The position numbers and the translations under genes are program-made. From Halorubrum vacuolatum (lineage in GTDB: Archaea; Halobacteriota; Halobacteria; Halobacteriales; Haloferacaceae), in contig NZ_FZNQ01000003.1 in assembly GCF_900188065.1 (NCBI RefSeq), positions 62,001-126,000 on the forward strand: a stretch of DNA of 64,000 nucleotides, given 5' to 3'. The stretch's first letter is position 1. Each line of letters begins with the position of its first letter. This document shows, piece after piece, positions 1 through 64,000 of the stretch. The notes under the pieces were generated by a model, which saw nothing but the letters and a program-made list of their open reading frames with translations, was not told the DNA's origin and ran no database searches.

Positions 1-140
1 ACGTTCGTCTGCCCGACCGCCGCGTCGACGATCGGGTCATCTTCGACGGGTGACTCGGCGACCCCGCCGACCGAGGCGACCACACCGACGCCTCCCGCGA
101 TCAGCATCAACAGGGCGACGAGGACGGGGAGGGTTCGCAT
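1..140 (-). CDS. N-terminal fragment of a secreted or membrane-anchored protein (cut by window edge)
   Basis: Reading leftwards from ATG at 140, the first 46 codons stay open to the window edge. They encode MRTLPVLVALLMLIAG followed by small hydrophobic residues and then an acidic stretch (ESPVEDDP), which is a classic Sec-type signal peptide or N-terminal anchor followed by a mature secreted region. The gene is divergent from the next gene (start 225) with 84 bp between them. That neighbour also has a signal peptide, so both products probably act at the cell surface. The function cannot be judged from this fragment. Confidence 0.6.
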   Translation of the reverse strand, partial: MRTLPVLVALLMLIAGGVGVVASVGGVAESPVEDDPIVDAAVGQTN

Positions 141-224
141 GATCCAACCTTCTATCGGCATCGCTGAAAAACCCTCCCCCGTTCATGGAAAGCGTTTTGC
201 CCGGGCGCCGAGACGGAACGGTGT

Positions 225-1613
225 ATGCGGTGTCCCGCCTTTCACCTCCTCCTCATCGCGTTTCTCGCCGTCGCGCTGGCCGCGGGCGGCGTCGTCGCGA
301 GCGACGCGGCAAGCCCCTCCACGGTGTCATCGGATACGACGACGATGCTCACGACATCCGCTACGACCGATGATCCGGTATTGACCGCCGGGACCGCGGC
401 GTCCCCGACTGTGTCCAGCGATCACGCGCTCGGTGATCCCGATTCAGCTGTGTCCGACGATCACGCGCTCGATGATTCCGCCCCGTCGTCGATCCAATTC
501 GATCCACGAACCGAGACGGAGATGCGGATCGATCTCGACTCGAACCGTGACGCGGAATGGACCGTGATCGTGCGGTACGAACTCACCGACGCCAACGAGA
601 CGGCCGCCTTCGAGACCGTCAGCGACCGTTTCCTCGATGGGGACATCGGGCCGAACGAGGCCCGCTTCGAGAACTTCGCGGCCGGTGCGAGCGAGTACAC
701 GGAGCGCGAGATGGCGATCGAGGACGCAGAACGCACGGCGACCGTCCACGACGATCCGGACGCGATCGACGAGATGGACGTCTCGGACGACGCGGTCGCC
801 GTCGGTGAACTTCGCTTAACGTTCACGTGGACGGCATTCCTCGAGGAGGACGGCGAAAACCTGGTGCTGGGCGATGCGCTCACGACCCCTACCAACGGGA
901 CCTGGGTCCGTTCACTGGAGGACGCACAGTCGATCGAGGTGACTCCCCCGAACGGCTACACCGTCTCCGGGACGCCCGGTGCGACCGTCACGCTCCGTGA
1001 TAACGCGGTGATCATCGAGGGGCCACGCACGTTCGATGCGGATGACCGGGTCGAGGTGGTCTACTCGCCGACCGGCGTGAGCGGGACCGAGGACACGTCG
1101 TGGACACTGATCGTCGGCGGGCTCATCGTCGCGGCCGTGATCATCGCCGGCGGGCTCCTCGGATACCGTCGATACGGCGGCGATGGCGGTGCGGCCCCGC
1201 CCGACGGGTCGGTTCCCGCGGACGGCGATTCCGGGGTGGGGACGGACGCGGCGGCCGGGTCGTCGACGGATCCGGCGGCCGGGGATGGAGCCGGTTCCAC
1301 CGCTGCGGCTGCCGGGGCGGCCGCCGATACGGCTCCGGATCCGGAGGAGGACCTCTCGCTGCTCTCGGATGAGGAACGGGTCGAACGGCTCCTCGACCGC
1401 AACGGCGGGCGGATGCGGCAGGCGGCGATCGTTCGCGAGACCGGCTGGTCCGACGCGAAGGTCTCACAACTGCTCTCGCGGATGGCCGACGAGGGGCGTA
1501 TCGAGAAGCTCCGGCTCGGGCGTGAGAACCTCATCTCCCTTCCGGATGGGACCGACGGGACGGACACCGGGGAGTCCGAGGGGGCCGGCGATACGGGTAG
1601 CGGTACCGTCTAA
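225..1613 (+). CDS. Signal peptide + extracellular domain + TM + cytoplasmic winged-helix protein
   Basis: The 462-residue protein starts with a hydrophobic signal (MRCPAFHLLLIAFLAVALA). A predicted extracellular acidic beta-rich region follows to about residue 290, then one transmembrane helix near residues 292-312 (TLIVGGLIVAAVIIAGGLL). After a Gly/Ala/Asp-rich linker, a MarR-like winged helix sits at about residues 385-445 (RMRQAAIVRETGWSDAKVS). This architecture recurs in haloarchaeal membrane-tethered HTH proteins. I infer a one-component sensor with an outside domain and an inside DNA-binding domain. The target is unknown. Confidence 0.75.
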   Translation: MRCPAFHLLLIAFLAVALAAGGVVASDAASPSTVSSDTTTMLTTSATTDDPVLTAGTAASPTVSSDHALGDPDSAVSDDHALDDSAPSSIQFDPRTETEMRIDLDSNRDAEWTVIVRYELTDANETAAFETVSDRFLDGDIGPNEARFENFAAGASEYTEREMAIEDAERTATVHDDPDAIDEMDVSDDAVAVGELRLTFTWTAFLEEDGENLVLGDALTTPTNGTWVRSLEDAQSIEVTPPNGYTVSGTPGATVTLRDNAVIIEGPRTFDADDRVEVVYSPTGVSGTEDTSWTLIVGGLIVAAVIIAGGLLGYRRYGGDGGAAPPDGSVPADGDSGVGTDAAAGSSTDPAAGDGAGSTAAAAGAAADTAPDPEEDLSLLSDEERVERLLDRNGGRMRQAAIVRETGWSDAKVSQLLSRMADEGRIEKLRLGRENLISLPDGTDGTDTGESEGAGDTGSGTV

Positions 1614-1727
1614 CCCCTCGGAAGTAAGCACCTCTCCGGTTCGCTACGGTGACTCCGACGGATCAACACCCAACCACCGACGACCGGTTCCGAAAGCCCT
1701 TACATCCCATCCGCCGGAGTGTCGATC

Positions 1728-2519
1728 ATGAAGGTTCTCGTAACCGTCAAGGAGGTCGCGTCGGCCGGTGACGACTTCACGATCGAGGGGACCGGGATCG
1801 CCGAGCGCGACCTCGAACACGACCTCAACGAGTGGGACGACTACGCGGTGGAGGCGGCCGTCCAGCTCGCGGAGGCGGGGATCGCGGACGAGGTCGTCGG
1901 CGTCACGATCGGCCCGGAACGCGCGGAGGAGACGATCCGCATGGCGCTCGCGAAGGGGGTCGACCGGGCGGTCCGCATCTGGGACGACACGTTCGCGGAG
2001 GGATTCGTCGACGTGTCCTCGAAGGTCGACGTCTTCGAGGCGGTCGTCGCCGAGGAGGAGCCGGACCTGGTCCTTTCGGGCGTGCAGGCGGCCGACGACG
2101 GCTTCGGGGCAACGGGTGTCGCACTCGCCGAGCGGATCGGCTTCGAACACGCCGCCGTCGTCAACCACCTCGACCTCGATGCCGACGCGGGGGTCGCGCA
2201 CGTCCACCGCGAGCTGGAGGGCGGCGTCGAGGAGCTGACCGAGGTCGACCTCCCCGCCGTGCTCACGGTCCAGACCGGACTCAACGAGCCCCGCTATGCG
2301 AGCCTCCGTGGAATCCGACAGGCCCAGCGGAAGGAGATCGCGGCGACGACCCTCGCGGACCTCGGACTGACCGCCGAGGACGTCGAGAGCGCCCTGACGC
2401 TCACCTCGATGTACGAGCCCGAAAGCGAGTCGGACGCGGAGCTCATCGAAGGCGACGCGGGGGAGGCCGCCGCCCGCCTTGCGGCGGTCCTCCGTGAGAA
2501 GGGGGTGGGTGCGTCATGA
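1728..2519 (+). CDS. etfB: Electron transfer flavoprotein beta subunit
   Basis: The N-terminus MKVLVTVKEVASAGDDF and the segment LVLSGVQAADDGFGATGVALAERIG are ETF-beta signatures (AMP and flavin-shuttle subunit). I chose ATG 1728 over the in-frame GTG at 1719 because ETF-beta proteins begin MKxLVxVK. The protein is 263 residues, normal for the family. The stop overlaps the start of etfA (ATGA at 2516-2519), so the two subunits are translationally coupled and form the heterodimer that passes electrons from acyl-CoA dehydrogenase-type enzymes to the quinone pool. Confidence 0.95.
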   Translation: MKVLVTVKEVASAGDDFTIEGTGIAERDLEHDLNEWDDYAVEAAVQLAEAGIADEVVGVTIGPERAEETIRMALAKGVDRAVRIWDDTFAEGFVDVSSKVDVFEAVVAEEEPDLVLSGVQAADDGFGATGVALAERIGFEHAAVVNHLDLDADAGVAHVHRELEGGVEELTEVDLPAVLTVQTGLNEPRYASLRGIRQAQRKEIAATTLADLGLTAEDVESALTLTSMYEPESESDAELIEGDAGEAAARLAAVLREKGVGAS

Positions 2520-3463
2520 GCGACGTGCTCGCCGTCGCCGAACACCGCCGCGGCGAACTCCGCGATGTCTCCGCCGAGGTCATCACGGCCGGCCGGGAGC
2601 TGGCGGACGCGCTCGGCGGCGACCTCCATCTCGCGGTCGTCGCCGGCGACGTCGACGCCTTCGCCGACGAGTTGAACCGGGAGGGCGTCGACGCCATCCA
2701 CACCGTCGCGGCGGGCGCGGAGTTCGATCACAACGTGTATCAGGCCGCCATCACGGCTATGCTCGACGACACGGACGCCGCGGCCGTGGTGATGCCGAAC
2801 TCCGTCAACGGCCTCGATTACGCGCCCGCGGTCGCCGAGGAGCACGACCTCCCGCTCGTCACGGACGCGATCGACTTCGAATACGACGACGGGCTGACCG
2901 TCACGCGCGAGATGTACGGCTCGAAGGTCGAAACGACCGTCGCCGTCGACGGCGACCGCTACGCGCTCACCATCCGCGAAGGGGAGTGGGAGCCGGCGAC
3001 GGGGGAGGGCGACGCGGCGGTCGAGTCGGCCGCGATCGACGCCGTCGAGTCCGGCGCTCGTGTGGCCGGCTTCGAGGAGGTCGGTGGCGGCGACGTCGAC
3101 ATCGCCGACGCCGACGTACTTGTCTCCGTCGGACGCGGGATCGAGGACGAGGACAACCTCGAACTCGCCGAGGAGCTCGCGGAGGCGCTCGGGGCGACCC
3201 TCTCCGCGTCCCGACCGATCGTCGACAGTGGCTGGCTGCCGAAGAACCGGCAGGTCGGCCAGTCGGGGAAAGTCGTCACCCCGGACGTCTACCTCGCGGT
3301 CGGCATCTCCGGGGCGGTCCAGCACGTCACGGGGATGAAGGGCTCCGATACGATCATCGCGATCAACAACGACCCGAACGCGCCGATCTTCGATATCGCC
3401 GACTACGGGATCGTGGGCGACCTCTTCGACGTCGTCCCCGCGCTGATCGAGGAGTTCGAGTAG
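2516..3463 (+). CDS. etfA: Electron transfer flavoprotein alpha subunit
   Basis: This 315-residue protein has the ETF-alpha C-terminal FAD-binding domain. [22 protein letters not shown] is followed by the [15 protein letters not shown] and [23 protein letters not shown] blocks, which bind FAD and are diagnostic. The N-terminal half carries the alpha/beta ETF domain. It overlaps etfB by 4 nt and is the last gene of the pair. No ETF-quinone oxidoreductase (fixC/X) lies beside it here. Confidence 0.95.
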
Positions 3464-3621
3464 GGACGCGGAGATCTGTTCGGCGTGTCCCGATGATCGA
3501 TCCATCCCCTTGACTCCACTTCCCCGACCGCCCGTCCACCCGACCGCCGACCTCGACAAAGATCCGGCAATTCGGTCGCCGACGGATGTACCTTTGACCT
3601 TCCGCACGCCACGTACACCGG

Positions 3622-4857
3622 ATGACCATCGACGACGACTCGGCCGGCGTCGAACACCTCCTCTCACGACCCATCCGGGGGACGATGGACGGGGAGGGCT
3701 ATGGCGCGTGGCGTTCCTTCACCGACCCCGATGCGGTCCCGCTCAGCTTCGGCTTCCCGTTCCCCGACTCCTTCCCGCTCGAGGACCTGTCTGAGGCGGT
3801 CGAGACGCTCTTTACGGCCGATCCCGACACGGCACTGCAGTACACCGGTCCCGGCTATGCGACGTCGCTTCCCGAAATCATCGCCGGACGCGCCCGCGAG
3901 CGAGGGATCGACTGCACGAGCGATCAGGTCCACCTCACCAACGGCGCGACCCACGCGATCGACACGGTCTGTCAGGCGTTCCTCGATCCCGGCGACCTCG
4001 TCGTCGTCGAGAGGCCGACGTTCATGGGGGCGCTCCGGCTCCTGCGAAACTATGCCGTCGATATCGAGGGGATCGACGTCGACGCCGACGGCCTCGATGT
4101 CGACGCGCTCGCCACGACGCTTGCGGAGCGTCGGGCCGCCGGGGAGGCCCTGCCGAAGCTGTGCTATACGATCCCCAACTTCCAGAACCCGACGGGGGCG
4201 ACGCTGGCCGCGGAGCGCCGTGAACGGCTCGTCGAACTCGCCGTCGAATACGACTTCGTCGTCCTTGAGGACGACCCGTACGGTCGACTCCGATACGACG
4301 GCGAGGAGCCGCCGTCGCTGCGAACGTTCGATCCCGACGGGCGGGTGATCCGCGTCGACACCTTCTCGAAGACGATCGCCCCCGGCGTGCGGACCGGGTG
4401 GATCATCGCCGACGAGCCCGTTATCGAACAGCTTCGGCGGGTCGACGCCGGCGGCGAGAACCGGTTCACTCGGGGCGTGATCGCCGCATACTGTGAGGAT
4501 GGCCGGCTCGAAACCGCCATCGAGGGGCTGTGTGCGGCCTACGAGCCCCGTCGCGACCGGATGCTCGCGGCGCTTTCGGAACACATGCCGCCGGGGACGA
4601 CGTGGAGCGAGCCGTCCGGGGGCTTCTTCGTCTGGGTGACCTTCCCCGAAGGTATCGATACCGAGGCGATGATCGACGACGCGATCGCGGAGGGCGTTAC
4701 CTACCTCCCGGGAAGCTCCTTTTATTCGGGCGACCGCGGTCGCCGACACGCCAGGCTCTCGTTCAGCGAGGCGGACCCCGACGCGATCGAGCGCGGTATC
4801 GCGGCGCTCTCGCGGGCCGTCCGCGCGGCGATGGATCCGGTTGAAGCGGGCGAGTGA
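3622..4857 (+). CDS. PLP-dependent aminotransferase, MocR/LysN (2-aminoadipate aminotransferase-like) class I fold
   Basis: The 411-residue protein has fold-type I aminotransferase signatures: [21 protein letters not shown] (cofactor phosphate site), [11 protein letters not shown] (substrate loop), [11 protein letters not shown] (Asp contacting the pyridine N), and [16 protein letters not shown], where K250 should form the Schiff base. The protein lacks the N-terminal GntR HTH of MocR regulators, so it is the stand-alone LysN/KYAT-like enzyme. The exact amino donor is not deducible; 2-aminoadipate, aromatic or kynurenine substrates are all possible. The gene stands alone, with a probable promoter in the 157-bp gap after etfA. 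Confidence 0.85.
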
Positions 4858-4885
4858 ACGGGGTCGTGTCCGTCGCGCTCTCGGG

Positions 4886-4897
4886 GCGTTTATCACC
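4886..4897 (+). promoter_or_regulatory. Likely TATA box of rfcS
   Basis: The AT-rich block gcgtttatcacc is centred about 28 nt before ATG 4919. That is the spacing expected for a leaderless or nearly leaderless haloarchaeal transcript. It supports 4919 over the longer in-frame start at 4841, which would lie upstream of the promoter and inside the preceding gene. Confidence 0.5.
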
Positions 4898-4918
4898 CTA
4901 CCGCCCCCTCGATTTCAT

Positions 4919-5899
4919 ATGAGCGATCCCGCAGCGCCGGCGGCGGCGAGCGCCACCGGACGGGAGATCTGGATCGAGAAGTACCGGCCACAGCGGCTCT
5001 CCGACATCCACGGGCAGGAGGAGATCGTCGAGCGCCTCCAGAGCTATATCGAGCAGGACGACGTGCCGCACCTATTGTTTTCAGGTCCTGCTGGAGTGGG
5101 AAAAACGACCGCGTCGACGGCGATCGCCCGCGAGATCTACGGCGAGGATTGGCGCGGAAACTTCTTGGAGCTCAACGCCTCCGATCAGCGCGGGATCGAC
5201 GTCGTTCGCGATCGGATCAAGGGCTTCGCGCGATCCTCCTTCGGCGGCGAGTTCCGCATCGTCTTTTTGGACGAGGCCGACTCGCTTACCTCGGACGCGC
5301 AAGCGGCGCTCCGCCGGACGATGGAGCAGTTCTCCGATAACACCCGCTTTATCCTCTCGTGTAACTACACCTCGAAGATCATCGACCCGATCCAGTCCCG
5401 CTGTGCGGTCTTCCGGTTCTCGCCGCTTTCGGACGAGGCCGTCGCCGAGCAGGTCCGCGAGATCGCGGTCGCGGAGGGGATCGAGATCACCGACGACGGC
5501 GTCGAGGCGCTCGTCTACGCGGCCGCCGGCGACATGCGCCGGGCGATCAACTCGCTGCAGGCGGCGGCGACCACGGGCGAGGTCGTCGACGAGGAGGCGG
5601 TATACGCCATTACGGCCACCGCCCGTCCCGAGGCGATCGAGGGGATGATCACCGACGCGCTCGACGGCGATTTCACGCGGGCGCGGGCGACGCTCGACTC
5701 GCTTCTGACCGAGACCGGGATGGCCGGCGGCGACGTGATCGACCAGATCCACCGCTCGGTCTGGGAGTTCGGGCTCTCCGAACGGGAGGCGGTTCGGCTG
5801 ATGGAGCGGGTCGGCGAGGCGGACTATCGGATCGCGGAGGGGGCGAACGAACAGGTGCAACTGGAGGCGCTTCTCGCCTCGCTCTCGCTGTCGGAGTAG
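4919..5899 (+). CDS. rfcS: Replication factor C small subunit (clamp loader)
   Basis: This 326-residue AAA+ ATPase loads PCNA at primer-template junctions. Visible motifs: [15 protein letters not shown] (RFC box II), Walker A GPAGVGKT (residues 56-63), Walker B IVFLDEAD (about 114-121), sensor 1 [16 protein letters not shown], and the SRC arginine-finger box QSRCAVFRF. The length is typical. The N-terminus has an Ala-rich extension. Its stop lies 9 bp from the convergent glycerate kinase stop. Confidence 0.95.
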
Positions 5900-5908
5900 T
5901 CCCTCCGA

Positions 5909-7378
5909 TCAGTTTCTCCCCTCCACGACGATCACGCGGAGGTCGTTCACGTTCGTCCCGGTCGGGCCCGTCTCGAGCAGCGCGCCCGCGTCCCGCAGTA
6001 CTGTGGTCACGTCGTTGCCGTCGAGCGCCGCGCGGGCGGCATCCACGGTGACGGCGGCGTCGTCATCGGCCTCGCCGTCGTCCCCGCCCTCGCAGTCGTT
6101 ATCGGCCTCGCCGTCATCCCCGTCCCTACGGTCGACGAACGTGCTCGCGTCCACGAGCGCGCCGGCGGCGTCCGTCGGCCCGTCGATCCCGTCGGTGTCG
6201 ACCGCGGCGACGACGATTCCGGGCGCCTCGATCGCGAGCCCGCAGGCGGTCGCGAACTCCTGATTCGGCCCGCCAACGCCGTGATCGTCGCCGAGCGTGA
6301 CGGTCGCCTCGCCGCCGGACAGGAGGACGCAGGGCGGTTTGGCGACACCCCCCTCCCGTCGACACTCGGTCGCGATGGCCGCGTGCACCCCTCCCACGTC
6401 GCTCGCCTCGCCCTCCACATCGCCCGCGAGCGTGACCGCCCGATAGCCGGCGGCGGTCGCGACGTCGCGTGCGGCACGGATCGCGGTGCGGCCGTTGCCG
6501 ATCACGTGTACGCCGACGCGATCGAAGATCGGATCCCCCGCTACCGGCGTCTCCGGACGGTCGCCCGCGCCTCCCGCCTGAAGGTGTGTCCCGATCGCCG
6601 CGGGCGCATCGATCCCGTATCGGTCCAGCACGTCGAGGGCCTCCGCGTAGGTGGACGGATCGGGGACGGTCGGCCCGCTGCCGATCACGCTCGGATCGTC
6701 GCCGACGACGTCGCTCACGACCAGGGTCACGACCGTCGCGGGTGCGGCGGCGCGCGCGAGCCGACCCCCCTTCACATCCGAGCAGTGTTTCCTGACGGCG
6801 TTGATCTCGGCGATGGTCGCCCCGGAGGCGATCAGCGCGTTCGTGACGGTGCGCAGGGCGGGTAGCTCGATCCCCGCAGCGGGCGCCGCCAGCAACGCGC
6901 TGGCCCCGCCGGTGATCCCGGCGATCACGAGGTCGTCGGGACCGGCCGCACTCGCCATGTCGAGCACGCGCCGGGTGTGATGGACCCCACGTTCGGTCGG
7001 GATCGGGTGATCGCCGCGGCACTGTTCGACGATTTGTGTCTCGACGGGTGCATCCGTCACGACGACGCCCGCAGCGAGCCGGTCGCCGAGGACGTCCTCC
7101 AGCGCGGCCGCGAGGGTTCCGGCGGCGTTCCCCCCGCCGAGCAGGACGACCCGGTCGTACGCGTCGAGGTCGTAGCTCGCTTCGGTCCCGTCGACGGTCC
7201 GCACGGAGAGCCTCCCGTCCGTGACGTCGATCGACTCCTCGACGAGCGCACGCGGATGGGCGGCCTCGATCCCGGCGCTCAGACAGTCGAGCGCGAGCGC
7301 GTGTGCCGGCGTCCGTGCGAGTCGGTCGCGGTCCTCGATGGCGACGGTGCCGGCGTCCTTCGGGGCTGATTCGGTCAT
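5909..7378 (-). CDS. Glycerate 2-kinase, DUF4147/MOFRL type
   Basis: The 489-residue protein starts at ATG 7378 (MTESAPKDAG); an upstream in-frame alternative start is less likely. The N-terminal DUF4147 domain shows VVLLGGGNAAGTLAAALEDV and ITGGASALLAAP. The C-terminal MOFRL domain shows VLLSGGEATVTLGDDHGVGGPNQEFA and VVAAVDTDGIDGPTDAAGALVD. These enzymes phosphorylate D-glycerate to 2-phosphoglycerate, as in haloarchaeal glycerate and fructose-derived metabolism. An odd Asp/Glu/Gly-rich insert (about residues 425-450) is encoded by an internally repetitive DNA stretch inside the MOFRL domain. It is probably a surface loop. Confidence 0.9.
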   Translation of the reverse strand: MTESAPKDAGTVAIEDRDRLARTPAHALALDCLSAGIEAAHPRALVEESIDVTDGRLSVRTVDGTEASYDLDAYDRVVLLGGGNAAGTLAAALEDVLGDRLAAGVVVTDAPVETQIVEQCRGDHPIPTERGVHHTRRVLDMASAAGPDDLVIAGITGGASALLAAPAAGIELPALRTVTNALIASGATIAEINAVRKHCSDVKGGRLARAAAPATVVTLVVSDVVGDDPSVIGSGPTVPDPSTYAEALDVLDRYGIDAPAAIGTHLQAGGAGDRPETPVAGDPIFDRVGVHVIGNGRTAIRAARDVATAAGYRAVTLAGDVEGEASDVGGVHAAIATECRREGGVAKPPCVLLSGGEATVTLGDDHGVGGPNQEFATACGLAIEAPGIVVAAVDTDGIDGPTDAAGALVDASTFVDRRDGDDGEADNDCEGGDDGEADDDAAVTVDAARAALDGNDVTTVLRDAGALLETGPTGTNVNDLRVIVVEGRN

Positions 7379-7415
7379 ACCGGCCCTTCGAGCGACCGTC
7401 AAAAGAGTTCGTGGG

Positions 7416-7470
7416 TGCGACGTGAATGCGACGTGAGTCCGACGTGAATGCGACGTGAGTCCGACATGGG
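7416..7470. repeat. 11-bp tandem repeat, five units, upstream of glycerate kinase
   Basis: Units TGCGACGTGAA / TGCGACGTGAG / TCCGACGTGAA / TGCGACGTGAG / TCCGACATGGG run head to tail, and alternate units pair into a 22-bp higher-order repeat. The array begins 38 bp upstream of the glycerate kinase start, where a promoter or operator would lie. It has no coding potential of its own. Confidence 0.85.
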
Positions 7471-7531
7471 GGTCGCGTCGGCCGCCGCCGGATCACAACC
7501 GTAGTTGTCTCCCTCGTCGCTCATCGGGTTA

Positions 7532-7576
7532 ATTACACAACCGCTGACGTGAGATGACGGTAGCGTTTTGTGCAAT
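7532..7576. promoter_or_regulatory. Interrupted inverted repeat ATTACACAA...TTGTGCAAT before the wHTH gene
   Basis: ATTACACAA (7532-7540) and TTGTGCAAT (7568-7576) are inverted copies with one mismatch, 27 bp apart, ending 18 bp before ATG 7595. A further small dyad, ACAAC-CGTA-GTTGT, lies at 7495-7508. The position suits an operator for the wHTH protein encoded just downstream (autoregulation) or for the divergent glycerate kinase. This is inference from symmetry only. Confidence 0.35.
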
Positions 7577-7594
7577 GGGGACGAATCGCGGACG

Positions 7595-8401
7595 ATGGAC
7601 GGACCGAGTAGCGACGGGCCGCCGGCCCTCCTCGACAGCAAACGGGACGCGACGCGTTATCAGGTGCTCGTGGAGATCGCGGCCCGCCAGCCGGCGGTGA
7701 GCCAGCGTGAGATCGCCGACACCATCGGCGTCACCTCCCAGGCGGTGAGCGAGTACGTCCGTGACCTCGTCGAGTCCGGCTATGTCGATACGGGCGGTCG
7801 CGGGCGGTATGAGGTGACGAAGGAGGGCGTCGACTGGCTCATCTCCCGCACGGACGCACTGGAGACGTACCTCGATCGGGTGAGCTCGGACGTCCTGGGC
7901 AGCGTCGCGGTCGACGCCGCGGTCGCGCTCGCCGACGTTCACGAGGGCGACGAGGTCGGCCTGGTGATGCGCGACGGCGTCCTTCACGCCGATCCGGCTG
8001 GCGGGGGCGCCACCGCGGTCGTTATCGCCGACGGGGAGCGCGGGGAGGCCGTCGGCGTCACCGACTTCGAGGGGTTCGTCGACTACGAGACCGGCCGCGT
8101 GACCGTTTTGCCGGTTCCCGCGGTCGCCGACGGACCCACTCCGTCGCCCGCGGCGCTCCGTGACCGCGCGCTGCGGGACGGACTGCTCGCCGTCGCCGGC
8201 ACGGAGGCGTATGCGCTGGTCCGCCGGGCGGAGCTTGACCCGGATATTCGATTTGGGACCGTCGAGGCCGTCGCCGAGGCCGCGCTCCGCGGGCTCGACG
8301 TGCTGCTCGTCGCCGTCGGCGACGACGTGCCCCGACACACCGCCCGTCTCCGTGAGCGGAACGTTCCCCATTCGGTGGTGGACACCGCGGACCTCCGATA
8401 G
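7595..8401 (+). CDS. Winged-helix transcriptional regulator (MarR-like N-terminus, large effector-type C-terminus)
   Basis: The 268-residue protein starts at ATG 7595 (MDGPSSDGPP). Residues about 12-75 form a winged helix (VSQREIADTIGVTSQAVSEYVRDLVESGYV followed by the wing GGRGRYEVT). The remaining 190 residues include an LETYLDRVSSDVLGSV helix and alternating beta/alpha segments resembling a small-molecule or signal domain conserved in haloarchaea. No catalytic motif is visible. It is divergent from glycerate kinase across 215 bp holding dyads and repeats, so it may regulate that gene; this is inference. Confidence 0.75.
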   Translation: MDGPSSDGPPALLDSKRDATRYQVLVEIAARQPAVSQREIADTIGVTSQAVSEYVRDLVESGYVDTGGRGRYEVTKEGVDWLISRTDALETYLDRVSSDVLGSVAVDAAVALADVHEGDEVGLVMRDGVLHADPAGGGATAVVIADGERGEAVGVTDFEGFVDYETGRVTVLPVPAVADGPTPSPAALRDRALRDGLLAVAGTEAYALVRRAELDPDIRFGTVEAVAEAALRGLDVLLVAVGDDVPRHTARLRERNVPHSVVDTADLR

Positions 8402-8458
8402 GGATCGGTAGCGCGTCGGCTCCGGGGCGCGAATAATATAAAAGGGATCCGTCGTCGG

Positions 8459-8611
8459 TCAGTGGGAGCCGTGGACGTGCTCGCGGAGCGCATCGATGCC
8501 GTCGAAGGCCTCGTTGCAGACCGCACAGATGTCGTGGTGCAGCGGCAGGTGTTGGGTGAGCGCGGCGACCGACTCGAACGTTGCATCGCATGAGGTGCAG
8601 CTGTGTGCCAT
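8459..8611 (-). CDS. 50-residue protein with two C2H2-type zinc fingers
   Basis: Reading leftwards from ATG 8611, the product begins MAHSCTSCDATF and ends REHVHGSH. It has C5-x2-C8-x12-H21-x3-H25 and C29-x2-C32-x12-H45-x4-H50, so nearly the whole protein is two classical C2H2 fingers. It is preceded by a strong TATA element at 8633-8645. Such zinc-finger mini-proteins are known from haloarchaea and may bind nucleic acid or protein; no specific role can be assigned. It is convergent with the wHTH gene. Confidence 0.85.
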   Translation of the reverse strand: MAHSCTSCDATFESVAALTQHLPLHHDICAVCNEAFDGIDALREHVHGSH

Positions 8612-8632
8612 CGTATTAGTAACTCAGCGCGC

Positions 8633-8645
8633 AAAGTATAAAAAC
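8633..8645 (-). promoter_or_regulatory. TATA box of the zinc-finger mini-protein gene
   Basis: On the minus strand this reads GTTTTTATACTTT, centred about 27 nt before ATG 8611 in an otherwise G+C-rich region. That predicts a leaderless transcript and supports the small ORF as a real gene. Confidence 0.6.
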
Positions 8646-8769
8646 CATTGTTATAAAATGGCTATCTGAGTTCATACAGATTACTAATTCTCTGCCCCTG
8701 TATTGTGATCCGCTTCCGGCCTGCTCCCCGTGGTTTTAGATACCTCGCCGCGTGGGTGCAGCTATCCAG

Positions 8770-9798
8770 ATGACTTCCACCGACGTGTCCAACGATGCGG
8801 ATGCACACGGCGACGAAATATCCCCGAATGCAGCCGAGGACGCGAGCGCGTCGCCCGGCGCGCTCTCGGCGATCGGCAACTCGCCGATGATCGACCTCCC
8901 GACGCTCTCCCCACCGGACGGTGCCGCCATCTCGGTTAAATGGGAGGGCGCAAATCCGACCGGGAGTTTAAAAGACCGCATGGCGCTCGCCATGATCGAG
9001 GCCGCCCGCGAGCGCGGGGATCTCGCACCCGGCGAGCCGGTCGTTGAGTTCACGGGCGGGAGCACCGGATCGAGCCTCGCGTTCGTCTGTGCGGCGCTCG
9101 ATCACCCCTTCTCCGTCGTCACCGCCGACTGCGTCGCCGAGGAGAAGGTCGCCTCGATGCGGGCGCTCGGGGCGCGGGTCGAGGTCGTCGAGACGCCGAA
9201 CGGGACTCCCTACGACGGCCTCTTCGAGGACCTCCGGGCGGCGGCCGAGCGGATCGCCGACGGGACGGGCGCGTACTTTACGAACCAGTTCGAGAACCCC
9301 GACCAGCTCGACGGCTACGCGGCGCTCGGCCGGGAGATCCTGGCGGAACGCCCGGACGTCGACGAGTTCGTCATGACCGTCGGCACCGGCGGCTGTGCGA
9401 TGGGCACCGCACGGGCGTTGCGAGCGGCCGACGCCGACGTTCGTGTCTCCGTCGTCGAGCCGGCAGAATCCCCCGTCCTCACCGACGGGACGACCGGCGA
9501 ACACAGCGTGCAAGGGACCGCCATCGTCGGGTCGCCGCCACTCGTCGACCCGGCGCTTTATGACCGTGTCCACACGGTCCCCAACCGCGAGGGGATCGAC
9601 TGCGTCCGTGAGATCGCGACCGAGGAGGGGCTGCTCGTCGGCACGAGTACGGGCATGAACGTCGCGGCCGCCCGGCGGATCGCCGCCGAGCGCGACCCGG
9701 ACGAGCGCGTCGTCACGATCGCGTGTGATACCGGCTTAAAATACCTCTCGGAGGGGTTGTACGACGGACTGGAGGGCTCGACGTTCTGTCTCTGCTGA
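8770..9798 (+). CDS. PLP-dependent cysteine synthase family enzyme
   Basis: The 342-residue protein starts at ATG 8770 (MTSTDVSNDA). Fold-type II PLP motifs: WEGANPTGSLKDRMALAMIE (Schiff-base Lys in SLKDR), FTGGSTGSSLAFVCAA (substrate loop), TVGTGGCAMGTARAL (phosphate-binding glycine loop) and ATEEGLLVGTSTGMNVAAA. This family makes cysteine from O-acetylserine or cystathionine-type substrates. It differs from textbook CysK in the substrate loop (GGSTGSS), and it ends in Cys-Leu-Cys (FCLC), which is unusual and possibly metal or redox related. There is no neighbouring cysE. Confidence 0.8.
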   Translation: MTSTDVSNDADAHGDEISPNAAEDASASPGALSAIGNSPMIDLPTLSPPDGAAISVKWEGANPTGSLKDRMALAMIEAARERGDLAPGEPVVEFTGGSTGSSLAFVCAALDHPFSVVTADCVAEEKVASMRALGARVEVVETPNGTPYDGLFEDLRAAAERIADGTGAYFTNQFENPDQLDGYAALGREILAERPDVDEFVMTVGTGGCAMGTARALRAADADVRVSVVEPAESPVLTDGTTGEHSVQGTAIVGSPPLVDPALYDRVHTVPNREGIDCVREIATEEGLLVGTSTGMNVAAARRIAAERDPDERVVTIACDTGLKYLSEGLYDGLEGSTFCLC

Positions 9799-9802
9799 TC
9801 CG

Positions 9803-10114
9803 CTACGGTCGACCGCCGAGCGACTCCTGTTCGGCTCCATCCCCGCCACGGAGGCGACGCCGTCGCTTGTCGTAGGCCGCCTCCAACTTGGCGTTCGTCG
9901 CCCGCGAGACGAGATAACAGTCGGCGTCGCCGGCGTCCGCGGGATGCGCGCTCGCGATCCAGACGTGGCCGTCGCCTGCAGAGAGGGAGTCGGCCCAACG
10001 CTCGGCGGCCGCTCGGCTCTCGAAGGCATGCTCGGACCCTTCCTCGAAGACGAGGAGGCCGACCTTCGCGTTGCGCTTTCGCGCCGAGGGCTTGATCGCG
10101 ACGACGACGCTCAC
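9803..10114 (-). CDS. Conserved haloarchaeal protein of unknown function (103 aa)
   Basis: I place the start at GTG 10114 (VSVVVAIKPSARKRNAKVGL) because the longer ORF upstream is only translated tandem repeat. The protein is basic at its N-terminus, has VGLLVFEEGSEHAFESRAAAERWADSL and VWIASAHPADAGDADCYLVS, and ends in an Arg-rich tail, giving the look of a small alpha/beta protein that could bind nucleic acid. I do not recognise the family. It lies downstream of ilvE on the same strand and may share its transcript across the repeat array. Confidence 0.6.
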   Translation of the reverse strand: MSVVVAIKPSARKRNAKVGLLVFEEGSEHAFESRAAAERWADSLSAGDGHVWIASAHPADAGDADCYLVSRATNAKLEAAYDKRRRRLRGGDGAEQESLGGRP

Positions 10115-10174
10115 GGTGGTCGTTCCGTCGGCACCGAATAAAAATCCCCGTCGGACGCCCGGCGGGGGTGCCGC

Positions 10175-10228
10175 CGCCGATCGTGGACCGCTCACCGATC
10201 GTGGACCGCTCACCGATCGTGGACCGCT
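10175..10228. repeat. 18-bp tandem repeat x3 abutting the ilvE stop codon
   Basis: CACCGATCGTGGACCGCT is repeated at 10175-10192 (first two bases differ), 10193-10210 and 10211-10228. The last base overlaps the ilvE TAA (10228-10230), so in the ilvE direction the array starts at the stop codon. It separates ilvE from the next minus-strand gene. Confidence 0.9.
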
Positions 10229-11157
10229 TATAAATACGTGAACCAGTCGTCGTGCTCGTCGGTCCGCCGTTCGACCAGATCGAAGAATGCCCCCTGCAGC
10301 TCCTCGGTGACGGACCCACGGCTGCCGGACCCGATCTCGATGTCGTCGACGGTCCGGATCGGGGTCACCTCGGCCGCCGAGCCGGTGAAAAAGAGCTCGT
10401 CGGCCGTGTAGAGCTGTCCGCGGGAGATGACCGCCTCGTCGTGGACCGTGTAGCCCCGCTCGCGGGCGAGCGTGATCACGGTGTCGCGGGTGATCCCCTC
10501 GAGGATCGACTGGGCCGGGCCGGTGGTGTAGATCTCGCCGTCGTTGACCATGAAGATGTTCTCGCCGGGCCCCTCGGCGACGTTCCCCTCCTTATTTAAG
10601 ACGATGGCCTCGACGTAGCCGTTTCGACGGGCCTCCTCGCCGGCGAGCAGCGAGTTGACGTACAGCCCCGTCGTCTTCACGTTCGTCGGGATCTGTGAGG
10701 AGGCGTGTTTTCGCCAGGAGGAGACCATGACGTCGACGCCGTCCTCGAGCGCCTCCTCGCCGAGGTACGTTCCCCATGGCCAGGCGGCGACGACGAGGTC
10801 GGTCGGACAGTCCCCCGGCGAGACGCCGAGGGAATCGTAGCCGTAGTAGGCGATCGGCCGGATGTAACACGAGGTCAGGTCCTGCCGGCGGAGGAGCTCG
10901 AGCGTCGCCTCCGTGATCTCCTCACGATCGTGTTCGATATCCATCTCGTACAGCTTCGCGGAGTCGAAGAGCCGGTCGAGGTGTTCCTCCCAGCGGAAGA
11001 CCGCCGGCCCCTTTTCGGTCTCATAACAGCGAACCCCCTCGAACACCCCGCTGCCGTAGTGGAGGGCGTGTGTGAGAACGTGGGTCGTCGCGTCCTCCCA
11101 GTCGAGGAACTCCCCGTTCTTCCAGATCGTGTCGACGTCCATCTCGTCGAATCCCAT
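10228..11157 (-). CDS. ilvE: Branched-chain amino acid aminotransferase
   Basis: The 309-residue fold-type IV transaminase carries out the last step of Val/Leu/Ile synthesis. Motifs: WEDATTHVLTHALHYGSGVFEGVRCYET at the N-terminus, the expected PLP lysine in NVKTTGLYVNSLLA, and EAIVLNKEGNVAEGPGENIFMV followed by ILEGITRDTVITLARERG, all diagnostic. ATG 11157 gives the usual start (MGFDEMDVDTIWKNG). The gene is monocistronic or leads into the small gene beyond the repeat array. Confidence 0.95.
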   Translation of the reverse strand: MGFDEMDVDTIWKNGEFLDWEDATTHVLTHALHYGSGVFEGVRCYETEKGPAVFRWEEHLDRLFDSAKLYEMDIEHDREEITEATLELLRRQDLTSCYIRPIAYYGYDSLGVSPGDCPTDLVVAAWPWGTYLGEEALEDGVDVMVSSWRKHASSQIPTNVKTTGLYVNSLLAGEEARRNGYVEAIVLNKEGNVAEGPGENIFMVNDGEIYTTGPAQSILEGITRDTVITLARERGYTVHDEAVISRGQLYTADELFFTGSAAEVTPIRTVDDIEIGSGSRGSVTEELQGAFFDLVERRTDEHDDWFTYL

Positions 11158-11278
11158 GCACGAGCGTCGGCGTCCCGTAGCTTAAAACTCACACATCCGT
11201 GCGAAAGCGTGTCGCGTGTGCGACGGGTGTTCTCGCGGGGGCCGTGCGTTCGCTAGTTCACGCGAAAACCTCCGTCCG

Positions 11279-12448
11279 CTACTCCCGAAACGTCAGGGCG
11301 TCTCGGAGTTCTCGTGCATGCGCGAGCAGCGCCTCGCGATCCCCGCCGTTTTGCGGCCCTTCATCCCCGGTCACGGTTAGGTGTCCCATCTTTCGCAACG
11401 GACGCGCCTCGTCCTTGCCGTACCAGTGCAGGTCGGCGTCGGGCGCGTCGAGGACGGTCTCGACGCCCCGGAGCGTCGCGGGCCTTGGTTCGTCCACGTC
11501 GCCGAGGACGTTCGCCGTGACGGCTGGCGTGCGGAGATCCGTCGGACCGAGCGGCCAGCCGAGGACGGCGCGCGCGTGGTTCTCGAACTGGGAGGTTGCT
11601 GCCCCCTCGATCGTCCAGTGGCCGGAGTTGTGCGGCCGGGGGGCGATCTCGTTGACGAGGATGTCGCCGTCGGGCGTCTCGAACAGTTCGATCCCGAAGA
11701 CCCCACGCCCGTCGAGCTGTTCGAGGACGTCGCGGGCGATCGACTCGGCCTCGGCGACGACGGGGTCGGCCGCCCTCGCGGGCGTCATGCTTTCCCGGAG
11801 GATCTCCTCGCGGTGGAGCGTCTCGGTGACGGGATAGGTTCGCGTCTCGCCGTTCGCACCTCGGACGCCCATGACGGCGAGTTCGCGCTCGAAGGGGATC
11901 AGTCGCTCGGCCATGGCATGACCGCCGACTTCCGCGAGCGCGTCAGCTGCGTCGGTCGGCTCCTCGACCGGGACGTTTCCCCGGCCGTCATACCCTCCCT
12001 CGCGGGCTTTGAGCATGACGCCGCCGAACTCCTCGGCGACGCGTTCGAGCCCCTCGGCGGTCGCGACCCCGACGAACTCCGGGACCGGGATCCCGGCCTC
12101 GGCGAGCGCCTCCTTCTGGACGAGTTTGTCCTGAATCGTCCTGAGGGTGTCCGGGTCAGGATGAACCGGAATATCGTGCTTTGCGGCCGCCTCCGCGAGC
12201 AGATCCGGGTCGGCGAGTTCGATCTCGAAGGTGAGCGCATCGACCCGCTCGGCGAGCGCGTCGATCCCCTCCGGATCGTCGAAGTCAGCGACGATGGTGT
12301 CGCGGACGACCGGCGCGGCCGGTGGATCCGGCGTCGGGTCCAAGACGATGAGTTCGACGCCGAGCGGCGACGCCGCCTCCGCGAGCATCCGACCGAGCTG
12401 TCCCCCGCCCACGACCCCGAGCGTCGGCCCGGGCAACGTGATCGACAT
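11279..12448 (-). CDS. purK: 5-(carboxyamino)imidazole ribonucleotide synthase
   Basis: The 389-residue ATP-grasp enzyme starts at ATG 12448 (MSITLPGPTLGVVGGGQLGRM). Motifs include the N-terminal GGGQLG nucleotide-fold loop, KAREGGYDGRGN (ATP-grasp glycine loop), GVFGIELFETPDGDILVNEIAPRPHNSGH (metal and ADP site) and a C-terminal hybrid domain. It carboxylates AIR with bicarbonate and ATP in purine synthesis. Its partner mutase purE is usually adjacent in archaea but is not next to it here; ilvE lies downstream and a thioesterase is divergent upstream. Confidence 0.93.
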   Translation of the reverse strand: MSITLPGPTLGVVGGGQLGRMLAEAASPLGVELIVLDPTPDPPAAPVVRDTIVADFDDPEGIDALAERVDALTFEIELADPDLLAEAAAKHDIPVHPDPDTLRTIQDKLVQKEALAEAGIPVPEFVGVATAEGLERVAEEFGGVMLKAREGGYDGRGNVPVEEPTDAADALAEVGGHAMAERLIPFERELAVMGVRGANGETRTYPVTETLHREEILRESMTPARAADPVVAEAESIARDVLEQLDGRGVFGIELFETPDGDILVNEIAPRPHNSGHWTIEGAATSQFENHARAVLGWPLGPTDLRTPAVTANVLGDVDEPRPATLRGVETVLDAPDADLHWYGKDEARPLRKMGHLTVTGDEGPQNGGDREALLAHARELRDALTFRE

Positions 12449-12491
12449 GGACGGCGATACCGGATGTCGGTGCATAAACGTTCCCAACCGG

Positions 12492-12529
12492 ATCGATGGA
12501 TGATCCAGCGATGCGGATCATCCATCGAT
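12492..12529. promoter_or_regulatory. Perfect 15-bp inverted repeat between divergent purK and thioesterase genes
   Basis: ATCGATGGATGATCC (12492-12506) and GGATCATCCATCGAT (12515-12529) are exact inverted copies around an 8-bp loop, and a third GGATCATCC follows at 12532-12540. The element lies 44 bp upstream of the purK start and 98 bp upstream of the thioesterase start, so it could be an operator or a recombination-prone repeat. It is not a terminator, because both flanking genes point away. Confidence 0.6.
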
Positions 12530-12627
12530 GCGGATCATCCCGGCCGCCGGCGGGACGGTTCGACCCGAACCGATGGGGGTGGTCGGATCACCGGCAGCTA
12601 CATTCGACGCACCCGTGTGGGTGTTCC

Positions 12628-13068
12628 ATGGAGGAGTCGATCGACGAGATCCGTGCGCGAATCGCCGAGGACCCGTACTGCGCCACGCTCGGGATCGAGG
12701 TGACGGCGCTCGAACCGGGCTACGCCGAGGCCGAACTGGAGATCACGCCCGCGCTGACGAACTTTCACGGGATCCCCCACGGCGGGGCGATCCACTCGCT
12801 CGCGGACGCCGCGTGTGCGGCCGCCGCGAACTCGCGTGGCGAGGAGACGGTCGCGCTGGAGGGGAACATCTCGTATCTCGACGCGGTCGAGGTCGGCACG
12901 ACGCTTCGGGCGGTCGCCGAGGAGGTCCACACCGGCGGTCGAACGGCGGCCTACGAGGTCGTCGTCGGCGAGGCGGGGGCCGACACGAGCGGCGACGTGG
13001 AGAGGGATCACGGGGCCGATGACGGGCGGATCGCGACCGCCCGTATTCGCGCCTACCGGCTTTCGTGA
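12628..13068 (+). CDS. PaaI-type hotdog thioesterase
   Basis: The 146-residue single hotdog protein starts at ATG 12628 (MEESIDEIRARIAEDPYC). The signature HGIPHGGAIHSLADAACAAAANS contains the family His-Gly and Asp positions for acyl-CoA thioester hydrolysis. The beta strands GNISYLDAVEVGTTLRAVAE and ARIRAYRL complete the fold. Near the C-terminus, an acidic insert (GADTSGDVERDHGADDG) is probably a halophilic loop. The substrate is unknown; phenylacetyl- or aromatic-CoA is typical of PaaI. Confidence 0.85.
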   Translation: MEESIDEIRARIAEDPYCATLGIEVTALEPGYAEAELEITPALTNFHGIPHGGAIHSLADAACAAAANSRGEETVALEGNISYLDAVEVGTTLRAVAEEVHTGGRTAAYEVVVGEAGADTSGDVERDHGADDGRIATARIRAYRLS

Positions 13069-13095
13069 GCCCGTATCTATCCCCGTCGGTCACCA

Positions 13096-13518
13096 TCAGC
13101 CGATGCTCGCCGTGTCGGTATGCGTCCGGTCCCAGCCGTCGGTGATCGAGGCGGTCACCCGGGTCGCCTTGGTGTCGGGGACCCACAGGACCGCGGCTGG
13201 ATAGGTGATCACCTGCGCGGCCATGCCGGACTCGCACTCGACGTGCGCGTCGATGGAAAGCGCTTCGCCGTCGAGGGTCACGTCATCGACGACGAGCCGA
13301 TGACACCCCGCATCGGGGCCGCCGCCGGCGAGATACAGCAGCCGATCGGCGTCGAAATCGGCGCGGGCGATGAGGTCCGGCGAGTCCGAACGGCCGTCCG
13401 GGATCGACCCCTCCGCGTCCAGAAACCGAACGCGTCCGCCGGCATCCTCGTGATCGAACCAGTCCGGGCGCGCCTGAACCGGCGCGAGGGGCTCCGTCTC
13501 CCAGCGTGTTACGGTCAT
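13096..13518 (-). CDS. Hypothetical acidic protein (140 aa)
   Basis: ATG 13518 gives MTVTRWETEPLAPVQARPDW. The product is rich in beta-forming segments (CHRLVVDDVTLDGEALSIDAHVECESGM and PAAVLWVPDTKATRVTASI), with no signal peptide, TM helix or catalytic motif that I recognise. It could be an Ig- or beta-sandwich-like domain. It is convergent with the thioesterase (27-bp gap) and divides it from the subtilase gene on the same strand. Confidence 0.6.
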   Translation of the reverse strand: MTVTRWETEPLAPVQARPDWFDHEDAGGRVRFLDAEGSIPDGRSDSPDLIARADFDADRLLYLAGGGPDAGCHRLVVDDVTLDGEALSIDAHVECESGMAAQVITYPAAVLWVPDTKATRVTASITDGWDRTHTDTASIG

Positions 13519-13576
13519 GTGTTCATCCCCGGGTCGATGATTCAAAAGCGTTGACCCCGTTGTGGAACGCTCCCGC

Positions 13577-14881
13577 TCAATCCGGGAGTCCGGCCGGACA
13601 GCTCACGCCGTCGCCGGTGCCGCCGTCGTGCTCCTCGCCAAGCAGGGCGGCGACATCGACCAGTCCGGCTCCCTGCTCGGTTTCCTCAAGGCCGAGGTCC
13701 TCCGCGGTTTCGAGCAGCGCGACGCGCGTTTCGGCCGCGGATGCCCCGTCGCCGATGGCGTGTGCGGCGGCGCCGGCGACGTGTGGGGCGGCCATCGACG
13801 TGCCGTCCAAGGTGTCATAGCCGCCCGGGACGGGCGCGCAGATGTCCGCCCCCGGTGCCGCGATGTCGACACCCGGCCCCCGGCTGGAGAAGCCGGCGAT
13901 CCCGTCGTCGATGGTCGTCGCGGAGACGCCGAGATACTCGTCGTACGCGGCGGGGTAGCCCACGGAGTCGGCCCGTCCCCGGTTGCCGGCGGCGGCGACG
14001 AGCATGACGCCCGCCTCGAGAGCGTACTCGCCGGCGGCCTGCAGCGCGGGCGACTCCTGTGGCGATCCGAGGCTCAGGTTCACCACGTCCCAGCCCTGGT
14101 CCGCGGCGTACCGCACCGCCTTTGCGACCGCGGACGTTCGACACCGTCCGAGCCCGCCACACACCTTCAACGCGTGCAGCGTCGCGCCCGGCGCGACGCT
14201 CAAGGTCCCGTCGGACCGGCTCGCGCCCGCGGCCGTCCCCGCGACGTGGGTCCCGTGGCCACCGTCGTCGGACCACGGGTGCTCACAGTCGCCACCGCGA
14301 CACTTCACCCACGCTTTATGTGCGTCCTCGTCCGTCGGCGGGGCGACGGCGTCCTCGAGGTCGGGATGTGTCGCGTCGATGCCGCTGTCGATGATCCCGA
14401 TGTCGACGCCGTCCGCCCGTCGGCCGTCCTCGATGACCGTCTTCGCGCCGATGCGGGCGGTTCCCCACGGAACCGTCCGCCCGTCGTCTTCGCCCCCGTC
14501 ATCGTCTTCGCCCCCGTCATCGTCTTCCTCCCCGTCATCGTCTTCGTCCCCGTCATCGCCTCCGTCATCCGACGGATCGGAGGCGGTCTCCAGCCACCGA
14601 TCGGGCTGTACGAAGGCGACGTCGTCCCTGGAGGTCAACGATTCCACGCGGGCCGAAGAGAAGGTCCCGCGAACGAGCTGCCACGGCGTGTGCGCCCGCA
14701 GGTCGATCCGGAGGGGATCGGTGTCCGAGACGGACGAGGCGGCGGTTACGCCGGCGTCGGAGTCGGTCCCGACGATATACGTCGACATGCGCTCGTGAAT
14801 CACGGCACCCGCGGCGAGCGCGAGCGCGCCGGCACCGGCGCTTTTGAGCAGTTCCCGTCTCGACCAGGACCGATCCGTCAT
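13577..14881 (-). CDS. Tat-exported subtilisin-like serine protease (S8)
   Basis: The 434-residue preproenzyme starts at ATG 14881 with the Tat motif SRRELLKSAGAGALALAAGA. A short prodomain follows (about residues 33-100), then an Asp/Glu/Gly linker (101-133) encoded by repetitive DNA. The catalytic domain has D165 (GIIDSGIDATHPD), H212 (GGHGTHVAGT), oxyanion N300 (AAAGN) and S362 (DGTSMAAPHVAG). Four or more Cys (CRGGDC, CGGLGRC, ADIC) suggest disulfides. It resembles the halolysins, which degrade extracellular protein, but lacks their long C-terminal extension. Confidence 0.93.
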   Translation of the reverse strand: MTDRSWSRRELLKSAGAGALALAAGAVIHERMSTYIVGTDSDAGVTAASSVSDTDPLRIDLRAHTPWQLVRGTFSSARVESLTSRDDVAFVQPDRWLETASDPSDDGGDDGDEDDDGEEDDDGGEDDDGGEDDGRTVPWGTARIGAKTVIEDGRRADGVDIGIIDSGIDATHPDLEDAVAPPTDEDAHKAWVKCRGGDCEHPWSDDGGHGTHVAGTAAGASRSDGTLSVAPGATLHALKVCGGLGRCRTSAVAKAVRYAADQGWDVVNLSLGSPQESPALQAAGEYALEAGVMLVAAAGNRGRADSVGYPAAYDEYLGVSATTIDDGIAGFSSRGPGVDIAAPGADICAPVPGGYDTLDGTSMAAPHVAGAAAHAIGDGASAAETRVALLETAEDLGLEETEQGAGLVDVAALLGEEHDGGTGDGVSCPAGLPD

Positions 14882-14962
14882 TGACAACGTTACGTGTAGA
14901 CGAACATAAAACCTTGAGGACGACTCACACGGTCGCCGAACGCCGCCTCGTATATCCGCCGA

Positions 14963-15508
14963 CTACCGAACCGGCTCCCGTTCCAGCTTCGACTCCGCCC
15001 CCGACTCGCTCGCTGTCGTACGGTCGTCCTCGGGCGTCCCGTCCTCGGGCGTCGCTTGGTTCCTGCCTGTTATCGTCTCGTTCGTGGGGTCTCCCGTCTT
15101 TATCGAGGGTCCGCTCGACCCCTGTTCCTCGAGCGGCGTCGTGAGCCCGTCGCGGAGGTCGGACCCGAGATGTGCACCGAAGCCGCCGGCCGCGGCCGCG
15201 AGCGCAAGCGAAATCGCGAGCGATGCCGGGCCGATCGATCCGAGCGCAGCAACCGCGCCCAGCACGCCGGCCCCCGGAACCCCGGCGGCGGCGAGGACGA
15301 CGAGTTTCGCCGCCACCGCCGCGACGGTCGCCTCGACAAGCGGCCGGCGAGTGAGCGCGAGGCCGAGCAGGAACCCGCCGACGAGGATGCCGAGGAACGT
15401 CCCGACGCTCGTGTTCGCGAGGAGGCCGGCACCAGCCCCGCCGCCGACGGTGAGGAGGGCGAACGCGAGGGCGACGGGGGAGAACCGTCCGGTCGCTCGC
15501 GATGGCAT
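14963..15508 (-). CDS. Small Gly/Ala-rich multi-pass membrane protein
   Basis: The 181-residue protein has about four hydrophobic segments in its first 125 residues (VALAFALLTVGGGAGAGLL, TFLGILVGGFLLGLAL, AKLVVLAAAGVPGAGVLGAV, LAISLALAAAAGGFGAHLG) and a polar, Glu/Thr-rich cytoplasmic-type tail. It resembles haloarchaeal DUF-type small membrane proteins of unknown role. No transport or enzymatic signature is visible. It is upstream of the subtilase on the same strand with 80 bp between. Confidence 0.65.
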   Translation of the reverse strand: MPSRATGRFSPVALAFALLTVGGGAGAGLLANTSVGTFLGILVGGFLLGLALTRRPLVEATVAAVAAKLVVLAAAGVPGAGVLGAVAALGSIGPASLAISLALAAAAGGFGAHLGSDLRDGLTTPLEEQGSSGPSIKTGDPTNETITGRNQATPEDGTPEDDRTTASESGAESKLEREPVR

Positions 15509-15650
15509 ACGTTATCGATCGGCTCCGGGGGCAATGTATCTTCGGCCGGCCTCAATTCGTGGTCGTGGCGCTCCCTGATCTCCCGTTGGGGGCATCCGAC
15601 ACCTCCGTGAGGTCGTCCCCACGGAGCATTCATGTGTGTCCAGTACTACC

Positions 15651-15962
15651 ATGATATTGATGCCCAAACGAAACTCACTCTGCCCGTTTACCCGCGGCGG
15701 CCGGGCACGTGCACGTTCGGGAGCGAAGGCCGGCGCGACGATCGGCGCGAGCATCGGCTCCAGAGCGGGACCGGTTGCCGCCGGGATCGCCTCGGGGTTC
15801 GGCGGCGCGACGGGATACATCGCCGGCGCGATGATCGATGACCTGACGCCCGGAGGCGGTCGATTACTTCCCGACGGCGGCCGCGAGTTGGACGCCGTCG
15901 CCGACCGGTCGGACGGGGCGGACCACGCCGTTTCGATCCCGGTGACCGAAGCCGACCGGTAA
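15651..15962 (+). CDS. Glycine-zipper membrane protein (103 aa)
   Basis: The core GATIGASIGSRAGPVAAGI followed by FGGATGYIAGAMIDDL shows the regular G-x3-G spacing of glycine zippers, which pack helices in membranes or oligomers. The N-terminus is basic (MPKRNSLCPFTRGGRARAR) and the C-terminal third is soluble and acidic. The start is uncertain between ATG 15651 and ATG 15660. No function can be assigned. It has no operon partner. Confidence 0.5.
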   Translation: MILMPKRNSLCPFTRGGRARARSGAKAGATIGASIGSRAGPVAAGIASGFGGATGYIAGAMIDDLTPGGGRLLPDGGRELDAVADRSDGADHAVSIPVTEADR

Positions 15963-16229
15963 CGGGCCGGATCGCCGGCTGACGCCCCCGGGCCAGCGCC
16001 CGGAGGTCCCCGATCGCGGACGTCGCGTCCGGTTGGTGCCATTTTATTCGGTGTCGTCGCTTCCGTCCCCGGGGCGTTCGTCGTCGTCGCTTCCGCCGGC
16101 TCCGGCCCCGCCCCCGACCGACTTATGAGGCGTGCGGCGGTACCGGGTATAACGAATGTCGATCGATCGCGGAGCCCAGCGATACCAAGATGGTGGGTAC
16201 CGCTCCCCTGACGGCGGTGGATCGGCCGG
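15963..16229. other. Intergenic region without a convincing gene
   Basis: This G+C-rich stretch has a TATA-like GGTATAACG near 16147-16155, about 80 nt before the next start. A minus-strand reading frame ends at 16044 with an acidic GGSDDDERPGDGSDDTE tail, but it has no start before it runs antisense into the phosphatidyltransferase gene, so I do not call it. Confidence 0.4.
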
Positions 16230-16847
16230 ATGACCCTCGATAAACTCCGGCCCCTCTCGAACCGGGCAATCACACCCTTCGTCGCCCTCGCGACGCGGCT
16301 CGGGCTCTCCGCGAACGTCATCACGATCACCTCCATCGGCACCGCCGCGATGGCGGCCTACGCGCTCGTTCGGGGTGGGACGGACCCGTCGTGGTATCTC
16401 GCCGCCTCCGCGTTCGTGCTCTTTACGGGGTTTCTCGACGTGCTCGACGGGGCGGTGGCGCGCTCGACGGGCACCGACTCCGAGTTCGGCGACTTCCTCG
16501 ATCACGTCCTCGACCGCTACGGCGACGTGCTCGTGCTCGGCGGGCTCGCGGTCGGCACGGGACAGTACCTCCTGGGCATGGCCGCCGTCTCCGGCGTCCT
16601 CCTCACCGCCTATCTCGGAACGCAGGGCGACGCGCTCGGGCTCGGCCGGATCTATGGGGGACTGCTCGGCCGGGCCGACATCCTCGTGATCGTCGGGGCG
16701 GTGACGGCCGTGGCCGCGTTCAGTAACCCCGTTCTGTACGACCTCACGCTCGTGGAGTGGTCGGTCGTCTTCTTCGCGATCTTCACCCACGTCACTGCCC
16801 TCCAGCGGTTCGTCTGGTCGTGGCAGGAGCTTCGCGCGGACGGATGA
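16230..16847 (+). CDS. CDP-alcohol phosphatidyltransferase family membrane enzyme
   Basis: The 205-residue protein contains the complete catalytic signature D-x2-DG-x2-AR-x8-G-x3-D-x3-D (DVLDGAVARSTGTDSEFGDF...DHVLD, about residues 70-94), plus five or six TM helices. In archaea such enzymes condense CDP-archaeol with serine, glycerol-phosphate or inositol-phosphate head groups. The sequence most resembles the archaetidylinositol-phosphate-synthase-like branch, but the head group is not certain. The gene stands alone. Confidence 0.88.
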   Translation: MTLDKLRPLSNRAITPFVALATRLGLSANVITITSIGTAAMAAYALVRGGTDPSWYLAASAFVLFTGFLDVLDGAVARSTGTDSEFGDFLDHVLDRYGDVLVLGGLAVGTGQYLLGMAAVSGVLLTAYLGTQGDALGLGRIYGGLLGRADILVIVGAVTAVAAFSNPVLYDLTLVEWSVVFFAIFTHVTALQRFVWSWQELRADG

Positions 16848-16873
16848 GGTAGCGGATCCGGGGAGTGAGGAGC

Positions 16874-17620
16874 CTATTCGGGGATACGAACCGTATGTTC
16901 GAGCGTCCCGATCCCCTCGATGTCGACCTCGACTGTGTCGCCGTCGGCGAGCGCGCCGACGCCCTCGGGCGTCCCCGTCGCGATCACGTCACCGGCCTCA
17001 AGCGTCAGGTAGGTCGTGATCTCCTCGATCAGCGTCGGCACGTCGAAGATCAATTGTCCGCGGTGGCCGTCCTGTTTCGTCTCCCCGTTCACGCGGAGTT
17101 CCACGCTCGCGTCCGCGGGCACCTCGTCGGGGGTGGCCATGACGGGGCCGAGCGGTGCCGCGCCGTCGAACGCCTTCCCGCGCACCCAGTTCTGCTCCTC
17201 GTTCTGGTCGTCGCGGTTCGAGACGTCGTTCATGCAGGTGAACCCGGCAACGACGTCCATCGCGTCGGCGGCGTCGACGTTCTTACACTGCTCGCCGATG
17301 ACGACCGCGAGCTCGGCCTCCCAGTCGATCCGCTCCTTTCCGGCCGGGACGGTCACCGTGTCGCCGTGGCTCGCGAGCGTGTTCGGGGGTTTTAAAAAGA
17401 GCAGCGGGCGATCGGGGACCTCGTTGCCGAGTTCGGCGGCGTGATCGGCGTAATTACGCCCGATACAGACGATCTTCGACGGCTCCGTCGGTGCGAGCAC
17501 GTCGATGGCGTCGTCATCGAGCGCGTACGTCTCGCCGGCGAAGGCGACGGCCTCGGTCTCGGGGTCGTAGGTTCCCTCGCGGACGGCGCCGGCCGGGTCA
17601 CGGAATCGCACGTGGTGCAT
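16874..17620 (-). CDS. Fumarylacetoacetate hydrolase family protein
   Basis: The 248-residue protein has PSKIVCIGRNYADHAAELGNEVP, then FLKPPNTLASHGDTV, the metal ligands in DWEAELAVVIG (E-x-E) and MNDVSNRDDQ (Asp), and the C-terminal GDVIATGTPEGVGAL. Members cleave C-C bonds in acylpyruvates or fumarylacetoacetate, or decarboxylate oxaloacetate; the substrate here is not deducible. It is convergent with the phosphatidyltransferase and divergent from the UPF0173 gene. Confidence 0.9.
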   Translation of the reverse strand: MHHVRFRDPAGAVREGTYDPETEAVAFAGETYALDDDAIDVLAPTEPSKIVCIGRNYADHAAELGNEVPDRPLLFLKPPNTLASHGDTVTVPAGKERIDWEAELAVVIGEQCKNVDAADAMDVVAGFTCMNDVSNRDDQNEEQNWVRGKAFDGAAPLGPVMATPDEVPADASVELRVNGETKQDGHRGQLIFDVPTLIEEITTYLTLEAGDVIATGTPEGVGALADGDTVEVDIEGIGTLEHTVRIPE

Positions 17621-17722
17621 AGCGGTGGCTCAGACGGGGCGATAAAAAAGGGTTCCCGACGCGGCGAACGCCACGGCGGCGTCGATATTTAATAGCTCCC
17701 GTCGAGAACAACTGCCCGCATC

Positions 17723-18448
17723 ATGGAGCTCACTTGGTACGGCCACTCGACGTGGCACGTCGTCGTCGGCGACACCGAACTGCTGATCGATCCCTTCTTC
17801 GACAACCCGAAGACGGAGACGGACCCCGAGGAGCTCGATCCCGACTACCTCCTCTTGACGCACGGCCACACCGACCACATCGCGGACGTCAACCGCTTTG
17901 AGGACGCGACGCTCGTCGCGACCCCCGAACTCGTGGGCTACGTGCAGGACACCTTCGGCCACGAGGACGCCGTCGGCGGGATGGGGATGAACATCGGCGG
18001 CACCGTCGAGTGCGGCGACGCCTGGGTGACGATGGTCCGGGCGGACCACTCGAACGGTATCGACACCGGCTACGGCACCTCCGCGGGGATGCCCGCCGGC
18101 TTCGTGATCGGCGATAAGAAGCCGACGCAGGAGTCCGACCCCGACTGCACGACGTTCTATCACGCCGGCGACACCGCGCTCATGTCGGAGATGGTCGACG
18201 TGATCGCGCCCTTCCTCGAGCCCGACGCCGCGGCGCTGCCGATCGGCGACCACTTCACCATGGGACCGGCAGGTGCGGGCATCGCCGCCGACTGGGTCGG
18301 CGCGGACGTCGTCTTCCCGATGCACTACGACACGTTCCCGCCCATCGAGGTCGACACCGACGAGTTCGTCCGCGAGGTGAAAGCCGCCGGCGCCCGTGCC
18401 GAGGTCGTCGTCCTGGCGGGCGACGAGACGTACACGCTCGATTCCTGA
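17723..18448 (+). CDS. UPF0173-type metal-dependent hydrolase (metallo-beta-lactamase fold)
   Basis: The 241-residue protein begins [13 protein letters not shown], the UPF0173 opening. The di-metal signature is [13 protein letters not shown] (HxHxDH), with further His/Asp ligands in [17 protein letters not shown] and [10 protein letters not shown]. It is likely a phosphodiester or lactone hydrolase of unknown substrate. A TATA-like GATATTTAATAG lies 30-40 nt upstream of ATG 17723. It is a single gene. Confidence 0.88.
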
Positions 18449-18543
18449 TCCCTCCCTCTCACGCTGCTTCTTTCGTTGCTCCCGTGTGATGCGGAGGCAC
18501 GATAGCAACCTTTAGGCCGTCAGCGACGGACCATTTGAACGTC

Positions 18544-18942
18544 ATGTCGGACATTCAAACCACTACCGTATGTGAGGACGGTTACGCGTGTACGAGTCAG
18601 GTCGGCGACTTCGACCTCCAGATCGACGCGACCGACGAGACGGGGCCGAACCCGAACGCGGCGCTCGTCGCCACCTACGCCTCCTGTTTCATCCCGGCGT
18701 TCCGCGTCGGCGCGAGCCAGCGCGGCGAGGACGACCTCGGCAAGCTACAGATCGACGCCAGCGCCGACCTCGACGACGATGACGACCTCGCGGCGATCAG
18801 CTTCGACCTCCACGTCGAGGCCGACCTCGACGACGAGACCTTCGATGAGATCGTCGAGCGCGCCGAGGGGATCTGCCACGTCCACGCCGCGTTGAAGGCC
18901 GACCTGCAGGCCGACGTGAGCGTCCACGGCGGCGCGTTCTAA
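18544..18942 (+). CDS. OsmC/Ohr family peroxiredoxin-like protein
   Basis: The 132-residue protein (ATG 18544, MSDIQTTTVCEDG) shows GPNPNAALVATYASCFIPAFRVGA and AEGICHVHAALKADL, the two conserved Cys regions of OsmC proteins, which reduce organic hydroperoxides. It is very acidic. A TTTAGG-type TATA element occurs about 31 nt upstream. The physiological peroxide is unknown. Confidence 0.88.
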   Translation: MSDIQTTTVCEDGYACTSQVGDFDLQIDATDETGPNPNAALVATYASCFIPAFRVGASQRGEDDLGKLQIDASADLDDDDDLAAISFDLHVEADLDDETFDEIVERAEGICHVHAALKADLQADVSVHGGAF

Positions 18943-19011
18943 GGGCGTTCACCCCGTCACGCTCCGCGACCGGCTTCGATCACTCCCACATTTAAACGCG
19001 CGCTGTGAGCG

Positions 19012-19122
19012 ATGCCATCCGAGGACACGTTCATCTGTGACGACTGCGGCGAGGCGTTTCCGATCGCGGACGAGGCTGCCGCTGGCGTCTGTGACTGGTG
19101 CTGGATGGTTGCCGGCGCCTAG
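19012..19122 (+). CDS. 36-residue zinc-ribbon mini-protein
   Basis: The gene runs from ATG 19012 to TAG 19122. The product begins MPSEDTFICDDCGEAF and ends CDWCWMVAGA. Two CxxC knuckles (C9/C12 and C27/C30) make a rubredoxin-like zinc ribbon that is the whole protein. A TATA-like TTTAAACG lies 20 nt upstream. It is close to the haloarchaeal CPxCG-type small zinc-finger proteins, whose deletions have pleiotropic effects. It is convergent with the cupredoxin gene (15-bp gap). Confidence 0.75.
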   Translation: MPSEDTFICDDCGEAFPIADEAAAGVCDWCWMVAGA

Positions 19123-19137
19123 GGTGTGTCTGCCGGA

Positions 19138-19758
19138 TCAGTCGTCGACGACCCGAATCGCCCCTCGATGGCCGAACCAATTGCTCGCCCCGTCGGTACC
19201 GGCGGGACCCTGTTCGGTCTCATACGGCGTTCCATGCGGGAGACAGTAGTAGAGGTAGACGCCGGGCTCCTCGAAGGTGTGCTCGTGAGTGGTCAGTTCC
19301 TCTTCTTCGCCCGGTACCTCGAACTCGTCCTCGGCGGCATCTCCGGGGTTCTCGTGCGGCGGATCGAAGTATGAAGTGAGGGTGTGTTCGCCCTGCCACT
19401 CCCACAGTACCGTCGCCTCCGGCGAGATGTCGACCGCCCAGGGGTCGATGGCGAACGGACCGAGCATCTCGCCGTCGACCTCGAGCGGTGCCGAGAAGTC
19501 GATCGAAACCTCGTCCGCACCCGTTTCGTCGACGACCTCGCCGTCCCAGGGGCCGCCCTCCAGTTCGATCTCGTCCTCGGCTATGGCGTCGAGCCTCGTG
19601 GGCTCCTCGTCCAACCACTCCTCGATCTCTTCGGTGGCGTCATCGCCGTCGTCACCGTTCGAGTCGAGACAGCCGGCGACTGCGATGCTTCCGCCGACGC
19701 CTGCACCGGTTGTTTTAAGGATCGTTCGCCTGTCGACTGATCGCTTTTTGAACGTCAT
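19138..19758 (-). CDS. Tat lipoprotein blue-copper (halocyanin/plastocyanin-like) protein with atypical axial ligand position
   Basis: The 206-residue protein has a Tat/lipobox leader (RRTILKTTGAGVGGSIAVAGC), an acidic linker, and a cupredoxin domain in the C-terminal half. Copper ligand candidates are His in WQGEHTLTSYF and Cys and His in VYLYYCLPHG. After that His, where halocyanins have x-Gly-Met-x-Gly, this protein has a longer loop and NWFGHRGAIRV, so His replaces Met. It likely carries electrons at the outer face of the membrane. It is divergent from nothing recognisable; its upstream gap contains a TTTTATATG promoter element on its strand. Confidence 0.85.
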   Translation of the reverse strand: MTFKKRSVDRRTILKTTGAGVGGSIAVAGCLDSNGDDGDDATEEIEEWLDEEPTRLDAIAEDEIELEGGPWDGEVVDETGADEVSIDFSAPLEVDGEMLGPFAIDPWAVDISPEATVLWEWQGEHTLTSYFDPPHENPGDAAEDEFEVPGEEEELTTHEHTFEEPGVYLYYCLPHGTPYETEQGPAGTDGASNWFGHRGAIRVVDD

Positions 19759-19903
19759 TCGTTTTCACTGACCATTCCGTCATGGTCTCCCATACGATTA
19801 GAAGAATGACATATAAAACACCGGGTTATTGTTATTTATACGGATCTAGGACGGCAGATCACTCCTGTACACGGGCGATCGAGCAGGATGACTGTCCGGC
19901 GGC

Positions 19904-20905
19904 TTACCGCTCGCCCGCTGCCTGCGCGTCCACCTGTCGATCACGCATTCGCTCTCGTCGTCGCGCTAACAGTGCGGTCATTCCCTTGCCCGGCCCGCCC
20001 TCGATCGGCCAGCCGCGGGTTCGCCACGTCGGTGGTTCGGGCGCGAACTCCGGACACGATCCGGAACACTCTCGAGCGGTCTGACATCGCTTCTTCGCCG
20101 TACAGTACGGGAGTAGCCCTCGGCCGGCACGTCGCAACTCGAAGGCGTGACAGTCGGGTCGCATCGTTTCGTGGAACGACCGCCAGCCCTTCCCGTAGGC
20201 TCGCTCGGCAATGACGAGTCGCCGGGTGATCGTCTCCGGATCGCGGGTCGCGGGGGCGATGTCGCTCGGATGCCACGCGACGCTCGCGGCATCCTCGTCG
20301 ATACCTCCCGCAAATTCGGTCGTGAGTACGCCGGCCTCCACGGGCATCGACCGCAACAGCGCCGGTTCGACACGCTCGCCGGTCGCACTCGTCGCGAGCC
20401 ACACCTCGTCGGCGAGCGCCGTCTCCACGTCGTGGCCGAGTTGGTCCGCGAGCGCGTCGGCCGCGGATCGGTCGAGATCCGGTTTGTTCTCGATCGCGAC
20501 GATCCGACGAACCCAGTCCGGGTACGGCCGCAGGCGACGACATTCGATCCGGTTCCCGCGTCGGCGTTTCTCGATCAGGCCCCTGCCGGCCGCCCGGTGG
20601 ACGGCCTGCCGAACGTATCGCCACGGGTAGCCCGGGTCCGGGAGGGCGTCCCGGTACCACGTCCACTCCGGCGGGGCGTGGCGCACGACGTGCAGGAGGT
20701 CCGAATCGAGCCCGCGGTCGCCGAACGCCCGCCGGAGGGCGAACGCCTCGGGGTCGACCTCGATCACGACCGTATCCCAGCGGCGGTCGCGGGTACCGAG
20801 CTGTCTGGCGACGATGGCGGGCCGTCGACCCTCGCTCGGGTGCCACGCCAGCTCGGCGTATCGGCAGACGAGCAGCTCGTAGCCGAACTCGTGGTCGGGA
20901 TACAC
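19904..20905 (-). CDS. DUF5787 family protein (possible PD-(D/E)xK-like fold)
   Basis: The start is GTG 20905 (VYPDHEFGYELLVCRYAELAW), supported by a TATA box 25 nt upstream; the much longer open frame beyond it is antisense to the Nudix gene. At 333 residues it shares RRIVAIENKPDLDRS, VETALADEVWLAT and IAERAYGKGWRSF with haloarchaeal DUF5787 proteins. IENK resembles the E-x-K of nuclease folds. Four late Cys (YCTAKKRCQTARECSGSC) look like a metal site near the C-terminus. The function is unknown. Confidence 0.8.
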   Translation of the reverse strand: MYPDHEFGYELLVCRYAELAWHPSEGRRPAIVARQLGTRDRRWDTVVIEVDPEAFALRRAFGDRGLDSDLLHVVRHAPPEWTWYRDALPDPGYPWRYVRQAVHRAAGRGLIEKRRRGNRIECRRLRPYPDWVRRIVAIENKPDLDRSAADALADQLGHDVETALADEVWLATSATGERVEPALLRSMPVEAGVLTTEFAGGIDEDAASVAWHPSDIAPATRDPETITRRLVIAERAYGKGWRSFHETMRPDCHAFELRRAGRGLLPYCTAKKRCQTARECSGSCPEFAPEPPTWRTRGWPIEGGPGKGMTALLARRRERMRDRQVDAQAAGER

Positions 20906-20925
20906 GCCACCCGTTATCGGGCGTC

Positions 20926-20935
20926 GAATAAAAGG
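20926..20935 (-). promoter_or_regulatory. TATA box deciding the DUF5787 GTG start
   Basis: On the minus strand it reads CCTTTTATTC, about 25 nt before GTG 20905. This spacing fits a leaderless mRNA starting at the GTG. Confidence 0.6.
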
Positions 20936-20979
20936 GGTTCGCGCCGATCCATCGGCGCCCGGTTCCGCTTCCCGGGCTC

Positions 20980-21426
20980 TTAGACGTACTCGCCGGTGGC
21001 CTCGTCCTTCAACTCGTCGAGGTACTCGTGTGCCTCCTCGAGGATCTCGCGGGGGCCGTCCTGGGTGATCGTGTTGATCGCCTGATCGTAATCGCGCCAC
21101 TGCAGGTCGCGATGTTCCTTCGAGATCTCCGCGCTCGCCTCGAACGAGCGGGCGATAAAGAGGTGGACCGTCTTGTGGATGGTCTTTCCGCCCGCCTCGA
21201 ACACGTAGTCGTACTCCTCGCGGAAGCCGTCGATGAGGCGGAAATCTTCGATTCCAGCCTCCTCGGAGACCTCCCTGATCGCCGTTTGCTGGAGCTCCTC
21301 GTCCCCCTCGACCCCGCCTTTGGGGAACTCCCAGTCCCCTGGACGGCTCTTCAGGAGTAAGTACTCCCGTTCGCCGCGGGTGTCGCGGAAGAGGATGGCT
21401 CCAGCGCTGACCGCTTCGACCGTCAT
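20980..21426 (-). CDS. Nudix hydrolase (Ap4A-hydrolase-like)
   Basis: The 148-residue protein (MTVEAVSAGAILFRDTRG) has a full Nudix box: GGVEGDEELQQTAIREVSEEAGI (G-x5-E-x7-REUxEExGU, about residues 38-60). The preceding LLLKSRPGDWEFPKG is typical of diadenosine-polyphosphate hydrolases. It lies upstream of DUF5787 on the same strand with a 74-bp gap that carries the DUF5787 promoter. Confidence 0.92.
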   Translation of the reverse strand: MTVEAVSAGAILFRDTRGEREYLLLKSRPGDWEFPKGGVEGDEELQQTAIREVSEEAGIEDFRLIDGFREEYDYVFEAGGKTIHKTVHLFIARSFEASAEISKEHRDLQWRDYDQAINTITQDGPREILEEAHEYLDELKDEATGEYV

Positions 21427-21585
21427 TGGCCTCAGGTAAGCCACCCCCCCTAAAGAGGGTGTCGGACTCGTCGATTCGTACGGTTCTCGGACGTTCTCGG
21501 TGGATCCGCGCGGAAGCGGTCGGCGTGGACCTCGGCGCGGTAGATGCGCTTTTACTCCTCCGGCGTCCATCCCCGGACATCCCCC

Positions 21586-21918
21586 ATGACCTTCGTTACG
21601 AAACTCTCGTTCGCCTCCGGCGACCGTGACGTCCTCACGGAGACCGTTCAGGAGCTGAAGCGGACGCTCGAACGAAAGGGCGCGGAGTGCAAGGGCCCAC
21701 ACGCCCCTCCGGCCGAGACCGTCCGTGTCCCGCTGTATAAGAACCTCCGCGCCGGCGACGAGTTCCCGCCGTGGAGCTATCGGGTATATAAACGCACCAT
21801 GGAGATCCACGGCGCCGATGACGCCGCCCGCGACGTCGTCGCACGCGATTTCCCCGACTCCATTCACGTGGAGGTCGAGATCGACCGGAAGAAGCCGCTC
21901 GGACACCGCCGCGAGTGA
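21586..21918 (+). CDS. uS10/mL48-like protein (ribosomal S10 paralogue)
   Basis: The 110-residue protein (MTFVTKLSFASGDRDVL) has the S10 layout: a helix ETVQELKRTLERKGAECKGPHAPPAETVRVPLYKNL and YRVYKRTMEIHG, matching S10 positions (KGP-x-PxPT and R/K-x-H). True haloarchaeal S10 sits in a ribosomal or EF-1A context, so this isolated, more acidic copy is probably a paralogue of unknown use. Confidence 0.8.
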   Translation: MTFVTKLSFASGDRDVLTETVQELKRTLERKGAECKGPHAPPAETVRVPLYKNLRAGDEFPPWSYRVYKRTMEIHGADDAARDVVARDFPDSIHVEVEIDRKKPLGHRRE

Positions 21919-21992
21919 GCGATTCTTCTCCGACCACCGGCGAACTCGCCCGCCACTCGACCTTTTAAGCACGCCGGCCGCGACCTCCCGGT

Positions 21993-23273
21993 ATGAGCGT
22001 TCTCGACGCGGACCGCTATCGCGAGTTCCGCCGCGACCTGCACCGTCACCCTGAGCCCGCCTGGTGTGAGTTCTACACCACCGCCCGCATCGTCGAGGAG
22101 CTTCGCGACCGCGAACTTACCGACCTCCACGTCGGCCCGGCGGCGCTCGCCGCCGACGAGCGGCTGAACGTTCCCGACGAGGAAACGCTGGACGACTGGC
22201 TCGACCGGGCCCGGGGGGCCGGCGCCGATCCCGACGTCCTCGACCGGCTCGAAGGCGGCTACACCGGCTGTATCGCCGTGATCGAACGCGGGGACGGTCC
22301 CGTGATCGGGTTTCGGGTCGACATCGACGCGCTCCCCATCCTCGAAAGCGACGACGCCGAACACGCCCCCGCCGCGGAGGGCTTCCGCTCCGCGAACGAG
22401 GGCTACATGCACGCCTGCGGCCACGACGCGCACGCGACGATCGGCCTCGGCGTGATCGATTCGATCCTCGAATCCGACTTCGCGGGCACGCTCAAGGTGT
22501 TCTTCCAGCCGAGCGAGGAGCAGGTCTCCGGCGGCAAGCCGATGGCGGAGTCGGGACACCTCGACGACGTCGAGTACCTCTATGCGGTCCACATCGGCCT
22601 CGATCACCCGTCGGGCGAGGTCGTCTGCGGCATCGACGGCTTCCTCGCGGTCAGACACTTCCTCGCGGCGTTCGAGGGGGAGCCGGCGCACGCCGGCGCA
22701 CGGCCCGAGCAGGGACGAAACACCGTGCAGGCGATGGCCGCCGCGATACAGAACCTGTACGCGATCCCCCGGCATGCCGACGGGCAGACCCGGGTGAACG
22801 CCGGCCTCGTCGGCGGCGGGACCGCGACCAACATCATCCCCGAGGAGTCGTTCATCGAGGGCGAGGTCCGCGGGGAGTCGACCGAACTGGCCGAGTACAT
22901 GTCCCGCCACGCCGACCGCGTCCTTCGAGCGTCCGCGGAGATGCACGACTGTACGGTCTCCATCGAAACGCTCGGCGAGGCCCCGAGCGCGACGAGCGAC
23001 GACGCGCTCGCGGCGATCGTCGGCGACGTCGCCGGCGAACACGACGGCGTCACGAACGTCGTCGACACGGCGGAGTTGGGCGGGTCGGAGGACGCGACCT
23101 ACCTCATGCAGGCGGTGCAGGACGACGGGGGACTCGCTTGCTACGTCGGCGTCGGTACCGATCACCCGGGCGGGCACCACACGAACACCTTCGATGTCGA
23201 CGAGGCGGACCTCACGCTCGGGATCGACGTGCTTGCGGAGTCGATCCGCCGCGTCGCGGACACGCGGCCCTGA
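21993..23273 (+). CDS. M20-family amidohydrolase (N-acyl amino acid / aminobenzoyl-glutamate type)
   Basis: The 426-residue metallo-amidohydrolase has FRRDLHRHPEPAWCEFYT, GFRVDIDALPI, MHACGHDAHATIGLG (metal ligands) and VFFQPSEEQVSGGKPM, with the dimerisation domain following (AHAGARPEQGRNTVQAMA). It hydrolyses an N-acyl bond of an amino acid conjugate. A TTTTAAGC TATA element lies about 28 nt before ATG 21993. Its 3' end is only 24 bp from the boundary of the mobile cassette that follows. Confidence 0.9.
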   Translation: MSVLDADRYREFRRDLHRHPEPAWCEFYTTARIVEELRDRELTDLHVGPAALAADERLNVPDEETLDDWLDRARGAGADPDVLDRLEGGYTGCIAVIERGDGPVIGFRVDIDALPILESDDAEHAPAAEGFRSANEGYMHACGHDAHATIGLGVIDSILESDFAGTLKVFFQPSEEQVSGGKPMAESGHLDDVEYLYAVHIGLDHPSGEVVCGIDGFLAVRHFLAAFEGEPAHAGARPEQGRNTVQAMAAAIQNLYAIPRHADGQTRVNAGLVGGGTATNIIPEESFIEGEVRGESTELAEYMSRHADRVLRASAEMHDCTVSIETLGEAPSATSDDALAAIVGDVAGEHDGVTNVVDTAELGGSEDATYLMQAVQDDGGLACYVGVGTDHPGGHHTNTFDVDEADLTLGIDVLAESIRRVADTRP

Positions 23274-23289
23274 GCGGCGTTTGCCGTTG

Positions 23290-23297
23290 GTTCCTCC
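23290..23297. repeat. Left copy of 8-bp target-site duplication (GTTCCTCC)
   Basis: GTTCCTCC occurs immediately outside the left terminal inverted repeat and again immediately outside the right one (27195-27202), in direct orientation. That is the mark of a transposition event. Confidence 0.8.
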
Positions 23298-23349
23298 GGC
23301 TTCGTTGAAATCCTCCAGATCTGATACGAACTGCGTGCTGAATACAGGG
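23298..23349. repeat. Left terminal inverted repeat of the cassette
   Basis: Runs GGCTTCGTTGAAATCCTC, then CTGATA and GCGTGCTGAATACAGGG. It is the inverted imperfect partner of 27136-27194. Confidence 0.75.
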
Positions 23350-23673
23350 CGCAATCTCGCATGGGAAAACTTCCTCTCCGAGCAGGCTGGTCTCCAATCT
23401 CTAATACTCAAAAAACCAATTAAGCGTCTCCGCAGTTCACAAATACAAATCAGGGGATGGAAATGATTCAGTGATCCCCCGACGTAGTTAAAGAGAGCGC
23501 GTGCTGCGCGACGTACTGAACAGCACTTGTTCTAACGCCTGATCAGATGTTGGAGTCCGTGAAGTCAGAGGGACCCAAACGTGCGGACCCAAATGGGAAC
23601 CAAGCGATTCGGGGTCTTTTCGGAGAGAAGAATATTATGTGTACTTTAGTCGGTCGGCCTACTATGACCTCCA
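23350..23673. promoter_or_regulatory. Cassette 5' region: no gene, candidate operator and promoter for the regulator
   Basis: No ORF of merit and no transposase remnant is readable here. GGACCCAAA occurs twice in direct orientation (23571-23579 and 23585-23593) about 80-100 bp before the regulator's ATG. A TATA-like AATATTATG at 23630-23638 sits 36-44 nt upstream of ATG 23674. The doubled motif could be a regulator site. Confidence 0.35.
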
Positions 23674-24426
23674 ATGCGTGAGCTTATTTTTGAACTCAAT
23701 TATCAGTCTGGGTGGAACCCTGTAGCCGATACGCTGGTTGAGTATTCGGATGCGACCATTCGGTCCTTATCCTGCCACGTAACTAGCGATAATCTCTGGC
23801 GCGTCGATCATATTCTAGGCAGCCCAGACGCATTAAATGCCGTAGAAACCGCGTACAAAACCTCGGATTACTTTCCAGATTGTCTCGTGACCGAAGATTG
23901 TGAGGCAACGTCCGAAACACAGGTCCTTGACCGTACAGAAGAGTCACTGGTGATCTACTGCGTGTGGGAACGATCAGATATCTGCACCTCCGTTCCTCAC
24001 CTTGCATTAGAACACTTCGGTGAAGGGCTGCTCTTCGAGACGCGGCAAGAAGAAAATCGGCACGTGTGGCGGATCATCCTTCCGGGGAATGAACCGATTG
24101 GATCGTTTGCCGACGCACTTCGTGCCGAAATTGACGACATCGGAGGAATGGAACTTCTCCGACTCACCGACCACAAACCCGGAGCGGGCGGTTCCGCTAC
24201 TCAGGCAAGCGATGATCTGTCCACAGAGCAACGGCAAGCACTACATGCAGCCGTCGCTCACGGCTACTACGAGACACCTCGACAGATCGAACTTACCGAT
24301 CTCGCCAACGAACTGAGCATCCCGCAATCAACACTCTCGTATCGATTACAACGGGCGGAAGCGCACTTAGCGACTAACTTCGTTGCCGCCGACTCGTCGC
24401 TTGACTCGCTGAGCACCAATCAGTGA
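23674..24426 (+). CDS. HTH-10 (Bat-like) transcriptional regulator, probable metal sensor
   Basis: The 250-residue protein ends in an HTH_10-type domain (about 190-240: LSTEQRQALHAAVAHGYYE, then LTDLANELSIPQSTLSYRLQRAE), the family of bacterio-opsin activator-like haloarchaeal regulators. The N-terminal 170 residues hold Cys at 34, 70, 76, 96 and 104, which could bind soft metals. The gene sits 71 bp upstream of the P1B ATPase inside one mobile cassette, so it most likely controls that pump. Metal identity is inference. Confidence 0.8.
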   Translation: MRELIFELNYQSGWNPVADTLVEYSDATIRSLSCHVTSDNLWRVDHILGSPDALNAVETAYKTSDYFPDCLVTEDCEATSETQVLDRTEESLVIYCVWERSDICTSVPHLALEHFGEGLLFETRQEENRHVWRIILPGNEPIGSFADALRAEIDDIGGMELLRLTDHKPGAGGSATQASDDLSTEQRQALHAAVAHGYYETPRQIELTDLANELSIPQSTLSYRLQRAEAHLATNFVAADSSLDSLSTNQ

Positions 24427-24446
24427 GAGTAATTCTCCACGTGAAT

Positions 24447-24460
24447 TTGGTGCACACCAA
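24447..24460. promoter_or_regulatory. 14-bp palindrome TTGGTGCACACCAA upstream of the metal ATPase
   Basis: The arms TTGGTG and CACCAA are exact complements around CA. It ends 37 bp before the ATPase ATG (24498), where an operator for the upstream regulator would act. Confidence 0.5.
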
Positions 24461-24497
24461 ATAACGCCTATCCCCGGAGAGGGACTACCGTAATCTA

Positions 24498-26993
24498 ATG
24501 GATTCACCGGTAGGACCTGTTGAGTGCGAGACACGCCGGTTCAACGTCCCAGAGATGGATTGCCCCTCGTGTGTAGGGAAGGTCACAAATAGCATCGAGA
24601 AACTCGATGGCATCCTCAACATCGATGCGAGACCTACAACTGGAGTACTTGTCGTAGAGTTTCAATCTGACACACTCACCGATGAAGACATCCACGACCG
24701 GATCACTGCTGCCGGATACACCGTGGAAATCGGCGATGAGACGACGAGACTGGCCGTCCCAGCGATGGATTGCCCCTCGTGCGCCCAAAAGGTCGAGAAA
24801 GCGCTTGAAGACGTTGAAGGGATAACAGAAATCGAATCCCAACCAACGACCGGGCAGGTCACCATCACGCACGACGCTACTATCACCCCGGATGAAATCA
24901 TCTCCCACATCGCCTCCGCGGGATACAAAGCAACTACCATCGACGAAGAACGCCGGTTTGGAACACCACGAGAGATTTGGAAAAGTCCGCGAGGGGTAGC
25001 AACCCTCGTTGGCGGAGTCCTCGTGACGGCGGGGATGATATTGAACTTCGCCGTCCCGACTGCCGACCCGTTCCTCTTCGAACTCGTTGGGCGAACGTTC
25101 AACGTATCTCACGTGCTCTTCGTCGTGAGTGCTGCACTCGCCGGAGCACCCATCATTCGTAACGGCTACTACTCGGCACGAAACTGGAGTCTCGATATTC
25201 ACTTCCTGATGACCGCGGGGATCATCGGTTCAGTGCTTACCCACCACGCGTTCGAAGGGGCGATGCTCGCAGTGCTGTTCAGTACTGCAGAGCTACTCGA
25301 ACGGTTCTCGATGGACCGTGCTCGTGGGTCACTTCGAGAACTCATGGAGTTGTCTCCGGATACGGCGACAGTTCGTCGTGACGGGCAAGAAGAGACGATT
25401 CCGGCGAATCAAGTTACTGTTGGAGAGACGGTCATCGTCCGTCCCGGTGAAAAAATTCCACTGGATGGGATCGTCATCGAGGGGACGAGCGCTGTGAATC
25501 AAGCGCCCATCACGGGCGAAAGCGTCCCTGTGGACAAAGCCAAGGGTGAGGAAGTGTACGCTGGGACGATTAACGAGGAGGGGTACCTCGAAATCGAAAT
25601 AACGAGTGAATCATCGGACTCCACGATTGCGCAGATCATTCGGATGGTCGAAGAGGTACAGAGTGAGAAAACCGAACGGGAGCAGTTCGTCAATCGCCTC
25701 GCAAGCGTCTACACCCCTCTTGTCGTCGGGATCGCACTGGTCGTGATGATCGTCCCTCCGCTCGCGTACGGTGCGTCGTGGAACACGTGGTTCCTCCGTG
25801 GCTTGGCGTTGATCGTGATCGCCTGTCCGTGTGCGTTCGTTATTTCCACGCCTGTCAGCGTGGTCTCCGGGATCACCAGTGCCGCCCGGAACGGCGTCCT
25901 AATCAAAACTGGCCGCGATCTCGAAGCTGCAGGTGACACAGACGTCGTCGCGGTCGACAAAACTGGAACGGTGACCACAGGTGAGCTGTCGGTCACTGAT
26001 GTGATCCCCTTCGACGATGTAAGCGAAGAGGAGATCTTGCGATGTGCGAGCTCACTTGAACGCCGAAGCGAGCACCCTATTGCCGAAGCGATCATTGATC
26101 ACGCCGAAACACGCGGTGCCAGTGGTAACGCGATCACAGTCGAGAATTTCGAGGCCCTTACCGGCAAAGGAATTTCTGCTGATCTCGACGGAAACACGCA
26201 CTTTGTGGGTAAACCTAGTTTGTTCACCGACCTCGGTTTCGAACTGGACGAGACCACCACCGCAACTGACGGTGGTCAGCCCGTTAGTCCAACACTCGAT
26301 ACAAGTGTAGATGAGCGCGAGCGCAATTCCGTGAGTGAAACGATTTCTACTTTCGAGGACGAGGGGAAGTCAGTCGTTCTTGTCGGAAGCAAGGACAGGC
26401 TCTACGGTGTTATTGCAATTTCGGATGAGCCACGGGAGAACGCGAATTGGGCGATCTCCAAACTCAAAGAGCAGGGCGTTCACGTTGTCATGCTGACCGG
26501 CGACAACACTGGGACAGCCCGGGCCATTGCAAACGAAGTCGGAATCGAAGCGTACCACGCGGAATTGCTACCCGACGAGAAACTAGAGAAGATTCAGCAG
26601 CTCGAAGCCGAACACGGGCACGTCGCAATGGTGGGTGATGGAATCAACGATGCACCGGCGCTCGCAACCGCGACTGTTGGAATAGCGATGGGGGCGGCTG
26701 GCACCGATACTGCACTCGAAACCGCCGACATCGCGCTGATGAGTGATGATCTCACCCGCCTACCATACCTGCATCATCTCTCTCAGAAGTCGAACAGCGT
26801 TATCCGCCAGAATATCTGGTCGAGCCTCGGCGTCAAGGCTGTGTTGGCTATCGGTGCACCCTTTGGCGTTGTAACGGTCATTCACGCGGTCGTGGTCGGT
26901 GACATGGGAATGAGTCTGGGCGTGACAGGGAACGCGATGCGGCTATCGAAGGTCAAACCGGACTCGCCGAATACCAGCGAAGAAGATTCATAG
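24498..26993 (+). CDS. Heavy-metal translocating P-type ATPase, Zn/Cd/Pb type (P1B-2)
   Basis: The 831-residue efflux pump has two N-terminal HMA domains with MDCPSC (C22/C25 and C92/C95), eight TM helices, TGES (actuator), the TM metal site CPC (C443/C445) in IACPCAFVISTPVSVVSG, phosphorylation motif DKTGT (D487), SEHPIAEAI (nucleotide site), and MLTGDN and VGDGINDAPAL. MDCPSC and the TM8 segment GDMGMSLGVTGNAMRL (Asp and Asn) match the Zn/Cd/Pb subgroup rather than Cu pumps. It is last in the cassette, co-directional with the regulator. Confidence 0.92.
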   Translation: MDSPVGPVECETRRFNVPEMDCPSCVGKVTNSIEKLDGILNIDARPTTGVLVVEFQSDTLTDEDIHDRITAAGYTVEIGDETTRLAVPAMDCPSCAQKVEKALEDVEGITEIESQPTTGQVTITHDATITPDEIISHIASAGYKATTIDEERRFGTPREIWKSPRGVATLVGGVLVTAGMILNFAVPTADPFLFELVGRTFNVSHVLFVVSAALAGAPIIRNGYYSARNWSLDIHFLMTAGIIGSVLTHHAFEGAMLAVLFSTAELLERFSMDRARGSLRELMELSPDTATVRRDGQEETIPANQVTVGETVIVRPGEKIPLDGIVIEGTSAVNQAPITGESVPVDKAKGEEVYAGTINEEGYLEIEITSESSDSTIAQIIRMVEEVQSEKTEREQFVNRLASVYTPLVVGIALVVMIVPPLAYGASWNTWFLRGLALIVIACPCAFVISTPVSVVSGITSAARNGVLIKTGRDLEAAGDTDVVAVDKTGTVTTGELSVTDVIPFDDVSEEEILRCASSLERRSEHPIAEAIIDHAETRGASGNAITVENFEALTGKGISADLDGNTHFVGKPSLFTDLGFELDETTTATDGGQPVSPTLDTSVDERERNSVSETISTFEDEGKSVVLVGSKDRLYGVIAISDEPRENANWAISKLKEQGVHVVMLTGDNTGTARAIANEVGIEAYHAELLPDEKLEKIQQLEAEHGHVAMVGDGINDAPALATATVGIAMGAAGTDTALETADIALMSDDLTRLPYLHHLSQKSNSVIRQNIWSSLGVKAVLAIGAPFGVVTVIHAVVVGDMGMSLGVTGNAMRLSKVKPDSPNTSEEDS

Positions 26994-27030
26994 CAAGGGT
27001 AGCTCTCAACAGTTCCGTGACAGGAAAAGT

Positions 27031-27057
27031 TGTTCTGGATTCACTAGATCCAGAACA
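27031..27057 (+). terminator. Hairpin after the metal ATPase gene
   Basis: TGTTCTGGAT (27031-27040) and ATCCAGAACA (27048-27057) form a perfect 10-bp stem with a 7-nt loop, 38 bp after the ATPase stop. No long T tract follows, so it may be a mRNA 3' end stabiliser rather than a strict terminator. Confidence 0.5.
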
Positions 27058-27135
27058 CCAATCGTTGTTGCTCACTTCTTCTCACCTCATCTACCCCATA
27101 CCCGATGCCAACTAGTACGGGTTTGCTGAATACAG

Positions 27136-27194
27136 CCCTCTATATTCACCACGACAGGAGAAACCTATCAGCACTTGAGGATTTCAACAGAGCC
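27136..27194. repeat. Right terminal inverted repeat of the cassette
   Basis: Ends GAGGATTTCAACAGAGCC at 27194. Together with the adjoining TGCTGAATACAG (27124-27135) it is the fuller of the two IS-like ends. Confidence 0.75.
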
Positions 27195-27202
27195 GTTCCT
27201 CC
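27195..27202. repeat. Right copy of 8-bp target-site duplication (GTTCCTCC)
   Basis: Identical to 23290-23297 and directly abutting the right inverted repeat. Confidence 0.8.
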
Positions 27203-27234
27203 CGAATTGTAAATATACTTCGAGCGGATGCCGC

Positions 27235-28605
27235 TCAGTACTTCGGGTCCGCGCCGGTCGTCTCGTAGATCCGATCCATGATCGAATCGCGTTCGGCCGT
27301 CCAGTTGGCCATCGCGGCGGGGCTCGTCGGGTAGCCCTCGTAGTGGGCGAGCAGCTCGTCGGCGAGCGTCTTCGTCCGGTAGAAATCACGGATGGTCCGC
27401 CAGTAGCCGAAGCTGCTGATCGCACACTTCACCTTCAAACTGAACGACATCGACGTCGATCCCTCATACAGCGCCTCCGCGAGCTTCTCGCCCGGAAGCG
27501 CCGCGAGCAACCCCATCAGGTCGTCGACGTCGACTGCCGTCGAGAGGACGTTATAGACGTCGAGCCCGGCGTAGCGGCCGCCGAAGTGATCCATCACGCG
27601 CTCGTTGTACCGCCAGAGGTTCTCCTCGGAGACGTCGCCGTCGCTTACCGCTTTTATCGCCTGCTCGCCGGCATACTTGCCGGCGTAGGCGGCGCCCGCG
27701 ATGCCGCCGCCGGTCGTCGGGTTGACGTGGCCCGCGGCGTCGCCGACGGCCATGTAGCCGGGCGCGACCGCGGAGTCGTAGGGCCGTCTGGTCGGGAGCG
27801 CCGCGCCGAGTTTGTCGCGGACCTCCGCGCCCGCGAACTCCGGCCGGTTTCGGAGGTCGCGTTTGAGCGACTCGACGAGCTTCATCGGCTCCTCGTTCAT
27901 CTGGAAGCCGAGCCCGGCGTTGATCTCCGTGCTGGTTCGCGGGAAGTACCAGAGGTAGCCGGCGGCCCGTTCCGTCGGTTTGAACACGAGCGCGTCGTCC
28001 CACTCGACGGGCTCCGGGACGTCGACGATCTCGCGGTAGGCCGAACAGAACTGCGAGTAGCGGACGTTGGTGTCGAAGGTCGTCCCCTCGAAGTCGGCTT
28101 TGTCCTGTAACAGCGAGAGCGAGCCCGCCCCGTCGATCACGATGTCGGCCTTGTATCGTCGAGGTTCGCCGCGGCGGGAGGCTTTGAGCCCGGTCACTCG
28201 CCCGTCGTCGTCCTGAATCACGTCGTTGATCACCGTGTCGTAGTGAAACGCCACGCCGGCGTCCTCGGCTCCCGCGATGATCTGCCGGCCGTACTTCCAT
28301 CGGTCGATGACGGCGAGTTCGCCGGGGACCGGAATTTCGAGCACCGTGTCCTCTTTGGGGATCTCGAAGCGGCCGTGGTCGACGTCGGTGTTGGTGAACG
28401 CGGGTTCGAGCCGCGATTTCGGGATCGCCTCCGGGAACGCGTCCGCCCCCTTCAGCGCGTCCCCACAGGCGATGTGGCCGGCCTCCTCGGCGTCCTTGCG
28501 TTCGACGACGACGACGTCGAGGCCCTCCCGGGCGATCGTCGCGGCCGCATAACAGCCGGCGGTTCCCGCGCCGGCGACGACGACGTCGTACTCGTGACTG
28601 CTCAT
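27235..28605 (-). CDS. Geranylgeranyl reductase family flavoprotein (archaeal lipid saturation)
   Basis: The 456-residue FAD enzyme has the dinucleotide fold YDVVVAGAGTAGCYAAATIARE and VVVVERK, the family block GHIACGDALKG, and PGYMAVGDAAGHVNPTTGGGIAGA (FAD ribityl site). It likely reduces the geranylgeranyl chains of unsaturated archaetidic precursors to phytanyl chains, or acts on a related prenyl substrate. It is divergent from the ferredoxin gene, a possible electron donor; that pairing is inference from proximity. Confidence 0.88.
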   Translation of the reverse strand: MSSHEYDVVVAGAGTAGCYAAATIAREGLDVVVVERKDAEEAGHIACGDALKGADAFPEAIPKSRLEPAFTNTDVDHGRFEIPKEDTVLEIPVPGELAVIDRWKYGRQIIAGAEDAGVAFHYDTVINDVIQDDDGRVTGLKASRRGEPRRYKADIVIDGAGSLSLLQDKADFEGTTFDTNVRYSQFCSAYREIVDVPEPVEWDDALVFKPTERAAGYLWYFPRTSTEINAGLGFQMNEEPMKLVESLKRDLRNRPEFAGAEVRDKLGAALPTRRPYDSAVAPGYMAVGDAAGHVNPTTGGGIAGAAYAGKYAGEQAIKAVSDGDVSEENLWRYNERVMDHFGGRYAGLDVYNVLSTAVDVDDLMGLLAALPGEKLAEALYEGSTSMSFSLKVKCAISSFGYWRTIRDFYRTKTLADELLAHYEGYPTSPAAMANWTAERDSIMDRIYETTGADPKY

Positions 28606-28761
28606 GTCCCTTCGGTTGCTACCCCGCGGGAAAACTCTTTACTCCCGTTTTCGTTCCCTCCGAGGCGACGAATGCGGGCTCGGTTCGTCTCTTTTAGTAC
28701 GGCGTCGATGGTGGGTCTGGATCGGACGGGCGACGAATATCCGTCCATCCCTAACGAGGTA

Positions 28762-28783
28762 GGGACGGCTTCCTTGCCGTCCC
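28762..28783 (+). promoter_or_regulatory. Leader hairpin before the ferredoxin gene
   Basis: GGGACGGC (28762-28769) and GCCGTCCC (28776-28783) form a perfect 8-bp G+C stem with loop TTCCTT, 17 bp before ATG 28801. If transcribed it would sit where translation initiates. Confidence 0.45.
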
Positions 28784-28800
28784 CGGCGGAATGTTCGCCC

Positions 28801-29586
28801 ATGACGGGACTCGAACACACTGACGTCGATCGGCTCCACGAGTGGCTCGAAGCAGTCGAGGGGAAGGAGGCGACGATGGCGCTCACCGCCGCGGTCGCCG
28901 TCGACCGGGGGGAGACGGTCGAATCGATCGCCGACTGGCAGGGTCGCGAGCCCGAGGCGGTTCGCGCGGATCTGGACGCGATCGACTCCCCGAGCCTCGT
29001 CTCCGCGATCGCCGTCCTGGAAGGGGTCGACATCGACGGGATCGCCGAGCTGTCGAGCCTCTCATCTGACACCGTTCGCGACTGGTTCGACTCGCTCTCG
29101 GACCGTCCGGTCCCGGAGGCGGCCGACGTCATCTCGCGGTATGCGGGGAGTGCCGCCCGCCCGCTCGTGACGAACGAGCCGTCGACGGTGTATCACCTCT
29201 CTTATGACGTGCTCCGGGAACGGGACTGGTCGATCGAGGACCCGGACCTCTTCGAGAAGGCGGCCGCCGCCGATCTCGAACTGCCGGAATTCGGGCGGTT
29301 CCTCGTCCAACCCGACGAGTCGATCCTCGAAGCCGCGGAGCGCGGCGGCCGCGACTGGCCCTACGCCTGCCGTGCCGGGGCCTGTTCGAACTGTGCGGTG
29401 ATCGTGGTCGACGGCGACGTCGCGATGCCGAGCCAGTCGATACTTTCGGACGACCAGATCCGCACGGCGAACGCCCGACTCTCCTGTGTCGGCGTCCCGG
29501 TCACCGAGGAGGTCTCCATCGTCACCGGCGTCGGCGACTTGGCGGACTTCGCGGACCTCCGGCTGCCCTCGCCGACCGACGCCTGA
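28801..29586 (+). CDS. 2Fe-2S ferredoxin domain fused to a helical (HTH-like) N-terminal region
   Basis: In this 261-residue protein, residues about 155-250 form a plant-type ferredoxin: ILEAAERGGRDWPYACRAGACSNCAVIVV gives Cys spaced C-x4-C-x2-C, and LSCVG provides the fourth ligand. The first 150 residues are acidic helices (EATMALTAAVAVDRGETVESIADWQGREPEAV, then ISSLSSDTVRDWF-like repeats) that look like HTH units, probably halophilic or DNA-binding-like. ATG 28801 follows the leader hairpin. It may donate electrons to the divergent flavoprotein. Confidence 0.85.
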   Translation: MTGLEHTDVDRLHEWLEAVEGKEATMALTAAVAVDRGETVESIADWQGREPEAVRADLDAIDSPSLVSAIAVLEGVDIDGIAELSSLSSDTVRDWFDSLSDRPVPEAADVISRYAGSAARPLVTNEPSTVYHLSYDVLRERDWSIEDPDLFEKAAAADLELPEFGRFLVQPDESILEAAERGGRDWPYACRAGACSNCAVIVVDGDVAMPSQSILSDDQIRTANARLSCVGVPVTEEVSIVTGVGDLADFADLRLPSPTDA

Positions 29587-29665
29587 GGGGGCGCCGTTCC
29601 ATCGATGAACGGACGCCGCTGAACAACCGCAAATCTGATGTGTGTCGGCTCAACCACGTCTATAC

Positions 29666-30715
29666 ATGGATAGACGGACGTTTTTGGCGGCTGCAGGAAC
29701 GGGAAGCCTCATCGCAACGGCGGGTTGTGCCGGCGACGACGATGACGGCGACGACTCGCTGAGCGTCGGCATGATCTACTCGACCGGCGGGCTCGGCGAC
29801 GAGTCGTTCAACGACATGGCCCACCAGGGGATACAGGAGGCCGAATCGGACTTCGGCATCTCGTTTCAAAACGCCGAGCCGGACGCCCCGGCGGACATGG
29901 ACGAGATGCAGCGACAGTTCGCGGGCGACGACAACATCGACGCGGTCGTCTGTATCGGGTTCGATCACGAGGCGGATCTGGAGGCGAACGCCGCGGAGTT
30001 CGCCGACACGAGCTTCGTCCTCGTCGACGCCGTTGTCGAGGCCGACAACGTCGCGAACTACCTCTTCCGTGAACACGAAGGCTCGTTCCAGGTCGGTTAC
30101 TTGGCGGGCCTGTTGACCGGGATGGAGTACGGCCACGGTGGCGGTGCAACCGATCCCGATGAGTCGACCGTCGGATTCGTCGGCGGCGAGGAAATCGCGT
30201 TGATCGAACGGTTCGAGGCGGGCTACATCGCGGGGGCACAGCACGCCGACGCCGATATCGAGACACCCTCGTCGTACGCCGGAAGTTGGAACGACCCGAC
30301 GACCGGACAGGAGATCGCCAGCAGCATGTACGACGACGGGGCCGACGTCGTTTATCACGCCGCCGGCGGCACGGGCGGCGGCGTCTTCGAGGCCGCCCAA
30401 TCGGCCGGCCGGTACGCGATCGGCGTCGACGACGATCAGTCACGCAGCGCCGCCGCGTTCAGCGACGTGATCGTCGCGAGTATGATCAAACGCGTCGACA
30501 CGGCGGTGTATGAGTCGGTGGAAGCCATCGTCAATGACGAGTTCGAGGGCGGCCAGATCAACGACCTCGGCCTCGAAGAGGACGGCGTCGGCGCGATAAT
30601 CGGGCAGGACTTCGAGGACGACCTCCCCGCGGAGATCGTCGACGAGCTCGAGGCGTCACGGCAGGCGATCATCGACGGCGACATCGACGTCCCGGACACG
30701 CTCGACGACCTCTAA
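29666..30715 (+). CDS. BMP-family nucleoside ABC transporter substrate-binding lipoprotein
   Basis: The 349-residue protein has a Tat lipoprotein signal (MDRRTFLAAAGTGSLIATAGC). The BMP/PnrA fold shows SVGMIYSTGGLGDESFNDMAHQGI, VGYLAGLL, STVGFVGGEEIALIERFEAGYIAGA and VVYHAAGGTGGGVFEAA, with YAIGVDDDQS as the ligand region. BMP proteins bind nucleosides. It is the first gene of a four-gene operon with an ATPase and two permeases; the next gene starts 7 bp after its stop. Confidence 0.93.
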   Translation: MDRRTFLAAAGTGSLIATAGCAGDDDDGDDSLSVGMIYSTGGLGDESFNDMAHQGIQEAESDFGISFQNAEPDAPADMDEMQRQFAGDDNIDAVVCIGFDHEADLEANAAEFADTSFVLVDAVVEADNVANYLFREHEGSFQVGYLAGLLTGMEYGHGGGATDPDESTVGFVGGEEIALIERFEAGYIAGAQHADADIETPSSYAGSWNDPTTGQEIASSMYDDGADVVYHAAGGTGGGVFEAAQSAGRYAIGVDDDQSRSAAAFSDVIVASMIKRVDTAVYESVEAIVNDEFEGGQINDLGLEEDGVGAIIGQDFEDDLPAEIVDELEASRQAIIDGDIDVPDTLDDL

Positions 30716-30721
30716 CCTTCG

Positions 30722-32353
30722 ATGGGGGAGAGCACCGATCCGGGCGACCCCGAACGCCACGCCCCGGCCACGAGGGACGTTGCGGCTCGCAACGGCGGCG
30801 CGCCGGCGGTCCGACTCGAGGGTGTCACCAAGCGGTTCCCGGGCGTCGTAGCGAACGACGACGTCGACTTCTCCGTGGATCGGGGGACGATCCACGCGTT
30901 GATCGGCGAGAACGGCGCGGGAAAGACGACGCTGATGAACGTCCTCTATGGGCTCTATGAACCGACGGAGGGGACGATCCGGATCGGCGGCGAACCCATG
31001 TCCTTCGAGGATCCGGGGGATGCGATGGACGCCGGGATCGGGATGATCCATCAACACTTCATGCTCGTCGACACGATGACCGTCGCCGAAAACGTCGTGC
31101 TCGGGAACGAACCGACGCGGTTCGGCGGGCTGTTGACCGACGAACGGACGGCGGTCGAGGAGACCCGACGGCTGGCCGAACGGTACGGGTTCGACATCGA
31201 TCCGACCGAACGGATCGAAGAGATAAGCGTCGGCGAACAACAGCGCGTCGAGATCTTAAAAACGCTGTACCGCGGGGCGGAGATCCTGATCTTGGACGAG
31301 CCGACAGCGGTGTTGACCCCGCAGGAGGTCGATGCGCTGTACGAGATCTTAACGGAGCTGATCGACCAGGGAAAGACGATCATCTTCATCACCCACAAGC
31401 TGGGTGAAGCCTTACACGCCGCCGACGAGATCAGCGTCCTCAGGGACGGGAAACTCGTCGGGACGGTCCCTGCAGCCGAGGCGACCCGCGAGGACCTCGC
31501 ACGGATGATGGTCGGCAAGGACGTGCTCCTCGAGATCGAAAAGCCCGCCGCCGACCGTGGCTCCACGGTCCTGCAGGTGTCGGATATGGTCGTCGATGAC
31601 GACCGTGGCATCCCTGCCGTCGAGGGCGTCTCCTTCGACGTACACGCCGGGGAGATATTCGGGATCGCGGGCGTCGATGGGAACGGCCAGTCGGAGCTGA
31701 TCGAGGCGATAACCGGGCTTCGGTCACCGGAGTCGGGAACGGTGGCGTTCGAGGGGGCGGATATGACCGACCTTCCGCGACGGAAACGGATCGAGGCGGG
31801 GATGGCGTACGTCGCCGAGGATCGCCAGAAGCGGAGCCTCGTGATGGCGTACGACCTCCGTCGAAACGGCGTCCTCGGCTGTCAGCGGCTGCCGACGTTC
31901 GGTGAGGGATTGTGGATCGACTGGGACCGGATCGACGGCTACGTCGATACCGTCATCGAGGAATATGATGTCCGTCCCCCGGATCCGGGCGCGACGGCCC
32001 ACTCGCTGTCCGGGGGCAATCAACAGAAGTTCATCGTCGGTCGGGAGTTCGAACGCGATCCCTCGCTGGTCATCGCCGCACAGCCGACCCGCGGGGTCGA
32101 CATCGGCAGCATCGAGTTCATTCACGAACGGCTCCTCGAGTTGCGCTCCGACGGCAAAGCCACCCTGCTCGTCTCCTCGAAGCTCGATGAGGTTACCCAG
32201 CTGTCGGACCGTCTCGGCGTCATCCACGACGGCCAACTCGTCGCCGTGGTGCGCCCCGAGGACGTCACCGACGAGGACCTGGGGCTCCTGATGGCGGGTG
32301 AACGACCGACCGGCCTCGACGTCGAGTCGGCACGCGTACGGACGGAGCCATGA
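30722..32353 (+). CDS. Nucleoside ABC transporter double ATPase (two NBDs)
   Basis: The 543-residue protein carries two ATPase domains. The first has Walker A GENGAGKTT, ISVGEQQRVEILKTLYRG (signature) and ILILDEPTAVLTPQE. The second has GVDGNGQSELIEAI (degenerate Walker A), LSGGNQQKFIVGREF and LVIAAQPTRGVD. This RbsA/NupO-like arrangement, with a degenerate second site, is typical of BMP-linked transporters. Its stop overlaps the start of the first permease (4 nt). Confidence 0.93.
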   Translation: MGESTDPGDPERHAPATRDVAARNGGAPAVRLEGVTKRFPGVVANDDVDFSVDRGTIHALIGENGAGKTTLMNVLYGLYEPTEGTIRIGGEPMSFEDPGDAMDAGIGMIHQHFMLVDTMTVAENVVLGNEPTRFGGLLTDERTAVEETRRLAERYGFDIDPTERIEEISVGEQQRVEILKTLYRGAEILILDEPTAVLTPQEVDALYEILTELIDQGKTIIFITHKLGEALHAADEISVLRDGKLVGTVPAAEATREDLARMMVGKDVLLEIEKPAADRGSTVLQVSDMVVDDDRGIPAVEGVSFDVHAGEIFGIAGVDGNGQSELIEAITGLRSPESGTVAFEGADMTDLPRRKRIEAGMAYVAEDRQKRSLVMAYDLRRNGVLGCQRLPTFGEGLWIDWDRIDGYVDTVIEEYDVRPPDPGATAHSLSGGNQQKFIVGREFERDPSLVIAAQPTRGVDIGSIEFIHERLLELRSDGKATLLVSSKLDEVTQLSDRLGVIHDGQLVAVVRPEDVTDEDLGLLMAGERPTGLDVESARVRTEP

Positions 32354-33540
32354 GTGCCGGACGCGATCGCGTCGAGGCGACCCTCGATCGGCTGGTGGAT
32401 GCCTCGGTACTCGAACGGCTCCAGATCAGCCTCGCGGCGCTCGTCTTTGCCATCATCGTCGGGGCCGTCCTCGTTTTCGTCTCCGGGCTGATCGTCGACT
32501 GCCCGGATCCGTTCCTTTCTCTTCCGGGCGTCGGTGGCGCCTGTTACAATCCGTTTGAGGTCTATTGGACGATGATCACCGGTTCATTCGGGTCGCTTAC
32601 CGCACTGGGGCGGACGCTCCAAGAGACGACGCTGTTGTTGTTTACCGGACTCTCGGTCGCCGTGGCGTTCCGTGCGGGGCTGTTCAACATCGGGACACAG
32701 GGTCAGATGATCCTCGGCGCGCTCGGCGCGGCGCTGACCGCCCTCTGGTTGGGCGAGTTGGTTCCGGAAAGCCTGCTCGGCGCGCTCATCGTCATCCCGG
32801 CCGGCGTCGTCGTCGGCGCGGTTATCGGCGGGCTGTGGGGGATGCTCCCCGGGCTGATGAAGGCCTACGCCGACGCCCACGAGGTGATCACGACGATCAT
32901 GTTGAACTTCATCGCGATGGGGATCGCGTTCTGGCTCGTCCAGAACCACGTCGGAAACCTCGAGTCCGACTCTGTCTTGACGCACACGATTCCGGACGTC
33001 GCCCAACTCTCCCCGACGATCGGGGGAACGCGATTCTCCCTGTGGGCGCTCCTCGCCGCGCTCGCGGCCGCGATCGGCATCTACGTCCTCTATGACCGGA
33101 CGATACTGGGCTACGAACTCCGGACGAGTGGGCTCCAGGAGGCGGCGGCGGAGTACGGCGGCGTCAACGCCAAACGGAACATCGTCACGAGCATGACCCT
33201 CTCTGGGGCGCTCGGGGGGATCGCCGGTTCGATCTACGTACTGATGGTCCAGTATCGCTGGCAGGACGGGATCCCCCCGCTTGGGTTCGACGGGATCGCC
33301 GTCTCGATCCTCGCCGGAAACAACCCGATCGGCGTGATCCCCGCCGCGGTGCTGTTCGGAGCGATGCAAAGCGGCAGCGTCGCGCTCAACCTCACGCTCG
33401 GCGTCCCGCCGGAGCTCGTCGAGGTGCTTCGGGGACTCATCATCCTCTTCATCGCGATGCCGGAGTTCTTCCGGATGATCGGTAAACGATACGGCTACGG
33501 CAGCGACCCGCTCGCGACCGACGGGGGGGAGAACGTATGA
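32350..33540 (+). CDS. Nucleoside ABC transporter permease 1
   Basis: The 396-residue membrane protein of the BPD_transp_2 family has about ten TM segments. The coupling loop around AYADAHEVITTIMLNFIAMGIAFWLV and the FNIGTQGQMILGALGAALTALW signature are typical of NupP-like permeases. It overlaps the genes on both sides by 4 nt (ATGA), so the whole operon is translationally coupled. Confidence 0.92.
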   Translation: MSAGRDRVEATLDRLVDASVLERLQISLAALVFAIIVGAVLVFVSGLIVDCPDPFLSLPGVGGACYNPFEVYWTMITGSFGSLTALGRTLQETTLLLFTGLSVAVAFRAGLFNIGTQGQMILGALGAALTALWLGELVPESLLGALIVIPAGVVVGAVIGGLWGMLPGLMKAYADAHEVITTIMLNFIAMGIAFWLVQNHVGNLESDSVLTHTIPDVAQLSPTIGGTRFSLWALLAALAAAIGIYVLYDRTILGYELRTSGLQEAAAEYGGVNAKRNIVTSMTLSGALGGIAGSIYVLMVQYRWQDGIPPLGFDGIAVSILAGNNPIGVIPAAVLFGAMQSGSVALNLTLGVPPELVEVLRGLIILFIAMPEFFRMIGKRYGYGSDPLATDGGENV

Positions 33541-34592
33541 ACCGTCCGACGGTCACCCGACGGCAGGGATTGGCCATCGGGGCGATCCTCTTCGGGTTGC
33601 TGCTCGTCGGATTCGTCATTGATGGCGGCCGAGCGCTTCTCGGCGACGTCGCCGGCGTCATCAGCGCCTCTTATTTCGCCGCAGTGTTCCGGTTCACCGT
33701 GCCGATCGCCTTCGCCGCCATGGGTGGGATCTTCGCCGAAAAGACCGGCGTGATCAACATCGGGCTCGAAGGGCTGCTCATCATCGGGGCGTTCAGCGCC
33801 GTGGCCGCCCTCTGGGGGCTCTCGGCGACGCCGGTGGGAGCGAACATCTGGGTCGCGTTCCTGCTTGCGGTCCTCGCCAGCACGCTCGTCGCGTTGCTCT
33901 TTGCGACCGTCTGTATCGATTTCAAGGCGGATCAGATCATCGCCGGGCTCGCCATCTGGCTGATCGCGCTCGGCTTCGCGCCGTTCGCGAGCATCATCAT
34001 CTGGGACCGGACCAACAGCCCGAGCGTCGGCACGTTCCCGGTTTGGGAGGTGCCGGTGTTAGCCGATCTCCCGACGGTCGGCCCGCTGTTCAGCGCGACC
34101 CTTCCGGTCTTCCTGCTCGTGCTCGCCGTCCCCTTCTCGTGGTATCTGCTCAACCGAACGACGTTCGGTAAGTGGGTCGAAGCGAGCGGCGAGGACCCCA
34201 AGAGCCTCGACACCGCGGGGGTCGACGTCCGGCGAATCCGGTATGCGGGCGTCCTGCTCTCCGGGGTCTACTGCGGGATCGGCGGCGCCGGGCTCGCGCT
34301 CAACACGGGGCAGTTCGTCGGGAGCGGCGATACGATGGTCGATGGTCGGGGCTGGATCGGGCTCACCGCGTACCTGATCGGCAACTACAATCCGATCGGG
34401 GCGTTTCTCGCCTCGTTCCTCTTCGCCGCGCTGGACGCCCTCCAGCTGCAACTCCAGCAGATCGCCGGCTTCGAGGTCTCCTCGACGCTCGTCGGGATCA
34501 TCCCCTACGTCGCCGTCGTCATCGTGCTCACCTTCGTCGGACGAACACGGATGCCGTCGGCGGCCGGTGAACACTACGAATCCGACGAGTGA
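33537..34592 (+). CDS. Nucleoside ABC transporter permease 2
   Basis: The 351-residue NupQ-like permease has RFTVPIAFAAMGGIFAEKTGVINIGLEGLLI and FKADQIIAGLAIWLIALGFAPFA, the BPD_transp_2 landmarks, and 8-10 TM helices. It is the last gene of the operon. The 289-bp space before the next gene holds no gene, only G+C-rich sequence with several CTCGCT-type simple repeats. Confidence 0.92.
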   Translation: MNRPTVTRRQGLAIGAILFGLLLVGFVIDGGRALLGDVAGVISASYFAAVFRFTVPIAFAAMGGIFAEKTGVINIGLEGLLIIGAFSAVAALWGLSATPVGANIWVAFLLAVLASTLVALLFATVCIDFKADQIIAGLAIWLIALGFAPFASIIIWDRTNSPSVGTFPVWEVPVLADLPTVGPLFSATLPVFLLVLAVPFSWYLLNRTTFGKWVEASGEDPKSLDTAGVDVRRIRYAGVLLSGVYCGIGGAGLALNTGQFVGSGDTMVDGRGWIGLTAYLIGNYNPIGAFLASFLFAALDALQLQLQQIAGFEVSSTLVGIIPYVAVVIVLTFVGRTRMPSAAGEHYESDE

Positions 34593-34844
34593 GCCCGAGC
34601 CGTTTCCGTTCGCGGTCGGACACACCCTCGATTCCCCGTCGTTCGATGTTTCGGTCCCCTCCTTGATCGACCCGTGAGGTCGCTGTCTTTCCCTGATCGA
34701 GGTACACGAGAGTCCCGACGTGTCCACTTCCTTCGCTCGCTACACTCGCTCGGTCATGGCCCCGTCTTATCGCCGGTGCTCCGCTCGCGGGGCTCCGATA
34801 CGGGCTGCGGGGCTGCGGTGTGTGATGGGTACCTAGATGACGAA

Positions 34845-34855
34845 CTTTATATTTA
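34845..34855 (+). promoter_or_regulatory. TATA box of the ZIP gene
   Basis: CTTTATATTTA lies 27-37 nt upstream of ATG 34882. An in-frame ATG at 34837 lies upstream of this box and so cannot be the main start. A half-site TTTAGG overlaps the box, which might bind a metal regulator. Confidence 0.6.
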
Positions 34856-34881
34856 GGCACGTCAAAAAACGGGTGAACTCG

Positions 34882-35817
34882 ATGGAGCCCTTGGAGCAGA
34901 CAACCGACGACTGGCTGGATTCGGCGCCGCGTTGGATGCTCGCGGTCGGCCCGCTCGTCATCCTCGGGGCGGTCGTTCTGGTCCTTTTTGCCACCTCGCC
35001 GTTCGGCGACGCGGCCGCGATGACCGAGGCGTCGACGACGGAGGTGCTCTGGACGATCACCGTGATCAGCGTCTTCGTCGGCGTGGTTCCCGTCGCGATC
35101 GGGATGCTTTGGTTCCCGTTTATTCGGGGGCTCGACCCGCGCTGGCTCCACGCCGTCCTCGCGCTGTCGGCCGGTGTTCTCGCGTTCGTCGCCGTCGAAA
35201 TGACCGATGAGGCGATCGGTTACGCCGTTGACGCGCCGGACCCACTCCTCGCGGGCGGGCTCGCGATCGTCGCCGGGCTGGTGACGTTCGGGGTCGTCGG
35301 CGCGGCGAGCCGCTGGAGCCATCGACAGCTCCGCGATTCGAGCAATCAGGGACTTGGTGTCGCGTACCTCGTCGCCATCGGCCTCGGGCTGCACAGCGTG
35401 GGCGAGGGGATCGCCATCGCGGGCGCGTTCGCCATCGGCGAGGTCGGGCTCGTGATGTTGCTCGTCGTCGGCTTTCTGATCCACAACGTCACGGAGGGGC
35501 CGACCGTCGTCGCCGCGGTCGCGCGGGACAGCCGGACGCCGTCGCTTTTTCACTTCGCCGCGCTCGGGCTGATCGCGGGCGGCCCGCTCGTGCTCGGCGG
35601 ATGGCTCGGCATCGTCGCCTACTCGCCGCTGCTCGCGGCGACGCTGCTCGCGGTCGGCGTCGGGGCGATCGTGCAGGTCGTCGTCGAGGTCGTCGGCCTG
35701 ATCAAACTCGATGCACCGCGCGTGCTCACCCGGCTGAACGCCGCCGGCTTCGTCGTCGGCGTCGGGGTGATGTTCCTGTTAGAGGAGGTCATCCTCGACA
35801 TATACTTCGGGATTTAA
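34882..35817 (+). CDS. ZIP family divalent metal transporter
   Basis: The 311-residue protein (MEPLEQTTDDWL) has about eight TM helices. The transport motifs are LHSVGEGIAIAGAFA (TM4) and LIHNVTEGPTVVAAVA (TM5), which contain the paired His and Glu metal ligands of ZIP proteins. ZIPs import Zn, Fe or Mn into the cytoplasm. The start was chosen from the TATA box. Its stop TAA shares the palindrome TTAA with the stop of the convergent SRAP gene. Confidence 0.88.
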   Translation: MEPLEQTTDDWLDSAPRWMLAVGPLVILGAVVLVLFATSPFGDAAAMTEASTTEVLWTITVISVFVGVVPVAIGMLWFPFIRGLDPRWLHAVLALSAGVLAFVAVEMTDEAIGYAVDAPDPLLAGGLAIVAGLVTFGVVGAASRWSHRQLRDSSNQGLGVAYLVAIGLGLHSVGEGIAIAGAFAIGEVGLVMLLVVGFLIHNVTEGPTVVAAVARDSRTPSLFHFAALGLIAGGPLVLGGWLGIVAYSPLLAATLLAVGVGAIVQVVVEVVGLIKLDAPRVLTRLNAAGFVVGVGVMFLLEEVILDIYFGI

Positions 35818-36569
35818 GCGACTGGCTCTATCAACGCCGGATCGTCGTTCGCCGGCGTGTTCACCCGGGTCGAGACGGGAAACGCCGTCAGCTCGTCGTC
35901 CGGGTGCGTGGTGAGGAGGGAGGCGGCCTCGTCGGGGTCGCCGTGGAGCCACGTCCCCTCGGCGTCGGGTGGGAGCATCACGGCCATTCGGTGATGGAGG
36001 TCGGCGATCAGGTCGTTGGGCTCGGTCGTGACGACCGTGAAGCTCTCGATCACCTCGGGCGGATCTTGGGGGCCGTCGCTTCCGTCGGCCGCCCCGCCGC
36101 CGAACGCGCCGAGGCCGGTCTGGGTCGTCTCCGGTTGTGGGGGTTCCCAGCGGTCGTAGAGGCCGGCCATCGCGAACGGGCGGTCGTCCTCGAAGGCGAC
36201 GCGGTAGGGGGTCTTTTCGCCGCCGGCCCCCCCGCTTCCGCTCCCCGCCACCCATTCATAAAAGCCGTCGGCGGGGACGAGACAGCGTTGTCGCTCGAAG
36301 GCGTCCGCAAAGCTCCGTTTCTCGCGGACCGTTTCGGCGCGGGCGTTGATCAGCCCGCGGGACTCCGTAGCGAAGGCGGGGGTGAGCCCCCACTCCATGC
36401 GGGTCGCGCGGTCGGGTTCCTCGGCGGTGATCACCGGGAGGTCCTGTCCGGGCGAGCAGTTGTAGCGGGGCTGTAGCGGGCCGCCGTCGGGGCCGAGGTG
36501 GCTGAAATCGGCATCGAATCGCCGTTCGAGTTCGGCGGCGGGGGTGAACAACGTGTAGCGCCCACACAT
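35814..36569 (-). CDS. SRAP (HMCES/YedK) abasic-site DNA-protein crosslink protein
   Basis: The 251-residue protein begins MCGRYTLFT. After Met removal, Cys2 is the catalytic nucleophile that crosslinks to abasic sites in single-stranded DNA. The other active-site residues are visible as Asn in GLINARAET, Glu in DGFYEW and His in DLHHRMAVML. The choice of ATG 36569 rather than the adjacent ATG at 36572 gives the canonical Met-Cys start. A Gly/Ser insert (GSGSGGAGGE) follows FYEW. It protects forks at abasic sites. Confidence 0.93.
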   Translation of the reverse strand: MCGRYTLFTPAAELERRFDADFSHLGPDGGPLQPRYNCSPGQDLPVITAEEPDRATRMEWGLTPAFATESRGLINARAETVREKRSFADAFERQRCLVPADGFYEWVAGSGSGGAGGEKTPYRVAFEDDRPFAMAGLYDRWEPPQPETTQTGLGAFGGGAADGSDGPQDPPEVIESFTVVTTEPNDLIADLHHRMAVMLPPDAEGTWLHGDPDEAASLLTTHPDDELTAFPVSTRVNTPANDDPALIEPVA

Positions 36570-36590
36570 CATCCGTTTTTCGTGGGCGAG

Positions 36591-36600
36591 GTATTTAAAC
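36591..36600 (-). promoter_or_regulatory. TATA box of the SRAP gene
   Basis: GTTTAAATAC on the minus strand, about 25 nt before ATG 36569, so the SRAP mRNA is probably leaderless. Confidence 0.6.
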
Positions 36601-36977
36601 GGCGAGCGCCGGATCGGCTGCGGATAAGTCGGGAGTTGCCGTGTCCAATCCAACGGCCGCGCCGACGCGTTCATAGATAACTGGCCCCTCCCACGAGCGC
36701 CGGATCGGCTATATAACTCGTCTCTTGGCGGTCGGGTCGTTGGCCTCACACCTCCCCAACCTCGGGCGTCCGCGGCCGCGGGACCGCACCGCGGCCGCGA
36801 TCGCCCTCCCTCGCGCTCGGCTCGCACCTTTAAAAGGCGCTCGCCGGACCGCGCCACGTGGGACGGCCGGTGCATAGCGGATCGCTCGTCTCCGTTCCGT
36901 CGTCCACCGTCTCCCTGTCCTTTCATTCTCCACTCCCCCGTCGTCGGCTTTTTAAGCGCCGGTCACTCGGTGAGGGT
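36601..36977. other. Intergenic region with three TATA-like boxes and a 16-bp direct repeat
   Basis: GAGCGCCGGATCGGCT occurs at 36604-36619 and 36695-36710. Possible TATA boxes on the plus strand are CTATATAAC (36709-36717), CCTTTAAAAGG (36828-36838) and CTTTTTAAG (36948-36956). The last two lie 25-26 nt before GTG 36858 and ATG 36978, both possible starts of the following exonuclease gene. I see no RNase P, SRP or tRNA signature. Confidence 0.4.
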
Positions 36978-37757
36978 ATGCGCATCGAGAACAGCTTCAT
37001 CCCGGTCGAGGGGGTCGGCGAAACGACCGAGCGCCGCCTCTGGGAGCGCGGGATCACCACATGGGACGAGTTCGGGCACGACGTGAACGTCCCCGGGCTC
37101 GGCTCGACGACGGCCGACCGGATCGAGACGTTCATCGCGGACGCGAGGACACACCTCGCCGAGGCGGATTCGACCTACTTCGACCGAACCTTTCCGAGTC
37201 GGGAACGCTGGCGGCTTTACGAGAACTTCCGGGGGAACACCTGCTTTTTCGACATCGAGACGACGGGCCTCGACGAGCATCGCGACCGCGTCACGACCGT
37301 GAGCTTCCACCGCGCCGGCGAGACGCGGACCCTCGTCGCAGGGCAGGACCTCACCGCCGATCGGCTCCGCGCCGAGTTCGCCGACGCCGACCTGCTCGCG
37401 AGCTTCAACGGCGCACGCTTCGACGTCCCCTTCCTCGAGACCTCCTTCGGAATCGAGGTCGACACGCCACACCTCGATCTCATGTACCCGTGCAAGCGGC
37501 TCGGGCTCTCCGGGGGACTCAAACCGATCGAGCGCCAGCTCGGCATCGAGCGGGACCGCCCCGACATCTCCGGCCGGGACGCCGTTCGGCTGTGGCATCA
37601 GTATGAACGCGGCGATGAGGCCGCGCTCGACACGCTCGTCTCATATAATCGCGAGGACACCGTCAACCTGCGGACGCTCGCCGACGTCGTCTGCGGCGCG
37701 CTCCACGAGGACGTCTTCACCCCTGTCGCGGGGACGCCCCCGCCACGGACGCGGTAA
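36978..37757 (+). CDS. DEDDy-type 3'-5' exonuclease / RNase H-like domain protein (YprB-like)
   Basis: The 259-residue protein has a small helix-hairpin-like N-terminus (PVEGVGETTERRLWERGITTW), then exonuclease motifs: I, CFFDIETTGLDEH (D-x-E); II, LASFNGARFDVPFLE (Asp); III, VSYNREDTVNL (Y-x3-D). ATG 36978 is 25 nt after a CTTTTTAAG TATA box. An in-frame GTG at 36858 with its own TATA would add 40 residues that look non-conserved. It is probably involved in DNA or RNA processing. Confidence 0.85.
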   Translation: MRIENSFIPVEGVGETTERRLWERGITTWDEFGHDVNVPGLGSTTADRIETFIADARTHLAEADSTYFDRTFPSRERWRLYENFRGNTCFFDIETTGLDEHRDRVTTVSFHRAGETRTLVAGQDLTADRLRAEFADADLLASFNGARFDVPFLETSFGIEVDTPHLDLMYPCKRLGLSGGLKPIERQLGIERDRPDISGRDAVRLWHQYERGDEAALDTLVSYNREDTVNLRTLADVVCGALHEDVFTPVAGTPPPRTR

Positions 37758-37780
37758 GGGGATCGGCGGACACGACGACG

Positions 37781-38989
37781 CTAGGCCTTGTCGCCGTCGG
37801 CCTCGCCCGTCGTCGCCAACTCCGCATCGTCGCCGTCGGCAGCCGTTTTCGCTTCCTCCGGTTCCCCCTTCCCGGCTCCCGCTCCTTCCGCTTCTTTCTC
37901 GTCCGCCCCTCCGTCATCGTCGTCCGTCCCCTCCGCCCGCTCGTCGTCCGTCCCCTCCGCCCGCTCGTCGTCCGTCCCCTCGTCATCGGACTCCGCCACG
38001 TCGTCAACTCCCGCCTCATCGGGCGCTTGTTTATCGGGCTCTCGCTCCTCCGGTTCCTCCTCAGCCGATTCCTCCGCAGCCGATTCCTCCGCAGCCGGTT
38101 GTTCACCGCTCTTCGGCGCTTCCCCGTCGGCACGCTCCTCGTCCGGCTCCGCTACCCGCTGAACGAGCCTCATATCGCCGCGGGCTCGAAGCGTTCCGTC
38201 GATGGTCGCGTCCTCGTGGACGACGAGGTCGCCGGAGGACACGTCGCCGAGGACGCGTGCGCCCGCCTCGATCCGCACGGTCCCCCCGCGGCTCGTCACG
38301 TCGCCGTGGATGACCGTGTCCGCACCGACCGTGATCCCCTCGCGGGCACGCAGCGACCCGAAGACGGTGTTTCGCTCGCCGACGGCCACGGATTTCGCCC
38401 GCAGGTTGCCGTGGATCCGGCAGTCGTCGCCCACCGTCGCCGGCGTCGAAACCCGCCACGCGTCGTCGGAGACCTCCGCGCCTCGCGGAATCACGAGCGG
38501 GTCGCGCGCCTCGTCGCCGTCGGCGAGTGCGGCCGCGAGTTCGTCGGCCGCGTCGGTCTCCCCGCTTCGAAGCAGCTGTGAGAGGACGATGAAATAGAAG
38601 ACGATGGTCGGGATCGGGTTCCTGACCACGATCCAGCCGTTGGCCTCGAACCCTTCCTCGACGGTCACGTCGTCGCCGATGTCGAGGTCGCCGGAGACCA
38701 TCAGCCGCCCCGTGATCGTCGCCCGCTCGCCGATGTAGGCGTCCTCGCCGACGAGGACGTTGCCCTCGACGGTACACCAGGTGTCGACCCGGCAGTCGCC
38801 GGACGCCTCGATGTCGTCCTCGACGGTCGTGCGCTCGCCGAGCGCGACGTTACGGCCACGAAGCCCGAACTCGACGGTCGACCGGCTCCCGACCAGCACG
38901 TCCCCGTCGGTCACGAGGTCGTGTTCCTCCACCGTCGTCCCCGACGGAACGGCGAGTTCGTCGATCGGGCCCGTTCCCCTCAGTGACAC
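37781..38989 (-). CDS. Bactofilin-like (halofilin-type) polymer-forming beta-solenoid protein with acidic tail
   Basis: In this 402-residue protein, two blocks of short beta-helix repeats (about 20-110 and 170-275; for example VTDGDVLVGSRSTVEFGLRG, GDLDIGDDVTVEEGFEANG, VIHGDVTSRGGTVRIEAGA) are separated by a hydrophobic segment near 125-140 (IPTIVFYFIVLSQLL). The repeats match the bactofilin/polymer-forming cytoskeletal pattern; haloarchaeal halofilins shape cells. The last 125 residues are Glu/Asp/Ala, partly tandem repeats (GTDDERAE twice). Identity with a specific halofilin is unproven. Confidence 0.75.
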   Translation of the reverse strand: MSLRGTGPIDELAVPSGTTVEEHDLVTDGDVLVGSRSTVEFGLRGRNVALGERTTVEDDIEASGDCRVDTWCTVEGNVLVGEDAYIGERATITGRLMVSGDLDIGDDVTVEEGFEANGWIVVRNPIPTIVFYFIVLSQLLRSGETDAADELAAALADGDEARDPLVIPRGAEVSDDAWRVSTPATVGDDCRIHGNLRAKSVAVGERNTVFGSLRAREGITVGADTVIHGDVTSRGGTVRIEAGARVLGDVSSGDLVVHEDATIDGTLRARGDMRLVQRVAEPDEERADGEAPKSGEQPAAEESAAEESAEEEPEEREPDKQAPDEAGVDDVAESDDEGTDDERAEGTDDERAEGTDDDDGGADEKEAEGAGAGKGEPEEAKTAADGDDAELATTGEADGDKA

Positions 38990-39029
38990 ACCGGTGGAAG
39001 TCCCCCCGCGGGCATAAACGGTACGGGCG

Positions 39030-39049
39030 CGTCCGACATCCGTCGGACG
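39030..39049. terminator. 8-bp-stem hairpin between eL40 and the bactofilin-like gene
   Basis: CGTCCGAC (39030-39037) and GTCGGACG (39042-39049) pair perfectly around ATCC. It lies in the 197-bp gap downstream of eL40 and upstream of the bactofilin-like gene, both on the minus strand, so it could end the eL40 message. No T tract is visible. Confidence 0.35.
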
Positions 39050-39186
39050 GCGTTCGGACCCGGCCTGCCTCGCTTTGGTTCGATCGAGCGCGACGGGACG
39101 GAACGCGCAGGCTCACCGCTCGCGCGGGAATGGATGATGTGAGAAGCGGGGGCGTTTCCGACGGGGTCGTGCGAGCGCGTCGCCGA

Positions 39187-39336
39187 TCAGGCCGCGCGGC
39201 GTTCCTTCGCTTTCGGTCGGAGCTTCCCGTAGCCGCACTTGCGGCAGCGGTCCGCTTTCTGTGGGTTTCGGGCGTTACAGCGCATACAGATCTGTTTTTC
39301 GAGGATGCGGCGTTCCGCGGCGTCGAAGCTGGCCAT
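39187..39336 (-). CDS. rpl40e: 50S ribosomal protein eL40
   Basis: The 49-residue protein is [20 protein letters not shown] followed by [22 protein letters not shown] and a basic tail. The four zinc Cys (CMRC and CRKC) and the basic C-terminus are diagnostic of archaeal eL40. It is encoded with no overlap on the minus strand, downstream of the thioredoxin gene. Confidence 0.95.
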
Positions 39337-39411
39337 ACGGCTATCGAGCGGGTGCACGGTGTAAAAGATTGCGAGATGCGTCGGCGTCCGATCGGCCGCC
39401 GCCGTACGCCT

Positions 39412-39681
39412 CTACGCGCCGGCTTCCGCGAGCGCGGCCGTGATGTCCTCCTTCTGTGTTACGCCGACGAACCGGTCGACGACGCCGTCGTCGTTCTCGA
39501 CGATGAGCGTCGGGAGCGAGCGCACCTGATACTGATTGGCGACGTCCTGTTCCTCGTCGACGTTCACCTTCTGTAGCTCGAAGGCGTCGCCGAGGTCCTC
39601 TTTGACCTCCTCGAGGATCGGGTCTTGGGTCTTACACGGGCCACACCAGTCGGCGTAGAAATCCAGGAGTCGGACGGTCAT
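39412..39681 (-). CDS. trxA: Thioredoxin
   Basis: The 89-residue thioredoxin fold has active site DFYADWCGPCKTQDP (CGPC) and cis-Pro in VRSLPTLIV. It is slightly short at the N-terminus compared with the 105-residue bacterial protein, which is common in archaea. It reduces disulfides in the cytoplasm. It may be co-transcribed with eL40 (75 bp apart). Confidence 0.95.
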   Translation of the reverse strand: MTVRLLDFYADWCGPCKTQDPILEEVKEDLGDAFELQKVNVDEEQDVANQYQVRSLPTLIVENDDGVVDRFVGVTQKEDITAALAEAGA

Positions 39682-39799
39682 TGTCGTGCCGCGAGGGTAA
39701 CAGGGGGCCGCGCATAAGGGTTTCCCACCCGCCGCGCGAGCCCGCTACCGCAACCCGAAAGACGAAACGTTTAGGCCGCCACGTCCCGCAGAGGGGTGT

Positions 39800-39964
39800 A
39801 TGAGCAGCGGCAGCAACTCCGGCGGGCTGATGTCCAGTGCCGGACTCGTCCGATACTTCGACGCCCAGGACCGGAACGCGATCACGATGAACCCCAAGAC
39901 CGTCGTCGCCTTCTGTGTCCTCTTCGGTATCTTCGTGCAGATCCTCGCGCTGACGATCGCGTAG
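39800..39964 (+). CDS. secG: Preprotein translocase subunit SecG (Sec61-beta)
   Basis: The 54-residue protein [20 protein letters not shown] has a short cytoplasmic part, then [24 protein letters not shown] as the single TM helix. The [13 protein letters not shown] motif is conserved in archaeal Sec61-beta. It is part of the SecYE-beta channel. A TTTAGG TATA-type element is centred 29 nt upstream. It is divergent from thioredoxin. Confidence 0.95.
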
Positions 39965-40052
39965 GGCCCCATTCCCGACCGACCCGGCGACACTGCCCCC
40001 GATCCGTCCCGCGAACGCGCCCTTTTTGGCCGTCCCGTCCCCAGCAGTCGAC

Positions 40053-40646
40053 ATGAAAGCAGGCGTCATCGCCGTCCAGGGCGACGTGGCCGAACACGCC
40101 GCGGCCGTCCGCAACGCCGCCGCCGCCCACGGGGAGTCGGCGTCGGTCGTCGAGATCCGTGACGCGGGGCTCGTCCCCGACTGTGACGTGCTCCTCATGC
40201 CCGGCGGGGAGTCTACGACCATCTCGCGGCTCATCCGCCGCGAGGGGATCGCCGAGGAGATCCGCGAACACGTCGCCGCCGGAAAGCCCGTCCTCGCGAC
40301 GTGTGCGGGACTCATCGTCTGTTCGCGGGATGCGAAGGACGACCGGGTCGACGCGCTCGGCGTCCTCGACGTCTCCGTCGACCGCAACGCCTTCGGCCGC
40401 CAGAAGGACTCCTTCGAGGCGCAGGTTCCGGTGACGGGTCTCGATGATCCCTTCCACGCCGTCTTCATTCGTGCCCCGCTCATCGACGACGTCGGTGGGG
40501 ACGTCGAGGTCCTCGCGACCGTCGAGGGTCGCCCGGTGCTCGTTCGCGACGGGCCTGTCGTCGCCAGTTCGTTCCACCCGGAGCTCACCGAGGATCCGCG
40601 GATCCACGACCTCACCTTTTTCCCGGACAGGGAGGTGCTCGCGTGA
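40053..40646 (+). CDS. pdxT: Pyridoxal 5'-phosphate synthase glutaminase subunit
   Basis: The 197-residue class I glutamine amidotransferase makes ammonia for PLP assembly with PdxS. Visible: MKAGVIAVQGDVAEHAAAVR, LLMPGGESTTISRL, nucleophile Cys in VLATCAGLIV, and the His/Glu of the triad in SSFHPELTED. Its stop overlaps the GTG of hisE by 4 nt. PdxS is not in this window. Confidence 0.95.
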   Translation: MKAGVIAVQGDVAEHAAAVRNAAAAHGESASVVEIRDAGLVPDCDVLLMPGGESTTISRLIRREGIAEEIREHVAAGKPVLATCAGLIVCSRDAKDDRVDALGVLDVSVDRNAFGRQKDSFEAQVPVTGLDDPFHAVFIRAPLIDDVGGDVEVLATVEGRPVLVRDGPVVASSFHPELTEDPRIHDLTFFPDREVLA

Positions 40647-40969
40647 GCGACCCATCCGCGGAGGACGATCCATCAGGGGACCCGGAGGACGTCCTCGATT
40701 CGCTGTTCGCGACCATCGAGTCACGAAAGACGGAGCTCCCGGCGGGCTCCTACACGACCTCGCTTTTCACCCACGAGAAGGGCGAGAACGCGGCCCTGGA
40801 GAAACTCGGCGAGGAGACCACGGAGGCGATCCTCGCGGCGAAAGACGACGACGCCGAGGAGCTGCTCTCTGAGAGCGCCGACCTCGTCTACCACCTGCTC
40901 GTGGTGCTCTCGATGCACGACTGCGACGTCGACGACCTGCGCGCGGAGCTCGCGGAGCGGTTTAAATAG
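40643..40969 (+). CDS. hisE: Phosphoribosyl-ATP pyrophosphatase
   Basis: The 108-residue MazG-like all-alpha NTP pyrophosphohydrolase of the histidine pathway has SYTTSLFTHEKGENAALEKLGEETTEAILAAK and SESADLVYHLLVVL, with Glu residues arranged for Mg binding. GTG start, translationally coupled to pdxT. It is convergent with dhaK; the stops are 28 bp apart. Confidence 0.94.
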   Translation: MSDPSAEDDPSGDPEDVLDSLFATIESRKTELPAGSYTTSLFTHEKGENAALEKLGEETTEAILAAKDDDAEELLSESADLVYHLLVVLSMHDCDVDDLRAELAERFK

Positions 40970-40996
40970 ATAAAACTGGAGGACGGCCGCTTACGC

Positions 40997-41992
40997 TTAC
41001 ACCTTCAACGCGGGCGAATCTGCCGGCGCGGCGAGCAGCTCCTTCAGCTCGTCGTCGACCTCCAGGACGGTGATCGAACAGCCCATCATGTCCAGCGAGG
41101 TCATGTAGTCGCCGACCCACGCGTCCCACGTCTCGATCCCGCGGTCGCCAAGGATCTCCTGGAGCCGCCGGTTGACGACGTACAGCTCCGAGAGCGGGGT
41201 GCCACCCATCCCGTTGACGATGGTGACGACCTCCGCGCCGGAGTCCGTGCCGAGGTCCTCCAACACCCGCTCGGTCAGGTGGTCCGTGATCTCGTCGGCG
41301 GGCATGTGGTCGACGCGCTCGGTACCGGGCTCGCCGTGAATGCCGATGCCGAGTTCGATCTCGTCGTCGCCGAGGTCGAAGGTCGGCTCGCCCTTCTCGG
41401 GGGTGACACACGAGGTGAGCGCGGTACCCATGGTGCCGACGTTGTCGATCACCTTCTCGGCGACCTGTTTCACCTCGCTCAACTCGCCGCCCGCGGCCGC
41501 CTTCGCGCCCGCGACCTTGTGCACGAGGATGGTCCCACAGACGCCCCGGCGGCCGCTCGTATAGAGGGAGTCCTCGACGGCGACGTCGTCGTCGACGACG
41601 ACCTGTTCGACCTCGACGTCCTCCATGGCGGCCATCTCCGCGCCGGTGTCGAAGTTCATCACGTCGCCCTCGTAGTTTTTCACCACACAGAGGACGCCCG
41701 CGCCGCCGTCACAGGCCGCGATCATCTCGCCGAGTTGGTCCGCCGTCGGCGACGTGAACATCTCGCCGGCGGCCGCCCCGTCGAGCAACCCTTCACCGAG
41801 GTAGCCCGCGTGTGTCGGTTCGTGTCCGCTCCCGCCGCCGGAGACGACCGCGACCTTCCCGTCGACCGGCGCGTCCGCCCGCACAAGCACCTCCAACCCG
41901 TCCAACCGTCGCAGGTACTCGGGGTGTGCGGCTACCATTCCCTCGAGCATCTCGTCGACGACATCTCCCGGCTCGTTGATGAGCTTCTTCAT
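40997..41992 (-). CDS. dhaK: Dihydroxyacetone kinase subunit DhaK (PTS/DhaM-type)
   Basis: The 331-residue protein begins MKKLINEPGDVVDEMLEGMV; this start is chosen over an ATG five codons earlier because DhaK proteins begin MKKLIN. Diagnostic segments: SGGGSGHEPTHAGYLGEGLLDGA, VVKNYEGDVMNFDTGAEMA and GIGIHGEPGTER, in which the His covalently binds the substrate Dha. Haloarchaeal DhaK works with DhaL and DhaM, and these are not adjacent here. Confidence 0.93.
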   Translation of the reverse strand: MKKLINEPGDVVDEMLEGMVAAHPEYLRRLDGLEVLVRADAPVDGKVAVVSGGGSGHEPTHAGYLGEGLLDGAAAGEMFTSPTADQLGEMIAACDGGAGVLCVVKNYEGDVMNFDTGAEMAAMEDVEVEQVVVDDDVAVEDSLYTSGRRGVCGTILVHKVAGAKAAAGGELSEVKQVAEKVIDNVGTMGTALTSCVTPEKGEPTFDLGDDEIELGIGIHGEPGTERVDHMPADEITDHLTERVLEDLGTDSGAEVVTIVNGMGGTPLSELYVVNRRLQEILGDRGIETWDAWVGDYMTSLDMMGCSITVLEVDDELKELLAAPADSPALKV

Positions 41993-42083
41993 GATCCATG
42001 GTGTCATACGTCGACCGCGGCAAAAAGCTTCCTCACGCGGTGGGGGTGGTTCGTCGCGTTCCGCCAGCGGACAGCGTGTCGGA

Positions 42084-43193
42084 TCAGGCGGTCGTCCCGT
42101 CGACGAGGTCATCGAGCGTGGTGCTCGGAAACAGCGCGTCGAGGTCGCGATCGGGGTCGACGAGCCGATAGCGAACATCGTCGCGTTCGACGACACCCGC
42201 CGATTCGAGGTGGGTGAGGTGTGCGGACGCCTCGCCGGGGCCGTGCAGGATGTGAATGGCCGAGAGGTCGCCGAACAGCGCGGCGGCGACCTCCCACGCG
42301 GTGAACCCGTCCTCGGGGTTGGGTTCGTCCTCGCTTCGACGCTCGCGTTGGGTGCCGTTTCCGTCGTCTTCGCCGGCGAGCACGTCGACGACCCGGCGGG
42401 TCCGATGGCGGTGGTGGTCGAGGATCGTCGCGGCCCGGTGGCTCGGCTCGTCGATCCGCTCGCGGTGGCCCGGATGTGCGGCGTCGAAGTCGCGCTCGAC
42501 GACCCGTGCGAGGCTTTCGGCGTAGGCGGCGAGCGGGTCGGGGACGCGCACGTCCGCCCCGCCGACGTTCGGGGTGTACCGGGGGAGGACGGCGTCGCCC
42601 GTGAACACCTCCTCGGGGTCGGTTGCATCGGGTCCTGCGACCGGTTCATGATCGGGGACGTCCCGCGGGTCGAACGCGAACGCGGTGAGCCCGGCGGTGT
42701 GTCCGGGAAGATGGAGCGCCTCCAGCTCCACGTCGCCGGCGTGGATCCGGTCGCCGTCCGTGATCGTCGTCACCTCGGCCGGACGGCCGCTCAGCCCGGT
42801 CGAGACCTCCGCGAAGAACGTCATCAACTCGTCGGCCGGTTTCTCCGGCATCCCCCACCGATCGAACACCTCCCGTTGAGCGTCCGCATCGGCCATAAGC
42901 GGCGTCTCGGAGCCGTCGACGAGGCCGGCGTCGGCCTCGTGGACGTACACCTCGGCGTCGGTTTCAGCCTGCATCTCGCCGGCAAGTCCCGCATGGTCGG
43001 GATGCCAGTGTGTCAAGACGATCGCCTCGATCGACGCCGGATCGACGCCGTAGCCGGCGAGACCGGCGTCGAGTTCCGCCCGGATCGATGGGATCGCCAC
43101 GGCCGTATCAACGAGCGCCGTCGTCTCGCCGCCGAGCACATACACGTTGTTTTCGCCCTCGAAGACGGCGTTGCCGAGCTGGATCCGTTTCAC
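42084..43193 (-). CDS. MBL-fold hydrolase with C-terminal winged helix
   Basis: The 369-residue protein starts with GTG 43193 (VKRIQLGNAVFEGENNVYVL). Metal ligands are visible in VLTHWHPDHAGLAG (HxHxDH), LHLPGHTAGLTAF and VFTGDAVLP, and the late His in AAHPGHRERI. This matches LACTB2/glyoxalase-like hydrolases. The last 80 residues look like a winged helix (AALFGDLSAIHILHGPGEASAHLTHLESAGVV). It is not clear what it hydrolyses. It lies upstream of dhaK (91 bp) and may be co-transcribed. Confidence 0.85.
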   Translation of the reverse strand: MKRIQLGNAVFEGENNVYVLGGETTALVDTAVAIPSIRAELDAGLAGYGVDPASIEAIVLTHWHPDHAGLAGEMQAETDAEVYVHEADAGLVDGSETPLMADADAQREVFDRWGMPEKPADELMTFFAEVSTGLSGRPAEVTTITDGDRIHAGDVELEALHLPGHTAGLTAFAFDPRDVPDHEPVAGPDATDPEEVFTGDAVLPRYTPNVGGADVRVPDPLAAYAESLARVVERDFDAAHPGHRERIDEPSHRAATILDHHRHRTRRVVDVLAGEDDGNGTQRERRSEDEPNPEDGFTAWEVAAALFGDLSAIHILHGPGEASAHLTHLESAGVVERDDVRYRLVDPDRDLDALFPSTTLDDLVDGTTA

Positions 43194-43323
43194 GGTCGAG
43201 GATCGGTCGGCGGTCGATTTATACTCTCCCGGTTCGCCGCGGGGACATCGGGCGGGCCCGCCGTTCGTTCATCCCCCGTTCCGGCTCGAACCGTTTTTGT
43301 CGGATAGCGCGTTATACACAGCC

Positions 43324-43701
43324 ATGCAGTACCAACCCGGCGTCTGTAACATCGGTCCCGCCGAACAGCGGAAGCGGCTTCTCCTCGGGATCGCCTCGCT
43401 GCTCGGGGCCGTCGTCCTCCTCGCCGCCATCGTCGCCGTCGGCTGGCCGCTCTGGACGACGCTTTTCGTTATGTTCCCGCTCTACGGCGCGGCGATGGGC
43501 TTTCTGCAGTACCGCGAGCGGTTCTGCGTCGGCTTCGCCGGCATCGGGATCTTCGACGTCGGGGATGGAACCCACGAGATCACCGACCAAGCGGCGCTCG
43601 ATGCCGACCGAAAGCGTGCGGTCAAGCTGAACACGAAATCGCTCGCCATCGCCGCGGTTGGGACGCTCGCCGTCTACGTCGTGGCCACTCTGCTTATATA
43701 G
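43324..43701 (+). CDS. Small membrane protein (125 aa, three TM helices)
   Basis: ATG 43324 gives MQYQPGVCNIGPAEQRKRLL. This CNIGPxE-x-RKR N-terminus is shared with other small membrane proteins. Three hydrophobic helices follow (LLGAVVLLAAIVAVGWPLWTT, LFVMFPLYGAAMGFLQ, LAIAAVGTLAVYVVATLLI), with a central Cys (RFCVGFAG). The function is unknown. A GTTATACAC box lies 8-15 nt before the ATG, too close for a standard promoter, so the start may be reached by another TATA. Confidence 0.75.
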   Translation: MQYQPGVCNIGPAEQRKRLLLGIASLLGAVVLLAAIVAVGWPLWTTLFVMFPLYGAAMGFLQYRERFCVGFAGIGIFDVGDGTHEITDQAALDADRKRAVKLNTKSLAIAAVGTLAVYVVATLLI

Positions 43702-43787
43702 CGGGATCGGGACTCCTTCGGCCCGCCGGTGATCACGAACGTGGGTATGGAAAAGCATTAGAACGGCGGAGATAACCACACAGGTGA

Positions 43788-46016
43788 ATGAGCCTGCCCG
43801 AGACGGACCACGAGCTCGTCGTCGCGGAGCTCGACCGGGAGCCGACGCCGGCCGAGGTCGCGCTGTTCGAAAACCTCTGGAGTGAACACTGCGCGTACCG
43901 CTCCTCGCGCCCGCTGCTATCGGCGTTCGAGAGCGAGGGCGACGCCGTCGTCATCGGTCCCGGCGACGACGCGGCCGTGCTGGCGCTGCCCACCCCCGAG
44001 GCGGCCGATCGGCCCGCCGCCGACCGCGACGCCGACGACTACGGGGACGTCTACGTCACCTTCGGGATCGAGAGCCACAACCACCCCTCCTACGTCGACC
44101 CCTTCGACGGCGCGGCGACGGGCGTCGGCGGCATCGTCCGCGATACGATGTCGATGGGCGCCTATCCCATCGCGCTGCTCGACTCGCTGTATTTCGGTTC
44201 CTTCGAGCGCGAGCACTCTCAGTACCTCCTTGAGGGCGTCGTCGAGGGGATCTCCCACTACGGCAACTGTATCGGCGTCCCGACCGTCGGGGGGAGCGTC
44301 TCGTTTCATCCGGGCTATGAGGGCAACCCGCTCGTCAACGTCGCCTGCGTCGGGTTGACGGACGCGGAGCGGCTCGTCACCGCGGAGGCACAGGCCGCGG
44401 GTAACGCGCTCGTGCTCGTCGGCAACGCGACCGGCCGGGACGGCCTCGGCGGGGCCTCCTTCGCGAGCGAGGACCTCGCGGAGGATGCCGAAACCGAGGA
44501 CCGTCCCGCGGTACAGGTCGGCGACCCCTACGCCGAAAAACGGCTGATCGAGTGCAACGAGGCGCTCCTCGATGAGGACCTCGTCCGCTCCGCCCGCGAC
44601 CTCGGCGCGGCCGGGCTCGGCGGGGCCTCCTCCGAGCTGGTCGCGAAGGGCGGCTTCGGCGCGGCGATCGACCTCGACGCGGTCCACCAGCGCGAACCGA
44701 ACATGAACGCGCTCGAGATCCTGCTCGCGGAAAGCCAGGAGCGGATGTGTTATGAGGTCGCCCCCGACGACGTGGACCGCGTCCGCGAGTTGGCCGAGCG
44801 GTTCGACCTCGGCTGTTCGGTCATCGGCGAGGTGACGACGGGGAACTACGTCTGCACGTTCGACGGCGAGATCGTCGTCGACGTCGACGCCGACTTCCTC
44901 GCGGAGGGTGCGCCGATGAACGACCTCGACGCGACGGAGCCGTCGACCCCCGAGCGCGACCTCCCCGAGCCGTCGCTCGCGGACGCCTTCGAGGCGGTCG
45001 TCTCGTCGCCCTCGACGGCGAGCAAGCGCTGGGTCTACCGGCAGTACGACCACGAGGTCGGCACGCGAACCGCGATGAAACCCGGCGACGACGCGGCGAT
45101 CGTCGCGATCCGGGAGGCGGCGATGACGGCGATGAACGGGGAAGCCGGTGCGGACGAACTCGACGCCTTCGACGGCGACGGCGTCGGCCTCGCGCTGTCC
45201 GCGGGCGCGAACCCCCACTGGACGAGCGTCGACCCCTACGAGGGGGCCCGCGCCGTGGCGATCGAGAACGCGACGAACCTCGCGGCGAAGGGGGCGGTCC
45301 CGCTCGCCGCCGTCGACTGTCTCAACGGGGGCAACCCGGAGAAGCCGGACGTCTACGGCGGCTTCTCGGGTATCGTCGATGGGCTCGCGGACGCCTGTTC
45401 GGCGCTCTCTGTCCCCGTCGTCGGCGGCAACGTCTCGCTGTACAACGACAGCGTCGCCGGCCCAATCCCGCCGACGCCGACGCTCGCGCTGATCGGCACG
45501 AAACGCGGATACGACGCCCCGCCGGCGGCCCTCGATGGCGACCGTGCCGACGACTCGACCCTACTCCTCGTCGGTGGCTCCGGCGACGCGCTCGGCGGCT
45601 CGACGTACCTCGCCGAGTGTGGCGGGAGCGACGCGTTCCCCGCGCTCCCCGCGGACCCTGCGGCGACCGTCGCGACGCTCGCGCGGATCGCCCGCCACGA
45701 GGCCACGCTCGCGACCCACGACGTGAGCGACGGCGGGGTGGCCGTCGCGCTCGCGGAGCTTCTCACGCCGACCGCGGGCGCGACGGTCTCGCTTCCCGAC
45801 CACCTCGCGGCCTTCGAGGAGACGCCCGGCCGGCTCGTCGTCCAGACGACCGACCCGGAGGCGGTCGCCGACCTCGCGGGCGATCTCCCGACGTTCGAAC
45901 TCGGCTCCGTCACCGACGACGGGACCCTTCGACTCGACGTGGGCGGAGCGTCGCTCTCGACCACCGCCGACGAGGTGCGCACGCTCCGCGACGTGCTTGC
46001 GCGCGAGTTGGAGTGA
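43788..46016 (+). CDS. purL: Phosphoribosylformylglycinamidine synthase subunit II
   Basis: The 742-residue small-type PurL works with PurQ and PurS. Visible: [23 protein letters not shown] at the N-terminus, [26 protein letters not shown] (substrate and catalytic His), [36 protein letters not shown], and the second FGAM-synthase half with [21 protein letters not shown] and [13 protein letters not shown]. It catalyses ATP-dependent amidination of FGAR. The 220-bp downstream gap holds a 31-bp tandem repeat. Confidence 0.95.
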
Positions 46017-46045
46017 GCGACGGAAGGAGCGCCACTCCGTCCGTT

Positions 46046-46138
46046 CCATCCGTCCGTCCCGTCCACTTCGTCCGTCCCATCCGTCCGTCCCGTCCACTTC
46101 GTCCGTCCCATTCGTCCGTTCCATCCATTTCGCCATCC
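46046..46138. repeat. 31-bp tandem repeat (about three copies) after purL
   Basis: The unit begins CCATCCGTCCGTCCCGTCCA and continues through CTTCGTCCGTC. Copies start at 46046, 46077 and 46108 (the last degenerate), built on the 5-mer CGTCC. One strand is almost pyrimidine only. It starts 30 bp after the purL stop and has no coding potential. Confidence 0.85.
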
Positions 46139-46168
46139 GTTCCCGCCGCGTGCGACCGAACGACATCC

Positions 46169-46186
46169 TTTTAGGCGCTCCTAAAA
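46169..46186. promoter_or_regulatory. DtxR/IdeR-like palindromic operator TTTTAGGCGCTCCTAAAA
   Basis: The arms TTTTAGG and CCTAAAA are perfect complements with 4 bp between, so the core is TTAGG-N4-CCTAA. That is the half-site spacing of DtxR-family iron/manganese repressors. It overlaps the likely TATA (TAAAATATC, 46182-46190) of the ABC ATPase gene, an arrangement fit for repression. Confidence 0.6.
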
Positions 46187-46237
46187 TATCATGGGCCAAC
46201 GACGGGACGTCGGCGTGACCGACGCCCGTACTCACCG

Positions 46238-47365
46238 ATGGCGCAAACGGACACCTCCGGAACGATCCGACGGCAGGACGTAGCGAGCGGGTTCGCGGCC
46301 TCCTCAGCCGACGAAACCGTTCTCACGATGGACCTCGTCAGCAAGCGCTTCGGCTCGGAGACGGTCGTCGAGAACGTCTCGCTCGAGGTCAAACGCGGCG
46401 AGCTGTTGACCTTCTTGGGTCCCTCCGGCTGCGGAAAGACGACGACGCTGCGGATGATCGCGGGCCTCGAGGAGCCGAGCGAGGGCGTCATCACGCTCGG
46501 CGGCGAGCCCGTCGCCGACGGCGACCGCTTCGTCTCCCCCGAGCGCCGTGACGCCGGGATCGTCTTTCAGAACTTCGCGCTGTTTCCCCACCTCACCGTC
46601 AGGGAGAACATCGCGTTCGGGCTCGACGGCGACGACGCGGCCATCGAGGCGCGCGTCGATGAGCTGCTCGACCTCGTCGATATGCCCGAACACGGCGAGA
46701 AGAAGCCGGAACAGCTCTCCGGCGGGCAGAAACAACGGGTGGCGCTCGCGCGCTCGCTCGCACCCGAACCGGAGGTGTTGCTGCTGGACGAACCCTTCTC
46801 CAACCTCGACGTTCGGCTCCGCGTCGAGATGCGCGAGGAGGTGCGTCGAATCTTAAAGGAAGCCGGCGTCACCGCGGTGTCGGTCACCCACGATCAGGAG
46901 GAGGCGCTTTCGATCTCCGACCGCGTCGCCGTCATGCACGACGGGCGGCTCGAACAGATCGGCAGACCCGAGGAGGTGTTCGAACGGCCAGAATCCAAGT
47001 TCGTCGCCTCGTTCCTCGGCCGGGCGTCGTTCCTCACGGGCCACCTTCGGGAGGGTAAAGTCGAGACGGGCGTCGGCCGGTTCAACGCGGCCGCCCTTGA
47101 GGGGTACAACACCGTCTATGACGGCACGCCCGTCGACGTGCTCGTCCGTCCGGACGATCTCCGGGCGACGCCGACCGACCCCGAGGTCGCCGACGGCGTC
47201 GTCGTCTCCAGACAGTACGTCGGCCCGTCGTTCATCTACCGGGTCGAACTCGACTCCGGCGAAGTCGTCCACTGCCTCCACAACCACGTCGAGGAGTTCT
47301 CGCTCGACCAGCCGGTTGGCGTCGACCTCGTCGCGGACCACCCGCTCGCCTGGTATCCGCGGTAG
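46238..47365 (+). CDS. ABC transporter ATPase (Fe3+/polyamine type, TOBE domain), no adjacent permease
   Basis: The 375-residue protein has GPSGCGKTTTLRMIAGLEEP (Walker A), RRDAGIVFQNFALFPHLTVRENIAFGL (Q-loop), QLSGGQKQRVALARSL (signature), LLLDEPFSNLD (Walker B), VTHDQEEALSISD (H-loop) and a C-terminal TOBE region (LVRPDDLRATPTD). Length and order fit FbpC/PotA-like importers. No permease or binding protein is next to it. The DtxR-like operator argues for iron uptake, but the substrate is inferred. Confidence 0.9.
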   Translation: MAQTDTSGTIRRQDVASGFAASSADETVLTMDLVSKRFGSETVVENVSLEVKRGELLTFLGPSGCGKTTTLRMIAGLEEPSEGVITLGGEPVADGDRFVSPERRDAGIVFQNFALFPHLTVRENIAFGLDGDDAAIEARVDELLDLVDMPEHGEKKPEQLSGGQKQRVALARSLAPEPEVLLLDEPFSNLDVRLRVEMREEVRRILKEAGVTAVSVTHDQEEALSISDRVAVMHDGRLEQIGRPEEVFERPESKFVASFLGRASFLTGHLREGKVETGVGRFNAAALEGYNTVYDGTPVDVLVRPDDLRATPTDPEVADGVVVSRQYVGPSFIYRVELDSGEVVHCLHNHVEEFSLDQPVGVDLVADHPLAWYPR

Positions 47366-47420
47366 CGCGACGCTCGGAACGCGATAGTGCGACGCTCGGA
47401 ACGCGATAGCGCGACGCTCG
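47363..47420. repeat. 22-bp tandem repeat starting at the TAG stop of the ABC ATPase gene
   Basis: The unit TAGCGCGACGCTCGGAACGC + GA occurs at 47363-47384, 47385-47406 (one difference) and partly at 47407-47420. The first three bases are the gene's stop codon. Confidence 0.9.
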
Positions 47421-47475
47421 ACCGCGTGCCGCCTTCGCCCGTCATCACCCATCGCGTTCGCCGATCGTCACCCAC

Positions 47476-47485
47476 CTTTTTATTC
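47476..47485 (+). promoter_or_regulatory. TATA box of the DUF3891 gene
   Basis: CTTTTTATTC lies 22-31 nt before ATG 47507, supporting that start rather than the longer open frame running back through the repeat. Confidence 0.6.
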
Positions 47486-47506
47486 CGCATCCGCGGACGG
47501 ACGCAC

Positions 47507-48484
47507 ATGATACTCGCGGCCACCGACGACCGGATCCGGTTCGTGACGCAGCCGGATCACGCGGCGCTCGCGGGACGGTTCGCCGAGGCGTGGGGCGGCG
47601 AGGCGGTCGACGCGCCGACCCCGAAGCCGGCGGTCCGGCTCGCGGTCCATGCGCACGACGACGGCTGGTGGCCCCGCGATCGCCGCCCGCGGCTCAAACC
47701 GGACGGCACGCCGTACGACTTCTATGAGATCCCGGCTGCACAGTGGATGCGACTGCAACGCCGCGGTGTCGATGCGGTCGCCCGCGCGGACCCCTACGCG
47801 GGGCTTCTGGTCTCGCTTCACGCCGCGGGACTTCGACGGCAACGGTACGGCCTCTCGCCGTCGTGGCCCGAGACGCCCCGCGCGTTTCGGGGGTTCGTGG
47901 AACGCGAGCAACGCCGACAGCGGTCGCTCGCGACCGCCCTACGCGAGGACGACACGGACGACCGTCTCTCCGTCGACGACAGTGCGCTAATAACCCATCT
48001 CCACGACGCCGGGGAGCCGCCGTCGGAGGTCTTCCCCGGAACCGCCCGCGATCCGCACCTCTGGCGGAACTATCGGCTGTTGAGCGCGCTCGATGCGCTC
48101 TCGCTTCGGATCTGTGCGACCCCGACGCGCATGGGTTCCAGTGTGGGGAGCTGGGACGGCGAGGAGCGCTGTGACGATGAGGGGAGCAACCGCGAGGGGC
48201 GTTCCGATGGGGCCCAAACCGATCCGGGTGCCGTCGAGGTCGCTCCGATCGAAATCCCCCACGTTCCGACGCGACCCGGCGAGCCGGACACGACGCTCTC
48301 GGCGACGCCGTGTTTCGGCGACTCCTGGCGGATCGATCCGTACCCGTTCGACCGTTCGCCGGTGACGGTCCACGTCCCCACGCGAACGGTCGATTCGACG
48401 TCGTTCCAGGACGAGCGGACGCTCTTCGACCGATATTATGCGGCGGAGATCGAGGAGATCACCGTGACGATGCGACCGGCGTGA
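47507..48484 (+). CDS. DUF3891 family protein
   Basis: The 325-residue protein opens MILAATDDRIRFVTQPDHAA, and its first part reads LAVHAHDDGWWPRDRRPRL and GLLVSLHAAGLRRQRYGL, the His/Asp-rich region conserved in DUF3891 proteins. These resemble HD-like hydrolases but their function is unknown. An acidic disordered insert lies at about 225-245. It has its own TATA and lies 22 bp or more beyond the repeat array. Confidence 0.85.
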   Translation: MILAATDDRIRFVTQPDHAALAGRFAEAWGGEAVDAPTPKPAVRLAVHAHDDGWWPRDRRPRLKPDGTPYDFYEIPAAQWMRLQRRGVDAVARADPYAGLLVSLHAAGLRRQRYGLSPSWPETPRAFRGFVEREQRRQRSLATALREDDTDDRLSVDDSALITHLHDAGEPPSEVFPGTARDPHLWRNYRLLSALDALSLRICATPTRMGSSVGSWDGEERCDDEGSNREGRSDGAQTDPGAVEVAPIEIPHVPTRPGEPDTTLSATPCFGDSWRIDPYPFDRSPVTVHVPTRTVDSTSFQDERTLFDRYYAAEIEEITVTMRPA

Positions 48485-48539
48485 AACCGCTTGCGACGCG
48501 TGACGTCGTCCACGACATCGGATCGGTCGCGGTGGCGGG

Positions 48540-48689
48540 TTATATCGTCAAAAGCGTCGGAATGCCGTAGGCGATCACGAGGCCGACGAGGAGGACGACG
48601 GCTCCGATACCGGCCTCGCGGCCGCTGAACTCCTGCATCGGGGCGGTCACACGGGCATCCGGATCCGGTTCGTGCGAGTGGTCTGCCAT
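48540..48689 (-). CDS. 49-residue single-TM protein
   Basis: Reading leftwards from ATG 48689: MADHSHEPDPDARVTAPMQE, then FSGREAGIGAVVLLVGLVIAYGIPTLLTI. It has a polar, His-containing N-terminus followed by one TM helix ending at the C-terminus. It resembles a small family of haloarchaeal membrane peptides (DUF7550-like; not certain). The function is unknown. It is convergent with the DUF3891 gene. Confidence 0.75.
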   Translation of the reverse strand: MADHSHEPDPDARVTAPMQEFSGREAGIGAVVLLVGLVIAYGIPTLLTI

Positions 48690-48797
48690 ACCCTCACTGT
48701 GTGGGCGGATCATAAAAACACCCCCGAAGCATCCACGCCAGCTATCGGGGCGCCGGCTTCGACCGCGGTGCGTCCATCTGGGGCTTGAAGACCCCGA

Positions 48798-49535
48798 TCA
48801 CCCGACCTCGACCCGTCGCAGGTCGCTTTCGAGGTCGCCGACGAACTCGTTGTACGCGCGGACGAATCCCGGGAACGAGTCGGCGTACTCGCGGACGTCG
48901 GTGGCGGCGGGCGCGTCATACCGTGAGAGCAGGTAGAGGCCACCGGAGCCACCGATCCGGAGATACGAGACGGCCCCTTCCTCCCATTTCAACTCCCAGC
49001 GGTCGCCGTCGACGCGGGCGGTGAACGTTCCGTATTTGTCGTTCTCGTAGCGATACACCTCGCCGGCGATGACCGAACACGTCTCGCGGATCGCTTCGAG
49101 TACACGGTCGCGCTCGGCGACGGCATCGGCGGTCGAGGCCGGCTCGGGGAACTCGACCGCGACCGCATCCAACACGCCCGAAAGCGACTCGACGTATTCG
49201 TTCCACGACGCCACGAAATTCGGATAGTCCGAAAGCGCCGCCGCGAGCGTCTCCGGATCCGGGGGCTGTTTCGTCGAGACGACGTAGACGTCCGAGCCGG
49301 TCCCGGCGGTGCTCGGCGAGAACAGGAGGAATTCGAGCTCGCCGGCCTCGTGTTTGACCGTCCACGTTCCGGCGTCCGTCTCGAACTCCCGGCGACCGTA
49401 GTCGCCGCCCTGCAGCGTCGCCAGCTCGTAGGCGATCCGCCCCGCGTGATCGGCCACCGTCTCGACGAGTTCGTCGCGCTGCTCGGCGACGCGCCCGACC
49501 TCCCTCACCGACAGCAGCTCCTCTAAGTCGCTCAC
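48798..49535 (-). CDS. Acidic protein of unknown function built from two tandem copies of one domain
   Basis: In the 245-residue protein starting at GTG 49535 (VSDLEELLSVREVG), residues about 16-120 and about 143-240 align with each other. Both have VAE-x-RD helices, then YGxxxF and W-x(2)K-x-EG, a strand DVYVVS or GLYLLS, and DYPNFVASWNEYVESL or SFPGFVRAYNEFVGDL at the end. So an ancestral domain of about 100 residues was duplicated. I do not recognise the domain. A longer upstream frame only translates the 25-bp repeat array. Confidence 0.75.
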   Translation of the reverse strand: MSDLEELLSVREVGRVAEQRDELVETVADHAGRIAYELATLQGGDYGRREFETDAGTWTVKHEAGELEFLLFSPSTAGTGSDVYVVSTKQPPDPETLAAALSDYPNFVASWNEYVESLSGVLDAVAVEFPEPASTADAVAERDRVLEAIRETCSVIAGEVYRYENDKYGTFTARVDGDRWELKWEEGAVSYLRIGGSGGLYLLSRYDAPAATDVREYADSFPGFVRAYNEFVGDLESDLRRVEVG

Positions 49536-49562
49536 GTCGGATCCGGAGGGCCATGAACGCTT

Positions 49563-49630
49563 AACGGACACGAAGTCGTCATCGATCAACGGACACGAAG
49601 TCGTCATCGATCAACGGACACGAAGTCGAC
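49563..49630. repeat. 25-bp tandem repeat, 2.7 copies
   Basis: AACGGACACGAAGTCGTCAT + CGATC occurs at 49563-49587, 49588-49612 and, partly, 49613-49630. It starts 28 bp upstream of the GTG start of the duplicated-domain protein, where its promoter should lie. Confidence 0.9.
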
Positions 49631-49689
49631 GTCAGTCGCGTGCGGGTCCCGCCCCGTCCCCGGCCGTCCGTCCCGCCCGCCTCACCTTC

Positions 49690-49699
49690 CTATAAAAAC
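49690..49699 (+). promoter_or_regulatory. TATA box of the brp/blh gene
   Basis: CTATAAAAAC lies 52-61 nt before ATG 49751. A transcript would begin near 49717, giving a leader of about 34 nt. A small stem CCCGTC-GTGA-GACGGG follows the TATA at 49699-49714 and might be an operator. Confidence 0.5.
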
Positions 49700-49750
49700 C
49701 CGTCGTGAGACGGGCATGGGCCTACGCGGCTGCCGGTCGTATCGGTATAT

Positions 49751-50797
49751 ATGGCCTCATCGACGCAGACCGTCGGTACCGCCGGACGTCGGTTTCTGGA
49801 TGACCCGGAGCAGATGGCGATCGACGTCTCCCGGGGGGCGCTGCTCACGTTGACGGTCGCCTTCGCCGCGCTGTATGTGACGGGGACGGAGCCGGCGTTA
49901 CAGACCCAGATGCTCATCTATCTCGGCGGGATGGTCGCGTTGAACCTGCCGCACGGGGGCTATGAGCACTTCAGCAACCTCCGTCGTCGCGGCCTCCCGT
50001 TCGGGGCGCGCTACGTCGTCCTCTACGTGGCGTTCGTGGCCGGGTTCATCGGCCTGTTCGTCATCGCGCCGCTGCCGGCGCTCGCCATCGCGTTCGGCAC
50101 CGCCGTCGCGAAGGGCGGCCACGGCGACCTCCGCGTGATGGACGCGCTCGTCGGGAGCGACCACCTCGTCTCCCGCCCACAACGCGTGCTCGCGGCGCTC
50201 GTCCGCGGCGGCGCGGTGATGATCGTCCCGCTCGTCTTCTGGACGGACACCTTCTACGCGTTCACCGGGTACATGCTCGCGGTGTTCGACGGTCGACTCG
50301 TCGGCCCGATGGCGACCGATCCCGGGCTGGTCGCCACCGTCCTCGGCGGCGCCTACGCCGTCGCGCTCGTGGCGCACCTCGGCGGCGGGCTCGTGACCGG
50401 CGGGCTCTCGGCGTCGTGGCTCCGCGACGCCGGCGAGACGTCACTGCTCGTGGCCTTCTTCGCGTTCGTTCCGGTCGTCATCGCCATCGGCCTCTACTTC
50501 CCGCTGTGGTACTCGCTGCGGCAGTCCGGACGGAGCGTCCTCGTCGAGCGCTCGCGCCCGGCCCGCGAGGACGGGCTCTCGGTCGTCGTCGCGTGGGGCG
50601 TCCTCGTGATCGGGGCGTTCGCGACCGCGCTCGTCGCGCTCGCGCTCTGGATCGTCGCCCCGAACCCGCTCGCGGGCGCGACGCTGCTGCCGGGGCTCGT
50701 CGCGTTCTACACGATCTTCGTCTGTATCGTCGCGCTCCCCCACGTCGTCGTCGGCGAGTGGCTTGACGTCGATCGGGGGATCTGGTACGTGCCCTGA
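49751..50797 (+). CDS. blh: Brp/Blh family beta-carotene 15,15'-dioxygenase
   Basis: The 348-residue multi-pass membrane protein contains the family's conserved His positions: ALNLPHGGYEHFSNL, VAKGGHGDLRVMD and VALPHVVVGEWLD. It cleaves beta-carotene to retinal for rhodopsins. No rhodopsin or carotenoid biosynthesis gene is adjacent in this window. The usual FHxWHxxRH-like segment reads FPLWYSLRQ, which departs from the pattern, so activity is worth checking. Confidence 0.8.
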   Translation: MASSTQTVGTAGRRFLDDPEQMAIDVSRGALLTLTVAFAALYVTGTEPALQTQMLIYLGGMVALNLPHGGYEHFSNLRRRGLPFGARYVVLYVAFVAGFIGLFVIAPLPALAIAFGTAVAKGGHGDLRVMDALVGSDHLVSRPQRVLAALVRGGAVMIVPLVFWTDTFYAFTGYMLAVFDGRLVGPMATDPGLVATVLGGAYAVALVAHLGGGLVTGGLSASWLRDAGETSLLVAFFAFVPVVIAIGLYFPLWYSLRQSGRSVLVERSRPAREDGLSVVVAWGVLVIGAFATALVALALWIVAPNPLAGATLLPGLVAFYTIFVCIVALPHVVVGEWLDVDRGIWYVP

Positions 50798-50830
50798 GCG
50801 CCGGCCGGGGCCTCATCGGTGGCTGAGCCC

Positions 50831-51718
50831 CTACGCGCCGTCGGTCGGCACGTCGGTGTCCGCCTTCGACCGGGCACCGTCGCGGTCGCCACCACGGCCA
50901 CCCTCCGACGCGTCCGGGCCGCCCGCGGCGTCCGTTCCCGGTTTCGGTTCGCCCTCGAAGGTGTAGTTCGCGGAGTTGTCCTGCGGGTCGTACCCGAGCA
51001 CCTCGCGGGCGCGGTCGATCTCGTAGTACTTCCGGTCGTTATCGGAGATCCCGTAGACGATCTCGAAGCCGTACTCGGCACGCAGACAGCAGTCGAAGAG
51101 GTGTGCACAGTCGCGGTGTGAGAGCCACATCGCCTGCCCGCGTTCGTACTCGCGGGGCGGATGTCCTTTGGTGAGGTTTCCGATGCGGACGCAGACGACG
51201 CCCATGCCGTACTCGTCGTGGTAGTAGCGCCCGAGGAACTCGCCGGTCGCCTTCGAGACGCCATAGAGGTTTCCGGGCCGGGGGAGCTCGTTTCCGTCGA
51301 GCCGATAGTCGTCCTCGACGCGGTAGAGGTCGGGGAGCCGCTCGTCCGTCTCGTAGCCGCCGACGGCGTGGTTCGAGGAGGCGAACGCCAGCTTCTCCAC
51401 GCCCGCCTCGGCGGCCGCACGCATCACCACCTGCGTCCCGTCGATGTTGTTCCGGATGACGGAGTCCCACGGCGCGGTCTTTCGCGGGTCGCCCGCGAGG
51501 TGGATGACGGCGCCGACGTCGTGCATGGCCTCGCGCACCGCTCGCGGGTCGGTGATGTCCGCGACGAAGCAGTCGGCATCGGTGACGCCCGCGGGGACCT
51601 TCGCGGCCGGGAGCGGCTCGCGGTCGAGCAGCCGCCACTCGTAGTCGTCTCCGATGCCGCGGAGGATGGCCTGACCCACCCGTCCACCAGCGCCCGTGAG
51701 CAGGACCGGCTCGTCCAT
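50831..51718 (-). CDS. azf: NAD-dependent sugar-phosphate dehydrogenase/epimerase, Azf-like
   Basis: The 295-residue SDR-extended protein begins MDEPVLLTGAGGRVGQAILR (GxxGxxG). It has IHLAGDPRKTAPWDSVIRNNIDGTQVVM, the catalytic Y-x3-K in LYGVSKATGEFLGRYY, and GMGVVCVRIGNLTKGHPP. It strongly recalls the haloarchaeal NAD+ glucose-6-phosphate dehydrogenase Azf, which is related to uronate dehydrogenases and epimerases. The C-terminal 40 residues are low-complexity Gly/Asp, probably disordered. The assignment is from memory of the family. Confidence 0.75.
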   Translation of the reverse strand: MDEPVLLTGAGGRVGQAILRGIGDDYEWRLLDREPLPAAKVPAGVTDADCFVADITDPRAVREAMHDVGAVIHLAGDPRKTAPWDSVIRNNIDGTQVVMRAAAEAGVEKLAFASSNHAVGGYETDERLPDLYRVEDDYRLDGNELPRPGNLYGVSKATGEFLGRYYHDEYGMGVVCVRIGNLTKGHPPREYERGQAMWLSHRDCAHLFDCCLRAEYGFEIVYGISDNDRKYYEIDRAREVLGYDPQDNSANYTFEGEPKPGTDAAGGPDASEGGRGGDRDGARSKADTDVPTDGA

Positions 51719-51817
51719 TCGACTACACGTCGGCGCGAGAGGGGGATATATCGCACGGTTCCGGGACCATCACTCGTTCACTGTCGTAAATCGGCGCTCT
51801 CGCCCCGAAATAACCGA

Positions 51818-52171
51818 TTACGAGAGTTTTTGTCTTGAGACGCGGACGCCGGTTGGCGTGATGATGATCTGGTCGTCGCCCTTTTGAATGATGTCGCCGT
51901 CGACCTCCTGGGCGACCTGACGCAGCTCGTCGATGATGTGTTCGATCGTTCGGTCGGACGTCGAGTGTCGGGTGATGTCCGCGATGACGAAGTCGCCGTC
52001 GTAGACGGCGTCTTTGATCGGGATGACGTCGCGCTGGTCGCCGATCTCAGCGATGTGGACGGTCATCCCCGTTTCCGCGGTCGCCTCGGCGAAGTCGTCC
52101 ATGTCGAGTTCGACGTAGTCGTCGACCGACCGGTTACCGCCCCCACCGAGGATCTTGCTCATGATGCCCAT
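51818..52171 (-). CDS. sepF: Cell division protein SepF
   Basis: The 117-residue protein has an N-terminal amphipathic membrane-targeting helix (MGIMSKILGGGG), an acidic spacer (VDDYVELDMDDF) and the SepF core ending in DRTIEHIIDELRQVAQEVDGDIIQKGDDQIIITPTGVRV. Archaeal SepF anchors FtsZ to the membrane at the division site. The N-terminal Met is kept at 52171 to retain the anchor. Confidence 0.94.
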   Translation of the reverse strand: MGIMSKILGGGGNRSVDDYVELDMDDFAEATAETGMTVHIAEIGDQRDVIPIKDAVYDGDFVIADITRHSTSDRTIEHIIDELRQVAQEVDGDIIQKGDDQIIITPTGVRVSRQKLS

Positions 52172-52322
52172 ACCCCGATCAACGGGGTTCAGACATTAGT
52201 TCTTACGTCAGACACATCCATCCGCCGCTTCGGCCGTCCGCCTCGGTCGACTTCCTCGGTGGCCCCTGCCATTCGTTCTTCGCCCCCTTGGCGCCGGGTC
52301 CGATCCGATCTGATCTGGGTCG

Positions 52323-52865
52323 TTACCAGGGTTCGTTTTTCAATCCGAGCTTGTAGGCGATCACGTTCGTCGTCACATGCAACACCGGCGTCATCACGAG
52401 GACGACGGCGAGCACCGGGAGGGTGAACGTCGCGAGCGCCCAGCCGGGTGCGACGACGAAGGCGGCGATGAGCGCGCCGGCGACGAAATCGAGCTGATCG
52501 AGTCCGGGGAAGGCCGCGCCGCGCTCGCGGCCGGATCGTCGCTTAATAAAGGACGCGCCGATGTCGCCGAGCATGGCCCCGAGCGCGAGCGCGAACGCCG
52601 CGTGCAGCTCGAACGTCGGAAGCCCGACCCCGAGCGTTGCGCTCACGGGTTCGTTCACGGCGTTGAGCACGAGCGCAAGCAGGAATCCGGCCGCGGTCCC
52701 GACTGCGGTGCCGCGCCACGTCTTCCCGTCGCCGAGGACCCGGCTCCCGTTCCACTCACGGCCGCCGTCGATCGGGCGGCCACCGCCGGCGAGCACGGCG
52801 AAGTTGTTCGGCACGTACGCGGGCAACATCGCCCAGAACGCCGTCGCGATAAGCGAACCGACCAT
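52323..52865 (-). CDS. carS: CDP-archaeol synthase
   Basis: The 180-residue integral membrane protein begins MVGSLIATAFWAMLPAYVPN. It has VLAGGGRPIDGGREWNGSRVLGDGKTWRG, the CarS signature, and LGAMLGDIGASFIKRRSGRERGAAFPGLDQLDFVAGAL with the Asp/Lys pattern of cytidylyltransferase-like membrane enzymes. It makes CDP-archaeol for archaeal phospholipids. The gene is upstream of sepF on the same strand. Confidence 0.95.
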   Translation of the reverse strand: MVGSLIATAFWAMLPAYVPNNFAVLAGGGRPIDGGREWNGSRVLGDGKTWRGTAVGTAAGFLLALVLNAVNEPVSATLGVGLPTFELHAAFALALGAMLGDIGASFIKRRSGRERGAAFPGLDQLDFVAGALIAAFVVAPGWALATFTLPVLAVVLVMTPVLHVTTNVIAYKLGLKNEPW

Positions 52866-52949
52866 ACGACGGCGACGGCCGTTGGGGTATTATAAACGGC
52901 GGATCGGGGGAGCCAGGGAGGTGTACCCTCGTCCGGGGTTGTAACCGAC

Positions 52950-53960
52950 TCACGCGGGCGCGACGCGGTGGTCGATCCGGAGGAGCCGAACGCCGTAGAG
53001 GCGAACCTCGGTCGCCGCGCTCACCTCGTCGCCGTCGCGGGACGGGGCCGACGTGAGCCGCACCCGGACGGAGAGGGGGAGCTTCAACGCGACCGCCGGC
53101 AGCCGGAGGTAGACGCCGGGGTGACCGGCCGCCGTGGTCGTCCACTCGAGGCCGGTTCCCGACGCCCCCTCGCTACCCCGGCCGATCGACGCCCGTCGTC
53201 CGAGCCAGCCGCCGACCCGGCCGAGCCACCCGCCCGATCGGTCGGGAACGTGTCGTGGGCGGGCCACGACCGAGAGGGTCGCCCCCGGCAGCGGAAACGC
53301 GGCGTTCAGGAAGCGTTCGGGTCCGGCGGCGTCGTCGCTCGGTTCCGTGACCTCGCCGGCCGCCGCGACGTGACCCCCGTAGAGCCCGAGCGAGACGACG
53401 TCGCCGGCGTCGTCGGTTCGCACCCAGCCGCGGACGTCCTCGCGTGGGTCCTCGTCCGACCGAACGGCGAGAAACTGCCCGTGGACCGGGTGAAAGCCAC
53501 GGTCCCGGCCGGGCATACTGAACTGTCCGACCTCCCGGGCGACGCGTCCGAACAGGCCACCGACGAGCCGAAGGCCCCGTCGCCACCTGACCCGGCGGAC
53601 GGTCCGATGGGCGGCCGTCCGCTCACAACACGCCCGGATCGCGGGGTGTACCGCCTCGGGGTCGAACGGGTCGTCCGTCGCTTCCGACTCGGATTCGGCG
53701 TCCTCCCCGCGGGCGAACCGGTTGAGGTCGTCCATGACGCCGTCGGGGGCGGGTGCGGTTCGGTCCGCGATCTCCCTTCGGTCGAGGAAGTCCGCGTCGA
53801 TCCGCTCGCCGCCGTGATAGGTCGCGAGCGGGACGGTCTTCGCGAGGCGACGGCCACGGTGAAGCCGGGAGACGATCCAGACGACCGCGAAGACGATCGG
53901 GTTGCGAAACAGCAGCCGCTTCACCACCCATTTGCGCACGAATCGGCCGACGATTCCCAT
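52950..53960 (-). CDS. Hypothetical protein with N-terminal membrane segment (336 aa)
   Basis: ATG 53960 gives MGIVGRFVRKWVVKRLLFRN followed by PIVFAVVWIVSRLHRGRRLAKTV, a basic, amphipathic or membrane-anchored N-terminus. The remainder contains an acidic linker, then a region rich in beta strands (WVRTDDAGDVVSLGLYGGHVAAAGEV, LNAAFPLPGATLSVVARPRH, LRLPAVALKLPLSVRVRLTSA). I do not recognise it. It is upstream of carS by 84 bp, same strand. Confidence 0.6.
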   Translation of the reverse strand: MGIVGRFVRKWVVKRLLFRNPIVFAVVWIVSRLHRGRRLAKTVPLATYHGGERIDADFLDRREIADRTAPAPDGVMDDLNRFARGEDAESESEATDDPFDPEAVHPAIRACCERTAAHRTVRRVRWRRGLRLVGGLFGRVAREVGQFSMPGRDRGFHPVHGQFLAVRSDEDPREDVRGWVRTDDAGDVVSLGLYGGHVAAAGEVTEPSDDAAGPERFLNAAFPLPGATLSVVARPRHVPDRSGGWLGRVGGWLGRRASIGRGSEGASGTGLEWTTTAAGHPGVYLRLPAVALKLPLSVRVRLTSAPSRDGDEVSAATEVRLYGVRLLRIDHRVAPA

Positions 53961-54013
53961 ACGGGCCCGCGGTCCCGCACACAATTAAGTACTCCCACGG
54001 TTCACCTCGACGC

Positions 54014-54394
54014 ATGAAAACGATCGTCCACACCGACGATGCACCCGACGCCGTCGGTGCATACAGCCAGGCGACGAAGACGGGCGACCTCGTCTTTACG
54101 GCCGGACAGATCCCGCTCACGCCCGACGGGGAGTTGCTGACGGACGCCCCGATCGCCGAACAGACCGAACGGGCGCTCGAGAACCTCCTCGCCGTCCTCG
54201 CGGAGGCGGGTGCGGGTCCCGAGGATGTGCTCAAGACGACGGTCTTTCTCGCCGATATCGACGACTTCGAGGAAATGAACGAGACGTACGGGACGTACTT
54301 CTCCGAGAACCCTCCGGCGCGATCGGCGGTCGAGGTCGGCGCGCTGCCGAAGGGCGCCGGCGTCGAGATCGAAGCCGTCGCGTCGCTGGAGTAG
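54014..54394 (+). CDS. RidA/YjgF family protein
   Basis: The 126-residue chorismate-mutase-like fold has AVGAYSQATKTGDLVFTAGQIPLTPDGEL, LLAVLAEAGAGPEDVLKTTVFLADIDDF and NPPARSAVEVGALPKGAGVEIEAVA, the RidA signature with catalytic Arg in PARS. It hydrolyses reactive 2-aminoacrylate/imine intermediates from PLP enzymes. ATG 54014. The next small membrane protein starts 3 bp after its stop. Confidence 0.94.
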   Translation: MKTIVHTDDAPDAVGAYSQATKTGDLVFTAGQIPLTPDGELLTDAPIAEQTERALENLLAVLAEAGAGPEDVLKTTVFLADIDDFEEMNETYGTYFSENPPARSAVEVGALPKGAGVEIEAVASLE

Positions 54395-54397
54395 CGG

Positions 54398-54763
54398 ATG
54401 TCGCGGGCGAGGGAGGGCGACGACGTTACGGAGGGCGACGACGTTACGGAGGGCGACGACGTTGCGAGGGGAGACGACACCTCGAATACGGCACAGCACG
54501 GCGACGACCCCGACGAGAGCCGGATCGACCCCGACGAGATCCCTGGAGTTCCGGCCACGCCGCGCAACCGGGCGAAATCCGCGGTTCTGTGGGGACTCGT
54601 CGGCGGGTTCGCGTTCCTCGTGCTCGCACAGGGCTATCTCCTCCTCGGCGGGGGGCTTCCGTTCCCGTACCCGTGGGTGTTCGCCGTCGCGGGGCTGATC
54701 GCGGTCGGATCCGCCGGCCTCACGTACGCCACCGAACATCGGGTGGCGAAAAGAAGGACTTAA
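54398..54763 (+). CDS. Small two-TM membrane protein with repetitive acidic N-terminus (121 aa)
   Basis: After MSRAR come three near-identical EGDDVT or EGDDVA units encoded by the 18-bp tandem repeat at 54413-54466, then an acidic stretch. Two TM helices follow (AVLWGLVGGFAFLVLAQGYLL and YPWVFAVAGLIAVGSAGLTY). The function is unknown. It is immediately downstream of ridA and probably co-transcribed. Confidence 0.65.
   Translation: MSRAREGDDVTEGDDVTEGDDVARGDDTSNTAQHGDDPDESRIDPDEIPGVPATPRNRAKSAVLWGLVGGFAFLVLAQGYLLLGGGLPFPYPWVFAVAGLIAVGSAGLTYATEHRVAKRRT
54413..54466. repeat. 18-bp tandem repeat x3 within a coding region
   Basis: GAGGGCGACGACGTTACG at 54413-54430, 54431-54448 and 54449-54466 (one change in the last). 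The length is a multiple of three, so copy-number change would keep the frame. Confidence 0.9.
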
Positions 54764-54790
54764 CAGTCCAAACGGACTACCTCCGAACGA

Positions 54791-54872
54791 GCCAGGATGG
54801 CCGAGTGGTAAGGCGCACGCCTGGAAAGCGTGTTCCCTTCCGGGATCGGGGGTTCAAATCCCTCTCCTGGCG
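54791..54872 (+). tRNA. tRNA-Ser (anticodon GGA)
   Basis: The acceptor arms GCCAGGA (54791-54797) and TCCTGGC (54865-54871) pair fully, with discriminator G. The anticodon arm is CACGC-CTGGAAA-GCGTG, giving GGA. A long variable arm (class II tRNA) and GGTTCAAATCC T-arm are present. The length is 82 nt with no encoded CCA and no visible intron. It is followed at once by a T tract. Confidence 0.95.
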
Positions 54873-54881
54873 TTTTTGTTT
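54873..54881 (+). terminator. T-rich terminator after tRNA-Ser
   Basis: TTTTTGTTT directly follows the discriminator base of the tRNA, the usual archaeal RNA polymerase termination signal. Confidence 0.6.
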
Positions 54882-54989
54882 CCTCACACCTCCTACCGCC
54901 CGGTTCGGAGCTGACACACAGCCGAACCGGATCGTTTCGATATCCCGACACAAGTTTCATATGTGTGGGAACTGTTGACATGGATGACG

Positions 54990-55157
54990 ATGCCAGACAC
55001 GAAATCAGGTCGCGAGCGGAAGGGACGGAACAAGCGTCGCCAGCTCGAGAGTCGCCTCAACGAACGGGAGCTCGAAGCGCCCGACGAACCGCCGGAGCCG
55101 ACGATGGAGGAGATCGACTCGGAGTACCTCACCGATCCGTCCGAACTCGACGAATAA
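54990..55157 (+). CDS. Small basic-then-acidic protein (55 aa)
   Basis: ATG 54990 gives MPDTKSGRERKGRNKRRQLE, then a helical segment and an acidic tail (MEEIDSEYLTDPSELDE). An alternative start is ATG 54984. Small proteins of this charge pattern recur in haloarchaea, but no role is known. The 118-bp space behind the tRNA holds nothing else I can name. Confidence 0.6.
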   Translation: MPDTKSGRERKGRNKRRQLESRLNERELEAPDEPPEPTMEEIDSEYLTDPSELDE

Positions 55158-55299
55158 GCGCTCGAGACGATCGATACCTCTCCCTTCGATCCGCACTCCG
55201 TTTGCCCGGTCCGTCCGCTGCTTCTCATTGCTCCGCTTTTATACCAGGTAGCACCGCCGAGGAGTCGGAATCGACACGCGAAACACACACGTCCAGGAT

Positions 55300-55351
55300 T
55301 GTCCAGTACCGTCCCGCACCGTTCAGCACTGTCCAGTACCGTCCCGCACCG
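55300..55351. repeat. 22-bp direct repeat, period 30
   Basis: GTCCAGTACCGTCCCGCACC + GT is at 55300-55321 and 55330-55351, in the 464-bp gap between the small protein and the thermosome. The gap holds no ORF that I trust. Confidence 0.85.
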
Positions 55352-55436
55352 TCCACGTTCGGGGATCCGTTCGGCTTGACCGTGACTCGAACGCGGCGAT
55401 CACGACCTCGTCGTGACGGCCGACTCCATGCCGATC

Positions 55437-55446
55437 GTATATAAAC
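55437..55446 (+). promoter_or_regulatory. Strong TATA-like box of unknown transcript
   Basis: GTATATAAAC lies 176-185 nt upstream of the thermosome ATG and 145 nt before the closer TATA. A start near 55470 would give either a long thermosome leader or a small RNA. No gene follows directly. Confidence 0.45.
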
Positions 55447-55582
55447 GCGGGCAAAACGACCGCCGATCCCTCATTGTGTTCCGTGTCATTCCCTGGCACG
55501 AACCCGGCTCGATCACGCTTCCTTCACCCGATATCCGATGCCGATTCGTCGTCTCCTCACAGCCACTCGCATCGTCGCTCAA

Positions 55583-55598
55583 CGAAGCATTTATATAG
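55583..55598 (+). promoter_or_regulatory. Thermosome promoter (BRE + TATA)
   Basis: CGAAGCA (BRE-like) followed by TTTATATAG, 24-32 nt before ATG 55622. Haloarchaeal heat-shock cct promoters have a similar CGAA...TTTATA core, so heat-inducible control is likely. Confidence 0.65.
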
Positions 55599-55621
55599 AA
55601 TCACAAACAATCGTGCGGTGT

Positions 55622-57283
55622 ATGAGCCAGCGAATGCAGGGACAGCCCATGATCATCATGGGGGAGGACGCCCAGCGCGTCAAAGACCGTGACGCTCAGG
55701 AGTACAACATCTCCGCGGCTCGCGCCGTCGCCGAGGCCGTACGGTCGACGCTCGGGCCGAAAGGGATGGACAAGATGCTCGTCGACTCGATGGGCGACGT
55801 CACCATCACGAACGACGGGGTCACCATCCTCCAGGAGATGGACATCGACAATCCGACCGCCGAGATGATCGTCGAGGTCGCAGAAACCCAGGAGGACGAG
55901 GCCGGTGACGGGACGACGAGCGCAGTCGCGGTCGCGGGCGAGCTGTTGAAAAACGCCCAGGACCTCCTCGAACAGGACATCCACCCGACAGCGGTGACGA
56001 AAGGGTTCCACCTCGCGAGCGAGCACGCCCGCGAGCAGGTGGATGAGATCGCCGCCGACGTTGATCCTGAGGACACCGAGACGCTCAAAAACGTCGCCGA
56101 AACCTCGATGACGGGCAAGGGCGCGGAGCTCGAAAAGGAGGCGCTCGCCGACCTCGTCGTCCGTGCGATACAGGGCGTCACCGTCGAGGCCGAGGACGGC
56201 TCACACGTCGTCGACCTCCAGAACCTCAAGATCGAGACCCGGACCGGCCGCTCGGCCGGTGAGTCGGCGCTGCTCTCGGGTGCAGTCATCGACAAGAATC
56301 CCGTCCACGAGGACATGCCGACCGACTTCGAGGAGGCGAACATCCTGCTTCTCAACGACCCCATCGAGGTCGAGGAGGCCGACGTCGACACCGCCGTCAG
56401 CATCGAGTCGCCGGACCAGCTCCAGCAGTTCCTCGACAAGGAGGAACAGCAGCTCCGTGAGAAGGTCGACCTGATCGTCGAAAGCGGCGCGGATGTCGTC
56501 TTCTGTCAGAAGGGCATCGACGACATGGCCCAGCACTACCTCGCGAAGGAGGGGATCCTCGCGGTTCGCCGGACGAAGAAGTCCGACCTCAAGTTCTTAA
56601 AGAACGTCCTCGACGCACCCATCGTCACCGACCTCGACTCGGTCACTTCCGCGGACCTCGCGACCGGCTCGATCGAGCGCGACGAGGCGGAGGAGCTCTT
56701 CTACGTCGAGGGCGAGGACGCTCACGGCGTCACCCTCCTCCTGTACGGTTCCACCGATCACGTCGTCGACGAACTCGAACGCGGGATCAACGACGCCATC
56801 GACGTCGTCGCCACGACCGTCTCCGACGGGCGAACCCTGCCCGGCGGCGGGGCCATCGAAGTCGAACTCGCGCGTCGCCTGCGCGACTACGCCGACTCCG
56901 TCTCCGGCCGCGAGCAGCTCGCCGTCGAGGCGTTCGCCGACTCCCTGGAGCTCATTCCCCGCGTCCTCGCGGAGAACGCCGGACTCGACTCCATCGACCT
57001 GCTCGTCGACCTCCGTGCGGCCCACGACGCCGGCGACACCAACGCCGGGCTCAACGTCTTCACCGGCGAGGTCGAGGACACCGTCGAGGCCGGCGTCGTC
57101 GAGACGGCCCACGCGAAGGAACAGGCGATCGCCTCGGCCGCCGAGGCGGCCAACCTCGTGTTGAAGATCGACGACATCATCGCCGCGGGCGACCTCTCGA
57201 CCTCGGGCGACGACGACGAGGAGGCCGGTGCCCCCGGCGGCGGCATGGGCGGTATGGGCGGCGGCATGGGCGGCATGATGTGA
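55622..57283 (+). CDS. thsA: Thermosome (group II chaperonin) subunit
   Basis: The 553-residue protein begins [20 protein letters not shown]. Group II chaperonin landmarks: [26 protein letters not shown] (nucleotide site), [38 protein letters not shown] (lid base) and [13 protein letters not shown]-like [16 protein letters not shown]. It ends in a Gly/Met-rich tail ([11 protein letters not shown]), typical of haloarchaea. It folds proteins in an ATP-driven double ring. The start fits the TATA at 55590. Confidence 0.96.
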
Positions 57284-57308
57284 TCGTCCGATAGGACAGC
57301 ACACCCAC

Positions 57309-57382
57309 CGCTTCACCACGTCGCGTCCCGCCGATCGCTTCGTCACATCGCGTCCCGCCGATCGCTTCGTCACATCGCGTCC
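57309..57382. repeat. 27-bp tandem repeat after the thermosome gene
   Basis: The unit CGCTTC(A/G)(C/T)CAC + GTCGCGTCCCGCCGAT occurs at 57309, 57336 and, in part, 57363. It begins 26 bp after the stop codon. It is non-coding. Confidence 0.88.
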
Positions 57383-57490
57383 GAACCGATCTCGAGCCAA
57401 TTCCTTTTTATCCATAAATCGAGGAGCTGATCGACAGCCCTGCCCGACGCGGGTAGCAGGGATTAAATACTCGACCGCAAATTTTGCGGC

Positions 57491-58588
57491 ATGGAGACGT
57501 TGCTTTTGAACGCCGCCGACGTCGACGAAAACGCCCGAATGGACCTCGTTATCGAGGCGGTCGCCGGCGCGTTCACCGCCTACGAACGCGGTAACGCCCA
57601 GATGCCGCCGAAATCGTATATCGACCTCTCCGAATACAACGGGGATTTCCGCTCGATGCCCGCCTATATGCGGGTCGCTGCCGACGACGCCGCCGGCGAG
57701 GAGGGCTGGGACGCCGCCGGGCTCAAGTGGGTGAACGTCCACACCGACAACCCCGCCGATCACGACCTTCCGACGGTGATGGGGACGATGATCTACTCGG
57801 ACCCCGAGACGGCGTTCCCGCTCGCGATCATGGACGGCACCGCGCTCACGATGAAGCGGACGGGCGCTGCCGCCGCCGTCGCCACCGATCACCTCGCGGT
57901 GCCGGATGCGACCTCCCTCGGGATCGTCGGCGCGGGCGTCCAGTCGTACACCCAGTTGGAGGCGATCGCCGAGATCCGCCCGATCGAGGAGGTCGTCGTG
58001 AGCGACCTCGACGAGGATCGGGTCGCCCGGTTCATCGACACCTTCGCGGACCGCTTCGAGGTTCGTGCGGGGAGCATCGCCGAGGCGGGCCACTGTGACA
58101 TCCTCTCGACGGTGACCCCCGTCGAGGAGCCGATCGTCGGCCCCGACGATGTCGGCGAGCACACCCATATCAACGCGATGGGTGCCGACGCCGAGGGCAA
58201 ACACGAACTGGCCGACGACCTGCTTCTTGCGGCGACCGTCGTTATCGACGACCACGAGCAGTGTACCCACTCCGGGGAGATCAACGTCCCGTACGCCGCG
58301 GGAACGCTCACCGACGACGACATCTACGGCGAGATCGGCGAGATCGTCGTCGGGGACCGACCCGGCCGCGCTGGCGTCGGCGACGCCGCGGGCGGTGGTG
58401 AGCCGGTCGACGTGGGTGACGGAGACGGTGCGAGCATCGGAGACGACGCGGACGGTGTCACCGGCGTCTCCGTCTTCGACTCGACCGGCCTCGCGATCCA
58501 GGACGTCGCGGCCGCCCGCGTCGTGTATCAGCAGGCGGACGCCAACGACAACGGCTACCCGTTCGACCTGATCGGCCTCGGTCGGTAG
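57491..58588 (+). CDS. Ornithine cyclodeaminase / alanine dehydrogenase family protein
   Basis: The 365-residue Rossmann enzyme of the OCD/mu-crystallin family has RSMPAYMR, LKWVNVHTDNPADHDLPTVMG (substrate Lys), MKRTGAAAAVATDHLA, GIVGAGVQSYTQLEAI (NAD+ binding, GxGxxS) and HINAMGADAEGKHEL. It may deaminate alanine or ornithine, or reduce a cyclic imine. An acidic Gly insert (about residues 295-330) departs from the family length. A TTAAATACT TATA precedes ATG 57491. Confidence 0.85.
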   Translation: METLLLNAADVDENARMDLVIEAVAGAFTAYERGNAQMPPKSYIDLSEYNGDFRSMPAYMRVAADDAAGEEGWDAAGLKWVNVHTDNPADHDLPTVMGTMIYSDPETAFPLAIMDGTALTMKRTGAAAAVATDHLAVPDATSLGIVGAGVQSYTQLEAIAEIRPIEEVVVSDLDEDRVARFIDTFADRFEVRAGSIAEAGHCDILSTVTPVEEPIVGPDDVGEHTHINAMGADAEGKHELADDLLLAATVVIDDHEQCTHSGEINVPYAAGTLTDDDIYGEIGEIVVGDRPGRAGVGDAAGGGEPVDVGDGDGASIGDDADGVTGVSVFDSTGLAIQDVAAARVVYQQADANDNGYPFDLIGLGR

Positions 58589-58694
58589 GCGAGGACTGAT
58601 CCACTTCGGACCGCATTCGTCGCCCACCCCGCCCCCACCGACCCGCCGACCGACTTTCGCGTGTTTTTAAGGCCGTCCGCCCCCGTCTCCCGCC

Positions 58695-60788
58695 ATGATA
58701 CTGTCGGACGCCGACATCCTCGCCCGCCTCGCGGACGGGGACCTCGCCATCGAACCGCTCGATGACATCGATCAGCAGGTCCAGCCGGCGAGCGTCGATC
58801 TACGGCTCGGAGAGCGCTTTCTCGAGTTCCAGCGGACCAACATCCCCTGTATCCACCCGACGAAAGCCGACGAGGTCGGCCAGTACGTGACCGAGACGCG
58901 GGTCCCGGCCGGCGAGGAGTTCATCCTCCACCCCGGCGATTTCGTGTTGGGGACGACGAAAGAGCGCGTTGAGATCCCCGACGACCTCGTCGCACACGTC
59001 GAGGGCCGTTCCTCGCTCGGTCGGCTTGCTATCGTGGTGCACGCCTCGTTGCCCTACGACGAAACGGTGTTCCTGTGGACGCCGGATGAAGGGTTCGGAT
59101 TCTACGAGATCGGCGATATCGTCGAAAACGAACGACCGGCAAGGGCGGTCGCGTTTGACCCGAAGACGTTGAGGGTGAGCACACACCACGTGACAGATTA
59201 TATAATAAATCCGATAAAAAGGATCTACCGTGTGACGCTTGAGTCAGGCCGGGAAGTGCTGGTAACAAAGGATCACAACCTGTTCACGCTCGACGCGAAC
59301 GGGGGTGTTACGCGCATAGCCAGCGAGAACGCTGAGGGCTCCCACGTGATGGTTCCGGGAACGCTTCCTCGATCCCCGACGGAGGAATCGGCCCTCGATC
59401 TGCTCTCACTGTTCGAAGGTGACGACGAAATCATCGTGTACGCGTCCGACGGGATGGGAGACGTTGCGTGGACCGACGACGTGGCGAGCCCATCACGGCG
59501 TCATTACGACTCGCGAGATGCGGCACCGCTATCATGCATCTCCAGTGCGACCGCTCCAAAAAAAGCGGACGTCGCGTTCAAACAGAGCGATTATAGACTG
59601 CCTCGCGACTTGGAGTTGACTCCGGAGTTCGGTTGGGTACTCGGGTTTTATATCGCCGAAGGTTCAGCCCGGCGGAAGCAGGTCCAGTTCGGAAACAAGG
59701 ACGAAGCGCTTCTCGACCGGGTCGAAGAGTGGTTCGAGGGGTACGACGCCAGTATTTACCGACGAAAAGGTGATACCGGCGTCGAGCGACTCACAGTCTG
59801 TTCGGCGCTGTGGTCGAAAATCATCCGTGAACTCGCCGGGTCTGGAAGCGAGAAGGATATCCCGGACCGAGCGTGGAACTGGCCGGACGAAGTACTTCGA
59901 GAACTGCACGAGGGACTCCTCGATGGCGACGGTTCTCGCCGGGAGTCGAGGGATACGCTGTACACGTCGAACGGCTCCCTCGCTAGTGGTGCGATGTATC
60001 TGGCCGCTCGCCTCGGATTGCACAGTTCTACCTACTCCAGAGAGCGCGAGACCTACATCCCCATGAGCGACGTCACGACAAGCGGGATTGAACATGCTGT
60101 AGATACCGCGACTGATCCACACAAACGCGGCCAGTACGTCCCGGTTCCGAGCGAACTGCTTCGCACCTTGCGGAACGAAGCTGGATTGACCATGCGCGAG
60201 GCCGCCGATGCGATGGGCTACTCGTCGAAATCGAGCATTTCAAACGTTGAAAACGGGGAGTACGAAACCGTCAAACGCGACACTCTCCGGCGGTTCCGAG
60301 AGGCATATGCTGCGACTGATGCCAATACGCGGCGTCTCGATCAGATCCTCCGTGAAGATGTTCGATTCGAGGAAGTCGTTAATGTCGAAGAGACGGATCG
60401 TGTCGAACCGACGTACGATCTGGAAGTTCAGCCAAACGGCAGAACGATAGAGAACTTCCTCGGTGGAAAGGGGGGAGTGTTCCTGTCGAACACCGCCGGT
60501 TTGTGCGACCCGGGATATCAGGGGCAGATCACGCTCGAACTCTCCAACCTCGGCACCGCACCGGTCGCGCTCTCGCCCGGCATGCGCGTCTCCCAGTTGA
60601 CCTTCACCGAGTTGCGCTCGCCGGCGGCACGTCCCTATGGCGCGGAACGCGGCTCGAAATATCAGGACCAGGACGGCCCGCAGGCGTCCCGGATCGGCGA
60701 CGACCCGGAGTTCGTGGGCGAGACCGGGGAGACCGATCCGGGGTCCGAGAACGACGCGACGACGGCCGATTCCTCGGAGGGTGGCTAA
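58695..60788 (+). CDS. dcd: dCTP deaminase precursor interrupted by an intein
   Basis: The 697-residue precursor begins [20 protein letters not shown]. The N-extein (1-117) ends [20 protein letters not shown] and the C-extein (600-697) begins [19 protein letters not shown], which joined gives the intact Dcd core. Dcd makes dUTP from dCTP, and the catalytic Glu (QITLELS) lies beyond the intein, so the precursor should be inactive until spliced. The C-terminus is an acidic tail. The stop (TAA) shares one base with the next gene's ATG. Confidence 0.94.
59046..60491 (+). mobile_element. Intein (482 aa) in dcd with LAGLIDADG endonuclease and an inserted HTH
   Basis: It runs from S118 ([11 protein letters not shown]) to N599 (GVFLSN). 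Splicing blocks: A, S118; [14 protein letters not shown] with T191 and H194; F and G, YDLEV...VFLSN. The endonuclease has two LAGLIDADG motifs, [10 protein letters not shown] (acid E322) and LLDGDGS (acid D412). Residues about 485-540 ([31 protein letters not shown]) form a Cro/CI-type HTH. Ser instead of Cys at position 1 and Ser rather than His before the final Asn are non-standard. The +1 residue is Thr. Confidence 0.93.
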
Positions 60789-61687
60789 TGCGGTTCATCG
60801 AGGAGGTCGTCGTCGAGGAGTTCCTCCCGACGATCCGCTCGATGCTCGCCGAGGACCTCCGCGAGCGGGGGTTCACCCAGCGCGAGGTCGCCGACGCGCT
60901 CGGCATCTCCCAGTCGGCCGTCTCGAAGTACGCCCACGGCGACGTCGCCCGCAACGAGCGGGTGGTCGCCGACGAGCGGGTACGGGCGCTCGTCGAGCGC
61001 GTCGGCGCGGGCCTCGCGGAGGGCGATCTCACCCCCGTCGCCGCGCTCGTCGAGATCGAGGTCCTGATCCGGCAACTCGAGGAGGGGGACCTCCTCGCGG
61101 AGTTACACGAGGAGGCCATGCCCGCCCTCGCCGACGTCGACGTCTCGTTCTCCGTTCACGACCCCGACAGCGGCCTGCGTGAGCGGGAGACGACGCTCGC
61201 GTCGGTCCGGCGCGCGCTCCGGACGTTGACGAACGCCTCCGGGTTCGCCGGGCTGATCCCGAACGTGGGCGCGAACGTCGTCGAGTGCCTCTCGGATGCC
61301 GAGACGATCGACGACGTCGCCGGCGTCCCCGGTCGGCTCGTCGATGTGAAGGGCCGGGCGATGATCCCAGGCGAGCCCGAGTTCGGCGTGAGCGAGCACG
61401 TCGCGACCGTGTTGCTCGCGGCCCGCGAGGCGGGCTCGACCGCCCGCGCGGCGGTGAACCTTCGATACGACCCCGAGCTCGTCGAGACGCTCGCGACGTC
61501 ACACCCGACCGTCGAGTTCGACGCCGAGGCGGGAACGGAGGCGGCGGTCCGGGCGGCCGTCGCCGACGCGGAGCCGAGCGAGACCCTCGTCGTCTACCAG
61601 ACCGGCGCGATCGGCGTCGAGCCGATCGTGTACGTGCTGGCACCGACCGCACCGGAGGCGGCGGCGATCGTGAGGGGATTGTTGTAG
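60788..61687 (+). CDS. thiR: HTH-ThiN regulator of thiamine metabolism (ThiR-like)
   Basis: In the 299-residue protein, the N-terminal Xre-type HTH (about 15-60: GFTQREVADALGISQSAVSKYAHG) precedes a C-terminal ThiN domain (about 130-299: GFAGLIPNVGANVVECLSDAETIDDVAGVPGRLVD, GEPEFGVSEHVATVLLAA). This ThiR layout represses thiamine-synthesis genes when thiamine phosphate binds ThiN. Its ATG overlaps the dcd stop by one base, so it is read from the dcd operon. No thi genes are nearby. Confidence 0.9.
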   Translation: MRFIEEVVVEEFLPTIRSMLAEDLRERGFTQREVADALGISQSAVSKYAHGDVARNERVVADERVRALVERVGAGLAEGDLTPVAALVEIEVLIRQLEEGDLLAELHEEAMPALADVDVSFSVHDPDSGLRERETTLASVRRALRTLTNASGFAGLIPNVGANVVECLSDAETIDDVAGVPGRLVDVKGRAMIPGEPEFGVSEHVATVLLAAREAGSTARAAVNLRYDPELVETLATSHPTVEFDAEAGTEAAVRAAVADAEPSETLVVYQTGAIGVEPIVYVLAPTAPEAAAIVRGLL

Positions 61688-61721
61688 CGACGGCGGTCAT
61701 CGGAGGGCCGTTGTAGCGACG
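61681..61721. repeat. 12-bp direct repeat spanning the thiR stop codon
   Basis: GTTGTAGCGACG is at 61681-61692 (containing the TAG stop 61685-61687) and at 61710-61721, 29 bp apart. Confidence 0.8.
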
Positions 61722-61791
61722 ACGATCGGCGGGATTCGACGACCGCGAACCAGCGCGCTTTTGCCCCACATCCCCGAGTATCGAGATAACG

Positions 61792-63936
61792 ATGAGCCAC
61801 GACGAATTTCCCACCGACACGCCGGCGGTCGTGACCTGTGGGTTGCCGTACGCCAACGGCGAGCTCCACATCGGTCACCTCCGGACGTACGTCGGCGGCG
61901 ACGTCTTCGCCCGCGCGCTCGACCGCCTCGGCCAGCAGACGGCGTTCGTCTCCGGCTCCGATATGCACGGGACGCCCGTCGCCGTCAACGCCGAGCAGGC
62001 GGGAGTCTCACCCGAGACGTTCGCGCTGGATTGGCACGAGACGTACGCCGAGACGTTCCCGCGGTTCAACGTCGCGTTCGACAACTACGGTCACACCCAC
62101 GACGAGACGAACACGGCGGTCACCCGCGAGCTGGTCCGCGAACTCGACGAGCGCGGCCACGTCTACGAGAAGGAGATCATGGTCGCGTACGATCCCGTCG
62201 ACGACCAGTTCCTCCCGGACCGCTACGTCGAGGGGACCTGTCCGTACTGTGGGGCTCACGCCCGCGGCGACGAGTGTGACGAGGGCTGTCAGCGGCACCT
62301 CGAACCCGGCGAGATCGAGGATCCCGTCTCGACGATCTCCGGCAATCCCGCCGAGTACCACGAACGGACCCACAAGTTCTTCGCCGTCTCCGAGTTCGCC
62401 GACTATCTCTCCGGATTCCTCGACCGCCTGGAGGGGACCTCGAACGCGCAGAACCAGCCACGCGAGTGGATCGAGGACGGGCTCAAAGACTGGTGTATCA
62501 CCCGCGATATGGAGTGGGGGATCGACTATCCCGGAGCGGAGGGTGAGTCGGTGGATCTCGTTCTCTACGTCTGGGTCGACGCGCCGATCGAGTACATTTC
62601 CTCGACGAAACAGTACACGGATCGCGTCGGCGCGGACGTCTTCGATTGGGAGGCCGCTTGGAAGGAGGGCGCGAGCGAGGCGCATCCCGAGGGTGGAGAG
62701 ATCATCCACGTGATCGGCCGCGACATCATCCAGCACCACACGATCTTCTGGCCCGCGATGTTGGAGGCGACCGACCACACGGAGCCACGCGCGGTGATGG
62801 CGAGCGGCTTCGTCACGCTCGGCGGGAAGGGCTTCTCGACGAGCCGCGACCGAGCGGTCTGGGCCGAGGAGTACCTCGATGAGGGCTTCCACCCCGACCC
62901 GCTCCGATACTATCTCGCGACCAACGGCGGCTTCCAGCAGGACGTCGACTTCTCCTGGGAGAAGTTCCGTGACCGCGTCAACACCGAACTCGTCGGCACG
63001 GTCGGCAACTTCTGTTATCGCTCGTTGCTCTTCGCGTACCGCAACGCCGACGACCTCCCGGCGGTGGAGACGACGAGCGGCGAGGTCACGGACCGCATCG
63101 ACGAGGCGATCACGGCCTTCGAGGCCGCGGTCAACGACTACTCGATCCGGGCGGTCGGGGACGCGACCGTCGATCTCGCCCGCTTCGGCAACGAGTACAT
63201 CCAGCACAACGAGCCGTGGAAGCTCGTCGATGAGGACCCCGAGGCGGCCGCACAGGTCATCCACGACTGCGTCGCGATCGCCAAGGCCATCGCGGTCCTC
63301 TTCGAGCCGATCGCCCCGGAGACGTGCGAGCGCCTTTGGGCGCAGATCGGCGCGTCGGGATCGGTCCACGACGTGACGGTCTCGGCGGCCCTCGAACCGC
63401 CGGCGGGCGACCTCGCGGAGCCGACCGAACTGTTCGAGAAGGTGCCCGACGAGCGCGTCGAGGAGTTGAACGCGAAGCTCGACGCCCGCGTCGCGGCGGC
63501 GGAGACGGACGAGGATGGCGATGCGGAGGACGATATGGCCGACGGCGACGATGACGGCACCGAAACTGAACCTGACGACGACATCCCATCTATGACCGAT
63601 ATCGACCCGATCAGCGACGACCGTATCAGCTTCGACCAGTTCCAGGAACTCGACATTCGCGTCGGCCGGATCGAGACGGCCGAGGGTATCGAGGGTGCCG
63701 ACGATCTCGTGAAGCTCCGTGTCGATCTCGGCGTCGAGACGCGAACCATCGTCGCGGGGCTCAAACGGCTCCACGACGTCGAGACGCTTCCTGAAACGAA
63801 GGTGATCGTGCTCGCGAACATGGAGAAAGCGGAGCTGTTCGGCGTCGAATCGAACGGCATGGTGCTCGCCGCCGGCGACGAGGCCGACCTGCTCACGACC
63901 CACGAGGATACGGCTCCGGGGACGACGGTCCGCTGA
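61792..63936 (+). CDS. metG: Methionyl-tRNA synthetase with C-terminal tRNA-binding domain
   Basis: The 714-residue class I synthetase has LPYANGELHIGHLRTYVGGD (HIGH), CPYCGAHARGDECDEGC (zinc knuckle) and FTSPTADQL-free catalytic core, with KGFSTSRDRAVWAEE as the KMSKS-type loop and RNADDLPA anticodon helices. An acidic linker (about 565-600) leads to a C-terminal EMAP-like OB domain (QELDIRVGRIETAEGIEGADDLVKL). It charges initiator and elongator tRNA-Met. Its promoter lies in the 104-bp gap after thiR. Confidence 0.95.
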   Translation: MSHDEFPTDTPAVVTCGLPYANGELHIGHLRTYVGGDVFARALDRLGQQTAFVSGSDMHGTPVAVNAEQAGVSPETFALDWHETYAETFPRFNVAFDNYGHTHDETNTAVTRELVRELDERGHVYEKEIMVAYDPVDDQFLPDRYVEGTCPYCGAHARGDECDEGCQRHLEPGEIEDPVSTISGNPAEYHERTHKFFAVSEFADYLSGFLDRLEGTSNAQNQPREWIEDGLKDWCITRDMEWGIDYPGAEGESVDLVLYVWVDAPIEYISSTKQYTDRVGADVFDWEAAWKEGASEAHPEGGEIIHVIGRDIIQHHTIFWPAMLEATDHTEPRAVMASGFVTLGGKGFSTSRDRAVWAEEYLDEGFHPDPLRYYLATNGGFQQDVDFSWEKFRDRVNTELVGTVGNFCYRSLLFAYRNADDLPAVETTSGEVTDRIDEAITAFEAAVNDYSIRAVGDATVDLARFGNEYIQHNEPWKLVDEDPEAAAQVIHDCVAIAKAIAVLFEPIAPETCERLWAQIGASGSVHDVTVSAALEPPAGDLAEPTELFEKVPDERVEELNAKLDARVAAAETDEDGDAEDDMADGDDDGTETEPDDDIPSMTDIDPISDDRISFDQFQELDIRVGRIETAEGIEGADDLVKLRVDLGVETRTIVAGLKRLHDVETLPETKVIVLANMEKAELFGVESNGMVLAAGDEADLLTTHEDTAPGTTVR

Positions 63937-64000
63937 GACCGTGCTTGGCGGTCCCGTGTGAACGTGACGCTTTGCTCCGTCGTCCCGAGATGACGTCGTG

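Follow-up and report, generated by a model that had tools for sequence, protein, structure and literature searches.

The window analysed here, a 64-kb stretch of the Halorubrum vacuolatum genome (C54:62001-126000), contains a stand-alone gene for an ABC ATPase whose promoter carries the palindrome TTTTAGGCGCTCCTAAAA: read directly from the window, this consists of two perfect 7-base arms with a 4-base spacer and ends 51 bases before the ATG of the ATPase gene (Table 1). Against the ferric equivalog model NF008513 the ATPase scores 287 bits with a cut-off of 496, which rules out filing it as an FbpC equivalog, and it reached the equivalog cut-off of none of the 25 models listed; hence we name it FbpC/PotA class and not FbpC. 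The gene upstream, purL, adjoins the ATPase in 30 of 30 ATPase loci examined, and the ATPase of the closest named relative found, Halorubrum amylolyticum (81% identical), likewise follows purL. From purL to the promoter, the intervening DNA (46046-46130) is filled with short imperfect direct repeats (CCGTCC / CACTTCGTCC). Directly downstream of the ATPase lies a gene for a DUF3891 protein (47507-48484), seen among the 30 ATPase loci only here, in G061 and in G062. No match to the permease family PF00528 was found anywhere in the window, as the sequence-only reading had already noted for the immediate neighbours of the ATPase; on C54 the nearest matches are at 46-47.6 kb, where the accompanying ATPase lies at 44.8 kb, and at 176.8 kb, where ATPases are likewise neighbours.

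Table 1. Features of the ATPase locus (window coordinates) and of the partner locus on contig C64.
Feature	Position	Strand	Basis or remark
purL, conserved upstream neighbour (context only)	43788..46016	+	TIGR01736 above its cut-off
Probable BRE of ATPase promoter, CGACA here, mostly CGATA in congeners	46161..46165	+	columns -10 to -6 before TTAGG
Predicted DtxR/IdeR-type operator, TTTTAGG-CGCT-CCTAAAA	46169..46186	.	left-arm TTTT probably TATA box
Predicted transcription start	46198..46198	+	conserved CA
Leader hairpin, bulged A at 46207	46202..46229	+	fold and covariation; between predicted start and ATG
ABC ATPase, TOBE_2 domain, FbpC/PotA class, stand-alone	46238..47365	+	profile matches
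Secreted FbpA-like binding protein	C64:100298-101464	-	relatives of solved iron proteins
FbpB-like permease, fused, two-domain	C64:98565-100178	-	PF00528 in two stretches

The pattern TTAGG-N4-CCTAA occurs a single time in the 64-kb window, at the palindrome, and only twice in the whole 3.48 Mb genome, the other exact copy lying on contig C64; the numbers expected genome-wide are 0.07 (order-2 Markov model of the window), 0.11 (order-1) and 0.94 (base composition alone). With one mismatch allowed, the shuffled window yields a mean of 0.13 matches and the genome four additional sites, which do not exceed the number predicted from the window shuffles and were given no weight; one of them (C55:8396) lies inside a permease gene. 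As a control we used the reversed pattern, restricted to exact matches because it is not neutral at one mismatch (45 matches in the genome vs 6 for the motif): summed over 22 congeners, the exact pattern occurs 234 times compared to 14 times for the control. A chance palindrome is ruled out by the shuffles, the Markov expectations, the congener counts and the recurrence at importer genes described below. The sequence-only reading had recognised the arrangement of DtxR/IdeR repressor sites, which holds given the perfect arms and the two exact copies genome-wide, and had named as a refuting outcome a pattern no commoner than chance and unrelated to iron genes; the congener counts and the sites at importer genes speak against such an outcome. 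The 14-bp pattern is the proposed consensus for one IdeR/DtxR dimer (PMC8464063): the ATPase promoter resembles known DtxR/IdeR operators in containing exactly this 14-mer, TTAGGNNNNCCTAA, but differs in that the full 19-bp two-dimer site TTAGGTTAGSCTAACCTAA is absent at the ATPase, with AATAT and not CCTAA after the 14-mer. The window's genome (G000) and congener G009 have two exact sites each, the other 21 congeners 5-16. Since two sites are present where most congeners have 5-16, the predicted DtxR-type regulon of the window's lineage is reduced.

The second exact site, TTAGGTTAACCTAA, is located at C64:101473, 8 bases ahead of the start of the binding-protein gene. All 28 solved matches listed for this protein (E up to 1e-5) are iron-binding or iron-transporter proteins, the best being 7w3w (4e-38), and the tyrosine pair is kept: YY at residues 276-277 aligns with YY of the solved proteins. 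The permease matches PF00528 in two stretches with both EAA loops present; no ATPase lies near it, and a converging gene follows beyond it. We compared all 35 permease and 53 ATPase matches of the genome by position: an ATPase lies close to every permease except at two loci, the one on C64 and a fragment where the 8.4 kb contig C70 ends, and among the seven best FbpC/PotA-class ATPases the window's alone has no permease nearby. The assembly comprises 72 contigs, so that linkage across contig ends is possible; each of the two loci is nevertheless far from the ends of a long contig. Thus, a lone ATPase and an ATPase-less iron permease share the only two exact operators of the genome, and are best read as one importer: we consider it very likely that the C54 ATPase and the C64 binding protein and permease belong together. 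The suggestion of the sequence-only reading that the ATPase serves an importer encoded elsewhere thereby gains a candidate: a genome-wide search of the kind it proposed places the only other exact copy of the pattern in front of this FbpA/FbpB-like pair, which has no ATPase.

In the genus, the region from -300 to +60 of the gene start was inspected for the site in 52 congener genomes, which are related, so that the counts are not independent. The ATPase is present in 51 of the 52 genomes, the permease in 51 and a binding protein of the C64 family in all 52, and the exact site occurs at 50/52 ATPase, 46/52 permease and 53/53 binding-protein copies; the exact reversed pattern is found at no ATPase, permease or binding-protein copy in any of these sets. 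Both ATPase misses (G022 and G052) are located inside a binding protein-permease-ATPase operon, and each of the six permease misses directly follows its binding protein: stand-alone ATPase copies carry the exact site in 50 of 50 cases, operonic copies in 0 of 2. In congeners with both genes on one long contig, permease and ATPase are usually about 300-540 kb apart, with exceptions in G009 (about 33 kb) and in a second set of G064 (about 10 kb), and the binding protein lies several kb from the permease in most congeners (for example 6 kb in G019). This second set of G064 (L273, C1:3000-22000) comprises another ATPase and permease, each with its own site, with the matching binding protein about 6 kb further on. 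At three further congener loci (L291, L256 and L352) permease and binding protein are found in an island with additional palindrome-preceded genes, often near a short DtxR-family gene; the island adjoins genes that we take to be SufB/SufC-like.

Across the wider order, ATPase and permease are each present in 130 of 146 genomes: 129 carry both and 15 neither, and the two exceptions are G077 (66% complete), which has the ATPase without the permease, and G182 (72% complete), which has the permease without the ATPase. Among genomes at least 90% complete and with at most 5% contamination, 114 have both, 8 neither and none is discordant; the Fisher p for co-occurrence is 1e-12, which is indicative, given that the genomes are related. 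Of the 129 systems with both genes, 84 form one operon, 7 are near each other but not in an operon and 38 are apart, either on a single contig with over 10 kb between them (21) or on different contigs (17), where distance is not defined. The operator was tested on samples of the 38 split and 84 operonic systems. Split ATPases outside the genus exhibit the exact site in 18 of 20 cases (16 of the 18 fetched for the test, plus loci L373 and L375), those of G098 and G034 being the ones without it, compared to 0/20 for operonic ATPases of the order. In the region ahead of the permease, taken to include any binding-protein gene there, the site was found in 19/20 split systems, the single exception running into a contig end, and in 18/19 intact operons. 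Thus, the predicted operator follows the split: the ATPase has an operator of its own almost exactly where it stands alone.

An intact operon is found in the outgroups L070-L072, of which Halegenticoccus (L070) exhibits the order purL, gap, binding protein, permease, ATPase, whilst two of these loci have no purL in reach. Ancestrally, binding protein, permease and ATPase probably formed a single operon under one operator, whose genes appear to have separated in several lineages, the stand-alone ATPase nearly always with its own operator. A simple history, drawn from one locus, would have the binding-protein and permease genes moving away from purL, with the ATPase remaining there together with an operator. 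In quickly built trees, which have long branches and include partial rows, the window's permease groups with that of G034, a member of another family, with full support and apart from 46 other split-type copies of the genus; its identity is 71 to 79% to permeases of other families and G187, and 52 to 56% to those of most congeners. The window's ATPase, in contrast, is nearest to those of the congeners. The foreign grouping of the permease and the congener-like ATPase together indicate that the binding protein and permease of the window's lineage were probably replaced by another family's version whilst the native ATPase was retained. In the old as in the new permeases, both EAA loops can be recognised.

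MsmX is a multitask ATPase in Bacillus, as is FhuC in Staphylococcus, and our ATPase could in a similar manner drive several importers that have none of their own: it is encoded alone, as MsmX and FhuC are encoded away from the permease they power, and in the window's lineage its partner is apparently an exchanged permease. Shared iron ATPases do exist (PMC10147376). In spite of this, we judge such a role highly improbable, as every other permease locus of the genome lies near an ATPase, save for the C70 permease at its contig end, whose neighbours are out of view; as one ATPase corresponds to one permease, with which it shares an operator type, unlike in the MsmX and FhuC systems; and as G022 and G052, which possess the complete operon, contain no stand-alone ATPase besides it. 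The same points weigh against the other possibility raised by the sequence-only reading, an ATPase shared between importers.

The genome contains two DtxR-family genes, one long with a FeoA domain and one short; either protein could be the binder of the operator. Among the 49 congeners with both the short gene and the permease, 37 have the two no more than 25 kb apart (of 51 congeners with the permease, G061 and G001 gave no short DtxR match), and in the window's genome the short gene is on a different contig from the permease. This proximity among syntenic relatives is suggestive only of a repressor function for the short gene. Both proteins score best with MntR models, though below cut-off, as would be expected if the site bound a manganese-type homologue (MntR/SirR-like) and the system sensed or carried manganese or another metal; the solved relatives of the binding protein are nevertheless iron proteins and the motif is the iron-type IdeR/DtxR consensus, and we regard a manganese system as very unlikely.

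An alignment of 50 promoters of the genus on the palindrome reveals how the site is embedded. The ten fixed letters of the palindrome core are invariant in 50/50 promoters whilst the spacer varies, the TTTT of the left arm is invariant, and ATA or GTA follows right behind the right arm. Four of the five BRE columns are invariant (CGA-N-A, with N mostly T), and a conserved CA is found 26-27 bases past the TTAGG start in 92-96% of the promoters. Published haloarchaeal promoter elements are a BRE (CGAAA), a TATA element (TTWT) and WW at -10 (PMC4983044). From a comparison of the aligned columns with these elements, the left arm of the operator is probably the TATA box, as anticipated by the sequence-only reading, which had the palindrome overlapping the TATA of this gene; the operator would then be built into the core promoter, and this position suggests repression by blocking TBP. 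Merely a promoter sequence that is symmetric by accident, for which the overlap of the arms with the AT-rich TATA and -10 elements of haloarchaeal promoters might be cited, has next to no chance of being the explanation, given the invariance of the ten letters around a variable spacer at stand-alone ATPases and the same letters at the binding-protein and permease genes.

The leader hairpin was assessed in an alignment (A1) of 49 of the 50 leaders, 48 of them distinct, with the extra G064 copy left out: 94.8% of cells pair, six of the ten pairs change on both sides (1.7 in shuffles), and pairing falls to 36-44% when the partner is slid by one to three columns. The folding energy is not unusual (z -1.46) and the hairpin has no match in Rfam, so the main support is covariation, not energy. 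A stem of at least 6 is found in 33/49 leaders vs about 17% of 420 control stretches, which is a weak comparison; outside the genus, nine leaders of 15 split ATPases exhibit, by eye, a CCGGC/GCCGG-type GC stem shortly before an ATG. The covariation could alternatively stem from a DNA inverted repeat bound by protein. That the structured leader adds control at the RNA level, for example of the ATPase:permease dosage or through iron sensing, is a doubtful proposition; if true, separation of the operon would have brought both operator and leader to the ATPase, needless in operonic copies.

The gene parts, the sites and how they are distributed, and the co-occurrence of the genes are all read from sequence, and from them we infer how the system may operate. 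The window's gene would provide the ATPase of a ferric-iron ABC importer whose binding protein and permease come from C64, each of the two transcription units having a TTAGG-N4-CCTAA operator in its own promoter. With iron plentiful, a metal-loaded DtxR-family dimer would probably sit on the operator and block TBP, given that in the ATPase promoter the left arm also serves as the predicted TATA box; with iron scarce, both units would be released and the importer parts would assemble for transport. We are confident, at the level of sequence, of a split ferric importer predicted to be co-regulated through a shared operator type.

In comparison to FbpABC, HitABC and FutABC, the likeness lies in an FbpA-like binding protein with a tyrosine pair, a two-domain permease with EAA loops and a MalK-type ATPase with a TOBE domain; unlike in these systems, the ATPase is encoded at a distance from binding protein and permease, each unit has its own operator, and the ATPase scores below the NF008513 cut-off. 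A haloarchaeal 'ferR' signal is reportedly to be found in Leyn and Rodionov 2015. A 'ferR regulon signal' is also mentioned upstream of fhu genes in Haloferax volcanii (PMC11349517). The literature searched, which did not extend to the regulon tables of Leyn and Rodionov 2015, makes no mention of this split importer. The system is of a known kind, a ferric ABC importer with a DtxR-type operator, whilst the scattering of its predictedly co-regulated genes, with the detached ATPase under an operator of its own, appears new as far as this literature shows. Haloarchaeal iron-uptake genes are still poorly known (PMC11349517, PMC7407949), and our findings provide a partner and a likely function for an ATPase which would otherwise be annotated as no more than a generic ABC protein. 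They further indicate that an importer operon has come apart in several haloarchaeal lineages with its regulation still joined, and would offer a natural test both of regulons replacing operons and of an ATPase accepting an exchanged permease.

Follow-up and report, generated by a model that had tools for sequence, protein, structure and literature searches.

The window analysed here, 64,000 nucleotides of the Halorubrum vacuolatum genome, carries a 697-aa open reading frame (58695–60788, forward strand) that encodes a dCTP deaminase (Dcd) interrupted in frame between A117 and T600. The Dcd residues proper are 1–117 and 600–697, and the intervening residues 118–599 form an insert of 482 aa that is translated without a stop from Ser1 to Asn482, closes with GVFLSN and runs directly into the Thr (+1) of the C-extein (TAGLCDPGY; Table 1). 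Pfam profiles return a split DCD domain and, within the insert, Intein_splicing (PF14890; 6.6e-16), LAGLIDADG_3 (PF14528; 1.4e-12) and an XRE-type helix-turn-helix (HTH) domain (HTH_31, PF13560; E about 1.8e-12 to 3.9e-12), all exceeding the curated cut-offs. An original prediction, made from the sequence by itself, had placed an intein in Dcd with exactly these boundaries, and that observation is confirmed, as are the intein blocks and the two LAGLIDADG motifs that it listed; the HTH domain and the loss of the motif-NX histidine go beyond it. The downstream gene (60788–61687, +) begins within the dcd stop codon (TAATG) and resembles an HTH regulator that has an additional domain, possibly ThiN-like, at the C-terminal end. 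Upstream, the product of the gene at 57491–58588 (+), which we take to resemble ornithine cyclodeaminase/alanine dehydrogenase, is unusually rich in Gly and Asp over one stretch close to the C-terminus, which may represent a small insertion in frame.

Table 1. Features of the interrupted dcd gene, in positions of the window.
Feature	Position	Strand	Evidence
N-extein of Dcd (residues 1–117)	58695..59045	+	TIGR02274 and PF22769 match residues 2–117/118; alignment to solved Dcd 2qxx and 1xs1
Intein, 482 aa, Ser1 to Asn482	59046..60491	+	Common to 30 other sequences, absent from 66–67 empty orthologues
Ser1, N-terminal nucleophile, codon TCG	59046..59048	+	Invariant 31/31
Asn55, at the motif-NX histidine position of Ser1 inteins	59208..59210	+	Profile alignment; invariant 31/31
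Block B TxxH, Thr74 and His77	59265..59276	+	His77 the sole invariant histidine, 31 sequences
LAGLIDADG motif 1, LGFYIAEG, E205	59640..59663	+	Conservation; homology to 2cw7 and 7qss
LAGLIDADG motif 2, LLDGDG, D293	59916..59933	+	PF14528; conserved
Putative XRE-type HTH accessory DNA-binding domain, intein residues 370–431	60153..60338	+	PF13560; helices in model; purifying selection
Blocks F and G, PTYDLEV...ENFLGG...GVFLSN (Asp458, Glu469, Ser481, Asn482)	60408..60491	+	PF14890 extends to block G; residues invariant
C-extein of Dcd, first residue Thr+1 (TAGLCDPGY)	60492..60785	+	Alignment to E. coli Dcd 1xs1
Catalytic Glu codon, in C-extein	60537–60539	+	Alignment to 1xs1, DNA checked

Among 84,980 prokaryote species genomes scanned, 80 Dcd loci were recovered, of which 13 hold the insert (one as a fragment) and the rest are without it. 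The window copy and 30 other distinct sequences share one insertion codon, while 66–67 compared Dcd genes are empty there. The empty haloarchaeal genes read seamlessly across the insertion point (RSSLGRLA[VI]VVHATAG), from which it follows that the exteins rejoin perfectly at the Dcd core (VVHA and TAGLCDPG), as had been proposed; the profile E-values, together with 30 orthologous insertions, leave no room for chance. When aligned to the E. coli Dcd (1xs1), the insertion point falls at V122/T123, and the intein separates the RSSLGR active-site segment on its N-side from the equivalent of E138, the catalytic residue of the E. coli enzyme, on its C-side, in agreement with the expectation that the insertion parts the catalytic Glu from the rest of the active site. 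Dcd is single-copy in this genome, where the sole other gene with a DCD fold encodes a haloarchaeal dUTPase (PRK02253, E 8.7e-59). With the active site split and no second Dcd in the genome, Dcd activity should depend on splicing.

Judged by its residues and predicted fold, the insert is a class-1 intein of the Ser1/Asn/Thr+1 type whose LAGLIDADG endonuclease has two motifs and whose accessory domain is an XRE-type HTH. Ser1, Thr74 and His77 of block B, and Asn482 are invariant in 31/31 sequences and Thr+1 is present in all members; the occurrence of Ser1 throughout rules out class 2 and class 3. The HINT fold is recovered both by PF14890, above its cut-off, and by the structural model, which matches many solved mini-inteins, 1mi8 among them (Z 20.4, 136 residues). 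Asn55, Asp458, Glu469 and Ser481 are likewise invariant, and the LAGLIDADG acids are close to it (E205 in 30/31; D293 in 30/31, with one Glu). The model, an AlphaFold2 prediction from a 29-sequence alignment (pLDDT 88.4, pTM 0.87), has as its closest solved structure PI-TkoII (2cw7; Z 31.7, 417 residues aligned, 3.3 Å, 22% identity), with the TliVMA intein also near (7qss; Z 30.3, 387 aligned, 21% identity). As both of these carry HTH-like accessory domains (PMC8966425), the architecture of the Dcd intein is a known one. The idea that an HTH in an intein is new is ruled out by the same two structures, and two MCM inteins of the Halorubrum genome also match HTH_3.

The splice residues had been described as non-standard. 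The residues themselves stand (Ser1, penultimate Ser481 and Asn482, with Thr+1), but the label does not entirely, since Ser1/Thr+1 and the absence of a penultimate His are each known and accepted in class-1 inteins. The penultimate His, usual but not obligatory, is replaced by Ser481 in 31/31 sequences; inteins without it can splice, and class-1 membership is not lost because the literature treats the residue as replaceable with compensation (PMC7664689). Also absent is the usual His of motif NX, which, preceded by Arg/Lys, was given by Pasch et al. (2023) as a signature of Ser1/Ser or Thr+1 inteins (PMC10189870). In the profile alignment Asn55, whose preceding residue is Thr, Glu, Arg or Ile, lines up with the motif-NX His of PI-TkoII (2cw7; IRH) and of the Mvu TFIIB intein (5o9i; SRH). 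Because two sequences examined by Pasch et al. have Tyr or Asn in this place (PMC10189870), Asn55 is a variant and not an exclusion from that subgroup. A missing block-F His was dropped as an oddity, ENF being found in PI-TkoII and the TFIIB intein as well.

His77 is the only histidine invariant across the 31 Dcd inteins. Counting against splicing here, the substitution H182Q at the penultimate position of PolB16 and replacement of the NX His by Ala in each of three Ser1 inteins impaired splicing entirely or almost completely (PMC10189870), so that some compensation must exist in the Dcd intein. Other haloarchaeal Ser1-type N-terminal halves keep the RH pair, as VSRH (L129 and L139) or as VIRH (the Ser1 PolB intein of the Halorubrum genome, L117), and IRH also occurs in L143 and L151, in which the first residue may be other than Ser. 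Among 27 haloarchaeal intein C-termini, 26 read HN and one KN in a motif search that is built on typical motifs and misses variants. GQ and GN termini also occur in the Halorubrum genome, and thus even there the Dcd intein is not alone in lacking a penultimate His. The combination of Asn at NX with Ser at the penultimate position was found in the Dcd family only, among the few dozen haloarchaeal inteins sampled. We tentatively suggest, as a possibility somewhat short of an even chance, that the haloarchaeal Dcd inteins constitute a Ser1/Thr+1 subclass that carries out oxyester splicing with one conserved active-site histidine (His77), the NX and penultimate histidines being fixed as Asn and Ser. 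If true, a one-histidine subclass would imply an unrecognised compensating network, perhaps one suited to molar salt.

We consider it very likely that the insert is an intact and mobile class-1 intein, probably belonging to the haloarchaeal 'dtd' allele already described, with a precursor predicted to splice, an intein predicted to home and His77 as the sole conserved histidine that would help. Translation would produce an inactive 697-aa Dcd precursor in which the HINT domain folds, whereupon Ser1 would attack the preceding peptide bond through an N–O acyl shift that yields an oxyester. Passage of the acyl group to Thr+1 would give a branched oxyester, cyclisation of Asn482 would free the intein, and an O–N shift would leave mature Dcd (VVHATAG). 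With the NX and penultimate histidines replaced by Asn55 and Ser481, His77 (together with Thr74 and Asp458) would be the one conserved histidine left to assist. The window intein very probably splices. The intein, through its LAGLIDADG core and HTH domain, probably cuts intein-free dcd near the A/T codon junction, and recombination would then copy the intein into the cut gene.

The suspicion that inteins in this gene were already known proved justified. Among the new intein alleles that Soucy et al. (2014) reported from Halobacteria is 'dtd' (deoxycytidine triphosphate deaminase), whose six members are monophyletic (PMC4071816), and the Dcd intein is probably a member of this allele, an identity that rests on gene and taxon: both lie inside the dCTP deaminase of Halobacteria. 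Where that survey counts six copies, all from Halobacteria, 31 sequences are gathered here, including one from another class, and the residue-level features and HTH domain come from the present analysis. All Dcd intein members found here share one insertion site. PI-TkoII (the Tko Pol-2 intein, 2cw7) resembles the Dcd intein in its Ser1, LAGLIDADG core, HTH-like accessory domain and block-F ENF, but has the NX His (IRH) and ends in VYAH(N) where the Dcd intein has Asn and Ser, and its host gene is different. The TliVMA intein (7qss) shares the combination of HINT, LAGLIDADG and HTH-like accessory domain, the last of which was shown to affect DNA cleavage (PMC8966425), although its host is a V-type ATPase. 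The cyanophage CL131 intein (MG209611) also interrupts a dCTP deaminase, and its excision and splicing were shown in E. coli (PMC6293099). However, it lies seven residues upstream (KSTYAR/CGIIAN vs. VVHA/TAG), with Cys1, Cys+1 and an HNH endonuclease; the distance and the different endonuclease rule out a common insertion and indicate an independent one. Among the open-access papers searched, none described experiments on haloarchaeal Dcd splicing.

Presence of the intein is patchy, extending to 24/391 genomes and 16/86 genera of the class and to a single genome of the 52 in the genus of the window. The L124 copy (G417:C15:18460-19872), whose 1.2 Mb host genome falls in a different class of this phylum, occupies the same site with Asn55 and Ser481 and extends the Dcd intein beyond its reported halobacterial range. 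On the extein tree there are 14 presence/absence changes, eight of them forced by well-supported branches, and the window extein nests within a set of 20 empty genes, almost all from Halorubrum (SH-aLRT 98). The intein tree groups the window copy with Natrialbaceae and one other family (support 96/91), and an AU test rejects a grouping of the window intein with those of L019 and L107, its family neighbours by extein (p-AU 7.8e-5). Patchy presence, combined with an intein tree that contradicts host-family placement, shows that the intein spreads horizontally, and homing is the most likely route by which the window copy arrived. Differentiation between occupied and empty genes, which was examined as a check for flank co-conversion, had no steady fall-off with distance from the site. 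A phage, plasmid or viral-contig vector was dropped as a candidate, as the plasmids and viral contigs searched held no relative of the Dcd intein and the phages searched gave weak matches to the endonuclease region only.

Pairwise dN/dS medians (70 pairs, Nei-Gojobori) are 0.13 for C-HINT, 0.15 for N-HINT, 0.24 for the HTH, 0.28 for LAGLIDADG and 0.43 for the linker, values for which only the ranking is safe, with many dS near 1 and non-independent pairs. Purifying selection appears to act on all domains of the intein. In the L112 copy (L112:705-2102) the LAGLIDADG acids are lost in both motifs (LGFYIAAG, LLDGGG) and all splicing residues are kept; the endonuclease of this copy is likely being lost, a state that the homing cycle predicts.

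These observations bear on three other explanations of the insert. A decaying or cleavage-only intein, poorly spliced in a cell that tolerates the loss of Dcd, would account for the absent NX and penultimate histidines and for an intein GC3 (0.66) far below that of the exteins (0.84). Yet these residues do not vary among 31 sequences drawn from many genera, the splicing part has a dN/dS of about 0.13–0.15, the C-extein is intact and conserved, and the lower GC3 is common to most of the family, all of which make decay very unlikely. The same invariant Asn55/Ser481 pair could instead suggest an active site specialised as a switch on dUTP/dTTP supply that salt or stress would gate, retained because it benefits the host and with its altered histidines tuned to the halophile cytoplasm, and a site that divides the catalytic centre of a single-copy Dcd would suit such a role. 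The patchy distribution (1/52 in the genus), horizontal spread and maintained endonuclease nevertheless fit a selfish element, and we regard the switch as very improbable.

That the 482 residues are a lineage-specific Dcd domain rather than an intein can hardly be entertained, despite a continuous frame and a protein that is fused in all carriers. The original prediction had named an alignment with haloarchaeal Dcd as its check, and segment 118–599 is absent from 66–67 orthologues with a seamless junction, which rules it out as Dcd sequence; moreover, HINT, LAGLIDADG and HTH domains are present, the full-length structural match is to inteins, and the insert would split the active site.

As a mobile element the Dcd intein is thus ordinary, its allele probably one already published, and only the double substitution, fixed as it is, may be new to a specialist. 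It provides a natural family of 31 sequences in which two histidines deemed important for serine-type splicing are replaced and the substitutions fixed, making the Dcd inteins a test case for which histidines are really needed in oxyester splicing and a candidate intein without cysteine at the splice junctions for work in high salt.

The Halorubrum genome is itself intein-rich, with at least eight other inteins at loci L113–L117 (contigs C64, C48, C41, C42 and C43): two in RIR1, two in MCM, two in PolB, one in DP2 (a mini-intein ending GQ/C) and one in GyrB. Both MCM inteins (L115) have an XRE-like HTH_3 upstream of block F, as in the Dcd intein, and the second of them, at 641 aa, has extra sequence around the HTH. 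In the first RIR1 intein (L113), two Homeodomain-like HTH_23 repeats precede the LAGLIDADG part, within the N-terminal half.
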